Shown here: positions 1-64,000 of the stretch, piece by piece | Layout: each line of letters starts with the position of its first letter | How positions within the stretch are numbered: the stretch's first letter is position 1 | Origin: Flavobacterium johnsoniae | GTDB lineage: Bacteria; Bacteroidota; Bacteroidia; Flavobacteriales; Flavobacteriaceae | Length of the DNA stretch: 64,000 nucleotides | Direction of reading: 5' to 3' | NCBI RefSeq assembly: GCF_030388325.1 | Contig: NZ_CP103794.1 | Location: forward strand, 1,054,001-1,118,000 | Notes under the pieces: generated by a model | The model's input: only the letters and a program-made list of their open reading frames with translations | Told to the model about the DNA's origin: nothing | Databases searched by the model: none | Program-made: the position numbers and the translations under genes

Positions 1-327
1 CGTGAAATTGCAAGAGGTCTTGTAGAAAGTGTTGAAGTATTGAACAATGTTGGAATTAATTCTCAAGAAGCTTCTGCCCTAATTGTGGTTACGCAACATT
101 ATGATACACTTCAAGCTATTGGCGCCGATGCAAATTCTAATTTAATATTATTGCCGAATTCTCCACAAGCTGGAAGCGATATGTTGAATAATATGGTTGC
201 TTCTTTTTCAGCATCAAACCAAGTTGGTGAAATGATGAAAAAACACAATAAAAAAGTAGAGAAACCAAAACCTATTCAACCTCAATCTGGATATGAAGAT
301 GACGTTCAACCAGATGTCCAACAATAA
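1..327 (+). CDS. SPFH/band-7 domain protein, C-terminal part (truncated by window edge)
   Basis: The reading frame is open from base 1, so the start lies outside the window. The visible 108 residues read as the tail of an SPFH (stomatin/prohibitin) membrane protein: a helical stretch, the EAS-A-VVTQHYDTLQAIG segment usual near the end of these proteins, and a low-complexity acidic/proline tail. Such proteins form membrane-bound oligomeric rings linked to membrane organisation. A hairpin with a T-run follows the stop. The assignment rests on the C-terminus only, so the SPFH core itself cannot be checked here. Confidence 0.65.
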   Translation, partial: REIARGLVESVEVLNNVGINSQEASALIVVTQHYDTLQAIGADANSNLILLPNSPQAGSDMLNNMVASFSASNQVGEMMKKHNKKVEKPKPIQPQSGYEDDVQPDVQQ

Positions 328-336
328 TTACAAAAT

Positions 337-364
337 AAAAAAGAGGCTTAATTGCCTCTTTTTT
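337..364. terminator. Bidirectional rho-independent terminator
   Basis: An 11-bp stem (AAAAAAGAGGC / GCCTCTTTTTT) with a 6-nt loop is flanked by A and T runs, so it works on both strands. It lies between convergent genes and overlaps the last codons of the minus-strand gene that ends at 348. Confidence 0.8.
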
Positions 365-602
365 TATTCATAAACCAATTGATAACAAATGGTATAATAG
401 ATTGTAAAATTTGTGGAAATGAATTTCTAAAATAATCTGTGTAAGAAGAAACAAATCCGTTTACGATATTTTGCGGTGTAATGCTTTCTTTCGTTTTCTG
501 AAAACTCAAAACCAATTTCTGATAATTGATTTCTTTTTCCAATTTTAAGATTTCTAAATCTCTGTCAATTTCAGCGTATGATGAGTATTTTTTCTTTTCC
601 AT
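348..602 (-). CDS. Small DUF6327-like protein
   Basis: 84 residues. The N-terminal half is charged and probably coiled (MEKKKYSSYAEIDRDLEILK); the C-terminal half is more hydrophobic and ends in a basic KKRG tail. It resembles the DUF6327 family of Flavobacteriia, which I know only as a conserved companion of YtxH and holin-like genes. It is the third gene of a minus-strand trio, 5 bp after the holin-like gene, so co-transcription is likely. No function can be assigned; an envelope role is inferred from the company it keeps. Confidence 0.6.
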   Translation of the reverse strand: MEKKKYSSYAEIDRDLEILKLEKEINYQKLVLSFQKTKESITPQNIVNGFVSSYTDYFRNSFPQILQSIIPFVINWFMNKKRGN

Positions 603-607
603 AAGTC

Positions 608-958
608 TTAATCATTAAAAAATATTTCTGAGAATTTCTCTAAAATCGGACCTTCAACCATTTTATCTTTTATAAAGAAAAGCAAAATTGTAAAGAAAAG
701 ATAGATTCCTCCTACCGTTAAAAATCCTAAAGCATTACTTCCGAACAAAGAACCAAAACCATAAGCTGCTGCAAAAGATCCAAATATTAAAACCATAGTG
801 AAACAAACCAAAATCAAAGTAAACTTAAAAATTAGCGTTGTAGATTTCATTGCCACTTTAAAACCCCAAAGTTTATAATAAGCCAAATGACTGTCAATAT
901 AAATCTTAGTTTGATCCTGAATTTTTTCAGTGTTTTCTTTTAACTCTTCAAAAGCCAT
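608..958 (-). CDS. Phage-holin-family (Phage_holin_3_6-like) membrane protein
   Basis: 116 residues, starting at the ATG at 958; an upstream TTG-extended frame exists but adds unlikely residues. An N-terminal amphipathic helix (about residues 1-35) is followed by two strong membrane segments (about 37-62 and 72-95) separated by a glycine-rich turn, GFGSLFGSNALG. This is the layout of the Phage_holin_3_6/DUF1469 family. These are chromosomal envelope proteins of unknown role, not proof of a prophage; no phage genes lie nearby. It is the middle gene of the YtxH trio. Confidence 0.75.
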   Translation of the reverse strand: MAFEELKENTEKIQDQTKIYIDSHLAYYKLWGFKVAMKSTTLIFKFTLILVCFTMVLIFGSFAAAYGFGSLFGSNALGFLTVGGIYLFFTILLFFIKDKMVEGPILEKFSEIFFND

Positions 959-1034
959 AATTATAAATTTAAAATAAAAAAAAGCACAAAACTTTCCTAT
1001 AAAAATAAGCAAGTTATGTGCTTTTAAAAAATTA

Positions 1035-1361
1035 TTATTTCTGAAGTTTAGCGTTCTGTGCTTTCAATTCAGCCAATTTAGTTTCTAAAAAAGTAATTAC
1101 TTCTTCTGTTTTATGGCTAACATTTGAAAGTAAATCATTCAGAGTTCCATCAAGGTTTTGAGTAGCACTTGTAAATTTTTCACGTAAAACTTCTGAGCTG
1201 GCATCAAAAGAATCTTTGATGTTATGTTTCGCATCATCGATACCTTCTTTTATTTTTGCTCTCGTTTTTGATCCTTTATCTGGAGCAAATAAAATTCCGA
1301 TCGCTGCTCCTGCCGCTGCAGCCGCTAAAATTGCCGCTGCTGTATTTAAATTTTTAGACAT
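1035..1361 (-). CDS. YtxH domain-containing protein
   Basis: 108 residues. A single N-terminal membrane helix made of Ala/Gly repeats (about residues 6-26) runs into LFAPDKGSKTR, the hallmark of YtxH/GvpP-like proteins. The remaining 80 residues are charged and helical (predicted coiled coil), ending in EAKLAELKAQ-type heptads. The family is associated with general stress in other bacteria. It is the first gene of the minus-strand trio, followed by the holin-like gene after a 76-bp gap. The partner of the coiled coil is unknown. Confidence 0.85.
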   Translation of the reverse strand: MSKNLNTAAAILAAAAAGAAIGILFAPDKGSKTRAKIKEGIDDAKHNIKDSFDASSEVLREKFTSATQNLDGTLNDLLSNVSHKTEEVITFLETKLAELKAQNAKLQK

Positions 1362-1455
1362 GATATTACAATTTTTAAATTATTACTTAAAGATACTCAT
1401 TTTTAAAATGATAAAACTTTGATTAATTGTTATTTACCAAAAATTAACAATATAA

Positions 1456-1935
1456 TTAATACACATAAGTCGTAGCTTCATATTTACCATCACCTTTGTC
1501 TACAATACTAACAAAAGGATATCCGTTTGAAGCAGATTTAGATTTGATTCTCATCGCAGTCTGCTTTTGATTTGCAATTGGTGGTTCTCCTTTTGTCCTT
1601 GTCGAGACACCAGTAAAACTTGCAACTTGCTTCAGTCCTATTGTCTTTTCCTGTGGCAGAACAGTTACCATTTTGTAATCGTCTTTTGAATCTACTATTA
1701 TTTTATCAGAAACTTTTTGAGTTGTTTTTGTCTGCTTGTTCGTTATAGACGAAACAGCATGTTTACTAATTTTTACTTCTTCAGAACTTCCGTTCAACGA
1801 ATAATAAATTAAACCGTTTTCATTTTTTATGAAATTAACATCAAGTTGTTCACCATTGTGTTTTGTAATTTGATGTGTTTGAGAAATTGCAACATTTGCA
1901 AATAACAATGCTAGCGTAAAATATAAAATTTTCAT
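1456..1935 (-). CDS. Secreted hypothetical protein
   Basis: 159 residues from the ATG at 1935. A signal peptide is clear (MKILYFTLALLFANVAISQ, with cleavage expected after ISQ). The mature part has a short beta-rich segment with THQITKHNGEQLDVNFIKNENG and LNGSSEEVKISKHAVSSI, a pattern seen in small periplasmic Flavobacterium proteins, and then a conserved-looking C-terminal strand pair ending in YEATTYVY. I do not recognise the family. It stands alone between two spacers. Confidence 0.6.
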   Translation of the reverse strand: MKILYFTLALLFANVAISQTHQITKHNGEQLDVNFIKNENGLIYYSLNGSSEEVKISKHAVSSITNKQTKTTQKVSDKIIVDSKDDYKMVTVLPQEKTIGLKQVASFTGVSTRTKGEPPIANQKQTAMRIKSKSASNGYPFVSIVDKGDGKYEATTYVY

Positions 1936-2785
1936 GATTATTAGATTTAAATTAAAAATGATCAGATTTGAAATTTTAAACTTAAGCTTCACACAAATTC
2001 AATATTATGGAATTTTGTACATTATGATACAAATTGAAAAATACCTTTTACGCGAAATATTATCAAAATTACATCACAATAAAAATGAGAACATAAAATT
2101 GTCTTTTCAGGAAATTCAATTTTGAAAATCTACAGCAATAAAAATTACGAGTTTTTAAAAACAGTAAAATTCAGTTTAGTTTCCGTCACGGCAAATTTTA
2201 ATTTTTGCAAAATCATCTCTGATTTTTGGTATTGAGTTAAAAATAGCAACTTTATAAACAATTGTGTGTTAACAAGCCGTTAAACTGACTAAAATAACAG
2301 TAAAAAGTTAAATAAAAGCTTTAAATAAATAATTATTTAAAAAATGAGTTATCTATCAACCAACTTTAAAAAACGTCTTAAAATCAATTTATGAAGGTTA
2401 AAATTAATATATAAAAACTATTAATTTTAATTTTATTATCAATTTTATAAATAATAATTAAAAATTAAAATTTTAAATAAATTAATAATTAAAATTTATG
2501 AATATAAAATTGAAGTCAAAATTATAAAAAATAAGAAAAAACCTAAATTTACTATTTTTGAAAATAAAATTGGAGATCAAAAATCAAAAAAACGAAATAA
2601 TAAGTTTTATGGAACGAAAATCAAAAAAATGAATTCCTTATCCAACATATTTTTATTTCTCTTTAAAACTAATTTATGAAAGTCATTTTTAATTTATAAA
2701 ATTTATAAAATTTAAAATTTCAATAGTAAATTTATATAATAAAAAAAAGCGCTTATAAAAGCGCTTTTAATAAATTTATCTGATA
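1936..2785. other. Gene-free, extremely AT-rich spacer
   Basis: About 850 bp with no supportable gene. It is built from words such as AATTTATAAA, TTAATAATTAAAATT and AAAATTGAAGTCAAAA. Two stretches near 2375-2420 and 2655-2700 share an imperfect motif (TTAAAA..AATTTATGAA.GT). A 63-codon plus-strand frame at 1934-2125 has only AT-driven codons and no homology that I recognise. The glnS terminator lies at its right end. Confidence 0.6.
2745..2768 (-). terminator. Terminator of glnS
   Basis: The stem AAAAGCGC / GCGCTTTT has an 8-nt loop and is followed on the minus strand by a run of eight T. It lies 18 bp after the glnS stop. Confidence 0.85.
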
Positions 2786-4903
2786 TTACTTCTTCACCAT
2801 TTCAGAAAGAATTTCAATTTCTCTCTCTGATGCATTTTTTGCAGGATTTGAATATAATTTCAAAATTTCATCATCAAACTGATTTTTGAAACTTTCACTT
2901 TCAATATCTCTTAAATTTAAAAGTGCTTTTGATCGAACATAAGTCGATTCACTTTTTAAAGACATTGAATATAATTTCTTAATATCTTCTTCTTCAAAAT
3001 CTGTAGATTTCCAGTTTGAATATTTCAAAACAAACTGAGAAAACAACAGCGAAGCCTTATTATTGTTGATATTCTTCTTTAAAGAATTCTGTAATAAAGA
3101 GAAACTAGTGATATTTTTGATGTTCTCTCCTATTGCACTTTCAATTGCAATTCTTTCAGGTTTTGTCTCAACTTTAAAATATTTGTTGATATCTTTCAAA
3201 GAATTATTGATGCTATTCTCTTCTTTTTTACCTTTTTCTTCCCAAGCATCTTTCAAACCAACAGTCTTGTTAAATACTAATTTTGAAGGAGTTGAATCTT
3301 TATCAACAGTAAAATATCCTAAACGTTGAAACTGAAATTTGTCTTCATTTTGAGCTGTTGATAAACTTGGTTCAACATATCCAGTTACAATTTCTAACGA
3401 ATTTGGATTCACAAAATCTAAGAAATTTTTCTCTTTATAACTGTCTGGAGCTTCATCTGTAAACAAACGATCGTATAAACGAACTTCAGCTTCTAATGCA
3501 TGTTGAATAGAAACCCAATGTAAGGTTCCAGATACTTTTCTTTGGCTTGCTTCTGTCCCACTTCCACTTAAAGAATCAGTATCATATGTTACGTGAATTT
3601 CTGTGATATTTCCGTTTCCATCTTTTACAACTGATTCACCTTTAATGATATAAGCATTTTTAAGACGTACTTCTTTTCCTAAAGTCAATCGGAAAAACTT
3701 AGCTGGAGCTTCTTCTAAAAAGTCTTCTCTTTCAATGTATAATTCACGAGAAAAAGGTACTTTTCTGAATCCTGCACTTTCATCTTCCTGATTATTTTCA
3801 GCTTCCAACCACTCTTCTTTTCCTTCTGGATAATTTGTAATTACCAATTTTACAGGATCTAAAACAGCCATTACACGAGGTGCAATTTTGTTCAAATCTT
3901 CACGAATACAAAATTCTAAAACTGATACATTTATTAAATTATCACGTTTTGCGATACCAATTGTATTAGCAAAATTACGTAATGAAGCAGCTGTATAACC
4001 ACGTCTTCTTAATCCAGAAATGGTTGACATTCTTGGATCATCCCAACCGTTAACATGCTTTTCTTTAACTAGTTGCTGTAATTTTCTTTTACTAACAACA
4101 GTATGTGATAAGTTACGTCTAGCAAATTCTCTTTGCTTTGGACGAAGCTTATTATCATCAAAAATTTGATCTAAAAACCAATCGTATAATTCACGGTGAG
4201 GCAAGAATTCTAGTGTACAAAATGAATGCGAAATTTGCTCTAAATAATCACTTTGTCCGTGTGCCCAATCGTACATTGGATAGATTTTCCAAGCATCTCC
4301 AGTTCTGTGGTGATGTTTGTGTAAAATTCTGTACATGATAGGATCACGCATTAACATGTTTGTTGATTTCATGTCAATTTTTGCACGAAGAATATGTGTA
4401 CCAGCCTCAAATTCACCGTTTTTCATTCTTTCGAATAAATTTAAGTTTTCTTCAACAGAACGATTTCTAAATGGAGAATCGGTTCCAGTTGTAGATGGAG
4501 TTCCTTTTTGAATCGCCATATCCTCAGAAGATTGACTGTCAACATACGCTTTATCTTTTTTAATTAATAAAACGGCCCAATCATACAATTGTTGAAAATA
4601 ATCTGATGCATAACGTTCTTCAGACCAAGTATAACCTAGCCATTCTACATCTTTTTTAATAGCATCAACAAATTCCTGTTCTTCTTTTTCAGGGTTTGTA
4701 TCATCAAAACGTAAATTCACAGGAGATTGATAATCAATTCCTAAACCAAAATTTAACGCAATAGAACTTGCGTGTCCAATGTGTAAATATCCATTTGGTT
4801 CTGGTGGAAAACGAAAGCGAAGTTTAGTATTTGAAAGACCTGATTTTACGTCTTCCTCTATGATTTGTTCAATAAAATTGAGTGATTTCTCTTCTGATGC
4901 CAT
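2786..4903 (-). CDS. glnS: Glutaminyl-tRNA synthetase with C-terminal extension
   Basis: 705 residues. This class I synthetase charges tRNA-Gln with glutamine using ATP in the cytoplasm. The HIGH motif is at residues 41-44 within PPEPNGYLHIGHA, and the KMSKS equivalent VSKRK is at 270-274. The catalytic domain is followed by the two beta-barrel anticodon-binding domains to about residue 560. Typical bacterial GlnRS ends near 555; here about 145 more residues follow, helical and lysine-rich, with a HEAT-like ending. On the minus strand a TATCTTTG box (4923-4930) lies just upstream of the start. A single-gene unit with its own terminator. Confidence 0.96.
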   Translation of the reverse strand: MASEEKSLNFIEQIIEEDVKSGLSNTKLRFRFPPEPNGYLHIGHASSIALNFGLGIDYQSPVNLRFDDTNPEKEEQEFVDAIKKDVEWLGYTWSEERYASDYFQQLYDWAVLLIKKDKAYVDSQSSEDMAIQKGTPSTTGTDSPFRNRSVEENLNLFERMKNGEFEAGTHILRAKIDMKSTNMLMRDPIMYRILHKHHHRTGDAWKIYPMYDWAHGQSDYLEQISHSFCTLEFLPHRELYDWFLDQIFDDNKLRPKQREFARRNLSHTVVSKRKLQQLVKEKHVNGWDDPRMSTISGLRRRGYTAASLRNFANTIGIAKRDNLINVSVLEFCIREDLNKIAPRVMAVLDPVKLVITNYPEGKEEWLEAENNQEDESAGFRKVPFSRELYIEREDFLEEAPAKFFRLTLGKEVRLKNAYIIKGESVVKDGNGNITEIHVTYDTDSLSGSGTEASQRKVSGTLHWVSIQHALEAEVRLYDRLFTDEAPDSYKEKNFLDFVNPNSLEIVTGYVEPSLSTAQNEDKFQFQRLGYFTVDKDSTPSKLVFNKTVGLKDAWEEKGKKEENSINNSLKDINKYFKVETKPERIAIESAIGENIKNITSFSLLQNSLKKNINNNKASLLFSQFVLKYSNWKSTDFEEEDIKKLYSMSLKSESTYVRSKALLNLRDIESESFKNQFDDEILKLYSNPAKNASEREIEILSEMVKK

Positions 4904-5045
4904 TATTTTATAGTAATTTTAGCAAAGATAAAAAAAAGGTTTCAGGTTTCAGGTTTAAAGTTATCTAAGTCACGCAAAACATGAAACGTTAAACTTAAAA
5001 TCTTCAATTAGTTTATTTAGTATTTTTGTATAAATATTCAGAATT

Positions 5046-5267
5046 ATGAGACAATTAACCGTTACAATTCCAGACGATTTTTACGAAACTTTTATTAGTT
5101 TTTTCAAGCATGTTCCTGATGTTTCTATAGATGAAAATGTTGAGAATGAAATTCCGTTATGGCAGCAAGAAATGGTTTTAGAACGTATAAAAAATGCTAA
5201 ACCAGAGGATTTTATTAGTTGGGAAGAGTCTAAAAAAAGACTTAATGCTAAATGGAATAAGAAGTAA
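5046..5267 (+). CDS. Probable antitoxin of a type II toxin-antitoxin pair
   Basis: 73 residues. The N-terminus MRQLTVTIPDDFYETF is a strand-helix of the kind that starts ribbon-helix-helix or Phd/RelB-like antitoxins; the C-terminus has the usual acidic linker and tryptophan/lysine segment (ISWEESKKRL) thought to embrace the toxin. Its TAA stop shares a base with the ATG of the toxin gene, typical coupling of such pairs. It would neutralise the toxin and repress its own promoter. A TATTTTTG -7 box lies at 5021-5028. Confidence 0.72.
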   Translation: MRQLTVTIPDDFYETFISFFKHVPDVSIDENVENEIPLWQQEMVLERIKNAKPEDFISWEESKKRLNAKWNKK

Positions 5268-5563
5268 TGTTCGAAATAAATATTCTCTTAAGAGCTGAAT
5301 TAGAAGTAGATGAAATTGCTGAATATTATGAATCTCTTTCTAATGGTTTAGGAACAAAATTTTTTAATGAATATCAAAAGTATGTAGATACTTTAAATAC
5401 ATTTCCATTTTTTGAAGAAAAGTATAATATAGTTAGAACCTTACCTTTGAAAAAATTCCCATACACTATTCATTTTACAGTTGATGAAATTAACAAAATA
5501 GTTACAGTATACGCTGTAACATCCAATTATCAAAATCCAAACACTACAAGAATAAAATTATAA
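5267..5563 (+). CDS. RelE/ParE-family toxin
   Basis: 98 residues. The fold signature is visible: an N-terminal strand (FEINILLRAELEVDEIAEYYE) with the helix containing EIAEYYESLS, then the central FPYTIHFTVDEINKIVTVYAV strands. This matches ParE/RelE-like toxins, which either cut ribosome-bound mRNA or poison gyrase; the sequence alone does not say which. The start overlaps the antitoxin stop by one base, and folB begins 2 bp after the stop, so readthrough into folB is likely. Confidence 0.8.
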   Translation: MFEINILLRAELEVDEIAEYYESLSNGLGTKFFNEYQKYVDTLNTFPFFEEKYNIVRTLPLKKFPYTIHFTVDEINKIVTVYAVTSNYQNPNTTRIKL

Positions 5564-5565
5564 AA

Positions 5566-5925
5566 ATGGGAGTTATTAAACTTAAAAACATTCGTACTTT
5601 TTCTTACCACGGATGTTTAATTGAAGAAGGAAAAATTGGATCTGATTATACTGTCGATCTAAAAATTAAAACCAATTTACAGAAATCAGCAGAAACAGAT
5701 CATCTTTTAGATACTGTTGACTACGTACATTTGAACAAAATTGTGACGGAAGAAATGGCAATTCGTTCGCATTTATTAGAACATGTTGCTAAAAGAATCA
5801 ATATTCGTGTGCTTGCTGAGATAGAAACGGTAGAAAAAACAACAGTTTGGGTTTCTAAAATAAATCCTCCTATTGGTGGTGATGTTGAATCAGTTACCAT
5901 AAAAATGACGGAAATTAGAAAGTAG
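5566..5925 (+). CDS. folB: Dihydroneopterin aldolase
   Basis: 119 residues, normal length. FolB converts 7,8-dihydroneopterin to 6-hydroxymethyl-7,8-dihydropterin and glycolaldehyde in folate synthesis. Family marks: the N-terminal LKNIRTFSYHGCLIEE with the YHG catalytic region, the central TVDYVHL (the DY of the family), LLEHVAKRI with the pterin-anchoring glutamate, and the C-terminal strand WVSKINPPIGGDVESV. It works as an oligomer in the cytoplasm. It is preceded at 2 bp by the toxin gene, an odd partner, and is followed by the tRNA-Cys promoter. Confidence 0.93.
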   Translation: MGVIKLKNIRTFSYHGCLIEEGKIGSDYTVDLKIKTNLQKSAETDHLLDTVDYVHLNKIVTEEMAIRSHLLEHVAKRINIRVLAEIETVEKTTVWVSKINPPIGGDVESVTIKMTEIRK

Positions 5926-5972
5926 TTTTTATAATTAAAACTTTAAAATTTTAAAATACTTTCTTTGAAACT

Positions 5973-6002
5973 TTTGAAATTTAAAGATTTTAGTTACTTT
6001 TG
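5973..6002 (+). promoter_or_regulatory. Promoter of tRNA-Cys
   Basis: TTTG (5973-5976), an 18-nt gap, then TACTTTTG (5995-6002), a full match to the Bacteroidota consensus TTTG / TAnnTTTG. Transcription should begin near 6008, about 12 nt before the mature tRNA. Confidence 0.75.
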
Positions 6003-6019
6003 CCATCCGTTCAAGCAAT

Positions 6020-6090
6020 GGCGTCGTGGCCGAGCGGCTAGGCTGGGCTCTGCAAAAGCTCCTACTCCGGTTCGAATCCGGACGATGCCT
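6020..6090 (+). tRNA. tRNA-Cys (GCA anticodon)
   Basis: 71 nt. The acceptor stem GGCGTCG (6020-6026) pairs with CGATGCC (6083-6089), with one G-T pair. The anticodon loop CTGCAAA reads GCA inside a GGGCT/AGCTC stem, and the T-arm is TCCGG TTCGAAT CCGGA. The discriminator base is T (6090), the identity element of tRNA-Cys. CCA is not encoded. It has its own promoter and a strong terminator. Confidence 0.97.
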
Positions 6091-6092
6091 CT

Positions 6093-6123
6093 AAAACCTT
6101 CAAATTACTTTGAAGGTTTTTTT
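6093..6123 (+). terminator. Terminator of tRNA-Cys
   Basis: A perfect 12-bp stem AAAACCTTCAAA / TTTGAAGGTTTT with a TTAC loop, followed by a T-run. It starts 3 nt after the tRNA. Confidence 0.92.
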
Positions 6124-6144
6124 ATGTCTAAACTCTCCGCAATC

Positions 6145-6246
6145 TTGTCATTCTGAGGAACGAAGAATCTTCGCAAGAAGCTCTACAAAGATTTGACAAT
6201 AGCTGCGGAATTACTTGCGAAGATTCTTCGTTCCTCAGAATGACAA
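6145..6246. repeat. Palindromic element of the TTGTCATT family, copy 1
   Basis: 102 bp with perfect 33-bp inverted arms (6145-6177 and 6214-6246). The arms start TTGTCATTCTGAGGAACG; the inner part contains a smaller palindrome, GAAGATTC-like. Its termini and layout match copies at 14212-14314 and 63407-63508. Non-coding. Confidence 0.9.
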
Positions 6247-6260
6247 ACTGTCGTCAACTC

Positions 6261-6283
6261 TGTCAAAGTTTGAAACTTTGACA
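6261..6283. repeat. 23-nt perfect palindrome
   Basis: Arms TGTCAAAGTTT / AAACTTTGACA around a central G. It lies 14 bp after palindromic element copy 1 and has no T-run, so it is not an ordinary terminator. Confidence 0.75.
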
Positions 6284-6312
6284 AAATTCTAAACCAACAT
6301 TATAAACATAAA

Positions 6313-6339
6313 AAAAACCTCTGAAATTCAGAGGTTTTT
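6313..6339 (-). terminator. Terminator of the rnr-GIN-LysE operon
   Basis: Stem AAAAACCTCTGA / TCAGAGGTTTTT; on the minus strand it ends in a T-run. It lies 27 bp after the LysE-type gene stop. Confidence 0.85.
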
Positions 6340-6365
6340 AATTTATAATTTGAGTTATTAACAAA

Positions 6366-7043
6366 CTATTTTTCTATCTTCTCAAAAGCATTTTTAACCA
6401 TTTCTTTTTCTTTTGGAAACCAGCCTTGAACCATTAAAGCAACTCCAAAAACCATTAAAACAATACTAATTCCTTTTTTGATTTTAAGAATATTAGTAGG
6501 TGTCATTTTTGATTTTAATTGTTTGGCTAATAATATCTTAAGACAATCAACTATTAAATAAGTTACAATTACTGCAGTAAAAAAAGTAATCATTCTAGAG
6601 TTTTGCATTTCTAATTTTGGTCCGACAGAAATAATTACAGCTAACCAGAAACCAAGAACTCCAATGTTGATAACGTTCAGTAAAAAGCCTTTTATAAATA
6701 AACTTCCATAATTTCTTTTTATAATATCACGGTCGATTTCTTCATCATTTATTTTTTCTCCTTTTTTTAATCTCACAAAAGAAATTATACCATAAGCCAA
6801 CATTATGATTCCGCCGAAAATAAATAATGCAGGTTTATCTTTTAAACTGGAAATCAATCTATAACTTCCTAAATAAGCGATTGCTATAAAAAATATATCA
6901 CCTAAAACTACACCACAGTCAAAAACTATTGCAGCTCTGAATCCTTTTGTAATACTGGTTTCTAATAGTATAAAAAATACCGGACCTACCATAAAGCTTA
7001 GAAAAAGTCCCCATGGCAGTCCAGCCAAAATATCATTTATCAT
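6366..7043 (-). CDS. LysE-family amino-acid exporter
   Basis: 225 residues from the ATG at 7043 (a TTG lies one codon upstream). Six hydrophobic segments and the N-terminal LPWGLFLSFMVGPVFFILLETSITKGF pattern (the G-PGP-like motif of LysE/RhtB) mark this inner-membrane family, which exports amino acids or other small metabolites using the membrane potential. A charged cytoplasmic loop (LKKGEKINDEEIDRD) sits in the middle. It is the last gene of a minus-strand operon, 14 bp after the auto-adhesin-like gene. The substrate cannot be told. Confidence 0.85.
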   Translation of the reverse strand: MINDILAGLPWGLFLSFMVGPVFFILLETSITKGFRAAIVFDCGVVLGDIFFIAIAYLGSYRLISSLKDKPALFIFGGIIMLAYGIISFVRLKKGEKINDEEIDRDIIKRNYGSLFIKGFLLNVINIGVLGFWLAVIISVGPKLEMQNSRMITFFTAVIVTYLIVDCLKILLAKQLKSKMTPTNILKIKKGISIVLMVFGVALMVQGWFPKEKEMVKNAFEKIEK

Positions 7044-7057
7044 CAAAATACGACTTG

Positions 7058-7726
7058 TTATTTTACTTCTTCGATTTTACCACCAAAGACTGTTTTTTGG
7101 TTTATTTGTTTTGGTTTTCCATAAATGTAAATAGAGCCTCCTGCGCTTACTTTTGCATCAACAAGGGTCGAAGCATTAACATCGGCTTTTCCGCCCGCAG
7201 AAACGCTTACTTTAGTCTGAGAAGTGGCTAATTTACTTCCAAGGAAATATCCGCCTGCTCCTAAACCTGCATCAAGGTTATCTGCTTTTCCAGTTACAGT
7301 GATTTCTCCACCAGAAACTGAACTTACTTTTAGTTTATCAACATTCAAATCTACGTTAATTTTTCCACCTTCTTGTGCACTAACTTTAAACGAAGTCGCT
7401 TTTAGAGTTTCTTTACTCGTAACTTCTGCCCCTTCGTTAACATCAATAAGTTCTAAATGTTTGTAATACAAAGTAACTTCAAGATCATTTCCTGACAGCA
7501 ATTTAGGAAAAGGCATTCTTAATTTCAAAACACCATTTTTATTAACAGCTTCTAATTCTTTTTCTCTTGCTCCTTTTACAACAACCTTATTTTCTGAAGA
7601 TTGAACTAATTTTACACTTAATTTATCGTAAACTTTTACGGTATCAAATTCACCTAATTCTTTGGTAACTTGACCAAAAGACATTTGTACAAATAAAATT
7701 GTTGCTCCAATTATTAGCTTTCTCAT
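7058..7726 (-). CDS. Head GIN (DUF2807) domain secreted protein
   Basis: 222 residues. The signal peptide MRKLIIGATILFVQMSFGQ is followed by the right-handed beta-helix of the DUF2807 putative auto-transporter adhesin family: repeated strands such as KVSAQEGGKINVDLNVDKLKVSSVSGGEITVTG with small-residue turns (SAGG, GAGG). Such proteins sit in the periplasm or at the cell surface; their ligands are unknown. Middle gene of the rnr operon, 25 bp after rnr. Confidence 0.87.
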   Translation of the reverse strand: MRKLIIGATILFVQMSFGQVTKELGEFDTVKVYDKLSVKLVQSSENKVVVKGAREKELEAVNKNGVLKLRMPFPKLLSGNDLEVTLYYKHLELIDVNEGAEVTSKETLKATSFKVSAQEGGKINVDLNVDKLKVSSVSGGEITVTGKADNLDAGLGAGGYFLGSKLATSQTKVSVSAGGKADVNASTLVDAKVSAGGSIYIYGKPKQINQKTVFGGKIEEVK

Positions 7727-7751
7727 ACTTTTATTTTTTTTAATTAATACT

Positions 7752-9935
7752 TTATTCTGCTCTTCTTAAAAAATGAAAATCAAGTTGTTTCTTCACTAAA
7801 TCTGCATTTTTTACTTTAACATAAATTTCGTCTCCTAATTGCAATAAGCGATTTGAAGTTGCCCCAACCAATGCATATTGTCTTTCATCAAAAGTATAGT
7901 AATCCTCTTTTATTTCTCTGATTCTCACCATTCCTTCGCATTTATTAGAAACGATTTCAACATAAATTCCCCATTCTGTAACACCAGAAATAACTCCCAA
8001 GAATTCTTCGTCCTGATGATCCTGCATGTATTTAACCTGCATGTATTTAATACTATCACGTTCAGCATTTGTAGCTAAACTTTCCATGTTTGAACAATGC
8101 AGACATTTTGTTTCATAAGTTTCTTCGTCTACAGAAGCTCCTCCATCCAAATAAAACTGTAACAAACGATGTACCATAACGTCTGGATAACGACGAATTG
8201 GCGATGTAAAATGGCTGTAATAATCAAACGCTAAACCATAATGACCAATATTATCTGTCGAATATTTGGCTTTACTCATACTTCTAATCGCAAGAGTATC
8301 AATTAAGTTTTGCTCTTTTTTACCATTTACTTCTTCCATCAATGCATTCAAAGACTTAGAAATATCGCCTTTGTTACGAAAATCAATTTTATAACCAAAT
8401 TTAGCAATTACGGTTTGCATCGCAATCAATTTGTCTTCATTTGGTTCGTCGTGAATACGGTAAACAAAGGTTTTCTTTTGTTTTCCAATATATTCAGCGA
8501 CTTTTCTATTAGCCAAAAGCATAAATTCTTCGATCAAATGATTGGCATCTTTTGAGATTTTAAAGTAAACTCCTTCTGGTTCTCCTTCTGCATCAAGATT
8601 AAATTTCACTTCGACTTTATCAAAAGAAATAGCGCCTTGCTGCATTCTTTTCTTTCTTAAAATCTTCGCTAATTCATCCAATTTTAAAGTAGCTTCAACA
8701 ATTTCATCCGAAACAACATAAGATTCTCCAGTAATAGAAATATCAACTGGAATCGTATTATTTCCTTTTGTTTCAATAATATGCTGTGCCTCTTCGTAAG
8801 CAAAACGCTGATCTGAATAAATTACAGTTCTTCCGAACCATTGATTAATAACTTGAGCTGTCGGAGAAACTTCAAATACTGCAGAGAATGTATATTTCTC
8901 TTCATTTGGACGAAGTGAACAAGCAAAATTTGACAACACTTCAGGAAGCATTGGCACTACTCTATCTACTAAATAAACCGAAGTTGCTCTTTGATACGCT
9001 TCGTCATCCAGAATTGTTCCTTGTTCTAAATAATACGAAACATCAGCAATATGAATTCCAATTTCGAAGTTTCCATTTTCTAATTTTTTGAAAGACAACG
9101 CATCATCAAAATCTTTTGCATCTTTCGGGTCAATTGTAAACGTAAGCGTATCACGCATATCACGACGTTTTGCAATCTCAGATTCCTGAATCGAAGTATC
9201 TAGTTTTTGTGCAAAAACCTCTACTTCTACCGGAAAATCTGCTGGCAATCCGTATTCAGCTAAAATAGCATGAATTTCAGTATTGTGTTCTCCAGGTTTT
9301 CCAAGAACTCGAATTACAGATCCAAACGGACTATCGGCTCTTTTTGGCCAATCTTCAATCTTAACTAAAACAACATCACCGTTTTCTGCTTCTCCAATTT
9401 TATCTTTTGGAATAAAAATATCGGTATACATTTTAGGATTTGCAGTAGAAACAAACGCAAAATTTGGCTGCATATCAATTACACCAACAAATTCTGTTTT
9501 ATCTCTTTCGATAACTTCAATTACTTCACCTTCAGGTCTTTTTCCTTTTCTTCTGTTATAAACATAAACCTTTACTTTATCTTTATCTAAAGCACGATTC
9601 AAATTATTGGTCGGAATAAAAACATCTTCTTCAAACTCATCACAAATAAAATATGCCGTTTTTCTGCTCGTCATATCTATCGTTCCTTCGTAATAATCCT
9701 GGCTGATTGCTTTAACTAAATATTTTCCAGGTTCTGTTTCTATAATTTTCTTTTGAGCCGCTAGAATTTTCAAATCTTTAATAATCTGATTTCTGCTTTG
9801 TGTATCGTCAAGTTCTAACTTTGCTCCTATCTGTTTGTAATTAAATGGCTTATTTGCGTTTTGCGATAAAATCTTCAGGATCTTCCCAGAGAAATCTTTC
9901 TCTTTTTTTATCGGCTTTCTAATTTTCTTACTCAT
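7752..9935 (-). CDS. rnr: Ribonuclease R
   Basis: 727 residues. This processive 3'-5' exoribonuclease degrades structured RNA. In order: an N-terminal winged helix (about 10-75), two cold-shock/OB domains (about 80-245), the RNB catalytic domain with TIDPKDAKDFDDALS at 267-281, whose aspartates bind the metal ions, and a C-terminal S1 domain (about 640-720) that includes GVISGVTEWGIYVEI. Full length. First gene of a three-gene minus-strand operon and divergent from the DUF2007 gene; the shared 110-bp spacer must hold both promoters. Confidence 0.96.
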   Translation of the reverse strand: MSKKIRKPIKKEKDFSGKILKILSQNANKPFNYKQIGAKLELDDTQSRNQIIKDLKILAAQKKIIETEPGKYLVKAISQDYYEGTIDMTSRKTAYFICDEFEEDVFIPTNNLNRALDKDKVKVYVYNRRKGKRPEGEVIEVIERDKTEFVGVIDMQPNFAFVSTANPKMYTDIFIPKDKIGEAENGDVVLVKIEDWPKRADSPFGSVIRVLGKPGEHNTEIHAILAEYGLPADFPVEVEVFAQKLDTSIQESEIAKRRDMRDTLTFTIDPKDAKDFDDALSFKKLENGNFEIGIHIADVSYYLEQGTILDDEAYQRATSVYLVDRVVPMLPEVLSNFACSLRPNEEKYTFSAVFEVSPTAQVINQWFGRTVIYSDQRFAYEEAQHIIETKGNNTIPVDISITGESYVVSDEIVEATLKLDELAKILRKKRMQQGAISFDKVEVKFNLDAEGEPEGVYFKISKDANHLIEEFMLLANRKVAEYIGKQKKTFVYRIHDEPNEDKLIAMQTVIAKFGYKIDFRNKGDISKSLNALMEEVNGKKEQNLIDTLAIRSMSKAKYSTDNIGHYGLAFDYYSHFTSPIRRYPDVMVHRLLQFYLDGGASVDEETYETKCLHCSNMESLATNAERDSIKYMQVKYMQDHQDEEFLGVISGVTEWGIYVEIVSNKCEGMVRIREIKEDYYTFDERQYALVGATSNRLLQLGDEIYVKVKNADLVKKQLDFHFLRRAE

Positions 9936-10045
9936 ATATCTTTTCTTATAAGGTTTAAAATTACAAATAAGAAATCAGATAATACTTTTTAACAAATAGA
10001 ATTATTAAAAATATAACTTTTCGTACATTTACAAAAACACCTCAT

Positions 10046-10279
10046 ATGGAAAGCTTTAAGACCATCGCAGTATTCAATTATCAGCACGAAACAGTGGTTC
10101 TCAAACACTTACTTGAACAAGAAGAAATCCCTTATTTTTTCGAAAACGAAATGACACTTTCTGTCGCTCCAATGTATTCTGCAGCTCTGGGCGGAATCAA
10201 ACTCAAAGTTCATCCAAACGATTTCGAGCAAGTTCAAGAAATCTTGGACAATCTCAACAACCCGCTTAAAATAGTCTGA
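10046..10279 (+). CDS. DUF2007 putative signal-transducing protein
   Basis: 77 residues. The DUF2007 (PII-like) pattern is visible: KTIAVFNYQHETVVLKHLLEQEEIPYFFENE, then the GGIKLKVHPNDFEQVQEIL ending. These small cytoplasmic proteins of ferredoxin-like fold have no settled function. It is divergent from rnr and is followed by more than 800 bp without a gene, so it is a single-gene unit. A TACATTTA box close to the -7 consensus precedes the start. Confidence 0.8.
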   Translation: MESFKTIAVFNYQHETVVLKHLLEQEEIPYFFENEMTLSVAPMYSAALGGIKLKVHPNDFEQVQEILDNLNNPLKIV

Positions 10280-10953
10280 AACAAACTTTCAAAAACAAAT
10301 TCAAAAACAAATTCAAATCAAAGTAAAATCAAAGTAAAATTCAAACTCAAAATATTTTTTTTCCTTTTCAACTTTTTTAGTTTTCAACATATATTAAATA
10401 CAAAAAAAAAAGATTTTTAAAATTTAAAAAAATTTGGTTGTTATTATAGCTTGTTAATATGTCGAATAATTTTTTTTTTGAAGTGATTGAAATCTCGTTT
10501 TACTTATTTATTCTGAGTTATCAACATAGTTATTTTTGGTTAAATGATTAATTTATAAGACTTTTTGTATTTTAATTAACAACGGTTGACAACCAAAAAT
10601 GAATTCATTTTGTAGATAAGTTCATATGTTGATATTTGTTGAAAATGGTATTTTTGGTATTGATAACTTTTCCAAAAATTCCTGAAACTTTTCTTGCATT
10701 TTTCATTTCACTTTTGGATTAGGTATTTTTTTGAAACAACCAAAAAAAACTTCTAATTTTCTTTTCGAACTTATTAACATTTTCTGTTAATTTAAAGTTA
10801 ACTGAATATCAATCAATTACAAACTCGTATTAACACCTCAAAATTTTAACAAAATTTCTATTTATTCTTTATTGATTATGAGATACTTATAGACTTATTA
10901 AAATTGTTAATAACTGATAAGGTTTTGACAGTAAAGTAGTTATAAATTAAGAG
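10280..10953. other. Gene-free AT-rich spacer with short tandem repeats
   Basis: No supportable gene. Just after the upstream stop, two adjacent 12-bp copies of TTCAAAAACAAA (10288-10311) are followed by two 11-bp copies of TCAAAGTAAAA. Further on are words resembling DnaA boxes: TTATCAACA (10518-10526), TTATTAACA (10771-10779) and TGTTAATAA (10905-10913). The density is no more than AT-rich DNA would give, so no origin is claimed. Confidence 0.5.
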
Positions 10954-11060
10954 TTTTTGTCATGAATTTCACGAAAGTAAACTAATTATAATTGCGGTGT
11001 TGAAAATGTAATTGAAAAGAAAAAAATTTGTGAAAATTGGTGTAATTCGTGCCAAACATT
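10954..11060. repeat. Imperfect inverted repeat upstream of rpiB
   Basis: The left arm (about 10954-10987, GTCATGAATTTCACGAAA) matches the reverse complement of the right arm (about 11024-11060, TTGGTGTAATTCGTGCC) at roughly 70%. The words resemble the ATTCGTGTAATTCGTGGC sequence that I recall from Flavobacterium spacers. Length and layout recall the other 100-bp palindromic elements, but the sequence differs. Confidence 0.5.
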
Positions 11061-11105
11061 TATTAATTGAGTAAATTTGTACTACACAACTTAATAGTAG
11101 AAAAA

Positions 11106-11537
11106 ATGAAAATTTCGATAGGAAACGACCACGCAGGCCCTGAATATAAAAAAGCAATTGTTGAAATGCTGAAAGCTAGAGGATATGAAGTAACTAACTA
11201 TGGTACAGATACAGATGCGTCTGTAGATTATCCAGATTTTGGACATCCAGTTGCAAATGATGTTTCTGAAGGAAAAGCAGATTTCGGAATCGTAATCTGC
11301 GGAAGCGGTAACGGAATTGCAATGACTGTTAATAAACACCCTAAAGTGAGAGCTGGTTTATGCTGGACAAAAGAAATTGCGTATTTAACTCGTTTACACA
11401 ATGATGCAAATATTGTGAGTATTCCGGCAAGATTTACTTCTATTCATCAAGCGGTTGAAATAGTTGAAACTTTCTTGGATACAGCTTTTGAAGGCGGAAG
11501 ACATCAAAATAGAGTAAATAAAATTGCTTGCGCTTAA
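11106..11537 (+). CDS. rpiB: Ribose-5-phosphate isomerase B
   Basis: 143 residues from the ATG at 11106; the longer TTG-started frame adds no conserved residues. RpiB interconverts ribose 5-phosphate and ribulose 5-phosphate in the pentose phosphate path. Marks: MKISIGNDHAGPEYK (His of the active site), VDYPDFG, and GIVICGSGNGIAMTVNKHPKVRAGLC with the catalytic cysteine in ICGSGNG, then NDANI and a C-terminal GGRHQNRVNKI. Normal length. A TAAATTTG box at 11072-11079 could be its -7 element. A single-gene unit with a terminator. Confidence 0.95.
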   Translation: MKISIGNDHAGPEYKKAIVEMLKARGYEVTNYGTDTDASVDYPDFGHPVANDVSEGKADFGIVICGSGNGIAMTVNKHPKVRAGLCWTKEIAYLTRLHNDANIVSIPARFTSIHQAVEIVETFLDTAFEGGRHQNRVNKIACA

Positions 11538-11581
11538 AACGAAAAAAAAATTCGGTGCGTCGCACCATTTAAATAATAAAC

Positions 11582-11617
11582 AAACCGGGCGGATTTTAAT
11601 AATTCATCCGGTTTTTT
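11582..11617 (+). terminator. Terminator of rpiB
   Basis: AAACCGGGCGGAT pairs with ATCCGGTTT, leaving a small bulge, over an 11-nt AT-rich loop; a T-run follows. It lies 45 bp after the stop. Confidence 0.75.
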
Positions 11618-11683
11618 GTTTTATAAATTACTGAATTTTAAATATTTATATTTTAAATATTGAGTTATCAACAATGTTAATAT

Positions 11684-11953
11684 CTAGATTTTTTGAGTCA
11701 TTTTTAAATAGATTACGACAATCTGAACAAGAATAATATAAGAGAATTTCATAATAAAAGTAATTTTTGCCGTTTTATGTCTGAAGAAAAACATTCCTGT
11801 TAATAAACCAATTGTTCCGCCAACAAAAGCAAGCAAAAAAAGTATAAATTCAGGAATTCGCCTTCTGTGTCTTCTAGCTTGAAATTTATCGTAACCAGTA
11901 AGCAGAAAAGTAATGAAGTTTATAAATAAAAAATATAGTAATAAAACTTTCAT
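11684..11953 (-). CDS. DUF1294 membrane protein
   Basis: 89 residues with three hydrophobic segments and the DUF1294 signature: N-terminal FINFITFLLTGYDKFQARRHRRRIPE, then LFLLAFVGGTIGLLTGMFFFRHKTAK. The family is small inner-membrane proteins of unknown role, sometimes fused to cold-shock domains in other bacteria; none is fused here. It is convergent with rpiB and divergent from tex. Conserved family, but no function is known. Confidence 0.85.
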   Translation of the reverse strand: MKVLLLYFLFINFITFLLTGYDKFQARRHRRRIPEFILFLLAFVGGTIGLLTGMFFFRHKTAKITFIMKFSYIILVQIVVIYLKMTQKI

Positions 11954-12067
11954 AGGCTAAAAATTAAAAACAAAGATATTATTTTAGCAAACTAATTGGT
12001 GTACAGATCTTGTTTTTAACAAGTAAAATATATCATTTTAACATTAAGAATTTATTTCATTAAAAAT

Positions 12068-14191
12068 ATGACTAATATTCAATTCATTGCCAAGTCAGTA
12101 CAGGCACCCGTTGTAAGCATTCAAAACACAGTAAAATTATTAGAAGAAGATTGTACGATTCCGTTTATTTCTCGTTATCGAAAAGATGCAACTGGAAATC
12201 TTGATGAAACTGTTATTGAGCAAATTGCAAAACTTCAAAAAGATTATGATACGCTTATAAAACGTAAAGAAGCCGTTTTAAAATCTATTGAAGAACAAAA
12301 AGCGCTTACGCCAGAATTGAAGAAAAAAATTGAAGATAGTTTTGATCTGCAAGAAATTGAAGATTTTTATCTTCCATACAAAAAGAAGAAAAAAACAAAA
12401 GCAGATGTTGCTAGAGAATTAGGTTTAGAACCTTTAGCAAAAATTATTATGTCTGAAAGTGATGTAGATGTTGACTTTATTTCAACACAATATTTGAATG
12501 AAAATGTTGTAAACGAAGAAGCGGCAATGCAAGGCGCAAGAGATATTGTTGCCGAATGGATTAACGAAAATATTTATGTTCGTAAACAGCTTCGAAGACT
12601 ATTTCAGCGAAAAGCAACTATCGGAACAAAAGTGGTTAAAAAGAAAGCGGAAGAGGAAGGCGCACAGAAATTCAGTCAATATTTTGATTGGGAAGAACCG
12701 TTGACAAAAGCGCCGGCGCACCGTTTATTAGCAATGCTTCGTGCAGAAAATGAAGGTTTTATCAAAATGAAAATCGATGTTGATATTGATGATGCTTACG
12801 ATGTTATTGACGAAATTATCATTAAAAAACAAAATAATACGACAGCTCATTTGCAATTAGCAATTGAAGACAGTTATAAACGTTTATTGAATCCGGCAAT
12901 TGGAAATGAAACGTTGCAAGAAGCAAAAGCAAAGGCAGATGCAAATTCGATTCAGGTTTTTGCTAATAATTTAGGACAACTTTTATTGGCTCCGCCGTTG
13001 GGAGAAAAGCGAATTTTGGCAATCGATCCAGGATTTAGAAGTGGTTGTAAAGTGGTTTGTCTGGACGAAAAAGGAGATCTTTTATATAATGAAACGATTT
13101 ATCCGCACGCGCCGCAAAATGAGGAAACAATGGCGATTAAGAAAATCCGTTCGATGGTAAATGCGTATCAAATTGACGCGATTTCTATCGGAAACGGAAC
13201 AGCTTCAAGAGAAACCGAATTTTTCATAAAAAAAATCGCGTTTGACAAACCAGTGCAGGTTTTTATTGTTTCTGAGGCTGGAGCTTCGGTTTATTCAGCA
13301 TCAAAAGTAGCGAGAGAAGAATTTCCAAATTATGATGTAACGGTTCGTGGTTCGGTTTCTATAGGGAGACGACTTTCAGATCCTTTGGCAGAATTGGTAA
13401 AAATTGACCCAAAAGCGATTGGAGTTGGACAATATCAACATGATGTTGACCAAACTAAATTAAAAGAAGAATTGGACAATACGGTAATTCGTTGCGTAAA
13501 CTCGGTTGGAATTAACATCAACACAGCAAGTAAACATTTACTAAGTTATGTGAGTGGAATAGGAGAGAAGCTTGCTGAAAACATTGTACAATACCGTTCT
13601 GAAAACGGACCTTTTGAAGATAGAAAACAGCTTAAAAAAGTGCCTCGTTTAGGAGATAAAGCTTATCAGCAAGGAGCAGCGTTTATCAGAATTGCAAATG
13701 CTAAAAACCCGCTGGATAATTCGGCGGTGCATCCCGAAGCCTATTCAGTTGTTGAAAAGATGGCGAAGGATTTGAATATTTCTTTGAATGAATTGATTGC
13801 GAACAAAGAAAAAACAGCGCTTATTAAGCCAGAGAAGTATGTTACACCTGAAATTGGTTTACTTACGCTTAAAGACATTATAAAAGAGCTTGAAAAACCA
13901 GGATTAGACCCAAGAAAGTCTGCGAAAGTTTTTGAATTTGATGCAAATGTAAAATCAATTAAAGATTTGAAAACCGGAATGATATTACCAGGAATTGTTA
14001 ATAACATTACCAACTTCGGCTGTTTTGTTGATATCGGAATCAAAGAAAGCGGATTAGTTCATATTTCTCAGTTAAAAGCTGGATTTGTAAGCGATGTAAA
14101 CGAAGTGGTAAAATTACATCAGCATGTTGATGTGAAAGTAACTGAGGTTGATGAAGATAGAAAGAGAATTCAGTTGACGATGGTTTTGTAA
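12068..14191 (+). CDS. tex: Tex-family RNA-binding transcription accessory protein
   Basis: 707 residues, full length. Domains in order: N-terminal Tex helical region (about 1-185) with IPFISRYRKDATGNLDE, a YqgF/RNase H-like domain (from about 320) opening with RILAIDPGFRSGCKVVCLD, helix-hairpin-helix motifs (about 490-560, GININTASKHLLSYVSGIGEKLAENIV), and a C-terminal S1 domain (about 635-705) with GIVNNITNFGCFVDIGIKES. Tex binds nucleic acid and affects transcription and RNA decay in other bacteria. A single-gene unit, followed by palindromic element copy 2. Confidence 0.95.
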   Translation: MTNIQFIAKSVQAPVVSIQNTVKLLEEDCTIPFISRYRKDATGNLDETVIEQIAKLQKDYDTLIKRKEAVLKSIEEQKALTPELKKKIEDSFDLQEIEDFYLPYKKKKKTKADVARELGLEPLAKIIMSESDVDVDFISTQYLNENVVNEEAAMQGARDIVAEWINENIYVRKQLRRLFQRKATIGTKVVKKKAEEEGAQKFSQYFDWEEPLTKAPAHRLLAMLRAENEGFIKMKIDVDIDDAYDVIDEIIIKKQNNTTAHLQLAIEDSYKRLLNPAIGNETLQEAKAKADANSIQVFANNLGQLLLAPPLGEKRILAIDPGFRSGCKVVCLDEKGDLLYNETIYPHAPQNEETMAIKKIRSMVNAYQIDAISIGNGTASRETEFFIKKIAFDKPVQVFIVSEAGASVYSASKVAREEFPNYDVTVRGSVSIGRRLSDPLAELVKIDPKAIGVGQYQHDVDQTKLKEELDNTVIRCVNSVGININTASKHLLSYVSGIGEKLAENIVQYRSENGPFEDRKQLKKVPRLGDKAYQQGAAFIRIANAKNPLDNSAVHPEAYSVVEKMAKDLNISLNELIANKEKTALIKPEKYVTPEIGLLTLKDIIKELEKPGLDPRKSAKVFEFDANVKSIKDLKTGMILPGIVNNITNFGCFVDIGIKESGLVHISQLKAGFVSDVNEVVKLHQHVDVKVTEVDEDRKRIQLTMVL

Positions 14192-14211
14192 AATTATAAA
14201 CTTCTTCAATC

Positions 14212-14314
14212 TTGTCATTTCGACGAAGGAGAAATCTCCACGAGTAACTCCGCTACAATTTGTCTATTCTCTGTAGAGCTACTTACGAAGATTTCTCCTT
14301 CGTCGAAATGACAA
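14212..14314. repeat. Palindromic element of the TTGTCATT family, copy 2
   Basis: 103 bp with 26-bp perfect arms (14212-14237 and 14289-14314) that start TTGTCATTTCGACG. Each arm ends in GGAGAAATCT. Arm sequence is almost the same as copy 3 at 63407, while the interior is in the opposite orientation to copy 3. Non-coding, just after tex. Confidence 0.9.
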
Positions 14315-14347
14315 ACTATATGTAAATATCTTTTTATTAAAAGCCAA

Positions 14348-14386
14348 AAAAAATCCCAAACTACAATTTGCAGTTTGGGATTTTTT
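14348..14386. terminator. Bidirectional terminator between tex and tatA
   Basis: Stem AAAAAATCCCAAACT / AGTTTGGGATTTTTT with a 9-nt loop; A-run and T-run on both sides. It serves both convergent genes. Confidence 0.88.
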
Positions 14387-14405
14387 AATAAGTTTTTCGA
14401 ATTTA

Positions 14406-14585
14406 TTATTTCGTTTCTTCTTCTTGTTTTTTAGAAGCAGCAGGTTGATCGTCTTTAGCAGCGTTTTTAAATTCCTTAATTCCACTTCCTAAACCTTTCA
14501 TTAATTCTGGAATTTTTTTACCTCCAAAAAGTAATATCACAATACCTACGATAACAAGGATTTCTGTAAGACCTAATCTTCCCAT
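14406..14585 (-). CDS. tatA: Twin-arginine translocase subunit TatA/TatE type
   Basis: 59 residues, read directly from the minus strand (ATG at 14585, TAA at 14406). [20 protein letters not shown] is the single membrane helix, [21 protein letters not shown] is the conserved hinge and amphipathic helix of TatA, and a short acidic/lysine tail (KKQEEETK) follows. TatA oligomers form the pore through which folded proteins leave the cytoplasm. No tatB or tatC lies next to it. On the minus strand a TACCTTTG box (14633-14640) lies upstream. Confidence 0.95.
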
Positions 14586-14797
14586 GACTATTATATTTAA
14601 TGCCGAAGCAAATTGTTTTCTAAATTATCCCGCAAAGGTATATAGAAATATACGAAATAGAAGTATTTTTAGTTTAAAATATTAGTATTAAACCACGTTA
14701 AATATTTTATAAAATCGTAAATTATAGCATTTCATAGTATTTTCTCGATCAATATCGTGACGATTAATTACTATATTTGCTAGCATAATGAAGTACA

Positions 14798-15304
14798 ATG
14801 GCTAAAAAAAAGAAAAAGAATTTAAGAAAAAAATTATTCATTAAAAACAGATTGATAATCTTAAATGAAGAAACTTTTGAAGAAATTTTTTCTTTTAGGC
14901 TTACTTTAATGAATGTCTTCGTAACATTTACATTAGGAGGCATTTTTTTAATTTTAGTTACCACTTTCATTATCGCTTTTACGCCGCTTCGCGAATTTAT
15001 TCCAGGTTATTCTTCGACAGAATTAAAAAGAAACGCAACCCGACTGGCAATAAAATCAGATTCTTTAGAAACCGCTTTACGTCAAAATGAAGTGTATATA
15101 AAAGGAATTCAAAAAGTCTTAAAAGGAGAATTAGAATATTCAAAATTTAATAAAGATTCTATTTTATCAGAAACAGCCGAAGATCCATCAGATTTAAACA
15201 TGAAAGCTTCTGATGCCGAAATAAAATTAAGAGAAGAAGTCGCAAAAACGGAAAAGGAATTGGAGCCGAAACCGCAAGATAAAAAGAAAAGTGACAAAAA
15301 ATAA
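14798..15304 (+). CDS. Membrane-anchored protein resembling the N-terminus of an M23 peptidase
   Basis: 168 residues: a strongly basic cytoplasmic start (KKKKKNLRKKL), NEETFEEIFSFRLTLMNVF, one membrane helix (about 42-65), the segment FTPLREFIPGYSSTELK, then an extracytoplasmic charged coiled coil ending in a lysine-rich tail. As I recall, related Flavobacteriia proteins with this same N-terminus carry a C-terminal M23 (LytM) peptidase domain. Here the gene stops before it, and the next gene starts 11 bp later, leaving no room for a remnant. A TATATTTG -7 box lies at 14772-14779. First gene of a pair with the GH3-type enzyme. Confidence 0.6.
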   Translation: MAKKKKKNLRKKLFIKNRLIILNEETFEEIFSFRLTLMNVFVTFTLGGIFLILVTTFIIAFTPLREFIPGYSSTELKRNATRLAIKSDSLETALRQNEVYIKGIQKVLKGELEYSKFNKDSILSETAEDPSDLNMKASDAEIKLREEVAKTEKELEPKPQDKKKSDKK

Positions 15305-15315
15305 TACCATAAAAA

Positions 15316-16803
15316 ATGTCAATTAAAGCTTTAGCGGCAAAGATATTTGCCAGAAAAATATATAATAAGACGCAAAATTGGGCCAAAAAACCAGTTGAAA
15401 CGCAAGAGAAAATCTTTCAAAATTTAATAAAAAATGCAACGGAAACCAATTTTGGAAAAGACCATCATTTTAATCAAATAAAAAAGGTTGAAGATTTTCA
15501 GAAAAACGTTCCTGTAAGAGATTACGAAGATCTGAAACCTTATGTTGATAAGGTTGTAAAAGGCGAAGAAAACATTCTTTGGAAAGGAAAACCACTTTAT
15601 TTTGCAAAAACTTCTGGAACAACTTCTGGTGCAAAATTTATTCCGTTAACCAAAGAATCAATGCCGTATCATATTGAAGCGGCGCGAAATGCTATTCTGC
15701 ATTACGTAAATGAAACTGGAAATGCCGATTTTGTTGACGGAAAAATGATTTTTTTGCAAGGAAGTCCTATTCTAACCGAAAAATACGGAATCAAATTTGG
15801 AAGACTTTCTGGAATTGTAGCGCATTTTGTTCCAAAATATTTACAGAAAAATAGAATGCCTTCTTGGGAAACCAATTGTATTGAAGATTGGGAAACTAAA
15901 GTTGATGCCATTGTAGACGAAAGCATAAAAGAAGATATGGCTGTTATATCTGGAATTCCGTCTTGGGTTCAGATGTATTTTGAGCGTTTACAGCAAAAAA
16001 GTGGCGGAAAAAAGATTGGCGAAATATTCAAAAATTTCAATTTGTTTATTTACGGAGGTGTTAATTACGAACCGTATCGCGCCAAATTTGAAAACATGAT
16101 TGGCAGAAAAGTAGATAGTATCGAATTGTTTCCTGCTTCTGAAGGTTTTTTTGCGTATCAGGATTCTCAAAAAGAAAAAGGAATGCTTTTATTGTTGAAT
16201 TCAGGAATTTTCTACGAGTTTATAAAAGCAGATGAATTCTTTGAAGAAAATCCAAAAGCGTTAACAATTGGCGAAGTAGAAATGGGCGTAAACTACGTTT
16301 TAATTATTTCTACAAATGCTGGACTATGGCGCTATAATATTGGCGATACAGTTCAATTTACCTCTTTATTTCCGCATCGTGTGATAGTTTCTGGGCGTAT
16401 CAAACATTATATATCTGCTTTTGGTGAACATGTAATTGCCAATGAAGTAGAGAATGCGATGAAAGAAGCTGTTGCGTCGACTAATATTGTAATTAACGAA
16501 TTTACAGTTGCGCCACAGATTAATCCGTCAAGCGGATTGCCTTATCATGAATGGTTCGTAGAATTTGAAAACGAACCGGAAAACATGGAAGTTTTTGCAG
16601 AAACTATCGACAATTCGATGCGAAAACAAAACATTTATTACGACGATTTAATTACCGGAAATGTATTGCAGAAAGTAGTCGTAACCAAAGTTTCTAAAAA
16701 CGGATTTCAAGATTATATGAAATCGCAAGGCAAATTAGGAGGACAAAATAAGATTCCGAGATTGTCGAACGATAGAAATATTGCGGATAATCTTACAAAA
16801 TAA
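15316..16803 (+). CDS. GH3-family (auxin-responsive promoter type) adenylate-forming enzyme
   Basis: 495 residues. GH3 proteins activate carboxylic acids as acyl-adenylates and join them to amino acids in plants; the bacterial substrate is unknown. Marks: the ATP-binding TSGTTSGAKFIPLT (about 96-109, the phosphate-binding motif of the ANL/GH3 fold), the FNLFIYGGVNYEPYRAKFE region, LFPASEGFFAYQ, LWRYNIGDTVQFTSLFPHRV and the hinge GRIKHYISAFGEHV. Full length for bacterial GH3. It follows the M23-like gene by 11 bp, probably co-transcribed. Confidence 0.87.
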   Translation: MSIKALAAKIFARKIYNKTQNWAKKPVETQEKIFQNLIKNATETNFGKDHHFNQIKKVEDFQKNVPVRDYEDLKPYVDKVVKGEENILWKGKPLYFAKTSGTTSGAKFIPLTKESMPYHIEAARNAILHYVNETGNADFVDGKMIFLQGSPILTEKYGIKFGRLSGIVAHFVPKYLQKNRMPSWETNCIEDWETKVDAIVDESIKEDMAVISGIPSWVQMYFERLQQKSGGKKIGEIFKNFNLFIYGGVNYEPYRAKFENMIGRKVDSIELFPASEGFFAYQDSQKEKGMLLLLNSGIFYEFIKADEFFEENPKALTIGEVEMGVNYVLIISTNAGLWRYNIGDTVQFTSLFPHRVIVSGRIKHYISAFGEHVIANEVENAMKEAVASTNIVINEFTVAPQINPSSGLPYHEWFVEFENEPENMEVFAETIDNSMRKQNIYYDDLITGNVLQKVVVTKVSKNGFQDYMKSQGKLGGQNKIPRLSNDRNIADNLTK

Positions 16804-16872
16804 AATAATATTTCCAAGATTAAGCAGTTATTTATTCATATTAATGAGTGTGGATAAGTAAATGAAAATTAA

Positions 16873-17463
16873 ATGAGTCAAGGAAAATTTCAGAATAAAT
16901 ACCGTATTTCTTCAATAAGAGCTCAATGCTGGGATTATGGTTGGAATGGAGCCTATTTTATAACTATCTGTACACAAGACAGAAAACATTATTTTGGAGA
17001 AATTCAAAATAATAAAATGATTTTATCGCATGCCGGAATTATTGCCGATTTATTATGGCATCAAATTCCATCACACCATAAAAATGTGGAATTGGGTGAT
17101 TTTGTGGTCATGCCAAATCATATTCACGGAATTTTGATAATTAATAAACCATTGGATAATATTGATTTGGATTTCGAAAATGACGGCAATATTGTACAGA
17201 CAGGGCATGCCCTGTCTCAACACGCCCTGTCTCCACGATTTCAAAACATTGGAAAAAATACTATTTCGTCAATTGTTGGATCCTATAAATCTGCAGTAAC
17301 CAAACATGCCAATAGATTAGGATATCCACATCAATGGCAAAAATTATTTTATGATAATATCATTAGAAGCAATAATGATTATCAAAGAATTTCTGATTAT
17401 ATTGTTTCAAATCCCGAAAAATGGGAAAAAGATAAATTTAAAGCAGAAAATAAATCAAAATGA
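16873..17463 (+). CDS. REP-associated tyrosine transposase (RAYT, Y1/HUH type)
   Basis: 196 residues. This single-strand DNA endonuclease family is thought to mobilise REP palindromes. Visible: the N-terminal YRISSIRAQCWDY and GAYFITICTQDRKHYFG strands, the HUH motif in VVMPNHIHGIL (His83 and His85), and the helix SDYIVSNPEKWEKD with the likely catalytic Tyr176. Residues 109-121 (QTGHALSQHALSP) are encoded by a 20-bp palindrome plus a repeat of one arm, in a poorly conserved linker. A related palindrome lies 22 bp after the stop. It sits alone between the GH3-type and nucleosidase-like genes and looks intact. Confidence 0.9.
   Translation: MSQGKFQNKYRISSIRAQCWDYGWNGAYFITICTQDRKHYFGEIQNNKMILSHAGIIADLLWHQIPSHHKNVELGDFVVMPNHIHGILIINKPLDNIDLDFENDGNIVQTGHALSQHALSPRFQNIGKNTISSIVGSYKSAVTKHANRLGYPHQWQKLFYDNIIRSNNDYQRISDYIVSNPEKWEKDKFKAENKSK
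17198..17217. repeat. 20-bp perfect palindrome inside the RAYT gene
   Basis: AGACAGGGCATGCCCTGTCT. The arm GCCCTGTCTC recurs at 17224-17233, exactly 15 bp on, so the frame is kept. The core GGCATGCC is shared with the palindrome at 17486-17505. Confidence 0.93.
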
Positions 17464-17485
17464 TTAAAAAAAAATGATATTGTGG

Positions 17486-17505
17486 ATACAAGGCATGCCT
17501 TGTAT
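17486..17505. repeat. 20-bp perfect palindrome downstream of the RAYT gene
   Basis: ATACAAGGCATGCCTTGTAT, 22 bp after the RAYT stop. It matches the in-gene palindrome in the pattern A.ACA.GGCATGCC.TGT.T. Confidence 0.93.
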
Positions 17506-17538
17506 TTGCTTACATTTGAGTTTACAAAATAATACAGA

Positions 17539-19218
17539 ATGAAAGAAACCAAACATATATCAAGATCAAGAGCGCAGGAATCTTCTGCGGCTATAGAAAA
17601 AATGTACATTACAATGCGCCATTTATTCAACCGTGGTTTTTACAAACCAATGGGAGTTTCTGGCGATAGCTTACGCGAATCATTATTAGCATTAAGACCT
17701 GAAATCTACGGAAATATTGCCGAAGAAAAAGTAGAATTAAACGGACTTTTATACGTCATTGAACGTCTTCCAATCGGAATTGAACAATGTCGTTTTATCA
17801 ATTTAACTTCAGACGAAGGATATTCTAAATCGCATTTTCAAGCAATTGTTCCTCCAAAAAGAAGAAGAAATTGTTACAGAATCGACGAAGAGCAAATGAA
17901 CGTAGAAATTACGCGCGGACGTTCTGATATTTATGATATTCTAACGCATTTGACTTTCATTTTCATAGAATCTCATAAAATTAAAAATAGAGTTTTAATT
18001 GATGATGGAGGCGAAGTTTCTCGCGATTGGCAGAAATTGGAACAAGCAGTAATGCAAACCAAAAAGCTGACACAGATTGAAAAAGAGAAAGCAATTTCGC
18101 ACGTTGCCAATATTTTAGCCAGAACTTTTGAAGAAGTTTTGGATATTTACGATGCTTTTGGTTCAGAAAATGCGCCAGATCGTTTCTTGCACGTTATTTA
18201 TTGGTTAGGAAAATTAGCGATCGAAGAAATTGTTGAAAACAACAAAAGAACGATTACTTTTAGTCCAGTTTTGCGTGAACGTTTAGGACATCACATTCAC
18301 GGAGAAATCTGGGCAACAAACATAAAAGAGGTTTTAAAAGCAAACGACTTATTGAAAAGACCGATTCACGTTATCAGTGCGAATATGCACAGTGTGATGA
18401 ATTCGATTTTTGCAACGCCTTTGCTAAAAACAAAATTTAAAGGAAAAACAGATTTCTTTATTTATGAAGAATTAAGCAGTTCTGGCTCAAAAGAAATTAG
18501 AGGTCAAGTTGAAGAACTAGCGTTGAAAAACGGAATGATCTCGTTACCAGATGCTTCAGGAACAAACATCGACGTTCAGATTTTTGATACCGCTCAAATT
18601 GACTGGTCAAAAACAGCTTTTTCGCATGCCAATGTGGGTGAAGATAAACCAGTAATTATCGTAATGGATTACGCTTTTGGTGAGCAAGCTTACGAAACAA
18701 TTGACGAACTTTTAAAACCATTCAAAAAAGAAACTTTACTAAATGTAAAATCGGTTTCTATAATGGGGAAAGCGGGAATTTTGGAAGGCGGAAAAGGAGA
18801 TATCATGATTCCGACAGCGCATATCAACGAAGGAACGGCAGATAATTATTTCTTCGAAAATGAATTAACTGGTGCCATGTTTGAAGGAAATGATATTGAT
18901 ATTTACGAAGGTGCAATGGTTACGGTTCTTGGAACATCATTGCAAAATAGAGATTTATTGAAATTTTTCCACGAATCGACTTGGGGCGTAATTGGTCTTG
19001 AAATGGAAGGTTCTTATTATCAAAAAGCGATTCAATCGGCATCAAAAATTAGAAAAAGTGTGCCGCACGATATTAAAGTTCGTTACGCATATTACGCATC
19101 AGATAATCCTTTAGAAACAGGAAGTACATTAGCTTCTGGCGGATTGGGAACAACGGGCGTAAAACCAACTTATTTGATTACAATTAAAATTTTAGAACAG
19201 ATTTTTAATATAAAATAG
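17539..19218 (+). CDS. Conserved protein with AMP-nucleosidase-like C-terminus (DUF6909-like)
   Basis: 559 residues, soluble. The N-terminal half (about 1-270) is helical and of no family I know in function. The C-terminal half looks like the nucleoside phosphorylase/nucleosidase fold: VIIVMDYAFGEQAYETIDEL, a glycine-rich SIMGKAGILEGGKGDIMIPTAHI, VIGLEMEGSYYQKAI in the place of the EME substrate motif, and YAYYASDNPLETG resembling the SDxP motif of AMP nucleosidase. A role in purine nucleotide turnover is inferred only. It precedes the Wzz-like gene by 8 bp, so it may lead that operon. Confidence 0.6.
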   Translation: MKETKHISRSRAQESSAAIEKMYITMRHLFNRGFYKPMGVSGDSLRESLLALRPEIYGNIAEEKVELNGLLYVIERLPIGIEQCRFINLTSDEGYSKSHFQAIVPPKRRRNCYRIDEEQMNVEITRGRSDIYDILTHLTFIFIESHKIKNRVLIDDGGEVSRDWQKLEQAVMQTKKLTQIEKEKAISHVANILARTFEEVLDIYDAFGSENAPDRFLHVIYWLGKLAIEEIVENNKRTITFSPVLRERLGHHIHGEIWATNIKEVLKANDLLKRPIHVISANMHSVMNSIFATPLLKTKFKGKTDFFIYEELSSSGSKEIRGQVEELALKNGMISLPDASGTNIDVQIFDTAQIDWSKTAFSHANVGEDKPVIIVMDYAFGEQAYETIDELLKPFKKETLLNVKSVSIMGKAGILEGGKGDIMIPTAHINEGTADNYFFENELTGAMFEGNDIDIYEGAMVTVLGTSLQNRDLLKFFHESTWGVIGLEMEGSYYQKAIQSASKIRKSVPHDIKVRYAYYASDNPLETGSTLASGGLGTTGVKPTYLITIKILEQIFNIK

Positions 19219-19226
19219 CACTTTAA

Positions 19227-20216
19227 ATGAGTACAAAAGTACCACAAAATTCAGAAGATCAAGAAGTTGATTTGGCTTTGATTTCGAAGAAGATTAACAG
19301 CTTTTTTGAATCTATTAAAACTTCTATTTTTAATGGAATCCAGTTTTTTGTTCGAAATTGGATTGTTGTTTTAATATTAGTCGTGACTGGTTTTGGACTT
19401 GGCATTTTTTTAGATAAAACTCAAAAGAGTTATGAGCATCAAATCATTGTAACGCCAAATTTTGGAAGTACAGATTATTTGTATGCAAAAATTGATCTGA
19501 TAGATTCAAAAATTAAGGAAAAAGATACTTTATTTTTAAAAAATATAGTAGGAATTCAACAACCAGAAGTTTTGAAATCTATTGAAATAAAGCCTCTTGC
19601 AGATGTTTATAATTTTATAAAGAATAAGCCTGAAAATTTCGAATTAATAAAATTGATGGCTGAAGATGGTGATATCAATAAGGTTCTTCAAGAAAATATA
19701 ACGAGTAAAAACTATACTTTTCAGAGTATAATTTTAGGAACAAAAACAAAAATATCAGAAGACAAAATTGTTAAACCGCTTTTAAAATACTTTAATACTT
19801 CTGATTATTATAGCAAAGTGCAAAAAGAAGCGTATCGAAGTGTTCAGTTAAAAATCAGCAAAAACGATACAATTATTAAGCAAATAGATGGCATTTTAAA
19901 TAATGTTTCTAAATCTACAAGTAGTAATGCTAAAAGTGACAAACTGGTTTATTACAACGAAAATACACAGTTAAATGATGTCATTAAAACAAAAGATGGC
20001 TTAATTAACGAGCAAGCGATTCATCAAATTGAATTAATTACATTTGATAAAATCGTTAAAGAAACCAGTATTACTGCTAATATTGAGTCTGTAAAACTTA
20101 TAGACAGATATTTAAAATTTACATTGCCTGTTTTATTTGTGGCACTTTTTGTCTTTTTGAAATTTTTTATCGCATTTTATAAAAGACAAAAGCATTTAAG
20201 TTCTGATTTGAAATAA
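19227..20216 (+). CDS. Wzz-like two-helix membrane protein (putative chain-length determinant type)
   Basis: 329 residues. One membrane helix near the N-terminus (about 45-63, WIVVLILVVTGFGLGIFL), a long periplasmic region (about 65-290), and a second helix near the C-terminus (about 295-315). This is the topology of Wzz/Wzc-type polysaccharide co-polymerases, which set glycan length, but I see no clear Wzz sequence signature, and the start of the domain (KSYEHQIIVTPNFGSTDYLY) only loosely recalls it. Position directly before flippase and polymerase genes supports the idea. No kinase domain is present. Confidence 0.55.
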   Translation: MSTKVPQNSEDQEVDLALISKKINSFFESIKTSIFNGIQFFVRNWIVVLILVVTGFGLGIFLDKTQKSYEHQIIVTPNFGSTDYLYAKIDLIDSKIKEKDTLFLKNIVGIQQPEVLKSIEIKPLADVYNFIKNKPENFELIKLMAEDGDINKVLQENITSKNYTFQSIILGTKTKISEDKIVKPLLKYFNTSDYYSKVQKEAYRSVQLKISKNDTIIKQIDGILNNVSKSTSSNAKSDKLVYYNENTQLNDVIKTKDGLINEQAIHQIELITFDKIVKETSITANIESVKLIDRYLKFTLPVLFVALFVFLKFFIAFYKRQKHLSSDLK

Positions 20217-20241
20217 TATTTAAGATTAAAATATATTTTTG
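20207..20241 (+). promoter_or_regulatory. Promoter of the lipoprotein gene at 20256
   Basis: TTTG (20207-20210), a 23-nt gap, then TATTTTTG (20234-20241), matching the Bacteroidota consensus. It overlaps the end of the preceding gene. The start codon follows 14 bp later. Confidence 0.6.
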
Positions 20242-20255
20242 CGCAAAAAAATCCA

Positions 20256-20765
20256 ATGAAGATAAAGTTTATAATATCAGTTTTAATTTGTGGACTTCTT
20301 TTTAGCTCATGCAAAGAAGAAAAAGTGGTAAAACAAAAGAAAAATTTTTCTGTTGTAATTGAAGGCATATTTGAAAAAAACGATAAAATTCAAGTTTTCT
20401 ACTTAATTGCTGGAGATGTCTGGAAAGATGAAAATTCTGTTTCGCGACCAGTTTACGCTTCAAAGGAAATGCAAAAAATAGTTGTCGATTTTTCTGAGAA
20501 AGTTGTTCCAGAAAACATTAGAGTCGATTTAGGATTTAATCCGACGCAATCTAATGTTACGATTAAAAATATTTCGGTAAAATACAATTCAAAAATTATT
20601 GATGGCGATTTTGAGAAATATACGAAGTACTTTTATCCGAATGAATTTGTTACTTGGGATCCTAACTATTTTGGATATAAACTGAATGTTATAGATGGTA
20701 AATATGATCCTTTTTTAATGGGTAATGATGAACTTGCTATTCAGTTAGTAAAAATTACTGAATAA
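20256..20765 (+). CDS. Hypothetical lipoprotein
   Basis: 169 residues. A lipoprotein signal peptide ends in the lipobox LFSSC (Cys20). The mature part is beta-rich, with WKDENSVSRPVYASKEMQKI and YPNEFVTWDPNYFGY-like segments that suggest a beta-sandwich; I do not recognise the family. It has its own promoter inside the upstream gene and its own terminator, so it is expressed apart from the flippase operon that follows, though its place in the locus suggests a role at the cell surface. Confidence 0.65.
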   Translation: MKIKFIISVLICGLLFSSCKEEKVVKQKKNFSVVIEGIFEKNDKIQVFYLIAGDVWKDENSVSRPVYASKEMQKIVVDFSEKVVPENIRVDLGFNPTQSNVTIKNISVKYNSKIIDGDFEKYTKYFYPNEFVTWDPNYFGYKLNVIDGKYDPFLMGNDELAIQLVKITE

Positions 20766-20766
20766 C

Positions 20767-20797
20767 AAAAACTACTTCAAAAGGTGAAGTAGTTTTT
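20767..20797 (+). terminator. Terminator of the lipoprotein gene
   Basis: A perfect 12-bp stem AAAACTACTTCA / TGAAGTAGTTTT with a 6-nt loop and a trailing T-run, 2 bp after the stop. Confidence 0.9.
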
Positions 20798-20821
20798 TAT
20801 TTCGGCTACACTTTTAAACTA

Positions 20822-22069
20822 ATGAATTTAAAAAAAATTGAATTTAAAGAAATTCGAAATTATCTAATTTTCGGATCAGGTCAGTTTGTTAATTTATTAG
20901 CTCCATTACTTGTAGCTCCTTATGTAATATCGGTTTGCGGAATTGAACAATGGGGAAAAATCGGCGCTGCAACATCTGTTTTTATAATATTGGAAATATT
21001 TATAGATTTTGGTTCTAAACTTTTGGGAGTAAAAGAAATAAGTTCTAATAAAGAAAACAAAAATCGTGTTTCAGACTATCTTAGTATAACGTATGCTTTC
21101 CGTTTAATTGCGCTATTATTTATTCTTTTCTGCCTCATTTTAATTTTAATTTTGGTTCCGAATTTAGATTTCAAATTATATTTTTTGGGATCTTGTTTGT
21201 TGATATCGCAGTTTTTTAATCCGATTTGGTTTTATATTGGTGTTGAAAATTTTAAAAGAATTAATCGCATAATAATCTTTTCTAAAGCAATTTATGTTCT
21301 TTCGGTTTATTTCATTGTAAATCAGAAATCAGATTATGTATATGTGGTTTTTTTATTGGGAATAGCCAACATAGTTGTTTATTCGTATTATTACCTAAAG
21401 ATATATAAAGAGTATAATATGTCTTTATTAACGGTTTCTAAAAGCAAATTGATTGAAAGCGTAAAAAGAGAATATCCAATTGTTGTTTCTAATTTATCTA
21501 TAGCCGTTTACACAAATTTCCCGATTCTGATTATAAAATATGTTCTGGGAGATTTTTATGCCGGAATTTACAAAGTTGGAGATATGTTTTTAAGCGTTTT
21601 AAGAAGTTATCTGACAGTATTTTTCAACGTAAGTTTTCCTAAATTTTGCAGTATTTATTTTGAAAATAAAAGGGAAGCAATCTTGCATTTGAAGAAGATA
21701 AACATAGTCAATATCCTGTTTTTATCTTTGATAGTCGTTACTTTATATTTCGTGTCGTTTTTCTTTTTAAATGAGTTTGGTTTAGATAAAAAATTAACGA
21801 ATTCACTTTTATTTTGTAAAGACTTTTTATTTGTTTCTTTGATTGTGGCATTAAATATACCATTCTATCAAATGTTGCTGTTGAAAAATCACCAAAACAA
21901 AATTGCCCAAATATCATTTTTTGGATCAATTTTAATGTTTATAAGCTGTTATTTTCTATCCAAAAATTTCAATTTGCAAGGAAGTATAATTTCAATATAT
22001 ATTGTCGAAATATTTATAACTACATCTATTATTATCTCAAGTTTATCGCTTTTTAAAAAGAATGATTAA
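20822..22069 (+). CDS. Wzx-type oligosaccharide flippase
   Basis: 415 residues with about twelve hydrophobic segments. The N-terminal LIFGSGQFVNLLAPLLVAPYVISVCGIEQWGKIGAATSVF matches the RfbX/Wzx branch of the MOP superfamily, which moves undecaprenyl-linked oligosaccharides across the inner membrane. Its 3' end overlaps the next gene (GT2) by 8 bp. It starts the tightly packed run of genes 20822-27820. A second flippase, more distant, lies at 52881. Confidence 0.87.
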   Translation: MNLKKIEFKEIRNYLIFGSGQFVNLLAPLLVAPYVISVCGIEQWGKIGAATSVFIILEIFIDFGSKLLGVKEISSNKENKNRVSDYLSITYAFRLIALLFILFCLILILILVPNLDFKLYFLGSCLLISQFFNPIWFYIGVENFKRINRIIIFSKAIYVLSVYFIVNQKSDYVYVVFLLGIANIVVYSYYYLKIYKEYNMSLLTVSKSKLIESVKREYPIVVSNLSIAVYTNFPILIIKYVLGDFYAGIYKVGDMFLSVLRSYLTVFFNVSFPKFCSIYFENKREAILHLKKINIVNILFLSLIVVTLYFVSFFFLNEFGLDKKLTNSLLFCKDFLFVSLIVALNIPFYQMLLLKNHQNKIAQISFFGSILMFISCYFLSKNFNLQGSIISIYIVEIFITTSIIISSLSLFKKND

Positions 22070-23051
22070 GAAAACAGATTTTACCGATACTTTAAATACG
22101 ACTTCTTTAGATCGTAAGGTTTATATCGTGATTCTAAATCATAAAGGATCTCGGGATACGATAGAATGTCTCGAAAGTATTTTAGAATTAAATTATCTTA
22201 ATTATCAAGTTGTAGTTGTAGACAATAGCGAAATAGATGCGCCATTTCAAACATTATTAAATTGGGCGACATTGAATAAAATAAAATTTGATCAAACAAT
22301 TGAAAAGGAATTAGATCTTACCATTGCCAAAAGTCAGATTGTATTTGTAAAAGCCGAAAAAAACAAAGGATTTGCTGCCGGAAATAATATTGCGCTGAAT
22401 GCTATTTTAAAGATCAAAGAGTTTGATTCTTACATTTGGATATTGAATAATGATACTGTTGTAGATAAAGAATCATTAAAAGCTCAGATTTCGTATTTAG
22501 AAATGCATCAAAATTCTAAAATAGGAATTCTAGGAAGTAAGCTAGTATATTATTATAAAAAAGATACTTTACAAGCTATTGGAGGTAAGTTTAGTGAAAA
22601 ATTTTACATCTCAAGCCATATTGGAGAAGGAGAATCAATTAATAAATCAAAATCTGAATTTGAGCAAATTGATTATGTAATTGGAGCATCAATGTTTGTA
22701 ACCTATCCGTTTTTAGCAGAAGTTGGTATTTTGTGCGAAGATTTTTTTCTTTTTTATGAAGAATTAGATTGGGCATATAGAGCCAAACAGAAAGGCTGGA
22801 GTTTAGATTCGTGTTTAGAATCTGTGGTTTTTCATAAAGAAGGCGCAACTATTGGATCTTCATACAATTCAAAACAAAAATCTTTTTTTTCTGAAATAAA
22901 TGTGTTTAAAAGCAGAAAGATTTTTGTTCAAAAATATTATAAACTCGGATTCAGATTTTATGTATCGAGCTTATTATTGATTTTAAATAGAATTAGAAAA
23001 GGGAAACTTAAACTCGGATTAGAATTGTTAAAGATTACTTTTTACAAATGA
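22062..23051 (+). CDS. Glycosyltransferase family 2 protein
   Basis: 329 residues. GT-A fold: VYIVILNHKGSRDTIECLESILEL at the start, VVVVDNSE, KNKGFAAGNNIAL and WILNNDTVVD as the nucleotide-sugar and metal-binding region, then GASMFVTYPFLAEVGILCEDFFLFYEELDWAYRAKQKGW with the ED..W catalytic-base area. The N-KG-A-GNN pattern is usual for rhamnosyltransferase-like GT2. The sugar and acceptor are unknown. It starts 8 bp inside the flippase gene and overlaps the following membrane gene by 4 bp. Confidence 0.92.
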   Translation: MIKKTDFTDTLNTTSLDRKVYIVILNHKGSRDTIECLESILELNYLNYQVVVVDNSEIDAPFQTLLNWATLNKIKFDQTIEKELDLTIAKSQIVFVKAEKNKGFAAGNNIALNAILKIKEFDSYIWILNNDTVVDKESLKAQISYLEMHQNSKIGILGSKLVYYYKKDTLQAIGGKFSEKFYISSHIGEGESINKSKSEFEQIDYVIGASMFVTYPFLAEVGILCEDFFLFYEELDWAYRAKQKGWSLDSCLESVVFHKEGATIGSSYNSKQKSFFSEINVFKSRKIFVQKYYKLGFRFYVSSLLLILNRIRKGKLKLGLELLKITFYK

Positions 23052-24364
23052 AAATTAAGATAAAAACATTAGTATTTTTTGTGGTGCTTTTAATGGCATT
23101 ATATCAAGATTTTCCGTTGGTAAATGTCTTTGGAGAAATCGCGCGTTCGCCCATTATATTCTTAACACTTCCGATGTTAATTTATATTTTGATGCATCAG
23201 AAATTGATACTTTCAAAATACACCAGATATTTCATGTACTATATCTTTTATGTATTTATAATATCATTAATATTTATTCCGATTGTGTATTATTTGAATG
23301 GTTCGTTTGTAATAATGAAAGAAAACATTCTAATAAAAGCTATAAAACTATTTGTATATCCGGTTTCAATATTGATTTTTTATCAGTTTGTATATATGCT
23401 CTTTAGCTCTGGAAAAAACAGTTTTAATTATTTTTTTAATGCATTAATTAGTCTGCAAGTTCTGTTTGCCATTTACTTATTTTTTGAAGTGATTTTTTTA
23501 AAGAAAGAAACCATTTTTGCCGCGTTCTTGCATTCAGATAATTTAAAATATTACCGAGTTCGATTATTAACTCTCGAAGAAAGCTGGATTGGAACCGTAT
23601 TAACAATCTTTATTTTCATTCCCATTTTTCTGGCAAATTATTTAGAAAAACCAAAAAAAATAAAAGAGAGAATTTATCTTTTATCAGCCTTTATATTTCT
23701 TTATTATACTTTTTTTAGCGAGTCAAAAGGATACCTTTTGTTAATAGTTGTTTCTGTTTTACCAATGACAATTCAATATATGTACAGTCACAATAAACTG
23801 AGAATGGTTTTATTAATTGGCTCTCCCATATTTTTAGTAATTGCCATATTTGTAGTTGTTATTTTGCAGCAAAATATTGATGAACAACTTCATACAAGCA
23901 TAACTTTTGGTACGCGATTTACATCATATTTAGCCTCATTAAAAGTTTTTATAACGCATCCTTTTGGAATTGGCTGGAGCGGTTTTATTTATTATTATCC
24001 AGAAGCGATTAGAGATATAATAAATACATCTTGGGTAAGTACATTAAATTTGCAGGAAATCAAAGGATATTTGACAACAACAAAAGCATTGTCTACAAAA
24101 ACCGATTTTTTTGATAATTTGATGTATGGCGGATTTGGCTTTATTGTTTTCTTCTATAACTTCTTTGTGAAAAGATATTTTTTCTTTTCTAAATTTCGTA
24201 ATTCAAATTTCTTTTTTATTAAAGTTCCTTTATTATTTTGCATCTTGGCAGGAGTAATTTATATTACTTTTTATATAAAGTATGAAGTATGGTTTTTAAT
24301 GGCCTTTTTAGATGTTTTACAAAGTCAAATAACAAAAGAAAATGAACATACTTATAGTAACTAG
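23048..24364 (+). CDS. Multi-pass membrane protein, probable Wzy-type polymerase
   Basis: 438 residues with about eleven hydrophobic segments and a larger extracytoplasmic loop (about 285-355, containing FGTRFTSYLASLKVFITHPFGIGWSGF). The phrase HPFGIGWSGF resembles the H-x3-G-G site of O-antigen polymerases and ligases. In this place, between flippase and glycosyltransferases, Wzy is the natural reading, but the ligase-type gene at 25465 could serve instead. It overlaps both neighbours (4 and 23 bp), so translation is probably coupled. Confidence 0.65.
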   Translation: MKIKIKTLVFFVVLLMALYQDFPLVNVFGEIARSPIIFLTLPMLIYILMHQKLILSKYTRYFMYYIFYVFIISLIFIPIVYYLNGSFVIMKENILIKAIKLFVYPVSILIFYQFVYMLFSSGKNSFNYFFNALISLQVLFAIYLFFEVIFLKKETIFAAFLHSDNLKYYRVRLLTLEESWIGTVLTIFIFIPIFLANYLEKPKKIKERIYLLSAFIFLYYTFFSESKGYLLLIVVSVLPMTIQYMYSHNKLRMVLLIGSPIFLVIAIFVVVILQQNIDEQLHTSITFGTRFTSYLASLKVFITHPFGIGWSGFIYYYPEAIRDIINTSWVSTLNLQEIKGYLTTTKALSTKTDFFDNLMYGGFGFIVFFYNFFVKRYFFFSKFRNSNFFFIKVPLLFCILAGVIYITFYIKYEVWFLMAFLDVLQSQITKENEHTYSN

Positions 24365-25490
24365 TTTCTTTCCGTATCCACCTCATTTTGGCGGAGCTTT
24401 TGATGTTTTAGAACGTATAAAAGGAATAAAATCTTTAGGACACGAAATTGATTTAGTCTGCACTTGCAAAGAATTTCCAGAACAAAAAAATATAGATTTT
24501 ATGAAACAATTTATAAATGAACTTACAATTGTTTCCAGAAAAAATAAAATCACCGATTTATTCTCTTCAAAACCGCTTCAAGTAGTTTCTAGAATCGCCC
24601 TTAAAAAAGTATCACTAACAAAGAATTATGATCTGACAATTTTAGAATCTGAAAGTGTTGGAATTATACTTGAAAACAAAAGTTTTAAAACAGCCAAAAC
24701 AATAGTTAGAGTTCATAATAATGAATCAGATTATTTTTTTCAATTAGCCAAAAGTGCAAAAAAACAAACAGACAAATTGTATTATTATCTTGAAGGAATA
24801 AAATACAAAACCTATTCTAAAACAATTTTTGAAAAAGCAGATAGACTTTGGTTTATTTCTAACGAAGAAATAAATAACAATAGTTTTAAGCCATTTGTCA
24901 ATAAATCCACCTATTTGCCAGCATCTGTAAACGATGCTTTTGCAGAACAAGAATTATCTAGTAAAACAGTGCTTTTTATTGGCGCTTTATTTATGCCAAA
25001 TAATGTAGAAGCAATAATGTGGTATTTGCAAAACGTTCATTCATTATTGGTTGCAGAAAAAAATTATAAGCTAATAATTGTTGGAAGTACAGGCGACAAA
25101 GAACCCAAAATATTTGAAGATAAATTTAAGTCATTTTCAAACGTTGAGGTTCGATTAAATCAAAGCGATTTGAGCAATTGTTATTCAGAATCAACCATTT
25201 TTATTAATCCGATGCTGCATGGAGCTGGCGTAAAGTTAAAAACCATAAACGCCATCCAAAACGGCTTAATTTTAATTTCTTCTAAAGTTGGAGCAGAAGG
25301 AATAGGATTGATAAAAGAAGAAATGTATTTTGAGGCGAATACATCAGAAGATTTTTCAAAATCAATAATTAAAGTCTTTAATATGAATGTTGACGAGAAA
25401 CAAAAAATGGTAAGAAATGCCCAAAATCTTTTAATACAAAATAATTATTTATCTATTTTGAAAAATGAAATTCAGGATGAAAATAAATAA
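24342..25490 (+). CDS. Glycosyltransferase (GT4-like, GT-B fold)
   Basis: 382 residues. Starts MNILIVTSFFPYPPHFGGAFD, the Rossmann strand and glycine loop of GT-B enzymes. The second half has LFIGALFMPNNVEAIMWYLQN, KLIIVGSTGDKEPKIFEDKF and INPMLHGAGVKLKTINAIQNGL, which resembles the EAxxxG donor-binding region of PelF/GT1-GT4 enzymes (GAGVKxKxxxAL). Substrate unknown. It overlaps the previous gene by 23 bp and the next by 26 bp, so the operon is unusually compact here. Confidence 0.85.
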   Translation: MNILIVTSFFPYPPHFGGAFDVLERIKGIKSLGHEIDLVCTCKEFPEQKNIDFMKQFINELTIVSRKNKITDLFSSKPLQVVSRIALKKVSLTKNYDLTILESESVGIILENKSFKTAKTIVRVHNNESDYFFQLAKSAKKQTDKLYYYLEGIKYKTYSKTIFEKADRLWFISNEEINNNSFKPFVNKSTYLPASVNDAFAEQELSSKTVLFIGALFMPNNVEAIMWYLQNVHSLLVAEKNYKLIIVGSTGDKEPKIFEDKFKSFSNVEVRLNQSDLSNCYSESTIFINPMLHGAGVKLKTINAIQNGLILISSKVGAEGIGLIKEEMYFEANTSEDFSKSIIKVFNMNVDEKQKMVRNAQNLLIQNNYLSILKNEIQDENK

Positions 25491-26721
25491 AATAGACTTA
25501 TACAATTACACAACAATACTTTTAGGATCTTTTCCAATTCTTGGACTAAAGAAAAGTGTTCTCGCAATCATTATATGGGCGGTTTTTTCTCTAATAATAA
25601 TGGTTTCTGAAAAAAGTTATAAAGCGATTCAGAAAAAGGACAGAATAAATCTCTTCGTTTTAACAAGCTATTATTTGGCTTTCATAATTAGTTTTTTCTT
25701 TATTGAAGATAAAAAACTCGCAATGAGATTTTTAGAAAAGAATATTGCTTTTCTAATTTTTCCAGTATTTATGATTGTAAATAAGCGTTTTTTTTATGAA
25801 AACACATTAAGAAGAACGATTACAGTTTTCATCATTTCAAACATACTTTTAGCATCCTATATTTGGATCGTAATTTTGTCGAAAGGATATTTAACCGTAA
25901 TGAAATCAGATACTTATTATAATCCAATTATCAGGAATTTTTTTAGTGACATATCCGAAATTCATTTACCTTATTTAGGAATGTTATTTGTGTTTTCAAG
26001 CCTTGCGCTTTTAGATGATATTTTCAATAGTGCCAAAAAAATCGCATATAGGAATGTTTTGAGATGTTTGGGAATTGCGTTATTAATTTTTTCAGTTATT
26101 AGTTTTGCAGCAAGATTAGCTCTAATTCTGTTTATTGTATTATCACTTTTTTTACTTTTCAAAAAAGCTTCAAACGTTTGGATAAAAATAGGTTTTATAG
26201 TTTCTATACTTGCAATACTTTTTTTAGTTTTTACAATTCCGTCTTCAAAGAAAAGAATAGATGAAATTTGGAATGCCAAACTGGAACTGCCCAATAGCAC
26301 TCAGAAATCTGAAGAAGTTAATTTTAGATACGGAATCTACAATTGCGTAAGTATAATTTTAAAAGAAAATTGGATAATAGGCGTAGGTCCAGGAAATGTT
26401 CAAAAAAAACTAGATAACTGTTACTCAGGCTATAGTTATAAAAATTACGATGATTATTCAAAAATAGAATATAATTCTCACAACCAGTATCTAGATATAT
26501 GGCTTAAATATGGTATATTTGGCTTGATTCTATTTTTTGTTTTTTTGCTTTGGGGCATTAAAAAAATAAATATACTTTACGGTATTTTTCTATGTATAAT
26601 TATGACAGCAATGTTAACAGAAAATATATTTGACAGACAAGTTGGTGTTGTCTTCTTTACCCTTTTTAACACACTTTTTTTAATTAACCGAAAAGATCAT
26701 TTTGAAAAAAGCATTAATTAG
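25465..26721 (+). CDS. O-antigen ligase/polymerase-family membrane protein
   Basis: 418 residues with about ten hydrophobic segments. The Wzy_C/WaaL-type motif is visible: WIIGVGPGNVQ (about 302-312) and YNSHNQYLDIWLKYGIFGLI (about 335-354), containing the conserved H-N-x-YL. This family joins completed glycan to a lipid acceptor or polymerises repeat units. Start chosen at 25465; a second ATG four codons on (25477) is equally possible. It overlaps the glycosyltransferase before it and the TTG-started gene after it. Confidence 0.85.
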   Translation: MKFRMKINKIDLYNYTTILLGSFPILGLKKSVLAIIIWAVFSLIIMVSEKSYKAIQKKDRINLFVLTSYYLAFIISFFFIEDKKLAMRFLEKNIAFLIFPVFMIVNKRFFYENTLRRTITVFIISNILLASYIWIVILSKGYLTVMKSDTYYNPIIRNFFSDISEIHLPYLGMLFVFSSLALLDDIFNSAKKIAYRNVLRCLGIALLIFSVISFAARLALILFIVLSLFLLFKKASNVWIKIGFIVSILAILFLVFTIPSSKKRIDEIWNAKLELPNSTQKSEEVNFRYGIYNCVSIILKENWIIGVGPGNVQKKLDNCYSGYSYKNYDDYSKIEYNSHNQYLDIWLKYGIFGLILFFVFLLWGIKKINILYGIFLCIIMTAMLTENIFDRQVGVVFFTLFNTLFLINRKDHFEKSIN

Positions 26722-27820
26722 CGATTGGTATTATGTAAATGGAGGTGCTGAAAAAGTGATTCATTCAATAAATTCAATTTGGAATGATTTTGATCATTTT
26801 GCCCTTATTGATTTTTTGAATGATGAAGATCGAAAGTTTATTTTAAACGGAAAAAAAGCAAAAACAAGCTTTATTCAAAAACTGCCAACGGTTAAAAAAA
26901 ATCATCGAAAATTTCTTCAATTATTTCCAATTGCAATAGAACAATTTGATTTAAAAGATTTTGACTTAATAATAAGTTCTTCCTCTGCCGTTGCAAAAGG
27001 AATCAGAACCACCGAAAGCCAGCTTCATATTTGTTATTGCCACTCTCCAATGCGTTACGCTTGGGATTTAAGAGAGCAATATTTAAAAGACGCTGGATTG
27101 ACCAAAGGTCTAAAAGGATTGTATGCAAAATCGGTTTTAGATAAAATGCAAAAGTGGGATTTATCTAATTCAGAAAATGTCGATTATTTTATTGCCAATT
27201 CTAAACACATTGCCCAGAGAATTAAAAAAAGCTATAATAAAGAATCGGTTGTAATTTATCCTCCGGTCGATGTTGATTTTTTTACTTTGGAAGAAACAAA
27301 AGAAGATTATTATTTGACAGCTTCTAGAATGGTTCCGTACAAAAAAACGCAATTAATCGTTGAAGCTTTTAATGCATTGCCTCACCTAAAATTGATTGTT
27401 GCCGGTGAAGGACCTGAACTTGAAAAACTTCAAAAAATAGCCAAAAAGAATATTGAATTTGTTGGTTTCGTTGAGAATAAAAAACTGCGAAGCTTAATGC
27501 AAAAAGCAAAAGGTTTTGTTTTTGCGGCAGAAGAAGATTTTGGAATTATTCCTGTCGAAGCACAAGCTTGTGGAACTCCAGTTATTGCCTTAAAGAAAGG
27601 CGGAACTCTTGAAACGGTTGTAGAAAATGAAACAGGAATTTTCTTTGAAGAACAATCGGTTGAAAAAATAAAAGAAGCAATACTTTATTTTCAAACCAAA
27701 ACTTTCGATCCAAAAGTGATTCGCAAACATGCGGTTAAATTTTCAAAAGAACGATTTGAAAAAGAAATTAAGGAATTTGTTGAAACTAAGTTTAAAGCGC
27801 ATAAACGCACTTTGAAATAA
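26702..27820 (+). CDS. Glycosyltransferase family 4 (mannosyltransferase-like)
   Basis: 372 residues from a TTG start at 26702; no in-frame ATG lies near, and the protein begins KKALISDWYYVNGGAEKVIHS as in WbaZ-like mannosyltransferases. Further marks: HICYCHSPMRYAWDLREQYL, YFIANSKHIAQRIKKSY, LTASRMVPYKKTQLIVEAFN, VAGEGPELEKLQ and the donor-binding EEDFGIIPVEAQACGTPVIAL. The sugar is not proven. It overlaps the ligase-type gene by 20 bp and is the last gene of the compact run. Confidence 0.92.
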   Translation: MKKALISDWYYVNGGAEKVIHSINSIWNDFDHFALIDFLNDEDRKFILNGKKAKTSFIQKLPTVKKNHRKFLQLFPIAIEQFDLKDFDLIISSSSAVAKGIRTTESQLHICYCHSPMRYAWDLREQYLKDAGLTKGLKGLYAKSVLDKMQKWDLSNSENVDYFIANSKHIAQRIKKSYNKESVVIYPPVDVDFFTLEETKEDYYLTASRMVPYKKTQLIVEAFNALPHLKLIVAGEGPELEKLQKIAKKNIEFVGFVENKKLRSLMQKAKGFVFAAEEDFGIIPVEAQACGTPVIALKKGGTLETVVENETGIFFEEQSVEKIKEAILYFQTKTFDPKVIRKHAVKFSKERFEKEIKEFVETKFKAHKRTLK

Positions 27821-27890
27821 AGACAAAGTTAGAATATATCAGAAAAATAGTTTTCAAATCAACTAAATTTGCGTTGACTAAACAATTATC

Positions 27891-28874
27891 ATGAAAAGAA
27901 TACTTATTACCGGAGCAGCAGGTTTTTTAGGATCACATTTATGTGACAGATTTATCAAAGAAGGATATTTTGTTATCGGGATGGATAATTTGATTACAGG
28001 AGATCTTAAAAATATTGAACATTTGTTCAAACTGGAAAATTTTGAATTCTATCATCATGATATTACCAAGTTTGTTCATGTTCCGGGAGATTTAGATTAT
28101 ATCTTGCATTTTGCTTCGCCTGCAAGTCCTATTGATTATTTGAAAATTCCGATTCAAACCTTAAAAGTAGGATCTTTAGGAACGCACAATTTATTAGGAT
28201 TGGCGAGAGTTAAAAAAGCACGAATTTTAATTGCTTCAACTTCTGAAGTTTATGGAGATCCGTTAGTGCATCCACAAACTGAAGAATACTACGGAAACGT
28301 AAATACAATTGGTCCGCGTGGCGTTTACGACGAAGCAAAACGTTTTCAGGAATCTATAACAATGGCATATCATACTTTTCACGGAGTAGAAACCAGAATC
28401 GTGCGTATTTTTAATACCTACGGACCAAGAATGCGATTAAACGACGGACGTGTAATTCCTGCTTTTATCGGACAGGCTTTGCGCGGAGAAGATTTAACGA
28501 TTTTTGGAGACGGAATGCAAACACGTTCTTTCTGTTACGTAGACGATCAGGTCGAAGGTATTTTCAGATTATTGCATTCTGATTATGTTTATCCAGTAAA
28601 TATTGGAAATCCAGACGAAATCACCATTAAAGATTTTGCAGAAGAAATCATAAAATTGACAGGAACAAATCAGAAAGTGGTTTATCATCCTTTACCAATA
28701 AACGATCCGTTGCAACGTCAGCCAGACACAACAAAAGCAAAAGAATTATTAGGTTGGGAAGCCAAAGTAAATCGCGCAGAGGGAATGAAGATTACGTACG
28801 AATATTTCAAATCATTGTCTGCAGAAGAACTTGCGAAAGAAGAACACAAAGATTTTTCGAGTTATATAAAATAA
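27891..28874 (+). CDS. UDP-glucuronate decarboxylase (UDP-xylose synthase), SDR family
   Basis: 327 residues. This NAD-dependent enzyme turns UDP-glucuronate into UDP-xylose. The GxxGxxG loop [12 protein letters not shown] is at residues 6-17, the active STSEVYGDP at 116-124 and YDEAK at 146-150. The [22 protein letters not shown] segment and [20 protein letters not shown] are typical of the UXS group rather than UDP-glucose epimerases. A TAAATTTG box at 27864-27871 suggests a separate promoter after the 70-bp gap. It points to xylose or a derivative in the surface glycan. Confidence 0.92.
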
Positions 28875-28909
28875 AAAAAGGGGAAATGCTTAACATTTCC
28901 CCTTTTTTT
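28873..28909. terminator. Bidirectional terminator between UXS and glycosyltransferase genes
   Basis: Core stem GGGGAAATG / CATTTCCCC (28880-28888 and 28894-28902) with a 5-nt loop and long A/T runs. It lies between two convergent genes. Confidence 0.92.
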
Positions 28910-28926
28910 ATTTAAATCAAATTGAT

Positions 28927-30114
28927 TCAAAAAGCATCATGGTCAATTAAATCTTTCATTTGTTTATCGAGATTAAAGTTCTGTTTTGCATGAATAAAAA
29001 TCGTTTTTTTCATAGCTTGAATTTCATTTTTATCTATTTCTGAAATTTGTTTTAAAGCAACATTTAAACCTTTAAAATCTTCAACAGGAACAACCCAACC
29101 CAGATTATTTTCTTCTACAATATTTTCGCCTTCGCCTCCGCCAAAATACAAAACAGGAAAACCTAAAGCGCTGTATTCGAATATTTTTGAAGGAACAGAA
29201 CCGTAAATTCTTGTTTTTAAAGGAACAAGAGCGATATCCAAAGTCATTAATTTTTCATGCAGAATATTACGTTCTAACATTCCATGAAAAATAATTTTCT
29301 GCATCGGATTCTGATTCATATAATCGACAATTTGAGCTTTCTCTGCGCCATCGCCAAAAATATGTAATTCGACATTTAAATGTTCTAAATCTAATTTTTG
29401 AATAAGTTCAAAAACACCTTGCGCAACGCCCAATAATCCTGCGTAAAACAATTTTATTGGTTCGTTAGAATTTTCATTTTCATGGATATTATTTTCCACA
29501 AAATGATCGGGATAATTGCGATATAAAAAGCATTTCTTTTCTGGAAAAATAGAATGGATATGAGCTATAATTTCATTGGATTGACCGAAAATATGCGTTG
29601 CTTTTTTGTAAATGAAACGTTCTATAAAAAGTAGCATTTTATGCGAAATACTGTTTTTCTTTAAAACGCGAAGTTCAATTGCTGCAGTAGGCCAAAGATC
29701 TGAAACATTCAAAATTATTTTTTTTCGTTTAATCCAAAGTGCAAAAACAGCTGTAAAAGACAATAATAGAGGCGGAGATTGCACAATTACTTTTTTAGGT
29801 GTTTTGGCAAATAGTAAGTAGAAAAATAAAATAGTTGAGAAAGAAAACGTTGAAACAATTCTTTTAAAAATATTAGAACTGTTGCTCGGATAAATCCAAA
29901 GTCGTTTTAAAGTAATATTTTGAATTTTTTCGGTAACAGAAAATCGACCTTTATATTCTGGAAAAATCTCTCCTTTCGGATAATTTGGCAGCGGAGAAAT
30001 CACCGAAACATTATATCCGTTTTGATTTAACTTCAGCGCCAATTGCTCAATTCTATTTGCAGCAGCACCTTTTTCTGGCGGATAATAATTGGATATAATT
30101 AAAATGTCGTTCAT
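28927..30114 (-). CDS. Glycosyltransferase family 4 (WbuB/fucosaminyltransferase-like)
   Basis: 395 residues. Starts MNDILIISNYYPPEKGAAANR, then VISPLPNYPKGEIF, KVIVQSPPLLLSF, ILNVSDLWPTAAIELRVLKK and a hydrophobic patch, as in WbuB-type enzymes that add fucosamine or related N-acetyl sugars. The C-terminal half has FYAGLLGVAQGVFELIQ, ELHIFGDGAE and KIFEYSALGFPVLYFGGGEGENIV. Its start overlaps the stop of wecB by one base (TAATG), so the two are translationally coupled; this fits with the enzyme using a UDP-ManNAc-derived donor. Confidence 0.9.
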   Translation of the reverse strand: MNDILIISNYYPPEKGAAANRIEQLALKLNQNGYNVSVISPLPNYPKGEIFPEYKGRFSVTEKIQNITLKRLWIYPSNSSNIFKRIVSTFSFSTILFFYLLFAKTPKKVIVQSPPLLLSFTAVFALWIKRKKIILNVSDLWPTAAIELRVLKKNSISHKMLLFIERFIYKKATHIFGQSNEIIAHIHSIFPEKKCFLYRNYPDHFVENNIHENENSNEPIKLFYAGLLGVAQGVFELIQKLDLEHLNVELHIFGDGAEKAQIVDYMNQNPMQKIIFHGMLERNILHEKLMTLDIALVPLKTRIYGSVPSKIFEYSALGFPVLYFGGGEGENIVEENNLGWVVPVEDFKGLNVALKQISEIDKNEIQAMKKTIFIHAKQNFNLDKQMKDLIDHDAF

Positions 30115-31199
30115 TATTTATCCAATAAAATTGAAACAATTCTTTCCGATGCTTTTCCATCCCATAATTCTGGAATACCACTTTTTTTGGCGCCATTTTG
30201 CAAAAATGAACCAAAAACTTTTTTCAGATTTTCAAAAGAAGTTCCCACAATTGTGTTCGTTCCAATAGATTCTGTTTCAGGTCTTTCCGTGTTATCACGC
30301 ATTGTAAAACATGGAATTCCGAGAACAGTTGTTTCTTCAGAAATTCCGCCGCTATCAGTAATAACCGCAAAACTATTTTTGATTAAATACATGAAATTCA
30401 GATAACCTTGAGGCGAAACAAAAACGATGTTTTTAAATTCAATTTTACTTTCGCTTAAAATTGCCTGCGTTCTCGGATGAATAGGGAAAATTATTTTTTT
30501 GTCATTGACTAAAGAATCAATTCCGTGAAGTAAATCGATAAGAGATGAAACTTCATCAACATTTGCCGGACGATGTAAGGTTAAAATGATATAATTTTTT
30601 TCTTTTAATTGATGTTCGTTCCAAAAAACTGGCGCCGAACTTCTATTGATATTTTGATATAAAGTATCAATCATAACGTTGCCCACAAAATGTACATTTT
30701 CAGGATCAGAACCTAATTTCAGTAAATTTTCTGAAGCCGATGTTGAGGTTGTAAAAAAGTAATCTGTAATACTGTCCGTCAGCATTCGGTTGATTTCTTC
30801 GGGCATTGTTAAATCTCCAGAGCGAATTCCAGCTTCAACATGTGCTACTTTTGTATGGCATTTTTTAGCCACAATTGAGCATGCCATTGTTGAGTTAACG
30901 TCGCCAACAACCAAAACCAAATCACTTGGATTTTGAAGTAATTCTTTTTCAAAAGCAATCATAATTGCCGCAGTTTGTTTGGCTTGTGAACCACTTTTTA
31001 CTTCCAAATTTACATTTGGATGCGGAATATTTAATTCCTCAAAAAAAGTATCACTTAAGTTTTTATCATAATGCTGACCGGTGTGAACCAAACGAAATGA
31101 AACATCTAAACCTTCATTTTGCTTGCTTTTGATAGCATTAATAATCGGTGCTATTTTTATAAAGTTTGGTCTTGCACCTGCAATTATGGTAATTTTCAT
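30114..31199 (-). CDS. wecB: UDP-N-acetylglucosamine 2-epimerase (non-hydrolysing)
   Basis: 361 residues. WecB interconverts UDP-GlcNAc and UDP-ManNAc, a first step toward ManNAc or uronate sugars in surface glycans. Marks: MKITIIAGARPNFIKIAPII, LVHTGQHYDKNLSDTFFEEL, LVVGDVNSTMACSIVAKK, VAHVEAGIRSGDLTMPEEINRMLTD (His/Glu of the active site), GNVMIDTLYQ, LTLHRPANVD, ITDSGGISEETTVLGIPCFTMRDNTERPET. Full length. It is the first gene of a two-gene unit; on the minus strand TACTTTTG lies at 31226-31233. The wecC partner is not in the window. Confidence 0.96.
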   Translation of the reverse strand: MKITIIAGARPNFIKIAPIINAIKSKQNEGLDVSFRLVHTGQHYDKNLSDTFFEELNIPHPNVNLEVKSGSQAKQTAAIMIAFEKELLQNPSDLVLVVGDVNSTMACSIVAKKCHTKVAHVEAGIRSGDLTMPEEINRMLTDSITDYFFTTSTSASENLLKLGSDPENVHFVGNVMIDTLYQNINRSSAPVFWNEHQLKEKNYIILTLHRPANVDEVSSLIDLLHGIDSLVNDKKIIFPIHPRTQAILSESKIEFKNIVFVSPQGYLNFMYLIKNSFAVITDSGGISEETTVLGIPCFTMRDNTERPETESIGTNTIVGTSFENLKKVFGSFLQNGAKKSGIPELWDGKASERIVSILLDK

Positions 31200-31327
31200 A
31201 AATTCTTTCTAAAAACTTTCTTTGGCAAAAGTAAAGTTTAAATTGGAATCTCGATAAATTGGAAGATTTAGTTATGTTTAAAATTCAAATTTTGAAAAGT
31301 ATATAAAATTAATCTTATTCAAATTGG

Positions 31328-31346
31328 AGGTCACAATTTGTGACCT
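31328..31346. repeat. 19-nt palindrome downstream of the ORF6N gene
   Basis: AGGTCACAATTTGTGACCT, centred on one T. It lies 17 bp after the ORF6N stop on the minus strand and repeats the core of the palindrome inside that gene (31675-31709). Confidence 0.93.
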
Positions 31347-31362
31347 TAAAAATGTAGAAATA

Positions 31363-31905
31363 TTATTTTTTATAACCAATCTTTACTCTTTCAGCTTCGT
31401 TTTCTTTTTTCTCAGTCAATTCATCTAAATAAGAAAAAACTAATTCAATATTCTTATCATGATTCTCTAACTTCTTTTGTCCCGAGGCTTCGGGATGAAG
31501 TATATCAACTTTAATTTCAGTTGTGTCCAAAAACATTTGCCTAACTTTTGTGAAAATCCTCATAATTTGAATATTGGTTTGGATTGCTTTGTCGCTTTTT
31601 AGCACGCTTGAAAGCATTAAAATTCCATGTTCTGTAAAGACATAAGGAAGATATTTTAAGTTTGAACCTCTACCATTCTTCAAGGTCACAATTTGTGACC
31701 TTGAAGAATCATATTCCACTTTAGTAAGTTCAAACATAAAATCATCGGGAAATCTTGATAAATTTCTTTTAACAGCTTGCTTTAATACTTTGGTCTCTAT
31801 CCCATAAAGTAATGCCAAATCGCCATCAAGCATCACTTTCTGACCGCGGATAAAATATATTTTATTAGAAATTGTTTCTTCAGAAAGTAGAGATATATCG
31901 TCCAT
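31363..31905 (-). CDS. ORF6N domain protein
   Basis: 180 residues. The ORF6N (KilA-N-related) domain covers about 8-100: KIYFIRGQKVMLDGDLALLYGIETKVLKQAVKRN, RFPDDFMFELTKVEY, YLPYVFTEHGILMLSSVL. The domain is known from phage and bacterial proteins and is thought to bind DNA. The C-terminus (130-180) is a charged helix. Two palindromes lie within the coding sequence: one 35 nt long over residues about 66-77 (DSSRSQIVTLKN) and a TCCCGA..TCGGGA element over residues 137-142. It interrupts the polysaccharide locus on the minus strand, and may be a recent arrival. Confidence 0.88.
   Translation of the reverse strand: MDDISLLSEETISNKIYFIRGQKVMLDGDLALLYGIETKVLKQAVKRNLSRFPDDFMFELTKVEYDSSRSQIVTLKNGRGSNLKYLPYVFTEHGILMLSSVLKSDKAIQTNIQIMRIFTKVRQMFLDTTEIKVDILHPEASGQKKLENHDKNIELVFSYLDELTEKKENEAERVKIGYKK
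31480..31495. repeat. TCCCGA-type palindrome inside the ORF6N gene
   Basis: TCCCGAGGCTTCGGGA, a 6-bp stem with a 4-nt loop. The same element, TGTCCCGA-N-GCTTCGGGA, occurs at 37853-37868 inside an unrelated gene. Confidence 0.9.
31675..31709. repeat. 35-nt perfect palindrome inside the ORF6N gene
   Basis: Arms ATTCTTCAAGGTCACAA / TTGTGACCTTGAAGAAT around a central T at 31692. Its core repeats 31328-31346. Confidence 0.95.
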
Positions 31906-31945
31906 AAGTTTTAATTAAAAAACAAATGTAAGATTTTATTTATAC

Positions 31946-33256
31946 TTATAAATAAGATTGAAACTGTTTTAATTTCCCACTATTGCTTCTTTCTAAAACA
32001 GATTTTCGGGTAAAAGTGAAGTTTAAATTAGGTTCCAGATATAAATCAATGGCTCCTTTTATTTTTTGAATTTGTTCTGAAACCAATTCTTTTTCAGCTA
32101 CATATTCAATTTCAAAAGCATCTATTTTAGTTTGTTTGATAATGAATTCTTTTACATTTCCATCGTCTTCAATTATGCTTTTGGTTACATAATAGAAAGT
32201 CAAACCTGGCGATTTTTTTCCGCTTGGAAGAATTGCTACGTCATTGGTTCTTCCAATTAATTTTTTTAGAATCGGTTTTTGCGGAGTGCTTTTTTTATCT
32301 AGAATTCCAATATCGCCAATTTCATATCTTATAAAAGGATGAGCTTTGTTGAAAAGAGAAGTAATCACAATTTTTCCTTCTTCCCCGTAAGGGAGAACAT
32401 TATTATTTTCATCTAAAATTTCTACAAAAAGCGTTTCAGAATTTATTTGCCATTCGCCTTCAAGATTTTCAAAAGCAATTAAATCCAATTCGGAAGCACC
32501 GTATTCACGGATAATTGGAATTCCGAATTGTTTTTCCAGCAGTTTTTTATCCGAATCAAAAAGCATTTCTGAAGTAACAAAACACGCTTTTAAAGTCGGA
32601 CAAATTTCGTTCAAAACGATATTTTTATTTTCTAAATATTTGGCAAAGAAAACGATAGAACTTGTATAACCGTTGATGTAATCGAATTTTTTCGTTTTGA
32701 ATTTCTGTAGAAATTTTTCTAGAATTTCATCTGATAAATCAAAAACCGGAAAACGAAAACGATGCGTCAAAAAATCTTTGAAACGTTCTTTTTTGTATCC
32801 AATAAAATCTAAAGGAATGCCATAAAAACGTGCTTGAAAAGAATGGTTAAAATCAATTCTAAACCATCCAAAACGCATAATAATCGAAGACCAAGTTAAA
32901 GCGTGAGCATATTTATCTTTCGCAAAAACAAACGGAGTTCCGCTCGATCCAGAGGTTTTGTTGAGGTAAATGTTTTTTTGGGAATATCCTTTTGAAAGTC
33001 TTTCTTCAAGTGGTTTTTGTAGATTCTGTTTGTTTAAAATTGGTAAATCTTCCCAATTTTTGAAAGTCGTATTTCCGACTAATTCTTTATAAAAATTGTT
33101 GTTTTTCAAATGAAAATCGACAATTTCGTTCTTTTTATTTTCAAGAAATGAATTGTATTCTTCTTCTGAAAAATGAACAATTTTATTCAATTCGGCTTTG
33201 GCTTTCTTTATCGGAAAACCATTTAATTGGAGCGAAAGATCAAAAAGACGAATCAT
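31946..33256 (-). CDS. CapK/PaaK-like adenylate-forming enzyme
   Basis: 436 residues. The ANL-type motif NKTSGSSGTPFVFAKDKYA (about 98-116) is the ATP-phosphate loop, as in phenylacetate-CoA ligases and in CapK proteins of capsule loci. Later REYGASELDLIAFE, KIVITSLFNKAHPFIRYEIGDIG and LIGRTNDVAILPSGKK complete the fold with the hinge. CapK proteins sit in many polysaccharide gene clusters; the acyl substrate is unknown, with activation of an acyl group for glycan modification being one possibility. It lies 40 bp upstream of the ORF6N gene on the same strand. Confidence 0.85.
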   Translation of the reverse strand: MIRLFDLSLQLNGFPIKKAKAELNKIVHFSEEEYNSFLENKKNEIVDFHLKNNNFYKELVGNTTFKNWEDLPILNKQNLQKPLEERLSKGYSQKNIYLNKTSGSSGTPFVFAKDKYAHALTWSSIIMRFGWFRIDFNHSFQARFYGIPLDFIGYKKERFKDFLTHRFRFPVFDLSDEILEKFLQKFKTKKFDYINGYTSSIVFFAKYLENKNIVLNEICPTLKACFVTSEMLFDSDKKLLEKQFGIPIIREYGASELDLIAFENLEGEWQINSETLFVEILDENNNVLPYGEEGKIVITSLFNKAHPFIRYEIGDIGILDKKSTPQKPILKKLIGRTNDVAILPSGKKSPGLTFYYVTKSIIEDDGNVKEFIIKQTKIDAFEIEYVAEKELVSEQIQKIKGAIDLYLEPNLNFTFTRKSVLERSNSGKLKQFQSYL

Positions 33257-33391
33257 TTTTCAGGATAATTTTCCTCAAAAATAATGTTTACGAATTACTA
33301 ACAGTATAGAACCAACAATTTTTTGAAGATTAAATTATTTTTTACGTACAAAAGCAAGTATTTTTGCACCACAACTAAATACAACAACACC

Positions 33392-34666
33392 ATGACAATT
33401 TTATTATTGGGATCAGGCGGAAGAGAGCATGCATTTGCATGGAAAATGACTCAGAGTCCGCTTTGCGAAAAACTTTTTGTAGTACCTGGAAATGCAGGAA
33501 CCGCTGCAATTGCTGAAAACGTGGCAATATCTGCGACAGATTTTGAAGCTGTAAAAGCTTTAGTACTTAAAGAAAATATAAGTTTAGTAGTCGTAGGACC
33601 TGAAGATCCATTGGTAAAAGGTATTTACGATTATTTCAAAAACGACGAAAGTTTAAAACATATTCCAGTTATCGGTCCATCTAAATTAGGTGCTCAATTA
33701 GAAGGAAGTAAAGAATTTGCCAAAGAATTCTTGATGAAACACAATATTCCAACGGCGGCTTACGATAGTTTTACTGCAGAAACAGTTGAAAAAGGTTGTG
33801 ATTTCTTAGAAACATTACAGCCTCCATACGTTTTAAAAGCAGACGGATTGGCAGCAGGAAAAGGAGTTTTGATTATTCAGGATCTTGAAGAAGCAAAAAC
33901 AGAATTACGTAATATGTTGGTTCACGCTAAATTTGGAACAGCAAGTGCAAAAGTTGTTATCGAAGAATTTTTGGACGGAATCGAATTAAGCTGTTTCGTT
34001 TTAACAGACGGGAAAAACTATAAAATTCTTCCAACAGCAAAAGATTACAAAAGAATTGGCGAAGGCGATACAGGTTTAAATACAGGCGGAATGGGAGCCG
34101 TTTCTCCAGTTCCTTATGTTGATGCTGTTTTAATGGAAAAAATTGAAACTCGTATTGTAAAACCAACAATCGAAGGTTTTCAAAAAGACGGAATCGAATA
34201 TAAAGGTTTTGTTTTTATTGGTTTAATAAATGTGAAAAACGAACCAATCGTTATTGAATATAACGTAAGAATGGGAGATCCTGAAACTGAAGTTGTGGTT
34301 CCGAGATTAAAATCAGATTTAGTTGAATTGTTTTTGTCTGTTGCAGATCAAAAATTAGGCGATTTTAATTTAGAAGTTGATCCAAGAAGTGCTACAACGG
34401 TTATGTTAGTTTCTGGCGGATATCCTGAAGATTTTGAAAAAGGAAAAGTAATTTCAGGATTAGAAAATATTGAAGAATCTATAGTTTTTCACGCAGGGAC
34501 AAAATTAGATAACGGAAATGTCGTTACTAATGGAGGACGTGTAATTGCTATTACTTCTTACGGAGATAATTTCCAAGAAGCCATAAAAAAATCTTACCAA
34601 AACATAGATAAACTAAGCTTTGATAAGATGTATTTTAGAAAAGATATCGGCTTCGATCTAATTTAA
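33392..34666 (+). CDS. purD: Phosphoribosylamine-glycine ligase
   Basis: 424 residues from the ATG at 33392 (a longer frame lacks conserved residues). PurD joins phosphoribosylamine and glycine with ATP to give GAR, step two of purine synthesis. ATP-grasp enzyme: MTILLLGSGGREHAFAWKM, VVVGPEDPLVKGIYD, IGPSKLGAQLEGSKEFAKEF, YVLKADGLAAGKGVLI, DYKRIGEGDTGLNTGGMGAVSPVPY, YNVRMGDPETEVVVPR. Full length. A TATTTTTG box at 33359-33366 precedes it. A single-gene unit. Confidence 0.97.
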   Translation: MTILLLGSGGREHAFAWKMTQSPLCEKLFVVPGNAGTAAIAENVAISATDFEAVKALVLKENISLVVVGPEDPLVKGIYDYFKNDESLKHIPVIGPSKLGAQLEGSKEFAKEFLMKHNIPTAAYDSFTAETVEKGCDFLETLQPPYVLKADGLAAGKGVLIIQDLEEAKTELRNMLVHAKFGTASAKVVIEEFLDGIELSCFVLTDGKNYKILPTAKDYKRIGEGDTGLNTGGMGAVSPVPYVDAVLMEKIETRIVKPTIEGFQKDGIEYKGFVFIGLINVKNEPIVIEYNVRMGDPETEVVVPRLKSDLVELFLSVADQKLGDFNLEVDPRSATTVMLVSGGYPEDFEKGKVISGLENIEESIVFHAGTKLDNGNVVTNGGRVIAITSYGDNFQEAIKKSYQNIDKLSFDKMYFRKDIGFDLI

Positions 34667-34678
34667 AAATAAAATTTG

Positions 34679-34710
34679 CCAGCCCTTTTTAATTAAAGGG
34701 TTTGGTTTTT
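34679..34710 (+). terminator. Terminator of purD
   Basis: CCAGCCCTTT pairs with AAAGGGTTTGG through CCA/TGG and CCCTTT/AAAGGG, with a mismatch between, over a TTAATT loop; TTTTT follows. It lies just before the convergent DUF6341-like gene. Confidence 0.7.
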
Positions 34711-34939
34711 ATTTTAAAAATGAATGAGCTGTTGTATCTTGGTTTTCAGTTCCAGCGTCATCAAAAATGCGTAATTGTTTAATCCAGTAAACGATTGCAG
34801 CAGAGCAGATGATCATAAAAATCCAGTTAATAGTGTTTGCACCAAACCATGTAATTAATTCCAAACGACGTAAAAAGTCAAGAGGAGCAAACAAAATGTT
34901 AACGAATAAGTATTGAATTCCTTCGAAAAAAGCTTTCAT
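34709..34939 (-). CDS. DUF6341-like small membrane protein
   Basis: 76 residues. An N-terminal amphipathic stretch (MKAFFEGIQYLFVNILFAPLDFLRRLELITWF) is followed by one membrane helix (about 38-55) and a polar tail with a likely cytoplasmic side. It resembles the DUF6341 family, known only from Flavobacteriia and commonly beside upp or DUF6427 genes, as here. No function known. It is divergent from the DUF6427-like gene. Confidence 0.7.
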   Translation of the reverse strand: MKAFFEGIQYLFVNILFAPLDFLRRLELITWFGANTINWIFMIICSAAIVYWIKQLRIFDDAGTENQDTTAHSFLK

Positions 34940-35079
34940 AATTTAAAAAATTATATGTTATTTATTGTTGTGTAATGCTTTGAAGATAAAATTCGGCTTA
35001 CCAAATCTTTTTTCTACTTGTTAGGTTTTCCTTTTAAACAAGTATTATCTTTACAACCACAAAAGTATAAAATATCCTT

Positions 35080-36009
35080 ATGATAACAAGTGTTTTTAAA
35101 AAATCTACGCCATTAAATTATTCGTTGGTTGTAATTTTGATACTGGTTTTCTTTTTTATGTTCCAAATTAAAGATCCTTCTTGGGTTAGTTCTTATTTTT
35201 TGGCATTTCAAAAAGTGAGTTTATTATGCTTTATTTTGGCTTCTTTTTTTATGATTAATTTTATCGTAAAAAAGAACGGACTCAGTAAAGACAATGGTTA
35301 CGCGATACTTTTCTATTTATTATTTCTATTATTTTTTCCAACGATATTTAATAATCCAAATGTTATTTATGCCAATTTCTTTATTTTATTGGCTCTTCGA
35401 AGATTGGTTTCGTTACAATCTTTAAAAGCTTCAAAAGAAAAAATATTTGATGCGGCATTTTGGGTTTTTGTAGCTTCTTTATTTCAATTTTGGAGTATTT
35501 TGTTCTTGATATTGGTTTATATATCCATTATTTTTCACGTTTCACGCGATTATAGAAACTGGGTTTTGCCATTTATCGCATTTTTAGCGGTGGCAATTTT
35601 GTTTTATATGACTTCCTTAATTTTTAATATTGATGTCGTAGCTTTTTTTAACGAAAGAGCTGTAATCGATTTTAAGATTGATTATTTTAAAAATAATTAC
35701 GAAAACGCGGCACTTTCAATATACACAGCTGTTGCTTTGTTTTTTGTTACTTCTATGCTGATGACTTTATCAAATAGACCACAGATTGTTCATTCATCAT
35801 ACAAAAAAGTGGTAGCATATTTTTTTATCGCTGTCTTGGTTTTCATTATTTCGCCAAACAAAAGCAATGATTTATTGTTATTTAGCATTGCGCCTTTAAC
35901 TATTATGGCGGCAAGTCATGTAGAATATATGCAGCAAAAATTGAATAACGAAATTGTATATTATGTACTGATAGTGTGCGGTTTGTTTACTTTTTTCTCA
36001 CAATTATAA
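35080..36009 (+). CDS. DUF6427-like polytopic membrane protein
   Basis: 309 residues with about ten hydrophobic segments and short basic loops; MITSVFKKSTPLNYSLVVILILVFFFMFQI at the start and PNKSNDLLLFSIAPLTIMAASHVEYMQ near the end. It resembles the Flavobacteriia family DUF6427, of unknown role, consistently next to upp and the DUF6341 gene. Its stop overlaps the stop of upp tail-to-tail by 6 bp, so the two transcripts run into each other. Confidence 0.75.
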   Translation: MITSVFKKSTPLNYSLVVILILVFFFMFQIKDPSWVSSYFLAFQKVSLLCFILASFFMINFIVKKNGLSKDNGYAILFYLLFLLFFPTIFNNPNVIYANFFILLALRRLVSLQSLKASKEKIFDAAFWVFVASLFQFWSILFLILVYISIIFHVSRDYRNWVLPFIAFLAVAILFYMTSLIFNIDVVAFFNERAVIDFKIDYFKNNYENAALSIYTAVALFFVTSMLMTLSNRPQIVHSSYKKVVAYFFIAVLVFIISPNKSNDLLLFSIAPLTIMAASHVEYMQQKLNNEIVYYVLIVCGLFTFFSQL

Positions 36010-36657
36010 TTTACTTCCGTAAGCGAGATCGCCAGCGTCGCCAAGTCCAGGAACAATGTAATTTTTCTCATTTAGTTTTTCATCCAAAGAAGCAACCCAC
36101 AAATGGCAATTTTCTGGAAGATTTTCTTCTAGATGCGCAATTCCTTCTGGAGCAGCAATAACAACAACAATATGAAATTCTGTTGGAGTAGCATTTTCAA
36201 TCAGTTTTTTATGAACGGCAACGATAGATTGTCCAGTTGCCAACATCGGATCTAGAAGTAAAACAGTTTTATTGTTTAAGTTTGAAATGGCTTGATATTC
36301 AACTAAAATTTCAAACTCATCATCATTATTCGGGTGAAATCTGCAAGCAGAAACAAAGCTGTTTTCGGCATGATCAAAATAATTTAAAAACCCGTTATGA
36401 AGTGGTAAACCAGCTCTCAAAATCGGACATAAAACTAAATCGGTTTCAATTTGAGTTGTTTTTTTAATGCCAAGCGGAGTTTGGATTTCAACCTCTTTAT
36501 AAGGCAAAATTTTACTTAACTCGTAAGCCATAATTTCTCCAATGCGTTCGATATTTCTGCGAAAACGCATACTGTCATTCTGGACATTTACATTTCTAAT
36601 TTGACCTAAAAAATGATTAAGAACGCTATTATTTTCAGAGATATAGTGAATTTTCAT
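36004..36657 (-). CDS. upp: Uracil phosphoribosyltransferase
   Basis: 217 residues. Upp makes UMP from uracil and PRPP in pyrimidine salvage. Marks: FRRNIERIGEIMAYEL, LCPILRAGLPLHNGFLNYF, the PRPP loop LLDPMLATGQSIVAV (about 134-148), and a C-terminal PGLGDAGDLAYGSKL close to the family's GxGDxGDRxFGT ending. Full length. The gene ends inside the convergent DUF6427-like gene by 6 bp. Confidence 0.95.
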   Translation of the reverse strand: MKIHYISENNSVLNHFLGQIRNVNVQNDSMRFRRNIERIGEIMAYELSKILPYKEVEIQTPLGIKKTTQIETDLVLCPILRAGLPLHNGFLNYFDHAENSFVSACRFHPNNDDEFEILVEYQAISNLNNKTVLLLDPMLATGQSIVAVHKKLIENATPTEFHIVVVIAAPEGIAHLEENLPENCHLWVASLDEKLNEKNYIVPGLGDAGDLAYGSKL

Positions 36658-36768
36658 GATGAAATATTAATTTATTAACGAATAAAGATTAGAAAACGAA
36701 AAATAATTGCTTTTTTTCGCAGCATAAAAGTATAAAAAGTATCTTTGTAACTCTAAAAAAATAAATAC

Positions 36769-37374
36769 ATGTTTTCAAAATTAGCATATTCTGTTTTCGA
36801 GCAAAGCATCAAAGATTATCATCAATTTGATAATGTTGACCAGCCGATCAATAATCCTTATCCAAAAGATAAGTTCGAGCATTTGTTATATCTAAAAAAT
36901 TGGATTGATACCGTTCAATGGCATTTTGAAGATATTATTCGTGATCCGCAAATTGATCCAGTTGCAGCTTTAACTTTAAAAAGAAGAATTGATGCATCAA
37001 ATCAGGAACGTACTGATATGGTGGAATATATCGATAGTTACTTTTTGCAAAAATACAGCGATATTAAAGCTAAAGACGGAGCAAAAATCAATTCTGAAAG
37101 TCCAGCTTGGGCATTTGACAGATTGTCTATTTTGGCTTTAAAAATTTATCATATGCACGAAGAAGCTACACGCGCTGAAGCTTCTCAAGAACATAGAGAT
37201 AAATGTCAAGAAAAATTAAATATTCTTTTAGAGCAAAGAACAGATTTATCTACAGCAATTGAAGAATTATTGACAGATATCGAAAGCGGAGAAAAATTCA
37301 TGAAAGTGTACAAACAAATGAAAATGTACAACGACGATGATTTGAACCCAGTTTTGTATCAAAATAAAAAATAA
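36769..37374 (+). CDS. DUF4254 domain protein
   Basis: 201 residues, helical throughout. The family pattern is plain: SIKDYHQFDNVDQPINNPYP, then LIYLKNWIDTVQWHFEDIIRDP, RRIDASNQERTDMVEYID, SPAWAFDRLSILALKIYHM. DUF4254 genes regularly lie directly before a glycosyltransferase-9 gene in Bacteroidota, as here (1 bp gap), suggesting a shared job in lipopolysaccharide core or lipid A work; that is inference from context. TATCTTTG at 36740-36747 may be its -7 box. Confidence 0.88.
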   Translation: MFSKLAYSVFEQSIKDYHQFDNVDQPINNPYPKDKFEHLLYLKNWIDTVQWHFEDIIRDPQIDPVAALTLKRRIDASNQERTDMVEYIDSYFLQKYSDIKAKDGAKINSESPAWAFDRLSILALKIYHMHEEATRAEASQEHRDKCQEKLNILLEQRTDLSTAIEELLTDIESGEKFMKVYKQMKMYNDDDLNPVLYQNKK

Positions 37375-37375
37375 T

Positions 37376-38437
37376 TTGGCAGACTTGTCTAGCAAAATTA
37401 AGCATATAGCCGTCATGAGACTATCCGCAATGGGAGATGTCGCCATGACGGTTCCTGTTTTACGCGCTTTTGTAAAACAATATCCGACAGTGAAATTGAC
37501 CGTTATTTCTCGTCCATTTTTCAAACCTTTTTTTGATGGAATTCCAAATTTGGAGTTTTTTGCTTTCGATGAAAAAGAAAGACACAAAGGATTTCCTGGG
37601 CTTTTGCGATTATTTAAAGACTTGAAAAAACTAAAAATTGATGCTTTTGCAGATCTTCATAATGTTTTACGTTCTAAAGTTGTGAGTTTACTTTTCGCTT
37701 TAAGCGGAAAAAAAAGAGCAACCGTTGATAAAGGCCGTGAAGGAAAAAAAGAATTAACGAGAGCTGAAAAGAAGATTTTCAAACAATTGCCAACAATGTT
37801 CGAAAGACATACAAAAGTGTTTGAACAACTTGGTTTTCCTTTAGATTTATCCTCCCGAAGCGTCGGGACAACTTTTCCTGAAAAAGCAGTTTTAAGTGCT
37901 GATATTCTTAAAATTATCGGAAATGAAAATTCAAAATTAATTGGAATTGCACCTTTTGCTCAATACGATTCAAAGGTTTATCCTTTGGATTTAATGAAAG
38001 AAGTAATTGCCAAATTGGCTGAGAATTCTTCATACAAAATTTTACTTTTTGGCGGAGGAAAAAAAGAAATCGAAATTTTAGATTCAATTTTAGAGCCATT
38101 TGAAAACGTGATTAATATGGCTGGGAAAATTAAGTTTCAGCAGGAATTACAATTAATTAGTAATCTAGATGTCATGCTTTCTATGGATTCTGGAAATGCA
38201 CATATTGCAGCAATGCTTGGAGTAAAAGTAATTACGCTATGGGGCGCAACGCATCCGTACGCAGGATTTTTACCTTTTAATCAAACGCTAGAAAACGCAT
38301 TGACTTCAGACAGAAATCAATATCCAAAACTTCCAACTTCGGTTTATGGAAATAAAGTTGTGGAAGGTTATGAAGATGCGATGAGAACTATTTTGCCACA
38401 ACAGGTTTTTGACAAAGTTGTAGAACAGCTTTCATAA
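37376..38437 (+). CDS. Glycosyltransferase family 9 (heptosyltransferase-like)
   Basis: 353 residues with a TTG start at 37376; the ATG at 37415 would remove 13 residues, including a conserved-looking N-terminal strand. GT-B fold: KHIAVMRLSAMGDVAMTVPVLRAF, HRSKVV-type ADLHNVLRSKVV, APFAQYDSKVYPLDLM, and the donor site DVMLSMDSGNAHIAAMLGVKVITLWGATHPYAGF. Heptosyltransferases build the LPS inner core. A TCCCGA palindrome (37853-37868) is inside, encoding SRSVG in a loop near residue 160. It follows DUF4254 by 1 bp. Confidence 0.9.
   Translation: MADLSSKIKHIAVMRLSAMGDVAMTVPVLRAFVKQYPTVKLTVISRPFFKPFFDGIPNLEFFAFDEKERHKGFPGLLRLFKDLKKLKIDAFADLHNVLRSKVVSLLFALSGKKRATVDKGREGKKELTRAEKKIFKQLPTMFERHTKVFEQLGFPLDLSSRSVGTTFPEKAVLSADILKIIGNENSKLIGIAPFAQYDSKVYPLDLMKEVIAKLAENSSYKILLFGGGKKEIEILDSILEPFENVINMAGKIKFQQELQLISNLDVMLSMDSGNAHIAAMLGVKVITLWGATHPYAGFLPFNQTLENALTSDRNQYPKLPTSVYGNKVVEGYEDAMRTILPQQVFDKVVEQLS
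37853..37868. repeat. TCCCGA-type palindrome inside the glycosyltransferase-9 gene
   Basis: TCCCGAAGCGTCGGGA. On the coding strand it reads CCCGAAGCGTCGGGACAA, nearly the same as CCCGAAGCCTCGGGACAA in the ORF6N gene, but in another reading frame. Confidence 0.9.
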
Positions 38438-38469
38438 AAGATTAAAGAGCTAAAAGAATAGTTTTTTAA

Positions 38470-38622
38470 GCTTCGGAGAAGCGAAATATTTATAGCAAAG
38501 AATAACATTTACAATATTAAAGCTCCAGCGGAGCGACATATTTTTTATAATATATGCCGCTCCGCTGGAGCTTTTTTCCTTTTTTTTATTGTGATTCTAT
38601 AAATATTTTACCCCGCTGGGGT
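38470..38622. repeat. Cluster of GC-rich hairpin repeats (also terminator of the upstream gene)
   Basis: Three hairpin groups: GCTTCGGAGAAGC (38470-38482); an inverted pair GCTCCAGCGGAGC (38522-38534) / GCTCCGCTGGAGC (38559-38571), joined as a 17-bp stem plus 5 bp more; and ACCCCGCTGGGGT (38610-38622). Units one and three each carry AAATATTTATAG next to the hairpin, in opposite orientation. The T-rich stretch after 38571 would end transcription of the glycosyltransferase gene. Confidence 0.88.
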
Positions 38623-38641
38623 TATTTCCCGATAATAAACT

Positions 38642-39076
38642 TTAGGCAATATTGCTTCTTAACTCATATTTTTCATCAGAATCAAGAATAGAATATCCTA
38701 TTGTTTTTTTTCTTTTTTTGTTAACTATAATCGTAACAAAGTTGTTTTTGTCTTCGGTTGATAATAGAATATGTTCAAACTTTTCTGTTGAATCTCTGTA
38801 AATCTTGTAAACTAAGTCGTTGTCTTTGATTTTTTTAGATAAAACTTTAGCTGATTTAAGTCTACTTACATAAGGCCAGATATTAAAAACATTAGAATCT
38901 GTGTTTTCTACTTCTACCATTTTATCGGTTAAAGTCGAATTGTATTTTTCTTTTTCGAGCAATTTAGGGCCTTTTCTGTTTTTCATTTTTATAATAACCG
39001 CCAGAACGCATAGCGAAGCAGTTACAACAAGCATAATAAATAGATATAAATGAAAATGTTGTACGTGAGCTGTCAT
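38642..39076 (-). CDS. Hypothetical membrane-anchored protein
   Basis: 144 residues. One membrane helix near the N-terminus (about 10-30, LYLFIMLVVTASLCVLAVII), then a basic stop-transfer (KMKNRKGPK) and a small soluble domain with strands YKIYRDSTEKFEHILLSTEDKNNFVTIIVNKKRKKTIGYSIL. N-terminus out, domain in the cytoplasm by the positive-inside rule. No family recognised. It stands alone; a hairpin repeat cluster lies downstream. Confidence 0.55.
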   Translation of the reverse strand: MTAHVQHFHLYLFIMLVVTASLCVLAVIIKMKNRKGPKLLEKEKYNSTLTDKMVEVENTDSNVFNIWPYVSRLKSAKVLSKKIKDNDLVYKIYRDSTEKFEHILLSTEDKNNFVTIIVNKKRKKTIGYSILDSDEKYELRSNIA

Positions 39077-39242
39077 GATATTTAATGTTTAAATGTTTGA
39101 CAAATTTGATTTAGCTCTACAAACCGAAGATTTTGCGATTGCCATAATTTCACCTCTAATATAATAAAAAATAAGCAAATTTTTGGCTTAATTTTGTTTT
39201 TATTGCAATGACAACTTTAATAAAAAAAATTTCTCTTAATTA

Positions 39243-39292
39243 TAAAAAAAAATTCCAAACTCCAATTGAAAGCTTGGAATTTGGAATTTTTA
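39243..39292. terminator. Bidirectional terminator downstream of the ferredoxin-type reductase gene
   Basis: Stem AAATTCCAA-ac-TCCAA / TTGGA-at-TTGGAATTT with short internal mismatches and an 8-nt loop, A-run and T-run on either side. Confidence 0.85.
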
Positions 39293-39310
39293 ATATTGGA
39301 ATTTAACAGA

Positions 39311-40363
39311 CTAAACGTCGTCGTAATCAACATAAATAGTTTCGGATGTTGGATGCGCCTGACAAGTTAAAATTAAACCTTCGGCAATCTCGCTATCTGT
39401 TAAAATTGAGTTTTTAGTCATTTCTGCACTTCCTGCAGTTACACGTCCTAAACAGCTGCTGCAGATTCCGCCTTGGCAAGAATAAGGAGCGTCAACACCT
39501 TGTTTTAGAGCAGCATCAAGAATAGTCTGTTTTTTAGACATTTCAAAAGTAGTTTCTTCATCATCAACCAAAACCGTAATTTTTGTGTGTCCTTCTTGAG
39601 AACCTTGAATTGCGTGTTCTTCAGTAGAAGAAGTAAAAAGCTCAAACTTAATGGCTGATTCTTTTACATTTTTCTCTTTTAAAACATCAGAAACGGTATT
39701 AATCATTTCTTCTGGTCCGCACAAGAAGAATTTATCAAACTGAAGTTCTTTGTGTTTGTTATTCAAAACAAAATTTACAGTCGATTTTTCAATTCTTCCA
39801 AATAAAGCATTTTCAGCTTTTGCCTGGCTAAATACGTAATGAACAAAAAATCTGCCTACGTATTGCAATTGTAAATCGTGAAGTTCTTGATGAAAAATTG
39901 TGTTTTCAGGAGTTTTATTTCCGTAAACTAGTACAAATGAACTTTTTGGTTCGTGTTTTAAAACCGATTTTATGATAGAAAGAACAGGCGTGATTCCGCT
40001 TCCTGCAACAAAGGCTGCATAGTTTTTTTGTCTTTCTGCATCTGGTTCAAAAGTAAATTTACCTTCTGGTTGACCTACTTCAAGAACATCACCTGCTTTA
40101 AGTCTTGTATTGGCAAACTGAGAAAAAAGACCATTTTTTACCGCTTTAACAGCAATTCTTAATTCGCCGCTATCTGGAGCAGAGCAAATAGAATAAGCGC
40201 GTCTAATTTCTTGGTTATCAAGTGTTAGTTTTAAATTTATATATTGACCAGCTATAAATTTATAGTCAGGTTTTAGTTCTTCTGGAACATTAAAAAGTAC
40301 AGAAACAGCCTCTGCAGTTTCGCGTTTAACCTCTTTAATTATAAGTTTTAAGAATGAAGGCAT
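39311..40363 (-). CDS. Ferredoxin-NADP reductase / 2Fe-2S electron transfer protein (PaaE-like)
   Basis: 350 residues from the ATG at 40363. Three parts: an FAD-binding barrel (about 1-100) with RRAYSICSAP and the flavin motif, an NAD(P)-binding domain (about 105-235) with FVAGSGITPVLSIIKSVL and FFLCGPEEMINTV, and a C-terminal plant-type 2Fe-2S domain (about 260-350) with the four cysteines in SCQGGICSSCLGRV and ILTCQAH. This is the PaaE/class IA oxygenase-reductase architecture; the oxidised partner is unknown and no oxygenase gene lies nearby. On the minus strand TACTTTTG is at 40379-40386. Confidence 0.9.
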   Translation of the reverse strand: MPSFLKLIIKEVKRETAEAVSVLFNVPEELKPDYKFIAGQYINLKLTLDNQEIRRAYSICSAPDSGELRIAVKAVKNGLFSQFANTRLKAGDVLEVGQPEGKFTFEPDAERQKNYAAFVAGSGITPVLSIIKSVLKHEPKSSFVLVYGNKTPENTIFHQELHDLQLQYVGRFFVHYVFSQAKAENALFGRIEKSTVNFVLNNKHKELQFDKFFLCGPEEMINTVSDVLKEKNVKESAIKFELFTSSTEEHAIQGSQEGHTKITVLVDDEETTFEMSKKQTILDAALKQGVDAPYSCQGGICSSCLGRVTAGSAEMTKNSILTDSEIAEGLILTCQAHPTSETIYVDYDDV

Positions 40364-40491
40364 GATAGAATTTTTATGCAAAAGTAGCAAACCACTATTA
40401 AAAGTTTAGCACTAAATTATTTTTTTTAACTTTTTTTGTAACGTTTTCCTACATTTGATCTCTTACTACAAAAATACTAAAACCATAAACC

Positions 40492-41952
40492 ATGATTAAG
40501 AAGTTTATTTACCTTGAATGGAAAGCTTTCATTCGATCGGCATCATTTGGTAAAAACCTGGCAATGAAAATTCTAATAGGTTTTTTCATGATCTATTTTT
40601 CAGTGATTTTTATCGGAATGGGCGTTGGAGCATTTTATGTTCTAAAGGATATGAAATTAGAACCTTTGGTAACAGTCAACAAATTTTTAGTTTATTATTT
40701 TTTGTTCGATCTGGTAATCCGATTATTATTGCAATCAATTCCTGTTTTAAATATTAAACCGTTATTGATAATGCCTTTTAAAAAACCGACAATTGTTCAT
40801 TTTTCATTAGGAAAAACGATGCTGTCATTTTTTAATTGGGTTCATGCTTTATTTTTTATTCCGTTTTCGATTGTACTAATTTTAAACGGATACGATGTTG
40901 TCGGAATTGTTTTCTGGCATTTAGGAATTATGGCATTCATTTATATCAATAATTTCCTGAACATTATTTTAAGCAATATCGACAAATTGTTTGCTTTGTT
41001 TGTTGTTGCTATTTTGGCTTTCGGAGGAGCGCAATATTATAAATTGTTTGATATAACGGTATTTACAACTCCGTTTTTTCAAAACTTTTACGATATAGAA
41101 GGTGTATTTTTAATACCAATATTAGTATTAATCGGATTGCATATCTATACTTTTAAATATTTTAAAAAGAATTTATATCTAGATGCAGGACTTTCTGTAA
41201 AACAAGATGAAGCTTCTACAGAAAATCTTACTTGGCTTAATCAGTTTGGAACTTTGGGAACTTTCCTTAAAAATGACATCAAACTTATTAAAAGAAATAA
41301 AAGATCGAAAACGACAATTATTATGAGCGTTATCTTTTTATTCTACGGATTGATTTTTTTCGGAAACTCACATCAGCCAGCTATGATGCACATTTTTGCC
41401 GGAATATTTGTTTCAGGAGGATTTCTATTTGTCTTTGGCCAATTTGTTCCGAGTTGGGATAGTTCATATTACCAATTAATGATGACTCAGAATATTCCGT
41501 ACAGAAATTATATCACTTCAAAATGGTGGCTTATTGTTATTGCAACATTTGCCTCGACAATATTGGCATCTTTTTATCTCTTTTACGGATGGGAAGTTTA
41601 TCTAACTATTGTTGTTGGAGCGATTTATAATATAGGTGTAAATTCTCATTTGGTTCTTTTAGGTGGCGCTTTCACTAAAACACCGATTGATTTGAGTAAT
41701 GCAGGCGGAGCTTTTGGAGATAAAAAAGCTTTTAATGCAAGCGCTATGCTTTTGTCTTTGCCTAAAATTTTATTGCCAGTGGCCTTATATGGATTAGGAA
41801 TTTATTTTGGAGACAAAATGATTGGTTTGGCTTTAGTAGCCGGCGCAGGTATTCTTGGATTTGTATTTAAAGAAAAGGTATTTTCTTTAATTGAAAAAAG
41901 ATACAAAATTGAAAAATACAGTACGATAAGTGCTTATAAACAAAAGAATTAA
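40492..41952 (+). CDS. DUF5687-like ABC transporter permease
   Basis: 486 residues with about ten membrane segments. Starts MIKKFIYLEWKAFIRSASFGKNLAMKILIGF and carries the loop with LKNDIKLIKRNKRSKTTIIMS, resembling the Bacteroidota permease family DUF5687. It is followed 67 bp later by an ATPase subunit gene, so the pair forms a likely exporter. The cargo is unknown. TACATTTG at 40450-40457 could be the -7 box. Confidence 0.8.
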   Translation: MIKKFIYLEWKAFIRSASFGKNLAMKILIGFFMIYFSVIFIGMGVGAFYVLKDMKLEPLVTVNKFLVYYFLFDLVIRLLLQSIPVLNIKPLLIMPFKKPTIVHFSLGKTMLSFFNWVHALFFIPFSIVLILNGYDVVGIVFWHLGIMAFIYINNFLNIILSNIDKLFALFVVAILAFGGAQYYKLFDITVFTTPFFQNFYDIEGVFLIPILVLIGLHIYTFKYFKKNLYLDAGLSVKQDEASTENLTWLNQFGTLGTFLKNDIKLIKRNKRSKTTIIMSVIFLFYGLIFFGNSHQPAMMHIFAGIFVSGGFLFVFGQFVPSWDSSYYQLMMTQNIPYRNYITSKWWLIVIATFASTILASFYLFYGWEVYLTIVVGAIYNIGVNSHLVLLGGAFTKTPIDLSNAGGAFGDKKAFNASAMLLSLPKILLPVALYGLGIYFGDKMIGLALVAGAGILGFVFKEKVFSLIEKRYKIEKYSTISAYKQKN

Positions 41953-42019
41953 TTAGAAAATTTGTCAATTTGAGAATGAGAGAATTTCATTCTTTAGAAA
42001 TCTAAAATCAACAATTATT

Positions 42020-42715
42020 ATGATACAAGTAAATCAACTTTCAAAAAAATATAACGGAACAACAGTTTTAAACATTAGCAATCTTGATATTCCAAAAGGA
42101 CAAAGTTTCGGATTGGTCGGAAATAACGGAGCAGGAAAAACAACTTTTTTCAGCTTACTTTTGGATCTTATTCAACCTACAACCGGATATATAAAAAGCA
42201 ATGATATTCAGGTAAATACAAGCGAAAACTGGAAATCTTTTACAGGTTCTTTTTTAGATGAAAATTTCCTTATCGGATATTTAACACCGGAAGAATATTT
42301 CTACTTTATTGGAGATTTGCGCAATCAGAATAAAGCAGACGTAGATGCTTTGTTGGCAAAACATGAAGAATTTTTTAATGGAGAGATTTTAAAAAACAAA
42401 AAATACCTTCGAGATTTATCAAAAGGAAACCAGAAAAAAGTTGGAATTATTGCAACACTTATTGGAAATCCAGAAGTTGTAATTTTAGACGAACCTTTTG
42501 CAAATTTAGATCCAACAACAGTTAGCCGATTGAAAAAAATTATTAAAGAATTGGCAGAAAATCCAAATGTAACAGTTTTAGTTTCAAGTCATGATTTGCA
42601 ACATACTGTTGAAGTTTGCGATCGAATAGTGGCGCTTAATAAAGGCGAAATTGTAAAAGATATTCAGACTTCAAAAGAGACCTTACAGGAACTAGAATTG
42701 TTTTTTGCGGTATAG
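42020..42715 (+). CDS. ABC transporter ATP-binding protein
   Basis: 231 residues. Walker A GNNGAGKTT at 34-42, signature LSKGNQKK at about 133-140, Walker B VVILDEP at 153-159, and the switch histidine in VSSHDLQH. It is a short single ATPase domain of the type that powers two-component exporters with the DUF5687 permease just upstream. Substrate unknown. It ends 89 bp before sprE. Confidence 0.93.
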   Translation: MIQVNQLSKKYNGTTVLNISNLDIPKGQSFGLVGNNGAGKTTFFSLLLDLIQPTTGYIKSNDIQVNTSENWKSFTGSFLDENFLIGYLTPEEYFYFIGDLRNQNKADVDALLAKHEEFFNGEILKNKKYLRDLSKGNQKKVGIIATLIGNPEVVILDEPFANLDPTTVSRLKKIIKELAENPNVTVLVSSHDLQHTVEVCDRIVALNKGEIVKDIQTSKETLQELELFFAV

Positions 42716-42804
42716 CATTTCTATATTTCAAAAAGAAGCGTATTTTTACAAATGAATATACTAAAACTGATTTTTAGTAGTTATCTGTTTTAAACTCTTT
42801 TCTA

Positions 42805-45417
42805 TTGAAAAAGAATACTCTTAAATATAGTTTTACTCTCGTTTTTTTATTGCTTTTGATAGCTTGTTCTACCAAAAAAAACACTTTTTTGGCTAGAAGT
42901 TCGCATTCTATCGGGACCAAATATAATATTTTGTACAATGGAGGAATTGGCTTAGATAAAGGTCTTCAATCTATTCAGGCCAATAATCAAGATAATTTTT
43001 GGAAAATTCTGCCAATAGAAAAAATGCAGTTCGACGAAAATTTTTCTGAAGGAGAAAAAGCCAAAAATCCTGATTTTGAAAAAGCAGAAACAAAAGCTAC
43101 AAAAGCGATTCAGAAACACTCCATGAATATTGGAGGAAGAGAGAGAAACTGGCAGATTGACGAAGCGTACCTTATGTTAGGAAAAGCGAGATATTACGAT
43201 CAGCGCTTTATTCCTGCAATTGAGGCATTCAATTATATTTTGTACAAATACCCAGAAAGCAACAATATTTACATTGCAAAAATCTGGCGTGAAAAGACCA
43301 ATATGCGTTTAGGAAACGATGCAATTGCTCTTAAAAACATTAAAATTTTACTTAAAAAAACAGATTTAGACAAACAGACTTTTGCCGATGCAAATGCTCT
43401 TTTGGCTGAAGCATTTCTGAATTTAGAACAAAAAGATAGTGCCGTTGCCAAACTAAGAATTGCGGAACAATTTACCAGAAAAAATGAGGAACGCGCTAGA
43501 TATCGCTTTATTTTGGGACAAATGTACCAAGGAGAAGGAAAAAGAGATAGCGCTAATTATTTTTATGATGGTGTAATTGATTTAAACAGAAAAGCAGATC
43601 GTAAATACATGATGCATGCTTATGCAAAGAAAGCTCAGATGTATGATTATGAAAACGGAAACGATACAATTTTCTTAAAAATGTACAATAAGTTAGTTGC
43701 AGATCGTGAAAACCGTCCTTATTATGATGTGCTTTTTTATGAGATGGGTAATTTTTATGATAAAAGAAAAGATAATAAAAACGCTCTCGTTTTCTATAAT
43801 AAATCATTAGCAAGAAAATCAAAAGATCCGTATTTAATGGCTTCTGCTTATAGAAATATCGGAAACATGTATTTTAAAAATACAGAATATATAATGGCAG
43901 CAAAGTATTATGACAGTACTTTGGTTAAGCTAGATCCTAAAACTAGAGAATACGCTTTTATTGAAAAAAATAGAAAAAACCTTGATGAAGTAATAAAATA
44001 CGAAGCAATCGCAAAACGTAATGACAGTATTATTAAGGTTTACAACTTGCCAGCAACAGAAAAGAAAGTTTATTTTGAAAACTATATTGCAGAGCTAAAA
44101 AAGAAAGACGAAGCTAAACGACTTTCAGAAGAAAAAGAAAGAGAAAGATTAGTCAATATTGATTTAAATTCTCAGGCAGAAGTTTCTGGAAACGGAGCCG
44201 TTAATCCGCAATCTTTAGGTAAATCTTCTGTTCCTGAATTAGTTGGTGTGCCTCCAGGTTCTAATGATAATGTAAGCACATTTTATTTTTACAACCCAAC
44301 AACAGTTGCTTACGGAAAACTGCAATTTAAAAAAATGTGGGGAAGCCGAACTTTAGGCGGTAATTGGAGATTGTCAGGAGTAAAATCTGCAAATGATGCA
44401 GCATTAAACGATACGATTAAAAATCAAGAAATTGCAAACGCAATAGCAGATACGGTTGTTGTAGAAAAATATACAGTTGCTTATTATGTAAAACAGCTTC
44501 CAACAACTCAATCGGCTATGGATAGCATAGGCAAAGAACGTAATTTTTCATATTATCAATTAGGACTTATATATAAGGAGAAGTTTAAAGAATATAAATT
44601 GGCCAGTGACAAATTGGAACAGTTATTAAAAAACAATCCAGAAGAAAAGCTAGTATTGCCATCGATGTATAATTTGTATAAAATCTATCAAATTACAGAT
44701 CCGGCAAAAGCAGAAGCAATGAAAACTGAAATCTCGTCTAAATACCCAGAATCGAGATATGCCCAGATTTTAAATAATAAATCAGACGATTCAAGTTCGA
44801 GTCCCGACAAAGAGTATTATAAATGGTATAAACTTTTTGAAGAAGAAAAATTTGATGAAGTCTTGGCGAATATCGATAATTTAATTAATCAATATTCAGG
44901 AGATGATATTGTTTCTAAATACGAATTATTAAAAGCCAATACTTTAGGAAAAGTAAATGGTTTGGAAGCCTATAAAAAAGGTTTAGAAAATGTCGCCGAC
45001 AATTATCCGAATAGTGAAGAAGGTAAGAATGCGAGAGAAATTCTAGAAAAACAAGTTCCTATCTTAGAAAAGATGGCCTTTACAGATGTAGACAATAAAA
45101 ATTGGAAAATTTTGTATAAAGTTGCTAATACAGATACAAAAACGGTCGAAAAAATTAAAGAGGCAATTAGAGTATTTTTGTTAGTTGAAAACTTCGAAAG
45201 ATTAACAACATCTGTAGATAAATACAATAAAACGGAAAGTTTTGTAGTTATTCATGGTTTAAAGTCTGAAGCTTATGCTAGAGATATTGCTGGAGTTTTC
45301 AGAGATGATAAAAAATACAAAATTGCCGATCCGTCAATAATTATATCAACGGATAATTACAAAATAGTACAGATCAAAAAGAATCTAGACGCATACTTGA
45401 CCCCAAAAGCCCCTTAA
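42805..45417 (+). CDS. sprE: SprE/PorW-type TPR lipoprotein of the type IX secretion system
   Basis: 870 residues from a TTG start at 42805. A lipoprotein signal peptide (FLLLLIACS, Cys near residue 22) precedes repeated tetratricopeptide helices (about 120-380 and 570-760) with patterns such as EAYLMLGKARYYDQRFIPAIEAF. The middle holds a conserved beta segment, FYFYNPTTVAYGKLQFKKMWGSRTLGGNWRLS, typical of SprE/PorW. SprE is needed for gliding motility and T9SS secretion in F. johnsoniae, and PorW for secretion in Porphyromonas. Neighbours bactofilin and atp genes follow, as I recall in F. johnsoniae. Confidence 0.9.
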   Translation: MKKNTLKYSFTLVFLLLLIACSTKKNTFLARSSHSIGTKYNILYNGGIGLDKGLQSIQANNQDNFWKILPIEKMQFDENFSEGEKAKNPDFEKAETKATKAIQKHSMNIGGRERNWQIDEAYLMLGKARYYDQRFIPAIEAFNYILYKYPESNNIYIAKIWREKTNMRLGNDAIALKNIKILLKKTDLDKQTFADANALLAEAFLNLEQKDSAVAKLRIAEQFTRKNEERARYRFILGQMYQGEGKRDSANYFYDGVIDLNRKADRKYMMHAYAKKAQMYDYENGNDTIFLKMYNKLVADRENRPYYDVLFYEMGNFYDKRKDNKNALVFYNKSLARKSKDPYLMASAYRNIGNMYFKNTEYIMAAKYYDSTLVKLDPKTREYAFIEKNRKNLDEVIKYEAIAKRNDSIIKVYNLPATEKKVYFENYIAELKKKDEAKRLSEEKERERLVNIDLNSQAEVSGNGAVNPQSLGKSSVPELVGVPPGSNDNVSTFYFYNPTTVAYGKLQFKKMWGSRTLGGNWRLSGVKSANDAALNDTIKNQEIANAIADTVVVEKYTVAYYVKQLPTTQSAMDSIGKERNFSYYQLGLIYKEKFKEYKLASDKLEQLLKNNPEEKLVLPSMYNLYKIYQITDPAKAEAMKTEISSKYPESRYAQILNNKSDDSSSSPDKEYYKWYKLFEEEKFDEVLANIDNLINQYSGDDIVSKYELLKANTLGKVNGLEAYKKGLENVADNYPNSEEGKNAREILEKQVPILEKMAFTDVDNKNWKILYKVANTDTKTVEKIKEAIRVFLLVENFERLTTSVDKYNKTESFVVIHGLKSEAYARDIAGVFRDDKKYKIADPSIIISTDNYKIVQIKKNLDAYLTPKAP

Positions 45418-45429
45418 ATCTTAACCGCC

Positions 45430-45828
45430 ATGTTTGAAAAAGTAAAAAAAAACGGAACTGAACAATTAGGAAAAACGAATAGAATTGTAGAAGGAACATC
45501 AATAATAGGAGATATCGTTTCTAAAGCCGATTTTAGATTAGACGGCGAATTGATTGGAAATTTTACTTCGCAAGGCAAAATCGTAATTGGCGCTAAGGGA
45601 TCTGTAAAAGGAGAAATAATCTGTAACAATGCCGATATCGAAGGAGAGTTTCACGGAAAAATAAAAGTTCTGGAAATCCTTAATATCAAGTCTACTGCTC
45701 AAATTCATGGAGAAGTAGCAGTAGGAAAACTTTCAATAGAACCAGGAGCAGACTTCACAGCAACCTGCACAATGCTTGCCCATTCAAATCAGGTAATAAT
45801 GTTAGAAGATGGAAAAGGAGCCGAATAA
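45430..45828 (+). CDS. Bactofilin (polymer-forming cytoskeletal protein)
   Basis: 132 residues. The DUF583 right-handed beta-helix is visible, each turn about 17-18 residues: GTSIIGDIVSKADFRLDGELIGNFTSQGKIVIGAKGSVKGEIICNNADIEGEFHGKIKVLEILNIKSTAQIHGEV. Bactofilins self-assemble into filaments at the inner membrane and organise cell-wall or motility machinery. It sits 12 bp after sprE and overlaps the AtpI-like gene by 20 bp, linking T9SS, cytoskeleton and energy genes in one transcript. Confidence 0.9.
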   Translation: MFEKVKKNGTEQLGKTNRIVEGTSIIGDIVSKADFRLDGELIGNFTSQGKIVIGAKGSVKGEIICNNADIEGEFHGKIKVLEILNIKSTAQIHGEVAVGKLSIEPGADFTATCTMLAHSNQVIMLEDGKGAE

Positions 45829-46036
45829 AAATAGAGGAAATAAATGGATAGCACTCATTAATATTCCCATTCAAATGGGTGTTATCATATTTTTGTTTTC
45901 TTATCTCGGAACCTGGCTAGACGAAAATCATCCAAGCGAAAAAGTTTACTATAACAAGATCTTGGTTATGGTTGGCGTTGCATTAGCACTATATAATGTT
46001 ATACGTCAGGTAAATGAGATTAATAAAACAAAGTAA
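45809..46036 (+). CDS. AtpI/AtpZ-like F-ATPase assembly protein
   Basis: 75 residues with two membrane helices: WIALINIPIQMGVIIFLFSYLGTWLDE and YNKILVMVGVALALYNVIRQV. The AtpI/AtpZ families help the c-ring assemble or provide a Mg/Ca pathway; the sequence fits either. It starts within the bactofilin gene (20-bp overlap) and precedes the F-ATPase genes by some 570 bp, so its promoter is that of the sprE transcript. Confidence 0.8.
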   Translation: MEKEPNKNRGNKWIALINIPIQMGVIIFLFSYLGTWLDENHPSEKVYYNKILVMVGVALALYNVIRQVNEINKTK

Positions 46037-46093
46037 ATAAAGTTTAAAAACAGCTTTAAATAATATCGCATCTTTGCAAAAAAAATATTCAAG

Positions 46094-46486
46094 ATGTTTT
46101 TAAAGAAATATAAACTTGTTTTTCATTTAATTATTCTCGCCTTTGCTTCCTATATAATACATAAAGGAGTTTTCTTCATTTTTAAAATTAACGGCCAAAA
46201 CTTTTTCTACAGTTTAGAAGTCTTGTATCTTATTTTTCTATTTTTTTCTACCTTATTATTAATACTAACATTAAAATTCCAAAAGGATAAATTTGATAGT
46301 ATTGGAATGTTCTTTATGTTGGGAACTTTTGTTCAAATGTTTATTTACTACGGATTTTTACGACCAATTTTATCAAACAACATTTCTCACGGCTCTGTTG
46401 AAAAAACTAATTTTTTTATAACATTTCTTCTGTTTTTGTTATTTCAGACGCTTTTAACTGCCCGATTATTAAATGAAAAGCGTTAA
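46094..46486 (+). CDS. Small polytopic membrane protein upstream of atpB
   Basis: 130 residues with four hydrophobic segments (about 9-28, 37-60, 70-90 and 105-125). It resembles a Flavobacteriia family that I know only as DUF6168, found beside F-ATPase genes. Its place between the AtpI-like gene and atpB suggests, by analogy with AtpI, a part in ATP synthase assembly; nothing in the sequence proves it. It ends before the atpB promoter. Confidence 0.6.
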   Translation: MFLKKYKLVFHLIILAFASYIIHKGVFFIFKINGQNFFYSLEVLYLIFLFFSTLLLILTLKFQKDKFDSIGMFFMLGTFVQMFIYYGFLRPILSNNISHGSVEKTNFFITFLLFLLFQTLLTARLLNEKR

Positions 46487-46533
46487 AATAACAATTCTTT
46501 AAAACAAGGTTTAAAAATAATTTTTCATATCCT

Positions 46534-46562
46534 TTTGAATATTAATAAAAAATGTACCTTTG
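46534..46562 (+). promoter_or_regulatory. Promoter of the F-ATPase operon
   Basis: TTTG (46534-46537), a 17-nt gap, TACCTTTG (46555-46562), matching the Bacteroidota consensus closely. Start of transcription near 46568, giving a leader of about 37 nt before atpB. Confidence 0.8.
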
Positions 46563-46604
46563 CACCAAATTTTAGAAACGTAAAAAATAAGATTTTCCAC
46601 AGAT

Positions 46605-47756
46605 ATGGTGATTTCAAACAAACCACTCAGATTTATTCTTGCAGCTTTAGTAGCTTGTCTTCCACTAATGAGTTTTTCAAATACTGAAAAAGACTCTACG
46701 CATGTTCAAACTGAAGTAGCCCATGAAGGTGCTGCAGAAGGACATCATGCAGAGCCAACAGATGTTAAATCTAAGATTAAAGCATTTATTGGTCATCACG
46801 TTTTAGACTCTCATGATTTTACATTAACGCAAGATGATGAGACAGGTAAATATTATGGTTTCCCATTACCAGTAATTCTTTGGGATAATGGTTTACACAT
46901 TTTTTCTTCTTCTAAATTTCACCACGGACACGAAGTAGCTGAGTCAAATGGAAATTTTTATGTGATTAATCATCACGATGGAAAAATCTACAGAACAGAT
47001 GCTAAGGGTACAATTACTGAAGATGAAAAAACAGGTCACCCAACAAATGTTCGTCCGTTAGACTTCTCAATTACAAAAACGGTACTTTCTATTATGGTTG
47101 CCGCTTTATTAATGTTTTGGTTATTTACAAGTTTAGCAAAATCATATGCTAAAAACGGAGGAATTGCTTCTGGAGTTGGAAGAATTTTCGAACCTTTAGT
47201 ACTTTTTATTCGTGACGATGTTGCGATTCCAAACATTGGTGAAAAACATTATAAGAAATACATGAGTTATTTATTAACTATATTTTTCTTTGTATTGTTT
47301 TTAAATATTTTCGGACTAACTCCACTAGGGATTAATGCTACAGGAAACTTTACAATTACATTCTCTTTAGCAATCCTTACATTCTTAATCACAAACATTT
47401 CAGCAAATAAAAATTACTGGGGTCACATTTTCTGGATGCCAGGAGTACCAAAACCAATGAGAATTATTTTGGCACCAATTGAATTGTTAGGAGTTTTCAT
47501 TAAGCCATTTTCATTAATGATTCGTTTGTACGCAAATATCTTTGCGGGTCACATCGTATTAATGAGTATCATTGGATTGATGTTTATCTTTAAAAGCTGG
47601 ATTGGAAGTACATTATCTTTCGGATTATCATTTGTACTTTCTATACTAGAAATTCTAGTAGCATTTTTACAAGCCTATATTTTTACAATGCTGTCTGCAC
47701 TTTATTTTGGTTCAGCAGTAGAAGAGCACCACCACGAAGAGGAGGGGCACCACTAA
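46605..47756 (+). CDS. atpB: F0F1 ATP synthase subunit a
   Basis: 383 residues, far longer than the usual 250 or so because of a 150-residue N-terminal extension that starts with a signal-peptide-like helix (about 8-27). Subunit a forms the proton half-channels beside the c-ring. Core membrane segments start at about 155; the conserved Arg lies in IRLYANIFAGHIVLM (about 306-320), preceded by KPMRIILAPIELLGVFIKPFSLMI. The C-terminus ends in a His/Glu-rich tail, EEHHHEEEGHH. First gene of the operon. Confidence 0.96.
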   Translation: MVISNKPLRFILAALVACLPLMSFSNTEKDSTHVQTEVAHEGAAEGHHAEPTDVKSKIKAFIGHHVLDSHDFTLTQDDETGKYYGFPLPVILWDNGLHIFSSSKFHHGHEVAESNGNFYVINHHDGKIYRTDAKGTITEDEKTGHPTNVRPLDFSITKTVLSIMVAALLMFWLFTSLAKSYAKNGGIASGVGRIFEPLVLFIRDDVAIPNIGEKHYKKYMSYLLTIFFFVLFLNIFGLTPLGINATGNFTITFSLAILTFLITNISANKNYWGHIFWMPGVPKPMRIILAPIELLGVFIKPFSLMIRLYANIFAGHIVLMSIIGLMFIFKSWIGSTLSFGLSFVLSILEILVAFLQAYIFTMLSALYFGSAVEEHHHEEEGHH

Positions 47757-47858
47757 AAATTAGATTTCAGAGTTTAGATTTCAGATTTATTTCAATCTAA
47801 AATCTACATTCGAAAATCTAAAATCAAATTGAATGTTTAATTTTTAATATATACAAAT

Positions 47859-48050
47859 ATGAACGGTTTAAATTTCGTAGGAGCTGGATTAATCGTAATC
47901 GGAGCTGCATTAGGTATCGGTAGAATTGGTGGTTCAGCAATGGACGCTATCGCTCGTCAACCAGAAGCTTCAGGAAAAATCCAAACAGCTATGCTTATCG
48001 CTGCTGCACTTATTGAAGGTATTGGTTTCGCTGCATTATTCGCTGCTTAA
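47859..48050 (+). CDS. atpE: F0F1 ATP synthase subunit c
   Basis: 63 residues, two helices around a polar loop: FVGAGLIVIGAALGIGRIGGSAMDAIARQPEASGKIQTAMLIAAALIEGIGFAALF. The rotor carboxylate is the Glu in ALIEG; the RQPE loop binds the central stalk. A glycine-rich first helix fits a normal c-ring. It is separated from atpF by a strong hairpin (48062-48100). Confidence 0.97.
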   Translation: MNGLNFVGAGLIVIGAALGIGRIGGSAMDAIARQPEASGKIQTAMLIAAALIEGIGFAALFAA

Positions 48051-48061
48051 TTAAAACACAA

Positions 48062-48100
48062 AAAACAATAGTTGCAACGGTTGGTTGTAACTATTGTTTT
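48062..48100 (+). promoter_or_regulatory. Strong hairpin between atpE and atpF
   Basis: AAAACAATAGTTGCAA pairs with TTGTAACTATTGTTTT (16 bp with one G-T pair) over a 7-nt loop. A-rich sequence, not a T-run, follows, so it may be a partial terminator, an RNA stabiliser, or both. Confidence 0.7.
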
Positions 48101-48177
48101 AAAAATAAAACATTAAAAATAAAATTGCTCTTCAAGACAATTTAAAAGATATAATTTAAAATTTATAATTCTATATA

Positions 48178-48678
48178 ATGGAAAAGTTAATAAATCAGTT
48201 CGAGTTCGGTTTGTTCTTTTGGCAAGTATTAATATTTGTTGGATTAATTTTCTTGTTGAAAAAATTTGCATGGAAACCAATTCTTGATGCAGTAAATGAT
48301 AGAGAGCAAGGAATTAAAGATGCGTTACTTTCTGCAGAAAATGCAAGACAAGAAATGCAAAATTTACAAGCTGATAACCAAAGAATTTTGAATGAAGCTC
48401 GTGCAGAACGTGACGCTATGTTAAAAGAAGCTCGCGAAATGAAAGAGAAAATGATTGCTGATTCTAAAAATGAAGCTCAAGCTCAAGGTCAAAAAATGAT
48501 CGAACAAGCTAAAGCGGCTATCGAAAGCGAAAAAAACGCTGCTATGGCAGAATTGAAATCTCAAGTTTCAACTTTATCATTAAGCATTGCTGAAAAATTA
48601 TTGAAAGAAGAATTATCTAACAAAGAATCTCAAACTAAATTAGTTGAGAAAATGTTAGGTGACGTAAAGTTAAACTAA
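48178..48678 (+). CDS. atpF: F0F1 ATP synthase subunit b
   Basis: 166 residues. One N-terminal membrane helix (about 8-27, FGLFFWQVLIFVGLIFLLKKFAW) and a long charged helix forming the outer stalk dimer, with LSAENARQEMQNLQADNQRILNEARAERDAMLKEAREMK. Standard b subunit ending in the SIAEKLLKEELSNKESQ segment that meets delta. It overlaps nothing and is 5 bp from atpH. Confidence 0.95.
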   Translation: MEKLINQFEFGLFFWQVLIFVGLIFLLKKFAWKPILDAVNDREQGIKDALLSAENARQEMQNLQADNQRILNEARAERDAMLKEAREMKEKMIADSKNEAQAQGQKMIEQAKAAIESEKNAAMAELKSQVSTLSLSIAEKLLKEELSNKESQTKLVEKMLGDVKLN

Positions 48679-48682
48679 GACT

Positions 48683-49216
48683 ATGGCAAGTACAAGAGCA
48701 GCAATTCGTTATGCAAAAGCAATTTTGGACTTAGCAAACTCTAAAGGTGTTGCCGAAGCTGTAAATAACGATATGAAATCAATTGCAAATGCAATTGAAA
48801 CTAATGTAGAATTGAGTACGTTTATTGAAAACCCAACAACAACTGTTGAAGTTAAACAAAGTGCTCTTTTAGAAGTTTTCTCAAATGTAAATGGTGTAAC
48901 TAAAGGGTTATTTCAATTATTATTCGAAAACAAAAGATTTGAAATTTTAAATGCAATTGCTGTTGAATATAGTAAAGTATATGATGAAAGCAATGGTGTT
49001 GAAGTTGCAAAAGTGACAACTGCAATTCCTATGGATGCAGAATTAGAGGCTAAAGTTTTGGCAAAAATTGCGACTTTATCTGATAAAAAAATTACAATTG
49101 AAAATATAGTAGATCCAGCTATTATCGGTGGATTTATTTTAAGAATAGGTGACAAGCAATACAATGCTTCTGTTGCAAACAGATTACAAGTATTAAAAAG
49201 AGAGTTAAGTAATTAG
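48683..49216 (+). CDS. atpH: F0F1 ATP synthase subunit delta
   Basis: 177 residues. The N-terminal helical bundle (RAAIRYAKAILDLANSKG) binds the top of the alpha subunit; the C-terminal part, with EVAKVTTAIPMDAELEAKVLAKIATLSDKKITIENIVDPAIIGGFILRIGD, contacts subunit b. Normal length. It follows atpF by 4 bp and precedes atpA by 38 bp. Confidence 0.95.
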   Translation: MASTRAAIRYAKAILDLANSKGVAEAVNNDMKSIANAIETNVELSTFIENPTTTVEVKQSALLEVFSNVNGVTKGLFQLLFENKRFEILNAIAVEYSKVYDESNGVEVAKVTTAIPMDAELEAKVLAKIATLSDKKITIENIVDPAIIGGFILRIGDKQYNASVANRLQVLKRELSN

Positions 49217-49254
49217 TTTTTATAACACAAAAAGTGTCTAAATTATAAATTAAG

Positions 49255-50832
49255 ATGGCGGAAATCAAACCTGCTGAAATTTCAGCAATATTAAGAAAGC
49301 AAGTAGAAGGTTTTGAATCTGGTGCTACGCTAGAGGAAGTAGGAACAGTACTTCAAGTTGGAGACGGTATTGCTCGTGTTTACGGGCTATCTAATGTACA
49401 ATATGGAGAGTTAGTAGAATTTGATAACGGTATGGAAGGTATCGTATTGAATCTTGAAGAGGATAATGTTGGGGTTGTACTTTTAGGGCCATCAACTGGA
49501 CTTAAAGAAGGATCTACTGCAAAAAGAACTCAACGTATTGCTTCTCTTAAAGTAGGTGAGCAAATGGTAGGACGTGTTGTTAACACGCTTGGTTTTCCAA
49601 TTGATGGAAAAGGACCAATCGGTGGAGACTTATACGAAATGCCTTTGGAAAGAAAAGCACCTGGTGTTATCTTCCGTCAGCCAGTAACTGAACCATTACA
49701 AACAGGAGTAAAAGCAGTTGATGCTATGATCCCAGTTGGTCGTGGACAGCGTGAGCTTGTAATTGGTGACCGTCAAACAGGTAAATCAACTGTTTGTATT
49801 GATACAATCTTAAATCAAAAAGAATTTTACGATGCAGGAAAACCTGTATTCTGTATATATGTTGCAATTGGACAAAAAGCTTCAACTGTAGCAGGAATCG
49901 CTAAAATGTTAGAAGAAAAAGGAGCAATGGCTTATACAGTTATCGTTGCTGCTAATGCTTCTGATCCAGCTCCAATGCAAGTTTATGCTCCATTCGCTGG
50001 TGCTGCAATTGGAGAGTACTTTAGAGATTCAGGTCGTCCTGCACTTATTGTTTATGATGATTTATCTAAACAAGCTGTTGCTTACCGTGAGGTTTCTCTT
50101 TTATTAAGAAGACCACCGGGACGTGAGGCTTACCCTGGAGACGTTTTCTACTTACACTCTCGTTTATTAGAGCGTGCTTGTAAAGTAATCGCTGATGATG
50201 GTATCGCTAAAAACATGAACGATTTACCAGATTCTATCAAATCTATCGTAAAAGGTGGTGGTTCATTAACTGCTTTACCAATTATCGAAACTCAAGCTGG
50301 TGACGTTTCTGCATATATCCCAACAAACGTAATTTCTATTACAGATGGTCAGATTTTCCTTGATGGAGATTTGTTCAACTCTGGGGTTCGTCCTGCAATT
50401 AACGTAGGTATCTCTGTATCTCGTGTTGGAGGTAATGCTCAAATTAAATCTATGAAGAAAGTTTCTGGAACTTTAAAATTAGACCAAGCTCAATTCCGTG
50501 AATTAGAAGCTTTTGCTAAATTTGGTTCTGACTTAGATTCTGTTACTTTAAACGTAATTGAAAAAGGAAAAAGAAACGTTGAGATCTTAAAACAAGGTTT
50601 AAATGATCCTTATACAGTTGAAAACCAAGTAGCTATTATCTACGCTGGTTCTAAAAACTTATTAAGAAACGTTCCTGTAGAAAAAGTAAAAGAATTTGAA
50701 GCTGATTTCTTAGCTTACTTAAACAGTAAACATAAAGATACGCTTAACGCGTTGAAAGCTGGTAAATTAGATGACAGCATTACAGATGTTATCGAAAAAG
50801 CAGCAAAAGAAATCTCAGCAAAATATAACTAA
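49255..50832 (+). CDS. atpA: F0F1 ATP synthase subunit alpha
   Basis: 525 residues. Non-catalytic nucleotide-binding subunit of F1. The P-loop GDRQTGKST is at 171-179; [62 protein letters not shown] and ITDGQIFL are as in all alpha subunits. Codon use near the start and length are normal. Beta and epsilon genes (atpD, atpC) are absent from this operon, as is usual in Bacteroidota. A hairpin lies between this gene and atpG. Confidence 0.98.
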
Positions 50833-50844
50833 TTTTAGTTGACG

Positions 50845-50884
50845 GTTGTTGGTTGATTGTTTTTAGTAACTATCAACCAACAAC
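50845..50884 (+). promoter_or_regulatory. Hairpin between atpA and atpG
   Basis: A 13-bp perfect stem GTTGTTGGTTGAT / ATCAACCAACAAC with a 14-nt loop, no T-run. The sequence is made of GTTG/CAAC words, unlike the hairpin after atpE. Confidence 0.7.
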
Positions 50885-50905
50885 TAACAACCAATAACTA
50901 TTTAC

Positions 50906-51766
50906 ATGGCAAATTTAAAGGAAATCCGTAATAGAATTACTTCCGTTTCATCGACGATGCAGATTACATCGGCTATGAAAATGGTTTCTGCTGCAAAGCT
51001 TAAGAAAGCACAAGATGCAATCACTGCAATGCGTCCTTATGCCGAGAAATTAACGGAGTTATTGCAAGATCTTTCTGCTACACTTGAAGGTGAAGTTGGA
51101 GGAGATTACACTACACAACGTGAAGTAAAAAAAGTATTGTTAGTAGCGATAACTTCAAACAGAGGTTTATGCGGTGCTTTCAATTCAAATATTATTAAAG
51201 AGATTAAAAACCGTACTGAATTTTACGCAGGAAAGCAAGTTGATGTTTTTGCTATTGGTAAAAAAGGAAATGATGCTTTAAGCAAAACTCATAAAGTTCA
51301 CGGTCATCATAATGCAATTTTTGATCATTTAACTTTTGAAAATGTTGCTGGAATTGCAGATAATTTGACTGAGAAATTTTTATCTGGAGATTATGATAGA
51401 ATTGAGTTGGTTTACAATCAATTTAAAAATGCAGCAACTCAAATTGTTCAAGTAGAGCAATTTTTACCGTTAGCTCCTATCAATTCTGACAAAAATGTTT
51501 CTGCTGGAGATTATATTTTTGAACCCTCTAAAGAAGAAATTGTTTTGACTTTAATTCCTAAGTCTTTAAAAACACAATTATATAAAGGTATCCGCGATTC
51601 ATTTGCTTCTGAGCACGGAGCTCGTATGACTGCTATGCACAAAGCAACAGATAATGCTACTGAATTAAGAAACCAATTAAAATTAACTTATAACAAAGCT
51701 CGTCAAGCTGCGATTACAAGTGAGATTTTGGAAATTGTTGGTGGAGCAGAAGCTTTAAATGGATAA
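50906..51766 (+). CDS. atpG: F0F1 ATP synthase subunit gamma
   Basis: 286 residues. Central rotor: N-terminal helix ANLKEIRNRITSVSSTMQITSAMKMVSAAKLKKAQDA and the C-terminal helix ASEHGARMTAMHKATDNATELRNQLKLTYNKARQAAITSEILEIVGGAEAL, the coiled-coil pair of the shaft. SNRGLCGAFNSNI is conserved. Full length. Last gene of the operon, with a strong terminator after the stop. Confidence 0.96.
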   Translation: MANLKEIRNRITSVSSTMQITSAMKMVSAAKLKKAQDAITAMRPYAEKLTELLQDLSATLEGEVGGDYTTQREVKKVLLVAITSNRGLCGAFNSNIIKEIKNRTEFYAGKQVDVFAIGKKGNDALSKTHKVHGHHNAIFDHLTFENVAGIADNLTEKFLSGDYDRIELVYNQFKNAATQIVQVEQFLPLAPINSDKNVSAGDYIFEPSKEEIVLTLIPKSLKTQLYKGIRDSFASEHGARMTAMHKATDNATELRNQLKLTYNKARQAAITSEILEIVGGAEALNG

Positions 51767-51788
51767 TCAATTCCATTAGATATAAAAT

Positions 51789-51814
51789 AAAAAGCCAGCA
51801 TTTGCTGGCTTTTT
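51789..51814 (+). terminator. Terminator of the F-ATPase operon
   Basis: AAAAAGCCAGC / GCTGGCTTTTT with a 4-nt loop and T-rich tail, 22 bp after the atpG stop. Confidence 0.92.
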
Positions 51815-51845
51815 ATTTATTGGAAGTTTTCTTTTTTAAAAATAA

Positions 51846-51906
51846 TTTTATAAAATGGTGATTCTCAAATTATTCAAAAGTTGAGAATCACTACCATTTT
51901 ATAAAA
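51846..51906. repeat. Long inverted repeat after the atp terminator
   Basis: 23 nt on the left (TTTTATAAAATGG and TGATTCTCAA) pair with the right arm, which has 3 extra bases between the two blocks, over a 12-nt loop. Non-coding; either a second terminator or a small palindromic element. Confidence 0.75.
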
Positions 51907-51925
51907 ATAGACAGATAACTCTGTG

Positions 51926-52193
51926 TGCTTTGTCTTTCATGGGAACAAACTAGCTTTATTAATCCCAATGCTCTGTTTTTTTAAGGGTTACATTTCAGCA
52001 GAATCAATCCCTTTTGCTTTGTCTTTTATGGGAACAAACAAGCTTTATTAGTCCCAGTGCTCTGTTTTTATTAGGGTTACAATACAGCTGAATCAATCCC
52101 TTATGCTTTGTCTTTTATGGGAACAAACAAGCTTTATCAGTCCCAGTGCTTCCTTTTTTATAAGGGTTGTATTTAGCTTTCTCAATCCCTGTG
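51926..52193. repeat. Array of six alternating 43/46-nt hairpin repeats (89-bp tandem)
   Basis: Three tandem copies with an 89-bp period start at 51926, 52015 and 52104. Each splits into an A unit of 43 nt (TGCTTTGTCTTTTATGGGAA.. ending TCCCAG) and a B unit of 46-47 nt (TGCTCTGTTTTTATTAGGG.. ending ATCCCTTA). A and B align with each other, so there are six related units: 51926, 51969, 52015, 52058, 52104, 52147. In each, GGGA or AGGG near the middle can pair with TCCC or CCCT about 18-20 nt later. 89 is not a multiple of 3 and no frame is open. No known RNA family is recognised. Confidence 0.9.
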
Positions 52194-52335
52194 AAACAAA
52201 TTTAGGAAAAGACTGTCTAAAAAAAGTTACATAATTTTCATGTCTAATTTATATATTTCACATGTCTTTGATTTTTAATTATATAACTATTAACTAAGAA
52301 ATTAATTATTTTTGATTATATTAAAGCAAACTGTA

Positions 52336-52785
52336 ATGAATCACCAACTTATAAAAGAACTTACTACCATTCCTGAAATGTTAGCTCAAATAGGTACAAT
52401 TAGATTTCTATATCCAAATATAACTTTAGAAAAATATGAATCTTTTCTTTTGGAAATGCTTCCACACAACTATACTCAAATTGCTGTTTTTGAAAATGAT
52501 ATTTGTGTAGGACTAACAGGTTGCTGGTCTGCAACAAAATTATGGACGGGAAGATATTTAGAAATAGATAATTTTGTTGTAAATCCAGATCACCGTTCTA
52601 AAGGAATTGGAAAATTGCTTACTGATTATATAGAGAAAAAAGCAATGGAATTAAATTGCAGCAGTATTGTTTTAGATGCTTTCACCGGAAATTTTGGAGC
52701 GCATAGATTTTACTACAATCAAGGTTACGCGCCAAGAGGGTTTCATTTTGTAAAAATTTTGGACGAAAAGAAAATGACTGTTTAA
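52336..52785 (+). CDS. GNAT-family N-acetyltransferase
   Basis: 149 residues from the ATG at 52336; a longer TTG-started frame exists. The acetyl-CoA-binding motif A is clear: LEIDNFVVNPDHRSKGIGKLLTDYIEKKA, with the R-x-x-GIG loop, followed by CSSIVLDAFTGNFGAHRFYYNQGYAPRGFHF, the usual motif-B ending. Substrate unknown. It stands alone after the hairpin array. Confidence 0.88.
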   Translation: MNHQLIKELTTIPEMLAQIGTIRFLYPNITLEKYESFLLEMLPHNYTQIAVFENDICVGLTGCWSATKLWTGRYLEIDNFVVNPDHRSKGIGKLLTDYIEKKAMELNCSSIVLDAFTGNFGAHRFYYNQGYAPRGFHFVKILDEKKMTV

Positions 52786-52880
52786 AAACAAACAGAACTT
52801 TATTTTATTGCTTCAACAAAAACATCATTAAACAAAAGAAATGGTTATTTTTGTCTTACAAACACTATTACAATTATATT

Positions 52881-54341
52881 TTGGGATTATATAAAAATCT
52901 ATTTAAGCAAACAGCAATTTACGGTCTGGCTACAGTTTTACCAAGAATGCTAAGTTTTTTATTAGTGAGATTATATACAGGAATTTTACCAACTGCAGAG
53001 TATGGAGAAGTTTCAATTGTATTATCTTGGATGGTTTTCTTTAACGTAGTTCTTTCTTACGGAATGGAAACGGCTTTTTTTAGATTTTATAGTGCCGAAG
53101 ATGATAAGAAAAATGTAATTGCAACTTCTACAATTTCAATATTTTGGACTTCAATTATCTTCCTTTTTGTTGCTTTAATTTTTAGGAATACGTTAGCCAA
53201 TCTTGCAGAGGTAGATGTTCAATATATTACGTATACCGTTTGGATTTTGGTATTAGATGCATTGGTTTTAATTCCGTTTTCTAAATTAAGAGCCAATCAA
53301 AGACCAATGGTTTATGCGGCAATTAAGATTGGAAATGTCGTTATTAATCTTCTACTTAATATCTTTTTCTTAATGTATTTGCCAACGTTGGCGGCAGAAA
53401 ATCCAGGTTCTGTTTGGGACAATTTATATGTAGAAAACTTTCAAATCGCTTATATTTTCATTGCGAATCTTCTAGCAAGTTTGGCAACATTTATAGTTCT
53501 TTCTCCAAATTATCTTTCGCTTGGACGAAAATTCGATCCAGAACTTTGGAGAAGAATGATGAAATATGGTCTCCCAATTTTGGTTGCCGGATTAGCTTTT
53601 GCCGTAAACGAACATTTCGATAAAATCTTATTAGGTTATTTACTTCCAGAAAATCTAGCAAAATCTGAGGTTGGAGCTTATTCAGCTTGTTACAAATTAG
53701 GATTGTTTATGGTTCTTTTTGCAACAGCTTTCAGATTAGGAATTGAACCTTTCTTTTTCAGCCATGCAAAAAATGAAAATGCTCCGCAGACTTATGCAGT
53801 AATTACAAAATACTTTGTGATATTGGGATCTCTAATTTTATTAGGCGTGATTGTTTTTGCGGATGTTCTAAAATACCTTTTATTAGACAATAAATCGTAT
53901 TGGGAAGCAATGAAAGTTGTGCCACTAATCATTTTGGCGAATTTCTTTCTTGGAATTTATAACAACTTATCGGTTTGGTATAAACTAACCGACAAAACAA
54001 AAATTGGAGCTTACATTTCTATAGTTGGTGCAATTGTAACTTTGGTTCTAAATTATCTTTTAATTCCGAAATACAGTTATTATGGTTCTGCAATTGCAAC
54101 CATTTCTGCTTACGGAAGTATGATGCTTATTTCTTATGTTTTAGGAAATAAATATTATCCAATTCCTTATGACATGAATAAAATTGGCGCTTATTTAGGA
54201 GTTTCTATATTATTTTCGATTATCTCGTTTTACGGATTTAGAGAAAAATATTATGTTGGAATTCCGCTTCTTTTAGCCTTTATGTATTTGGTTTATCATT
54301 TCGAAAAAGATACTATAAAAGGAATAATGAAAAGAAAATAA
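52881..54341 (+). CDS. Oligosaccharide flippase / MATE-like polysaccharide exporter
   Basis: 486 residues from the TTG at 52881 (first residues MGLYKNLFKQTAIYGLATVLPRMLS); a TTG ten codons earlier (52851) is possible but lies within a TATTTTTG box (52846-52853) that looks like the promoter. About fourteen membrane segments of the MOP superfamily. It begins a run with dut, a sugar-nucleotidyltransferase and envelope lipoproteins, so it may export a cell-wall or lipid-linked glycan. It differs from the Wzx at 20822. Confidence 0.85.
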   Translation: MGLYKNLFKQTAIYGLATVLPRMLSFLLVRLYTGILPTAEYGEVSIVLSWMVFFNVVLSYGMETAFFRFYSAEDDKKNVIATSTISIFWTSIIFLFVALIFRNTLANLAEVDVQYITYTVWILVLDALVLIPFSKLRANQRPMVYAAIKIGNVVINLLLNIFFLMYLPTLAAENPGSVWDNLYVENFQIAYIFIANLLASLATFIVLSPNYLSLGRKFDPELWRRMMKYGLPILVAGLAFAVNEHFDKILLGYLLPENLAKSEVGAYSACYKLGLFMVLFATAFRLGIEPFFFSHAKNENAPQTYAVITKYFVILGSLILLGVIVFADVLKYLLLDNKSYWEAMKVVPLIILANFFLGIYNNLSVWYKLTDKTKIGAYISIVGAIVTLVLNYLLIPKYSYYGSAIATISAYGSMMLISYVLGNKYYPIPYDMNKIGAYLGVSILFSIISFYGFREKYYVGIPLLLAFMYLVYHFEKDTIKGIMKRK

Positions 54342-54370
54342 GACACTTATAAAAAATATTTATTTAAAAA

Positions 54371-54805
54371 ATGAAAATACAAATAATCAATAAATCTCAG
54401 CACGATTTACCAAACTACGAAACAATTGCTTCTGCAGGAATGGATTTACGTGCCAATATTTCTGACGCAATTACGCTAAAACCTTTAGAAAGAGCTATCG
54501 TAAAAACAGGACTTTTTATCGAATTACCAATTGGTTACGAAGCGCAAGTAAGGCCAAGAAGTGGTCTAGCAGCAAAAAAAGGTGTAACCGTTTTAAATTC
54601 GCCTGGAACTATTGATGCAGATTACAGAGGAGAAATTGGTGTAATTTTAGTAAATTTATCTAATGACGATTTTGTAATTGAAAATGGAGAAAGAATTGCA
54701 CAGCTGATTATTGCAAAACACGAAAGAGCAGAATGGATCGAAGTTGAAACACTTTCTGAAACATCAAGAGGTGAAGGAGGATTCGGAAGCACTGGAGTAA
54801 AATAA
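54371..54805 (+). CDS. dut: dUTP diphosphatase
   Basis: 144 residues. Trimeric dUTPase that keeps uracil out of DNA and makes dUMP for thymidylate synthesis. The five motifs are visible: ASAGMDLRA (I), [19 protein letters not shown] (II), [17 protein letters not shown] (III), [10 protein letters not shown] (IV) and [11 protein letters not shown] (V). Full length. It lies 29 bp after the flippase gene. Confidence 0.97.
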
Positions 54806-54889
54806 ATTTCTGTAATAAACAGAACAAAAAAAAGAAAGACCAAACCCCTTGAAGATTTTTTCAAATCTTCTTATAAAATCAAATAAAGA

Positions 54890-55906
54890 ATGAAAATAAT
54901 TGTGCCAATGGCAGGCCGTGGATCAAGATTAAGGCCTCATACATTAACTGTTCCAAAACCATTAATTCCTGTTGCAGGTAAATCTATTGTACATCGTTTA
55001 GTTGAAGATATTGCCAAAATATTAAAAGAACCAATTGAAGAAGTGGCTTTTATTTTAGGAGACGAAGCTTTTTTTGGAGATGATGTTGTAAATAGTTTAG
55101 AAGATTTGGCTAAAGGATTAGGAGCAAAAGCTGCTATATACCGTCAGGATCAACCTTTGGGAACGGGTCACGCAATTATGTGTGCAAAAGATTCTCTTTC
55201 TGGACCAGCGGTAATTGCTTATGCAGATACTTTAATTAGAGCAGATTTTGAATTAGATCCAGAAGCAGATGCTGTAATTTGGGTAAAGCAAGTTGAACAG
55301 CCAGAAGCATTTGGTGTTGTAAAACTAAATCAAAATAATGAAATTATTGAGTTGGTTGAAAAACCAAAAGAATTTGTTAGTGACTTAGCGGTTATCGGAA
55401 TTTATTATTTTAAAGAAGTTGGAGTTTTAAGAAATGAACTTCAAAATGTTTTGGATAATAACATTCAAAATGGTGGAGAATACCAGATTAATGACGGTAT
55501 CAAAGCGATGATGGCAAACGGAAAAGTTTTCAAAACCGGAAGCGTTGACGAATGGATGGACTGCGGAAACAAAGATGTTACTGTAGAAACAAATACAAGA
55601 ATGCTAGGTTTTCTTCATAACGATGGAGAGCACTTAGTAGATTATGGTGTGAAATTAGAAAATTCAACAATTATTCCTCCTTGTTATATTGGAGAAAATG
55701 TTGTTTTGAAAAATACAACTATTGGTCCAAATGTTTCTTTAGGAAATGGATGTCATGTAACAGATAGCAGGATCAAAAACAGTTTGATTCAGACTTATTC
55801 TCAAATCAAAAATGCTGATTTAGATAACGCAATGATCGGAAATCACGTAAGTTACGACGGTAAATTTACTAGTATTAGTATTGGTGATTATGCTGTTTTA
55901 GAATAA
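54890..55906 (+). CDS. Sugar-phosphate nucleotidyltransferase
   Basis: 338 residues. The nucleotidyl-transfer fold: MKIIVPMAGRGSRLRPHTLTVPKPLIPVAGKSIVHRLV (the G-x-G-x-R-x(n)-PK signature), QPLGTGHAIMCA, YADTLI and EKPKEF. The C-terminus (about 250-338) has left-handed beta-helix repeats (NSTIIPPCYIGENVVLKNTTIGPNVSLGNG), as in glucose-1-phosphate thymidylyl- or uridylyltransferases with acyltransferase-like tails. The sugar is not certain; a TDP- or UDP-sugar for envelope glycans is likely. Confidence 0.9.
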   Translation: MKIIVPMAGRGSRLRPHTLTVPKPLIPVAGKSIVHRLVEDIAKILKEPIEEVAFILGDEAFFGDDVVNSLEDLAKGLGAKAAIYRQDQPLGTGHAIMCAKDSLSGPAVIAYADTLIRADFELDPEADAVIWVKQVEQPEAFGVVKLNQNNEIIELVEKPKEFVSDLAVIGIYYFKEVGVLRNELQNVLDNNIQNGGEYQINDGIKAMMANGKVFKTGSVDEWMDCGNKDVTVETNTRMLGFLHNDGEHLVDYGVKLENSTIIPPCYIGENVVLKNTTIGPNVSLGNGCHVTDSRIKNSLIQTYSQIKNADLDNAMIGNHVSYDGKFTSISIGDYAVLE

Positions 55907-55954
55907 AATAAAAAAGAAGAAAGTTTCGTTTTTGTTTAAAATGTATTTTTCCAA

Positions 55955-57307
55955 ATGATTAGAAAAAGAGTTTTTACAGTTTTGCTTGTTGCTTTTTTTA
56001 GCACATCGTTTTCGGTTTTTGCTCAGACAGAACCCGAAGATATTGCTATGGCAACAGACGAATATCAAGACTCATTTTATGAATCATTAAAACAAAAAGG
56101 AATCGAAAATTACGATAAAGCAATTGTGTCATTGGAAAAATGTATCAAACTAAAACCCAATGACGCAGTCGCTTATTTTGAATTAGGCAAGAATTATCTA
56201 GCGCTTAAACAATATCAAAATGCGCAAGATGCTTTTGAAAAAGCAACACAGCTTGATCCTAAAAATAAATGGTTTTGGCTCGGAATTTACGATGTAAGTT
56301 ATGAGACGAAAAATTATGCTTTGGCGATTGAAATCATTCAAAAAATTATTGTTTTTGATGAAGAATACAAAGATGACTTGATTTCGTTGTACATGATTAC
56401 CAATCAGTATGATAAAGCGCTAACAGCGATAAACGAAATGAATGATAAGTTTGGAAAATCTTCTGATCGTGAAATTTATAAAGCGCAGATTTTATCGCAA
56501 GGAAAATATCAAAATGCAGAAATTGACAATCTGATTCAGCAGATTAAAAAAGATCCAAAAGAAGAATCAAATTATTTGAATCTAATTCTTTTGTATTCGA
56601 AAAATAATGAAAATGAGAAGTCTTTAGAAGTGGCCAAACAATTGGCAAAAGAAATTCCGAATTCAGAATGGGCTCAAGTAAGTTTGTTTAAAACTTATTT
56701 AGATGCAAATCAAGCAGATAAAGCTATAAAATCGATGAATATGATTTTAGCAAGCTCAAAAATTGATTCAAAAATTAAACATAGAACGTTGAATGAATTT
56801 TTGATTTTTGTAAACAAAAATCCACAGTATTCTGCCGATTTAGAAAAAGCAATCTCTTATTTTGATAACGATAAAGAAGTAGATGTTGCAAAAGAAATTG
56901 GAAAATTTTATCATAGCAAAGGTCAGTTCGAAAATGCAATTAAATATTATGAAAAAGATTTAAAAGCACATTCAGATACAGATCTTGAAACGAATATGTT
57001 ATTGTTAGAAGCATATTCTCAGATTAAACAATACGATTTAATGACCAAAAGAGCCATGATGCTGATTGAAGTTTATCCGAGTCAGGCGCAGTTTTATTAT
57101 TATGCTGGTTTGGGAAGCAATCAGACGAAGCAGTTTAAAAATGCGAAAACTGTTTTAGAAATGGGACTTGATTATGTTGTTGATGATGCAAAATTGGAAG
57201 CAAATTTTAATATTCAATTAGGAGAAGCGTATAATGGATTGGGAGATGCCAAGAAAAAAGAGGAATACTTTTTGAAGGCTAATGAATTATTAAAAAAGAA
57301 AAAATAA
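55955..57307 (+). CDS. TPR-repeat secreted protein
   Basis: 450 residues. A signal peptide (VFTVLLVAFFSTSFSVFAQ) is followed by tetratricopeptide repeats across the whole length, for example YFELGKNYLALKQYQNAQDAFEKATQLDPKN and GKFYHSKGQFENAIKYYEKDL. It would serve as a periplasmic protein scaffold. It lies 11 bp before the DUF4292 lipoprotein gene, and the pair with EnvC suggests an envelope-biogenesis operon. No partner can be named. Confidence 0.85.
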   Translation: MIRKRVFTVLLVAFFSTSFSVFAQTEPEDIAMATDEYQDSFYESLKQKGIENYDKAIVSLEKCIKLKPNDAVAYFELGKNYLALKQYQNAQDAFEKATQLDPKNKWFWLGIYDVSYETKNYALAIEIIQKIIVFDEEYKDDLISLYMITNQYDKALTAINEMNDKFGKSSDREIYKAQILSQGKYQNAEIDNLIQQIKKDPKEESNYLNLILLYSKNNENEKSLEVAKQLAKEIPNSEWAQVSLFKTYLDANQADKAIKSMNMILASSKIDSKIKHRTLNEFLIFVNKNPQYSADLEKAISYFDNDKEVDVAKEIGKFYHSKGQFENAIKYYEKDLKAHSDTDLETNMLLLEAYSQIKQYDLMTKRAMMLIEVYPSQAQFYYYAGLGSNQTKQFKNAKTVLEMGLDYVVDDAKLEANFNIQLGEAYNGLGDAKKKEEYFLKANELLKKKK

Positions 57308-57318
57308 AGAAAATTCAA

Positions 57319-58101
57319 ATGAAAAAATATATATCAGTTTTATTGCTGTCTGTTGCCGTAATTTCATGTAAATCGAAAGCAGTTGCAGTACAAGGAAACA
57401 ATACAAGCCAAACAGTTGCACCGAAAGAAGATAAAAAAGTGGTAGAAAAACATTATGAGAATAAGTTAGATTTTTCTACTTTATACATAAAAGCTAGCGC
57501 GAAATATGTTGATGAAAAACAAAGTCAAAATGTAAGTGCCGAAATCAGAATTGAGAAAGATAAACAGATTTTGATAAGTGTGCGTTTCTTAGGAATTACA
57601 ATGGCAAAAGCTTTGATAACGCCTTCTTCAGTAAGTTATTACGAAAAAATAAACAGTACGTATTACGAAGGAGATTTTACAAGTCTGAGCAAATGGTTAG
57701 GAACAGATTTAGATTATAGTAAAGTGCAGAACTTACTTGTAGGAGAAGCATTTGACGATTTAAGAAAAGGAAAATACACGCAAACCATTGTAGATAATCT
57801 TTTTAGATTGGATGAAGAAAAAGATGCTAATTTGAAAAAGACGTTCTTCTTAGACGGCGAAAAATATTTAATTCAAAAAGAAGAGATTTCTCAGCCATCT
57901 GAAAATAGAAATTTACAGATTAATTACTCAGACAGTAAAGTTTTCAATCAAGGAACAATTCCAACAAGTATCGAAATCAATGCCGTTCAGCCAAAAGGCA
58001 AAACAAATATTAATTTAAATTATAACAATATTTCATTTAACGAAGAACTTTCTTTTCCATATAGCGTTCCAAGTGGGTATAAAAAAGTTACAATTCAGTA
58101 A
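57319..58101 (+). CDS. DUF4292 lipoprotein
   Basis: 260 residues. A lipoprotein signal peptide ends in AVISC (Cys17), then a low-complexity linker and the DUF4292 domain (about 55-250), with ASAKYVDEKQSQNVSAEIRIEKDKQILISVRFLGITMAKALITPSSVSYYEKINSTYYEGDF. Its beta-rich fold resembles LolB/LolA-like lipid carriers, which is only a fold similarity. It is found upstream of envC in Bacteroidota, as here (23 bp to the envC ATG). Confidence 0.87.
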   Translation: MKKYISVLLLSVAVISCKSKAVAVQGNNTSQTVAPKEDKKVVEKHYENKLDFSTLYIKASAKYVDEKQSQNVSAEIRIEKDKQILISVRFLGITMAKALITPSSVSYYEKINSTYYEGDFTSLSKWLGTDLDYSKVQNLLVGEAFDDLRKGKYTQTIVDNLFRLDEEKDANLKKTFFLDGEKYLIQKEEISQPSENRNLQINYSDSKVFNQGTIPTSIEINAVQPKGKTNINLNYNNISFNEELSFPYSVPSGYKKVTIQ

Positions 58102-58124
58102 ATTTGCAAAATAAAAATAGAAAC

Positions 58125-59378
58125 ATGCCAAAATTTCTCCTAAGTCTAGTTTTAATATGTGCCACAACATTTGTGTGGGCGCAAGATTCACAGCAAGAAA
58201 AACTGGAACAGCGTAAAGCTCAAATTCAACAAGAAATTAGAGACAATGAAAAAATGCTTCAGTCTGTTCGAAAAAAAGAGAAATCTGCTGTAAATGAATA
58301 TTTAATTCAGGCAAACAAAATTAAGCTTAAAGAGAAATTAATTAATACTACGGCAAAGCAAGAAAAGCTGATTAGTAATGACATGTATATTAATCAAGTT
58401 CAGGTTAATAAGCTTAAAAAAGAATTAAAAGTTCTAAAAGAAGATTATGCAGAAATGATTTTAAAATCATACAAAAGCCGTTCTGAACAAAGTCGTGCAA
58501 TGTTTATTTTGTCTTCAGAAAGCTTTTTGCAAGCTTATAAAAGAGCGCAATATTTAAAACAATATACCAATTTTAGAAAAAATCAAGGACTTGAAATTCA
58601 ATCTAAAACAGCTCAATTAGTTGATTTTAATGCAAAACTGGATGGGCAAAGACAAGTCAAAAAGAAAATCATTGTCGAAAACCAAAAAGAGAAAGTTACA
58701 CTTGAAGCTGAGAAAAAAGAGCAGCAGAAATTGGTTAATTCACTTAAAAAAGATAAAAATAAAATCGCAGCTGATATTCGATCAAAACAAAGCGAATCAA
58801 AAAGAATCGACAGACAAATTGATCGTTTAATTCGTGAAGCTATTGCCGAAGCAAATAGAAAGGCAGCCGCAGAAAGAGCCAAAGCGAATCCAGGTTCGAG
58901 CGAAGCTAAGGCTCCGGTTTCTTCTTCTAAAATTGCATTGACACCAGAAGATAAAGTTTTAGCTGCTGATTTTAAAGCAAATAGAGGAAGATTACCTTGG
59001 CCAGTAGAAAAAGGATTTATTTCTCTTGGTTACGGAGATCAGCCACACCCGCTGCACCCTTCAATTACGGTTCATAATTCTGGAGTTGAGATTACAACTG
59101 AAGATGGCGCGAGCGCAAGAGCTGTATTTGCTGGTGAAGTTTCTAAAGTTATTGTTTTATCTCCAGTAAATAAGGCAGTTGTAATTCAGCACGGAGATTA
59201 TTTTACAGTATACCAAAACTTAAGTTCGGTTTCGGTTAGTCAAGGAGATAAAGTGACAATCAAACAAAATATCGGAAGAGTTAGAACAAGTGGAGATACA
59301 GGAAAGACAATTATTAAATTCCTGATTATGCAAAATACTTCAAATAATAATCCAGAAGGATGGCTGCAAAGCAGATAA
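58125..59378 (+). CDS. Murein hydrolase activator EnvC / M23 peptidase family
   Basis: 417 residues from the ATG at 58125 (a TTG extension exists). A signal peptide (FLLSLVLICATTFVWAQ), a long coiled coil (about 20-250, rich in QQEKLEQRKAQIQQEIRDNEK) and a C-terminal LytM domain (about 300-410) with GYGDQPHPLHPSITVHNSGVEITTEDG and VVIQHGDYFTVYQNL. The Zn ligands are probably not all present: the usual HxxxD and HxH positions read as VHNSGVEI and IKFLIMQ, so it likely activates amidases rather than cutting peptide itself. A terminator follows. Confidence 0.87.
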   Translation: MPKFLLSLVLICATTFVWAQDSQQEKLEQRKAQIQQEIRDNEKMLQSVRKKEKSAVNEYLIQANKIKLKEKLINTTAKQEKLISNDMYINQVQVNKLKKELKVLKEDYAEMILKSYKSRSEQSRAMFILSSESFLQAYKRAQYLKQYTNFRKNQGLEIQSKTAQLVDFNAKLDGQRQVKKKIIVENQKEKVTLEAEKKEQQKLVNSLKKDKNKIAADIRSKQSESKRIDRQIDRLIREAIAEANRKAAAERAKANPGSSEAKAPVSSSKIALTPEDKVLAADFKANRGRLPWPVEKGFISLGYGDQPHPLHPSITVHNSGVEITTEDGASARAVFAGEVSKVIVLSPVNKAVVIQHGDYFTVYQNLSSVSVSQGDKVTIKQNIGRVRTSGDTGKTIIKFLIMQNTSNNNPEGWLQSR

Positions 59379-59384
59379 AAATTT

Positions 59385-59409
59385 AAGGGAGCATTTAGCT
59401 CCCTTTTTT
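59385..59409 (+). terminator. Terminator of the TPR-DUF4292-EnvC operon
   Basis: AAGGGAGC / GCTCCCTT with a 5-nt loop and a run of T, 6 bp after the stop. Confidence 0.92.
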
Positions 59410-59504
59410 ATCACACAGAAATTTTAATTTAAACTAAAAGAGAAATTAATTCTTTCGTTGAACTGAAATTATACGATTGAATTTAAAAATAGTATTTTTG
59501 CAAG

Positions 59505-59897
59505 ATGGAAACAAATAGACAGAAAAAAATAGGTGGAGTTATTCAGAAAGATCTGGTTGATATTCTGCAAGGTGAAGTGAGAAAAAACGGGGTTACAAAT
59601 TTGGTAATTTCAGTGTCTAAAGTAAGTGTAACTACAGACTTATCTGTGGCAACAGTATATTTAAGTATTTTTCCACAAGAAAAAGCTAAAGAAACTTTAG
59701 AAGGAATCAAATCAAATACAACTTTAATCAAACATGATTTATCGCAGCGTGTACGTTTGCAATTGCGTCGCGTTCCAAATTTAGTTTTCTTTATAGATGA
59801 CTCTTTAGATTATATTGAGAAAATTGATAATGCACTTGCAGGAAAAGAAAACCCAATAGAAAACCGTGATCTTTTAGAAAAAAGAAGAAAATCATAA
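59505..59897 (+). CDS. rbfA: Ribosome-binding factor A
   Basis: 130 residues. RbfA helps mature the 30S subunit and acts in cold. KH-like fold: RQKKIGGVIQKDLVDILQGEV, TNLVISVSKVSVTTDLSVATVYLSIFP, VRLQLRRVPNLVFFIDDSLDYIEKID. Full length. TATTTTTG at 59493-59500 lies just before the ATG, so the mRNA would be almost leaderless. It is 1 bp before the FtsX-type permease gene. Confidence 0.95.
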   Translation: METNRQKKIGGVIQKDLVDILQGEVRKNGVTNLVISVSKVSVTTDLSVATVYLSIFPQEKAKETLEGIKSNTTLIKHDLSQRVRLQLRRVPNLVFFIDDSLDYIEKIDNALAGKENPIENRDLLEKRRKS

Positions 59898-59898
59898 A

Positions 59899-61098
59899 TT
59901 GAATTTCCCCTTATACATAGCCAAACGTTATATTTTTAGCAGCAGTAAAAACAATGCTATCAATATCATTAATCGTATTGCCAGCATGGGAATCATTGTT
60001 GGTACGATGGCTTTGTTTGTGGTTTTATCCGTCTTTAGCGGATTGAAAGTCTTTAGTCTTTCATTTACAAATGAAATAGATCCTGATTTAAAATTGACAG
60101 GCACTTACGGAAAGTCATTTTTTATTGCACCCAATCAGGAAAATGAAATCAAGAAAATAGAAGGTGTCGCTTCTTACACTAAAATTATAGAAGAACGTGT
60201 CTTGTTTTTATTTAAAGACAAACAGCAAGTTACATATCTTAAAGGTGTTGATAGTTCTTATGCCGTTGTTAACGATATTAGAAAGAAACTTTTTAATGGT
60301 CAATGGCTGAAACCAGAAACGTTTCAGGTTGTTATAGGTTATGGTTTGGCGCAGAATTTTTCTTTGGGAATTATGGATTTCGAAAATCCGCTTCAGATTT
60401 TTGCTCCAAAACCAGGAAAAGGAGCAATTGAAAATCCAGAAGAAGCTTTCAATAAAACAGATGTTTTACCGGTCGGAATTTATTCTATAAGCGAAGATTT
60501 AGATTCTAAATATGTATTCGCAGATTTAGGTTTAACGCAAGAATTACTGATGTACAAACCTAATCAGATTTCTGGAATTGAATTTAAACTAAAACCAAAT
60601 GCAGATGAAAGTGCAATAAAGAAGCAACTGAATTCTATCTTTAAAAATAAAATCACTTTAAAAAACAGAGCGCAATTAAATGAGTCATTGTATAAAATGC
60701 TCAACACAGAAAATATTGCCGTTTATCTGATTTTTACTTTAGTGATTATCGTAGCACTTTTCAATTTAATTGGAGCTTTGATTATGATGATTTTAGAAAA
60801 GAAAGGAAATCTTAAAACCCTTTTTAATCTTGGAACAGACATCACTCATCTTCGCAAAATATTTTTACTTCAAGGCACTTTGTTAAGTGTCTTTGGCGGA
60901 TTAATCGGATTGGCGCTAGGTATAATACTTGTAGTTTTGCAACAACAATTTGACTTGATTATGATTACGCCAACACTTGCTTATCCGGTTGTTTTTACAA
61001 TGGAAAATGTACTTATTGTAATGACAACTATTATTTCTTTAGGTTTTGTAGCGTCTTTAATAGCAAGCAGCAGAGTTAGTAAAAAATTGCTTGATTAA
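59899..61098 (+). CDS. FtsX/LolC-E-like ABC transporter permease
   Basis: 399 residues from a TTG at 59899. Four membrane helices: one near the N-terminus (about 28-48), then a large extracytoplasmic domain, then three near the C-terminus (about 272-295, 322-345, 370-390), the MacB/LolC topology. The N-terminus MNFPLYIAKRYIFSSSKNNAINIINRIASMGIIVGTMALFVVLSVFSGLKVF is typical. It may release lipoproteins from the inner membrane; no lolD ATPase gene is adjacent. Co-transcribed with rbfA. Confidence 0.85.
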   Translation: MNFPLYIAKRYIFSSSKNNAINIINRIASMGIIVGTMALFVVLSVFSGLKVFSLSFTNEIDPDLKLTGTYGKSFFIAPNQENEIKKIEGVASYTKIIEERVLFLFKDKQQVTYLKGVDSSYAVVNDIRKKLFNGQWLKPETFQVVIGYGLAQNFSLGIMDFENPLQIFAPKPGKGAIENPEEAFNKTDVLPVGIYSISEDLDSKYVFADLGLTQELLMYKPNQISGIEFKLKPNADESAIKKQLNSIFKNKITLKNRAQLNESLYKMLNTENIAVYLIFTLVIIVALFNLIGALIMMILEKKGNLKTLFNLGTDITHLRKIFLLQGTLLSVFGGLIGLALGIILVVLQQQFDLIMITPTLAYPVVFTMENVLIVMTTIISLGFVASLIASSRVSKKLLD

Positions 61099-61162
61099 TT
61101 TTTGCTAAAAAATATTACTTATATTTACCGCCTTAAATAACTACAGCATATGATTGTTTCTG

Positions 61163-61251
61163 CCTAATCCTATTTTATTTTTTAGAATAATTAGGATACT
61201 TACGTTTACTTTTTTTAGCTCAGATTTAAAAATTTCTGGGCCAATATTATT
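61163..61251 (+). promoter_or_regulatory. Two hairpins in the leader of the MATE gene
   Basis: First, CCTAAT-CC-TATT pairs with AATA-ATTAGG (61163-61195). Second, GCTCAGA pairs with TCTGGGC (around 61217-61240) over a 10-nt AT loop. No known riboswitch core (for example no ACGR loops) is visible. The first could be the terminator of the upstream gene. Confidence 0.4.
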
Positions 61252-61267
61252 TTTATCCTAAAATATC

Positions 61268-62695
61268 ATGACAGAAACAATTATAAAGAAAAGTTTGTTT
61301 TCTAAAATTTTCACCACTTTAAAACAAGCCTTAAAAGGCGACGAATCTTTTGATTACACTTCAGGAAGTATTAAGAAAGCCGTAATTCTATTGGCCATTC
61401 CGATGGTTTTAGAAATGATGATGGAATCGGTTTTTGCTTTGGTCGATTTGTATTTCGTTGGGCATTTAGAACACAGCAGTTTTGCCATTCAAACTGTTGG
61501 TTTAACAGAATCGGTATTAACTGTAATATATTCTTTAGCTATCGGAATGAGTATGGCTGCAACTGCAGTTGTGGCAAGACGCATTGGAGAAAAAGATCCA
61601 ATCGCTGCTGCAAAAGCAGGAATGCAGGCCATTATTGTAGCATTTGCAGTTAATAGTGTATTAAGCATTTTCGGAATTATTTACGCAAAAGATATTTTGA
61701 TTTTAATGGGTTCTTCAATAGAATCAGCAGAACATGGCTACCGATTTACGCAGATTATGATTGGTTCCAGTTTATGCATCATGCTTTTGTTTCTAATTAA
61801 CGGAATTTTTCGTGGAGCAGGAAATGCAGCAATTGCCATGAAAAGTCTTTGGATCGCCAACATTTGCAATATTATTTTGTGTCCCATTTTAATTAATGGT
61901 TTTGGACCCATTCCTGCTTTTGGATTAGTTGGTGCAGCTTTGGCTACAACGATTGGAAGAAGTATTGGAGTTTTATACCAAGTTTATCATTTGTTTTTCG
62001 GAAACGGAATTTTAAAAATCAAGATTTCTTATTTCGCACCAGATTTTACTCAAATAAGAGCTTTAGTAAAAATTGCAGCTCCAGGAATTTTGCAATTCGT
62101 AATTGCTTCTTGCAGTTGGATTTTCTTAGCACAATTAGTAGCAACAACTGGCGGAGATCACGGTTCAGCAGGTTATCAAACGGCGCTTAGAATTATGATG
62201 TTTTTTATTCTTCCGGCTTGGGGATTAAGTAATGCCGCTGCGACTTTGGTTGGACAGAATTTAGGTGCTAAACAAATTGAACGCGCCGAGAAATCTGTTA
62301 TGACAACAGCAAGATATAATGTAATTTTCATGGCTTCAATTATGGTTATTACTTTGGTCTTTGGAAAATATATTATTTCATTTTTCACGAATGACGAACA
62401 GGTTAAAACTATAGCAATCGAAGCGTTACAAATCATGAGCGTAGGTTTTATTTTCTACGGAATTGGAATGGTTTTAATCAATACTTTCAACGGAGCGGGA
62501 GATACCTGGACACCAACCGGAATTAACTTTTTCGGTTTTTGGCTGTTTCAAATTCCGCTCGCTTTTGTATTAGCGAAACATTTCAATATGGGACCAACTG
62601 GAGTTTTTATCGCTATTCCCGTTGCTGAAACTGCTATTACGCTTGCTGGAATTGTTTTTTATAAGAGAGGAAAGTGGAAGCGAGTTCAGGTTTAA
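61268..62695 (+). CDS. MATE-family efflux transporter
   Basis: 475 residues with twelve membrane segments in two halves. MATE marks: AIPMVLEMMMESVFALVDLYFVGHLEHSSFAIQTVGLTE at the N-half and NAAATLVGQNLGAKQIERAEKSV at the second half. It would export cationic compounds or drugs using Na+ or H+. A 169-bp leader separates it from the permease gene. Its stop lies 60 bp before the amidase start. Confidence 0.92.
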   Translation: MTETIIKKSLFSKIFTTLKQALKGDESFDYTSGSIKKAVILLAIPMVLEMMMESVFALVDLYFVGHLEHSSFAIQTVGLTESVLTVIYSLAIGMSMAATAVVARRIGEKDPIAAAKAGMQAIIVAFAVNSVLSIFGIIYAKDILILMGSSIESAEHGYRFTQIMIGSSLCIMLLFLINGIFRGAGNAAIAMKSLWIANICNIILCPILINGFGPIPAFGLVGAALATTIGRSIGVLYQVYHLFFGNGILKIKISYFAPDFTQIRALVKIAAPGILQFVIASCSWIFLAQLVATTGGDHGSAGYQTALRIMMFFILPAWGLSNAAATLVGQNLGAKQIERAEKSVMTTARYNVIFMASIMVITLVFGKYIISFFTNDEQVKTIAIEALQIMSVGFIFYGIGMVLINTFNGAGDTWTPTGINFFGFWLFQIPLAFVLAKHFNMGPTGVFIAIPVAETAITLAGIVFYKRGKWKRVQV

Positions 62696-62754
62696 TTTTG
62701 TACAATATTTCTCAAAAATTTGCGTTGAATTTATTTAACCAAAAACATAGATTT

Positions 62755-63357
62755 ATGAAAACCAAGATCAAATTTTTAGTAGTTTTATCCCTAGTTGTAT
62801 TTGCATTTATGGCCTTTAAGCCAGTAGATAAAAAAATAGTTGTAATAGATGCTGGTCATGGCGGAGATGACTTTGGTGCATCCTTGAATGGTTTGCAGGA
62901 AAAAATAATCGTAGAAACAATTGCTAAAAAAATTAAAGCCCAGAATAAAAATGAGAACCTAGAAATTGTTTTGCTTCGTGAAGGTGATCATTTTATGGAA
63001 TTAAGTGAAAGAGTTTCTATCATCAATAACCTGAAACCGGATTTAGTAATTTCATTACATGTTTCTGTCAATCCAAATAATAAGACAAATGGAGTACAAG
63101 CTTTTATTTCGTCAAAAAAAACATTTTATGATCAGTCAAAAGAAATGGCTGAAAGTATGATAGACAATATCGCTGCAACGGGAAACCTTGCTAAAAGAAG
63201 GATAAGTGAAGCACCTTTCTACATTTTAAAAAATTCTGAATGCCCTTCAATGTTTTTAGAAATGGGCTTTTTATCTAATGAAAATGACAGAAGTTACATA
63301 ACCAGTGAAAAAGGGCAAGACGAAATTGCTACTAAAATCTTAGAATCACTAAAATAA
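62755..63357 (+). CDS. N-acetylmuramoyl-L-alanine amidase (Amidase_3)
   Basis: 200 residues from the ATG at 62755; the longer frame overlaps the MATE gene. A signal sequence (about 1-22) precedes the Zn-dependent amidase domain: IVVIDAGHGGDDFGA with the first Zn His, LQEKIIVETIAKKI with the Zn Glu, VISLHVSVNP with the second His, and SMFLEMGFLSNENDRSYI holding the catalytic Glu. It cleaves the peptide from peptidoglycan in the periplasm, a likely client of EnvC, though EnvC lies 3 kb away. A strong terminator follows. Confidence 0.94.
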   Translation: MKTKIKFLVVLSLVVFAFMAFKPVDKKIVVIDAGHGGDDFGASLNGLQEKIIVETIAKKIKAQNKNENLEIVLLREGDHFMELSERVSIINNLKPDLVISLHVSVNPNNKTNGVQAFISSKKTFYDQSKEMAESMIDNIAATGNLAKRRISEAPFYILKNSECPSMFLEMGFLSNENDRSYITSEKGQDEIATKILESLK

Positions 63358-63362
63358 AACAT

Positions 63363-63397
63363 AAAAAGACCTTCAAATTTTTGAAGGTCTTTTTTTA
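63363..63397 (+). terminator. Terminator of the amidase gene
   Basis: A 14-bp perfect stem AAAAAGACCTTCAA / TTGAAGGTCTTTTT with a 4-nt loop and T-run. Confidence 0.93.
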
Positions 63398-63406
63398 TGA
63401 GCATTT

Positions 63407-63508
63407 TTGTCATTTCGACGAAGGAGAAATCTCCACGAGAAGCTCGACAAAGATTGGATTTTCGTTACGGAGTTACTTGCGGAGATTTCTCCTTCGTCGA
63501 AATGACAA
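63407..63508. repeat. Palindromic element of the TTGTCATT family, copy 3
   Basis: 102 bp with perfect 28-bp arms (63407-63434 and 63481-63508) starting TTGTCATTTCGACG. Each arm contains GGAGAAATCTCC, itself a small palindrome. It lies 13 bp after the amidase terminator. Confidence 0.93.
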
Positions 63509-63551
63509 TGATTGCGTTTAATTTTGTTTAAAATTAAAGTTTTTTAAAATT

Positions 63552-64000
63552 CTAAACAAACTCATATCCAGCATAAACCTCTTCAATCTCTTTCATAATT
63601 GCGAATAAATCTTCTGGAGCATCAGTTGTAACTAATTTTTGTTTGAATTCTTTAAACGAATGAATTCCTTTGAAATAATTGGTGTAATGACGACGCATTT
63701 CTACAATTCCCAAACGTTCCCCTTTCCAGTCCATTGACCATTGCAAATGATTTCTTGCAGCTTCAACGCGATCGATAACCGTTGGAGCAGGTAAGTGTTC
63801 ACCTGTTTTAAAGAAATGTTTGATTTCGTTAAAAATCCACGGATAACCAATCGCAGCGCGGCCAATCATGATTCCGTCAATTCCATATTCGTTTTTATAT
63901 TTTAATGCCTTTTCTGGACTGTCGATATCGCCATTTCCGAAAATCGGCATTGTAATTCTTGGATTGTTTTTTACACGTGCAATGTGCGACCAGTCAGAAT
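63552..64000 (-). CDS. tRNA-dihydrouridine synthase (DusB-like), C-terminal part
   Basis: The frame runs open to the right window edge, so the start is missing. The 149 visible residues include PIFGNGDIDSPEKALKYKNEYGIDGIMIGRAAIGYPWIFNEIKHF (the FMN phosphate-binding GxGD and MIGRAA segments) and the C-terminal helical domain with LGIVEMRRHYTNYFKGIHSFKEFKQKLV. Dus enzymes reduce uridines in tRNA using NADPH and FMN. The remaining part would hold the catalytic Cys. Confidence 0.92.
   Translation of the reverse strand, partial: SDWSHIARVKNNPRITMPIFGNGDIDSPEKALKYKNEYGIDGIMIGRAAIGYPWIFNEIKHFFKTGEHLPAPTVIDRVEAARNHLQWSMDWKGERLGIVEMRRHYTNYFKGIHSFKEFKQKLVTTDAPEDLFAIMKEIEEVYAGYEFV

Follow-up and report, generated by a model that had tools for sequence, protein, structure and literature searches.

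A tandem array of alternating hairpin units beside atpG in Flavobacterium johnsoniae and the non-coding RNA gene predicted to contain it

The 64,000-nucleotide stretch of the Flavobacterium johnsoniae chromosome analysed here (the window) contains, between atpG and a GNAT acetyltransferase gene, an array of six hairpin units that in all probability belongs to a non-coding RNA gene (estimated probability about 0.85), and sequence comparison with relatives points to the minus strand as its coding strand and to a gene that related species of the genus preserve with little change. Analysis of the locus suggests an RNA of about 355 nt: a sigma-A-type promoter would start the minus-strand transcript at approximately 52192, at the first hairpin; six modules of alternating A and B type would follow, each with an AGCU-type loop and with AGCA at the end of an A-rich linker; and the transcript would end at a long bulged hairpin, at approximately 51835-51840. 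Through its repeated modules the RNA may take up an RNA-binding protein in several copies and so keep it from mRNAs, in the manner of CsrB and CsrA. Such titration of a putative partner, proposed by analogy, is tentative, with the odds somewhat against it, and we put the account as a whole (gene, modules, promoter, end and titrating mode) at slightly less than even odds. The initial annotation of this DNA had listed a tandem small-RNA gene among several options; that option now has the most support, although the gene would lie on the opposite strand and reach beyond the array. The promoter, a small hairpin and the long inverted repeat that forms the end hairpin (51846-51906) had gone undescribed, as had a conserved block (52193-52267).

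Organization and folding of the array

The array (51926-52193) consists of six head-to-tail units in strict A-B order, 43 and 46 nt long, as had been claimed from the sequence: Tandem Repeats Finder reports a period of 89 over 51926-52168 (2.7 copies, 90% matches), whose score of 386 is the highest among its 25 rows for the window, and units start at 51926, 51969, 52015, 52058, 52104 and 52147, so that the periods are 43/46/43/46/43 and the last unit is about 47 nt long. Numbered along the minus strand by period mapping, nhmmer and a covariance model, the units are a diverged B-type unit 1 at the highest coordinates (52147-52193), the A-type units 2 (52104-52146), 4 (52015-52057) and 6 (51926-51968), and the B-type units 3 (52058-52103) and 5 (51969-52014). 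On the plus strand the array is preceded by atpG (50906-51766) and, near 51791-51817, by a terminator-like hairpin; the GNAT acetyltransferase gene lies on the far side of the array from atpG. Open reading frames of at least 60 amino acids listed for 46000-57000 leave the array uncovered, in agreement with the earlier statement that it holds no gene, and the units are contiguous, without the unique spacers of a CRISPR, again as stated. In minus sense the array is followed by atpG antisense, and no minus-strand frame of at least 60 amino acids was found in 51000-51845. The array is single-copy in the 5.32-Mb chromosome: it gave one BLAST match, and a 44-nt covariance model searched at E up to 10 gave 14 matches, six of them the array and the other eight starting at E = 2.2.

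Read in minus sense, each unit is a hairpin with the stem NGGG...CCCN followed by an A-rich linker. An anchored script collected 214 units from the window and its relatives, of which 187 were distinct, 181 could be parsed and 157 were of GGG type; the stem statistics use the 149 of these that had both flanks, the rest being dropped. Among the distinct units, AGCW occurs in the hairpin loop in 173 of 187, and the linker ends in purine-GC, mostly AGCA, in 184 of 187. Loop and linker sequences are the most constant parts of the unit, and the RNA carries WGCW twelve times, once per loop and once per linker. By eye, A units have UGGGA/UCCCA stems and B units AGGG/CCCU stems, and CGGG/CCCG and GAGG/CCUC stems are also present. 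The distance between GGG and CCC within units, read from the sequence, is 20-21 nt, which corrects an earlier loop length of 18-20 nt.

The pair outside GGG/CCC is of Watson-Crick type in 121 of the 149 distinct GGG-type units, compared with 67.7 +/- 5.5 after shuffling, an excess much of which reflects the difference between A and B types and therefore few evolutionary events. The expectation that pairing is kept despite base changes is borne out in the count but draws on few independent changes. Wobble pairs in the unit stems (8 versus 5) give no indication of strand, and a single unit is about as stable on one strand as on the other (-5.07 and -4.98). Folding of the longer sequence separates the strands: plus-strand 51895-52210, in the orientation assumed in the initial annotation, is not better than its shuffles (z -1.24; 14 of 100 shuffles fold as well), whereas minus-strand 52193-51835, which includes the long end hairpin, is (z -3.84; 0 of 100). 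Both RNAalifold and minimum-free-energy folds favour pairing from unit to unit over separate hairpins. Consensus folding of 15 close relatives gave one double change in 91 pairs and is uninformative because the sequences hardly vary. A first unit alignment, in which the A and B stems lay one column off register, was used for the search model only.

Predicted promoter and terminator

A predicted sigma-A -7 box, TAAATTTG, lies on the minus strand at 52197-52204, just before the first unit. The pattern TAnnTTTG occurs on the minus strand in the 110 nt that precede the array in 25 of 36 cases, compared with 2/36 on the plus strand before the other end and 3/36 and 0/36 on the opposite strand at either end. 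By array type it is present at 14/14 of type 1 (window-like), 11/12 of type 3 (island) and 0/10 of type 2, types having been assigned after the upstream sequence was viewed and in related genomes. Since the flavobacterial -7 box is placed at -12 to -5 in the promoter description given in PMC9723704, transcription is predicted to start at about 52192, where the array begins on the minus strand. Further upstream, a conserved direct-repeat-like block, AAATATATAA...AATTATGTAA (52227-52258, minus strand), a form of which is conserved upstream of type-1 arrays, may be an activator site; the pattern AAATRTATAA-N10-14-AATTATRTAA has one match in the genome (52227-52258) and its control none. With a weak -33 region and this dedicated upstream site, the promoter is probably activator-dependent. 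As a sequence match, the array would thus have a promoter of its own, as expected of a stand-alone small-RNA gene.

The last unit is followed by two hairpins. The smaller (ACAGA/TCTGT, 51911-51924, minus strand) averages -5.2 kcal/mol over 36 distinct versions versus -1.6 after shuffling; 28 of the versions fall within the lowest 5 of 100 shuffles and eight do not. The longer (51846-51906, minus strand), which has a 3-nt one-sided bulge and leads in minus sense into AT-rich sequence containing runs of T, is a likely terminator, as covariation and strand folding suggest. It is present with its bulge in 23 of 24 arrays at atpG loci (the exception is L073). In 32 sequences 97.9% of its cells are paired, compared with 91.9% after shuffling and at most 51.8% after sliding; 37 cells are doubly changed compared with 12.0 in shuffles (0/500), and the covariation score is 0.215 compared with 0.120 (0/500); pairs with a double change (6 versus 4.8 shuffled; 115/500) and further pair types (14 versus 14.3) show no excess. 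Counted on the structure predicted in minus sense, its variation comprises 44 G-U and 3 A-C cells in that sense. Free folding of both strands favours the minus strand for 22 of 26 distinct end hairpins, by a small difference in the closest relatives. A model of the terminal domain (R2) matches the window at 51845-51932 and has matches in 28 of 150 genus genomes; 31 of the 32 matches listed adjoin an array, and the remaining one (G130) is the opposite strand of the same palindrome. The gene thus likely has the terminator-like end of a stand-alone small-RNA gene.

Distribution and conservation

The search of other Flavobacterium genomes that had been suggested does find relatives of the unit: at E up to 0.001 the 44-nt model detects units in 32 of 121 genus genomes, and among the matches listed those of any one genome form a single cluster or clusters next to each other. 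A 481-base query of 299 genus genomes matched 151 at E up to 0.01, many of them weakly, and 60 with a best E below 1e-20. Among 299 genomes of the family, from 236 genera, two had matches at E up to 1e-4 under strict filters, both Flavobacterium (1/236 genera). A pattern scan of genome contigs returned 116 stretches, titled Flavobacterium (101), Flavobacteriaceae bacterium (3), [Flexibacter] sp. ATCC 35103 (1) and other (11, one of them Aquimarina); of the seven of these 11 that were rescored, four gave nothing at E up to 0.05, and the highest score was 26 bits, without a second unit. One viral pattern match scored 27 bits, and no phage or plasmid matched the array. Multi-unit arrays were found only in Flavobacterium in the genomes searched; named holders include F. 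johnsoniae CI04, F. saccharophilum, F. pectinovorum, F. glaciei, F. xanthum and F. fryxellicola.

Iterated nhmmer collected 208 units in the window and 20 relative loci. The arrays of relatives have 1 to 17 detected units and occupy two kinds of site, one behind atpG and the other ahead of double-glycine peptide genes in export islands of bacteriocin-like character. Six units are kept in all 15 aligned close relatives. In 29 of 29 relatives, which were picked by their match to the array region and are thereby biased towards conservation, the array is more identical than the fourfold-degenerate sites of atpG (means 0.955 and 0.735); mean identity is 0.894 for the end hairpin, 0.837 for the promoter block and 0.610 for the spacer beyond.

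Some relatives carry a second, longer atpG-adjacent array (type 2: L061, L062, L063 and L069-L073, with a variant in L064 and L065), which has up to 17 units and, upstream, a conserved motif of its own, AAAAATCACTAAATGTGGGTATTGTGG, and lacks a nearby TAnnTTTG; the motif has two matches in the genome of the window, with 2 and 3 mismatches. A block of genes that look like those for an OmpA-like protein, an ABC transporter and an AAA ATPase lies near the atpG site in two loci (L064:8548-15389, L080:7893-12898), flanked on both sides by arrays in L064.

Rfam (release 15) reports a tRNA gene at 6020-6090 as its sole gathering-level match in the whole window. An E-value scan of 51700-52400 gave nothing at gathering score; the matches in the array region, to mir-471 and others, were all below it and were discarded because they arise from AT-rich palindromes. 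In a scan of four of the six island loci no Rfam match fell at the arrays; a Flavo-1 RNA (RF01705, 53.5 bits) lies outside the array at L078:1889-1964. A literature search at the level of titles and abstract starts returned no description of such an array.

Arrays in peptide-export islands

In six loci (L066-L068 and L077-L079) arrays occur in clusters with small frames encoding double-glycine (GG) leader peptides. The L078 island has Pfam support for a C39-peptidase ABC transporter, HlyD, an AraC-type HTH protein with TPR-like stretches and an S8 protease; Pfam also identifies CAAX (Rce1-like) proteases in the L067 and L079 islands. The peptides themselves have sub-threshold matches only, to Bacteriocin_IIc (L068) and a cerein-type model (L066). 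C39-like ABC transporters elsewhere in the genome of the window are at best 34% identical.

With L076 included, island-type arrays number 12, and in 10 of these a GG-leader frame (one of only 25 amino acids) follows in minus sense, starting roughly 80-160 nt downstream. The other two are followed by a transposase-like frame, which we take to resemble IS30 (first array of L066), and by a secreted-protein-like frame (L076). In L067, taken as F. fryxellicola, the interval from atpG to the GNAT gene, which is where the window has its array, is occupied by the island together with two more genes. The sequence AATTGGCCAATT or a variant follows the last unit in the L066, L067, L068, L077, L078 and L079 islands, and in the same six a palindrome, TTCTCGAGAA, precedes many of the peptide genes. 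A structured 5' domain suspected by eye in the island loci was unsupported when tested.

Proposed mode of action and rival explanations

The exact ends of the RNA, its action in trans and titration are inferred. One promoter and one terminator, a variable number of modules and constant loop and linker motifs would fit a titrating RNA better than a small RNA with a single seed. The islands suggest another function, that of a leader or attenuator that acts in cis on double-glycine peptide genes and whose weaker end hairpin lets some transcription pass, the array in the window being an island remnant or a regulator of a neighbouring gene. The peptide frames after 10 of 12 island arrays and the island at the very site of the window's array in L067 speak for such a leader. 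However, the window array is followed by no GG-leader frame but by atpG antisense behind a strong hairpin, it is too highly conserved for a decaying remnant, the peptide is absent after two island arrays (the first of L066 and that of L076), and by eye a separate peptide promoter may follow the array; we consider this explanation unlikely. Somewhat less likely still is a base-pairing small RNA with repeated seeds, whose loops or linkers would pair with many mRNAs. The constancy of loops and linkers would suit it, and the genome contains 23 copies of the linker complement TGCTYTGTTTTT, two of them in the array, compared with seven of the reversed pattern; yet 20 of the 21 sites outside the array lie inside frames of at least 90 amino acids (simple finder), and the two target-sense sites near starts (L111, L112) fall in signal-peptide-like codons, so that this search of the genome, which covered the linkers, gave no lead.

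The two remaining explanations need no RNA. The initial annotation had offered a protein-binding array, and alternating GGG and CCC about two helical turns (about 22 bp) apart, with palindromic centres and, in the islands, regulated genes nearby, could indeed bind a regulator as DNA. This is improbable, since the flanking pairs differ within one array (TGGG/CCCA, AGGG/CCCT and once CGGG/CCCG), the end hairpin varies by G-U pairs of one strand, for which DNA binding is the poorer account, and the predicted promoter points into the array. Expansion by slippage, also offered there, does occur, as the varying unit number shows (1 to 17 detected), but a neutral slippage repeat leaves unexplained why the array is conserved above synonymous sites in 29/29 relatives and why 15/15 close relatives keep six units, and we regard it as very improbable.

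A broader and more speculative proposal, which we think unlikely in its full extent, also takes in the island arrays: a new modular RNA class of Bacteroidota that acts through valency, in which A and B hairpins with palindromic loops (AAGCUU, CAGCUG) and AGCA linkers would form a binding lattice for a putative RNA-binding protein or for RNA-RNA multimers, and which would have arisen as the leader of double-glycine peptide export islands, been kept as a free trans-acting regulator after gene loss at the atpG site, and had its unit number tuned by slippage. The array stands alone behind atpG in some genomes and heads peptide-export genes in others, in one species at the very same chromosomal site, which would make a transition from leader to free regulator open to testing. 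Few regulatory RNAs of Flavobacterium have been studied so far, and the partner of a strongly conserved, single-copy, multi-module RNA with a dedicated promoter site can be sought with one short synthetic unit.

Comparison with known systems

REP and BIME elements are short palindromic intergenic repeats in clusters. The array differs from these in having one locus per genome among the matches listed, a strictly head-to-tail order and a predicted promoter and terminator, and neither BLAST nor the covariance model found dispersed copies elsewhere in the genome of the window. The nearest likeness is to RNAs of the CsrB/RsmZ type, which have a regulated promoter and a terminator. As generally outlined, CsrB/CsrC and RsmX/Y/Z are likewise single non-coding RNAs with many repeated stem-loops, which bind multiple protein dimers; the RNA proposed here would have six units and two terminal hairpins, although its minimum-free-energy fold pairs the units with each other. 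It differs in sequence and in the A/B alternation of near-identical units; GGA is absent from the unit loops, being confined to the GGGA strand of A-unit stems.

Tandem repeats also make up ToxI, the RNA of type III toxin-antitoxin systems as outlined in PMC8860590, but here atpG antisense rather than a toxin gene directly follows the array, stems and loops are of other kinds, and a long terminal hairpin is included. Among small RNAs of Bacteroidota, FopS of Bacteroides, in the account of PMC11697453, comprises 14 separate genes, each with a single-stranded 5' part and a terminator, a sigma-ABfr-type promoter and the RNA-binding protein RbpB as partner; a sigma-A-type promoter would be shared, whereas the modules here stand in tandem in one gene. 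Rfp18 of F. psychrophilum, whose third stem-loop is described as pairing with protease mRNAs (PMC9723704), is comparable by that description as a conserved structured small RNA of Flavobacterium. We class the predicted RNA as a new family within a general kind that is already known, set apart by its A/B alternation and by its use both in islands and on its own.
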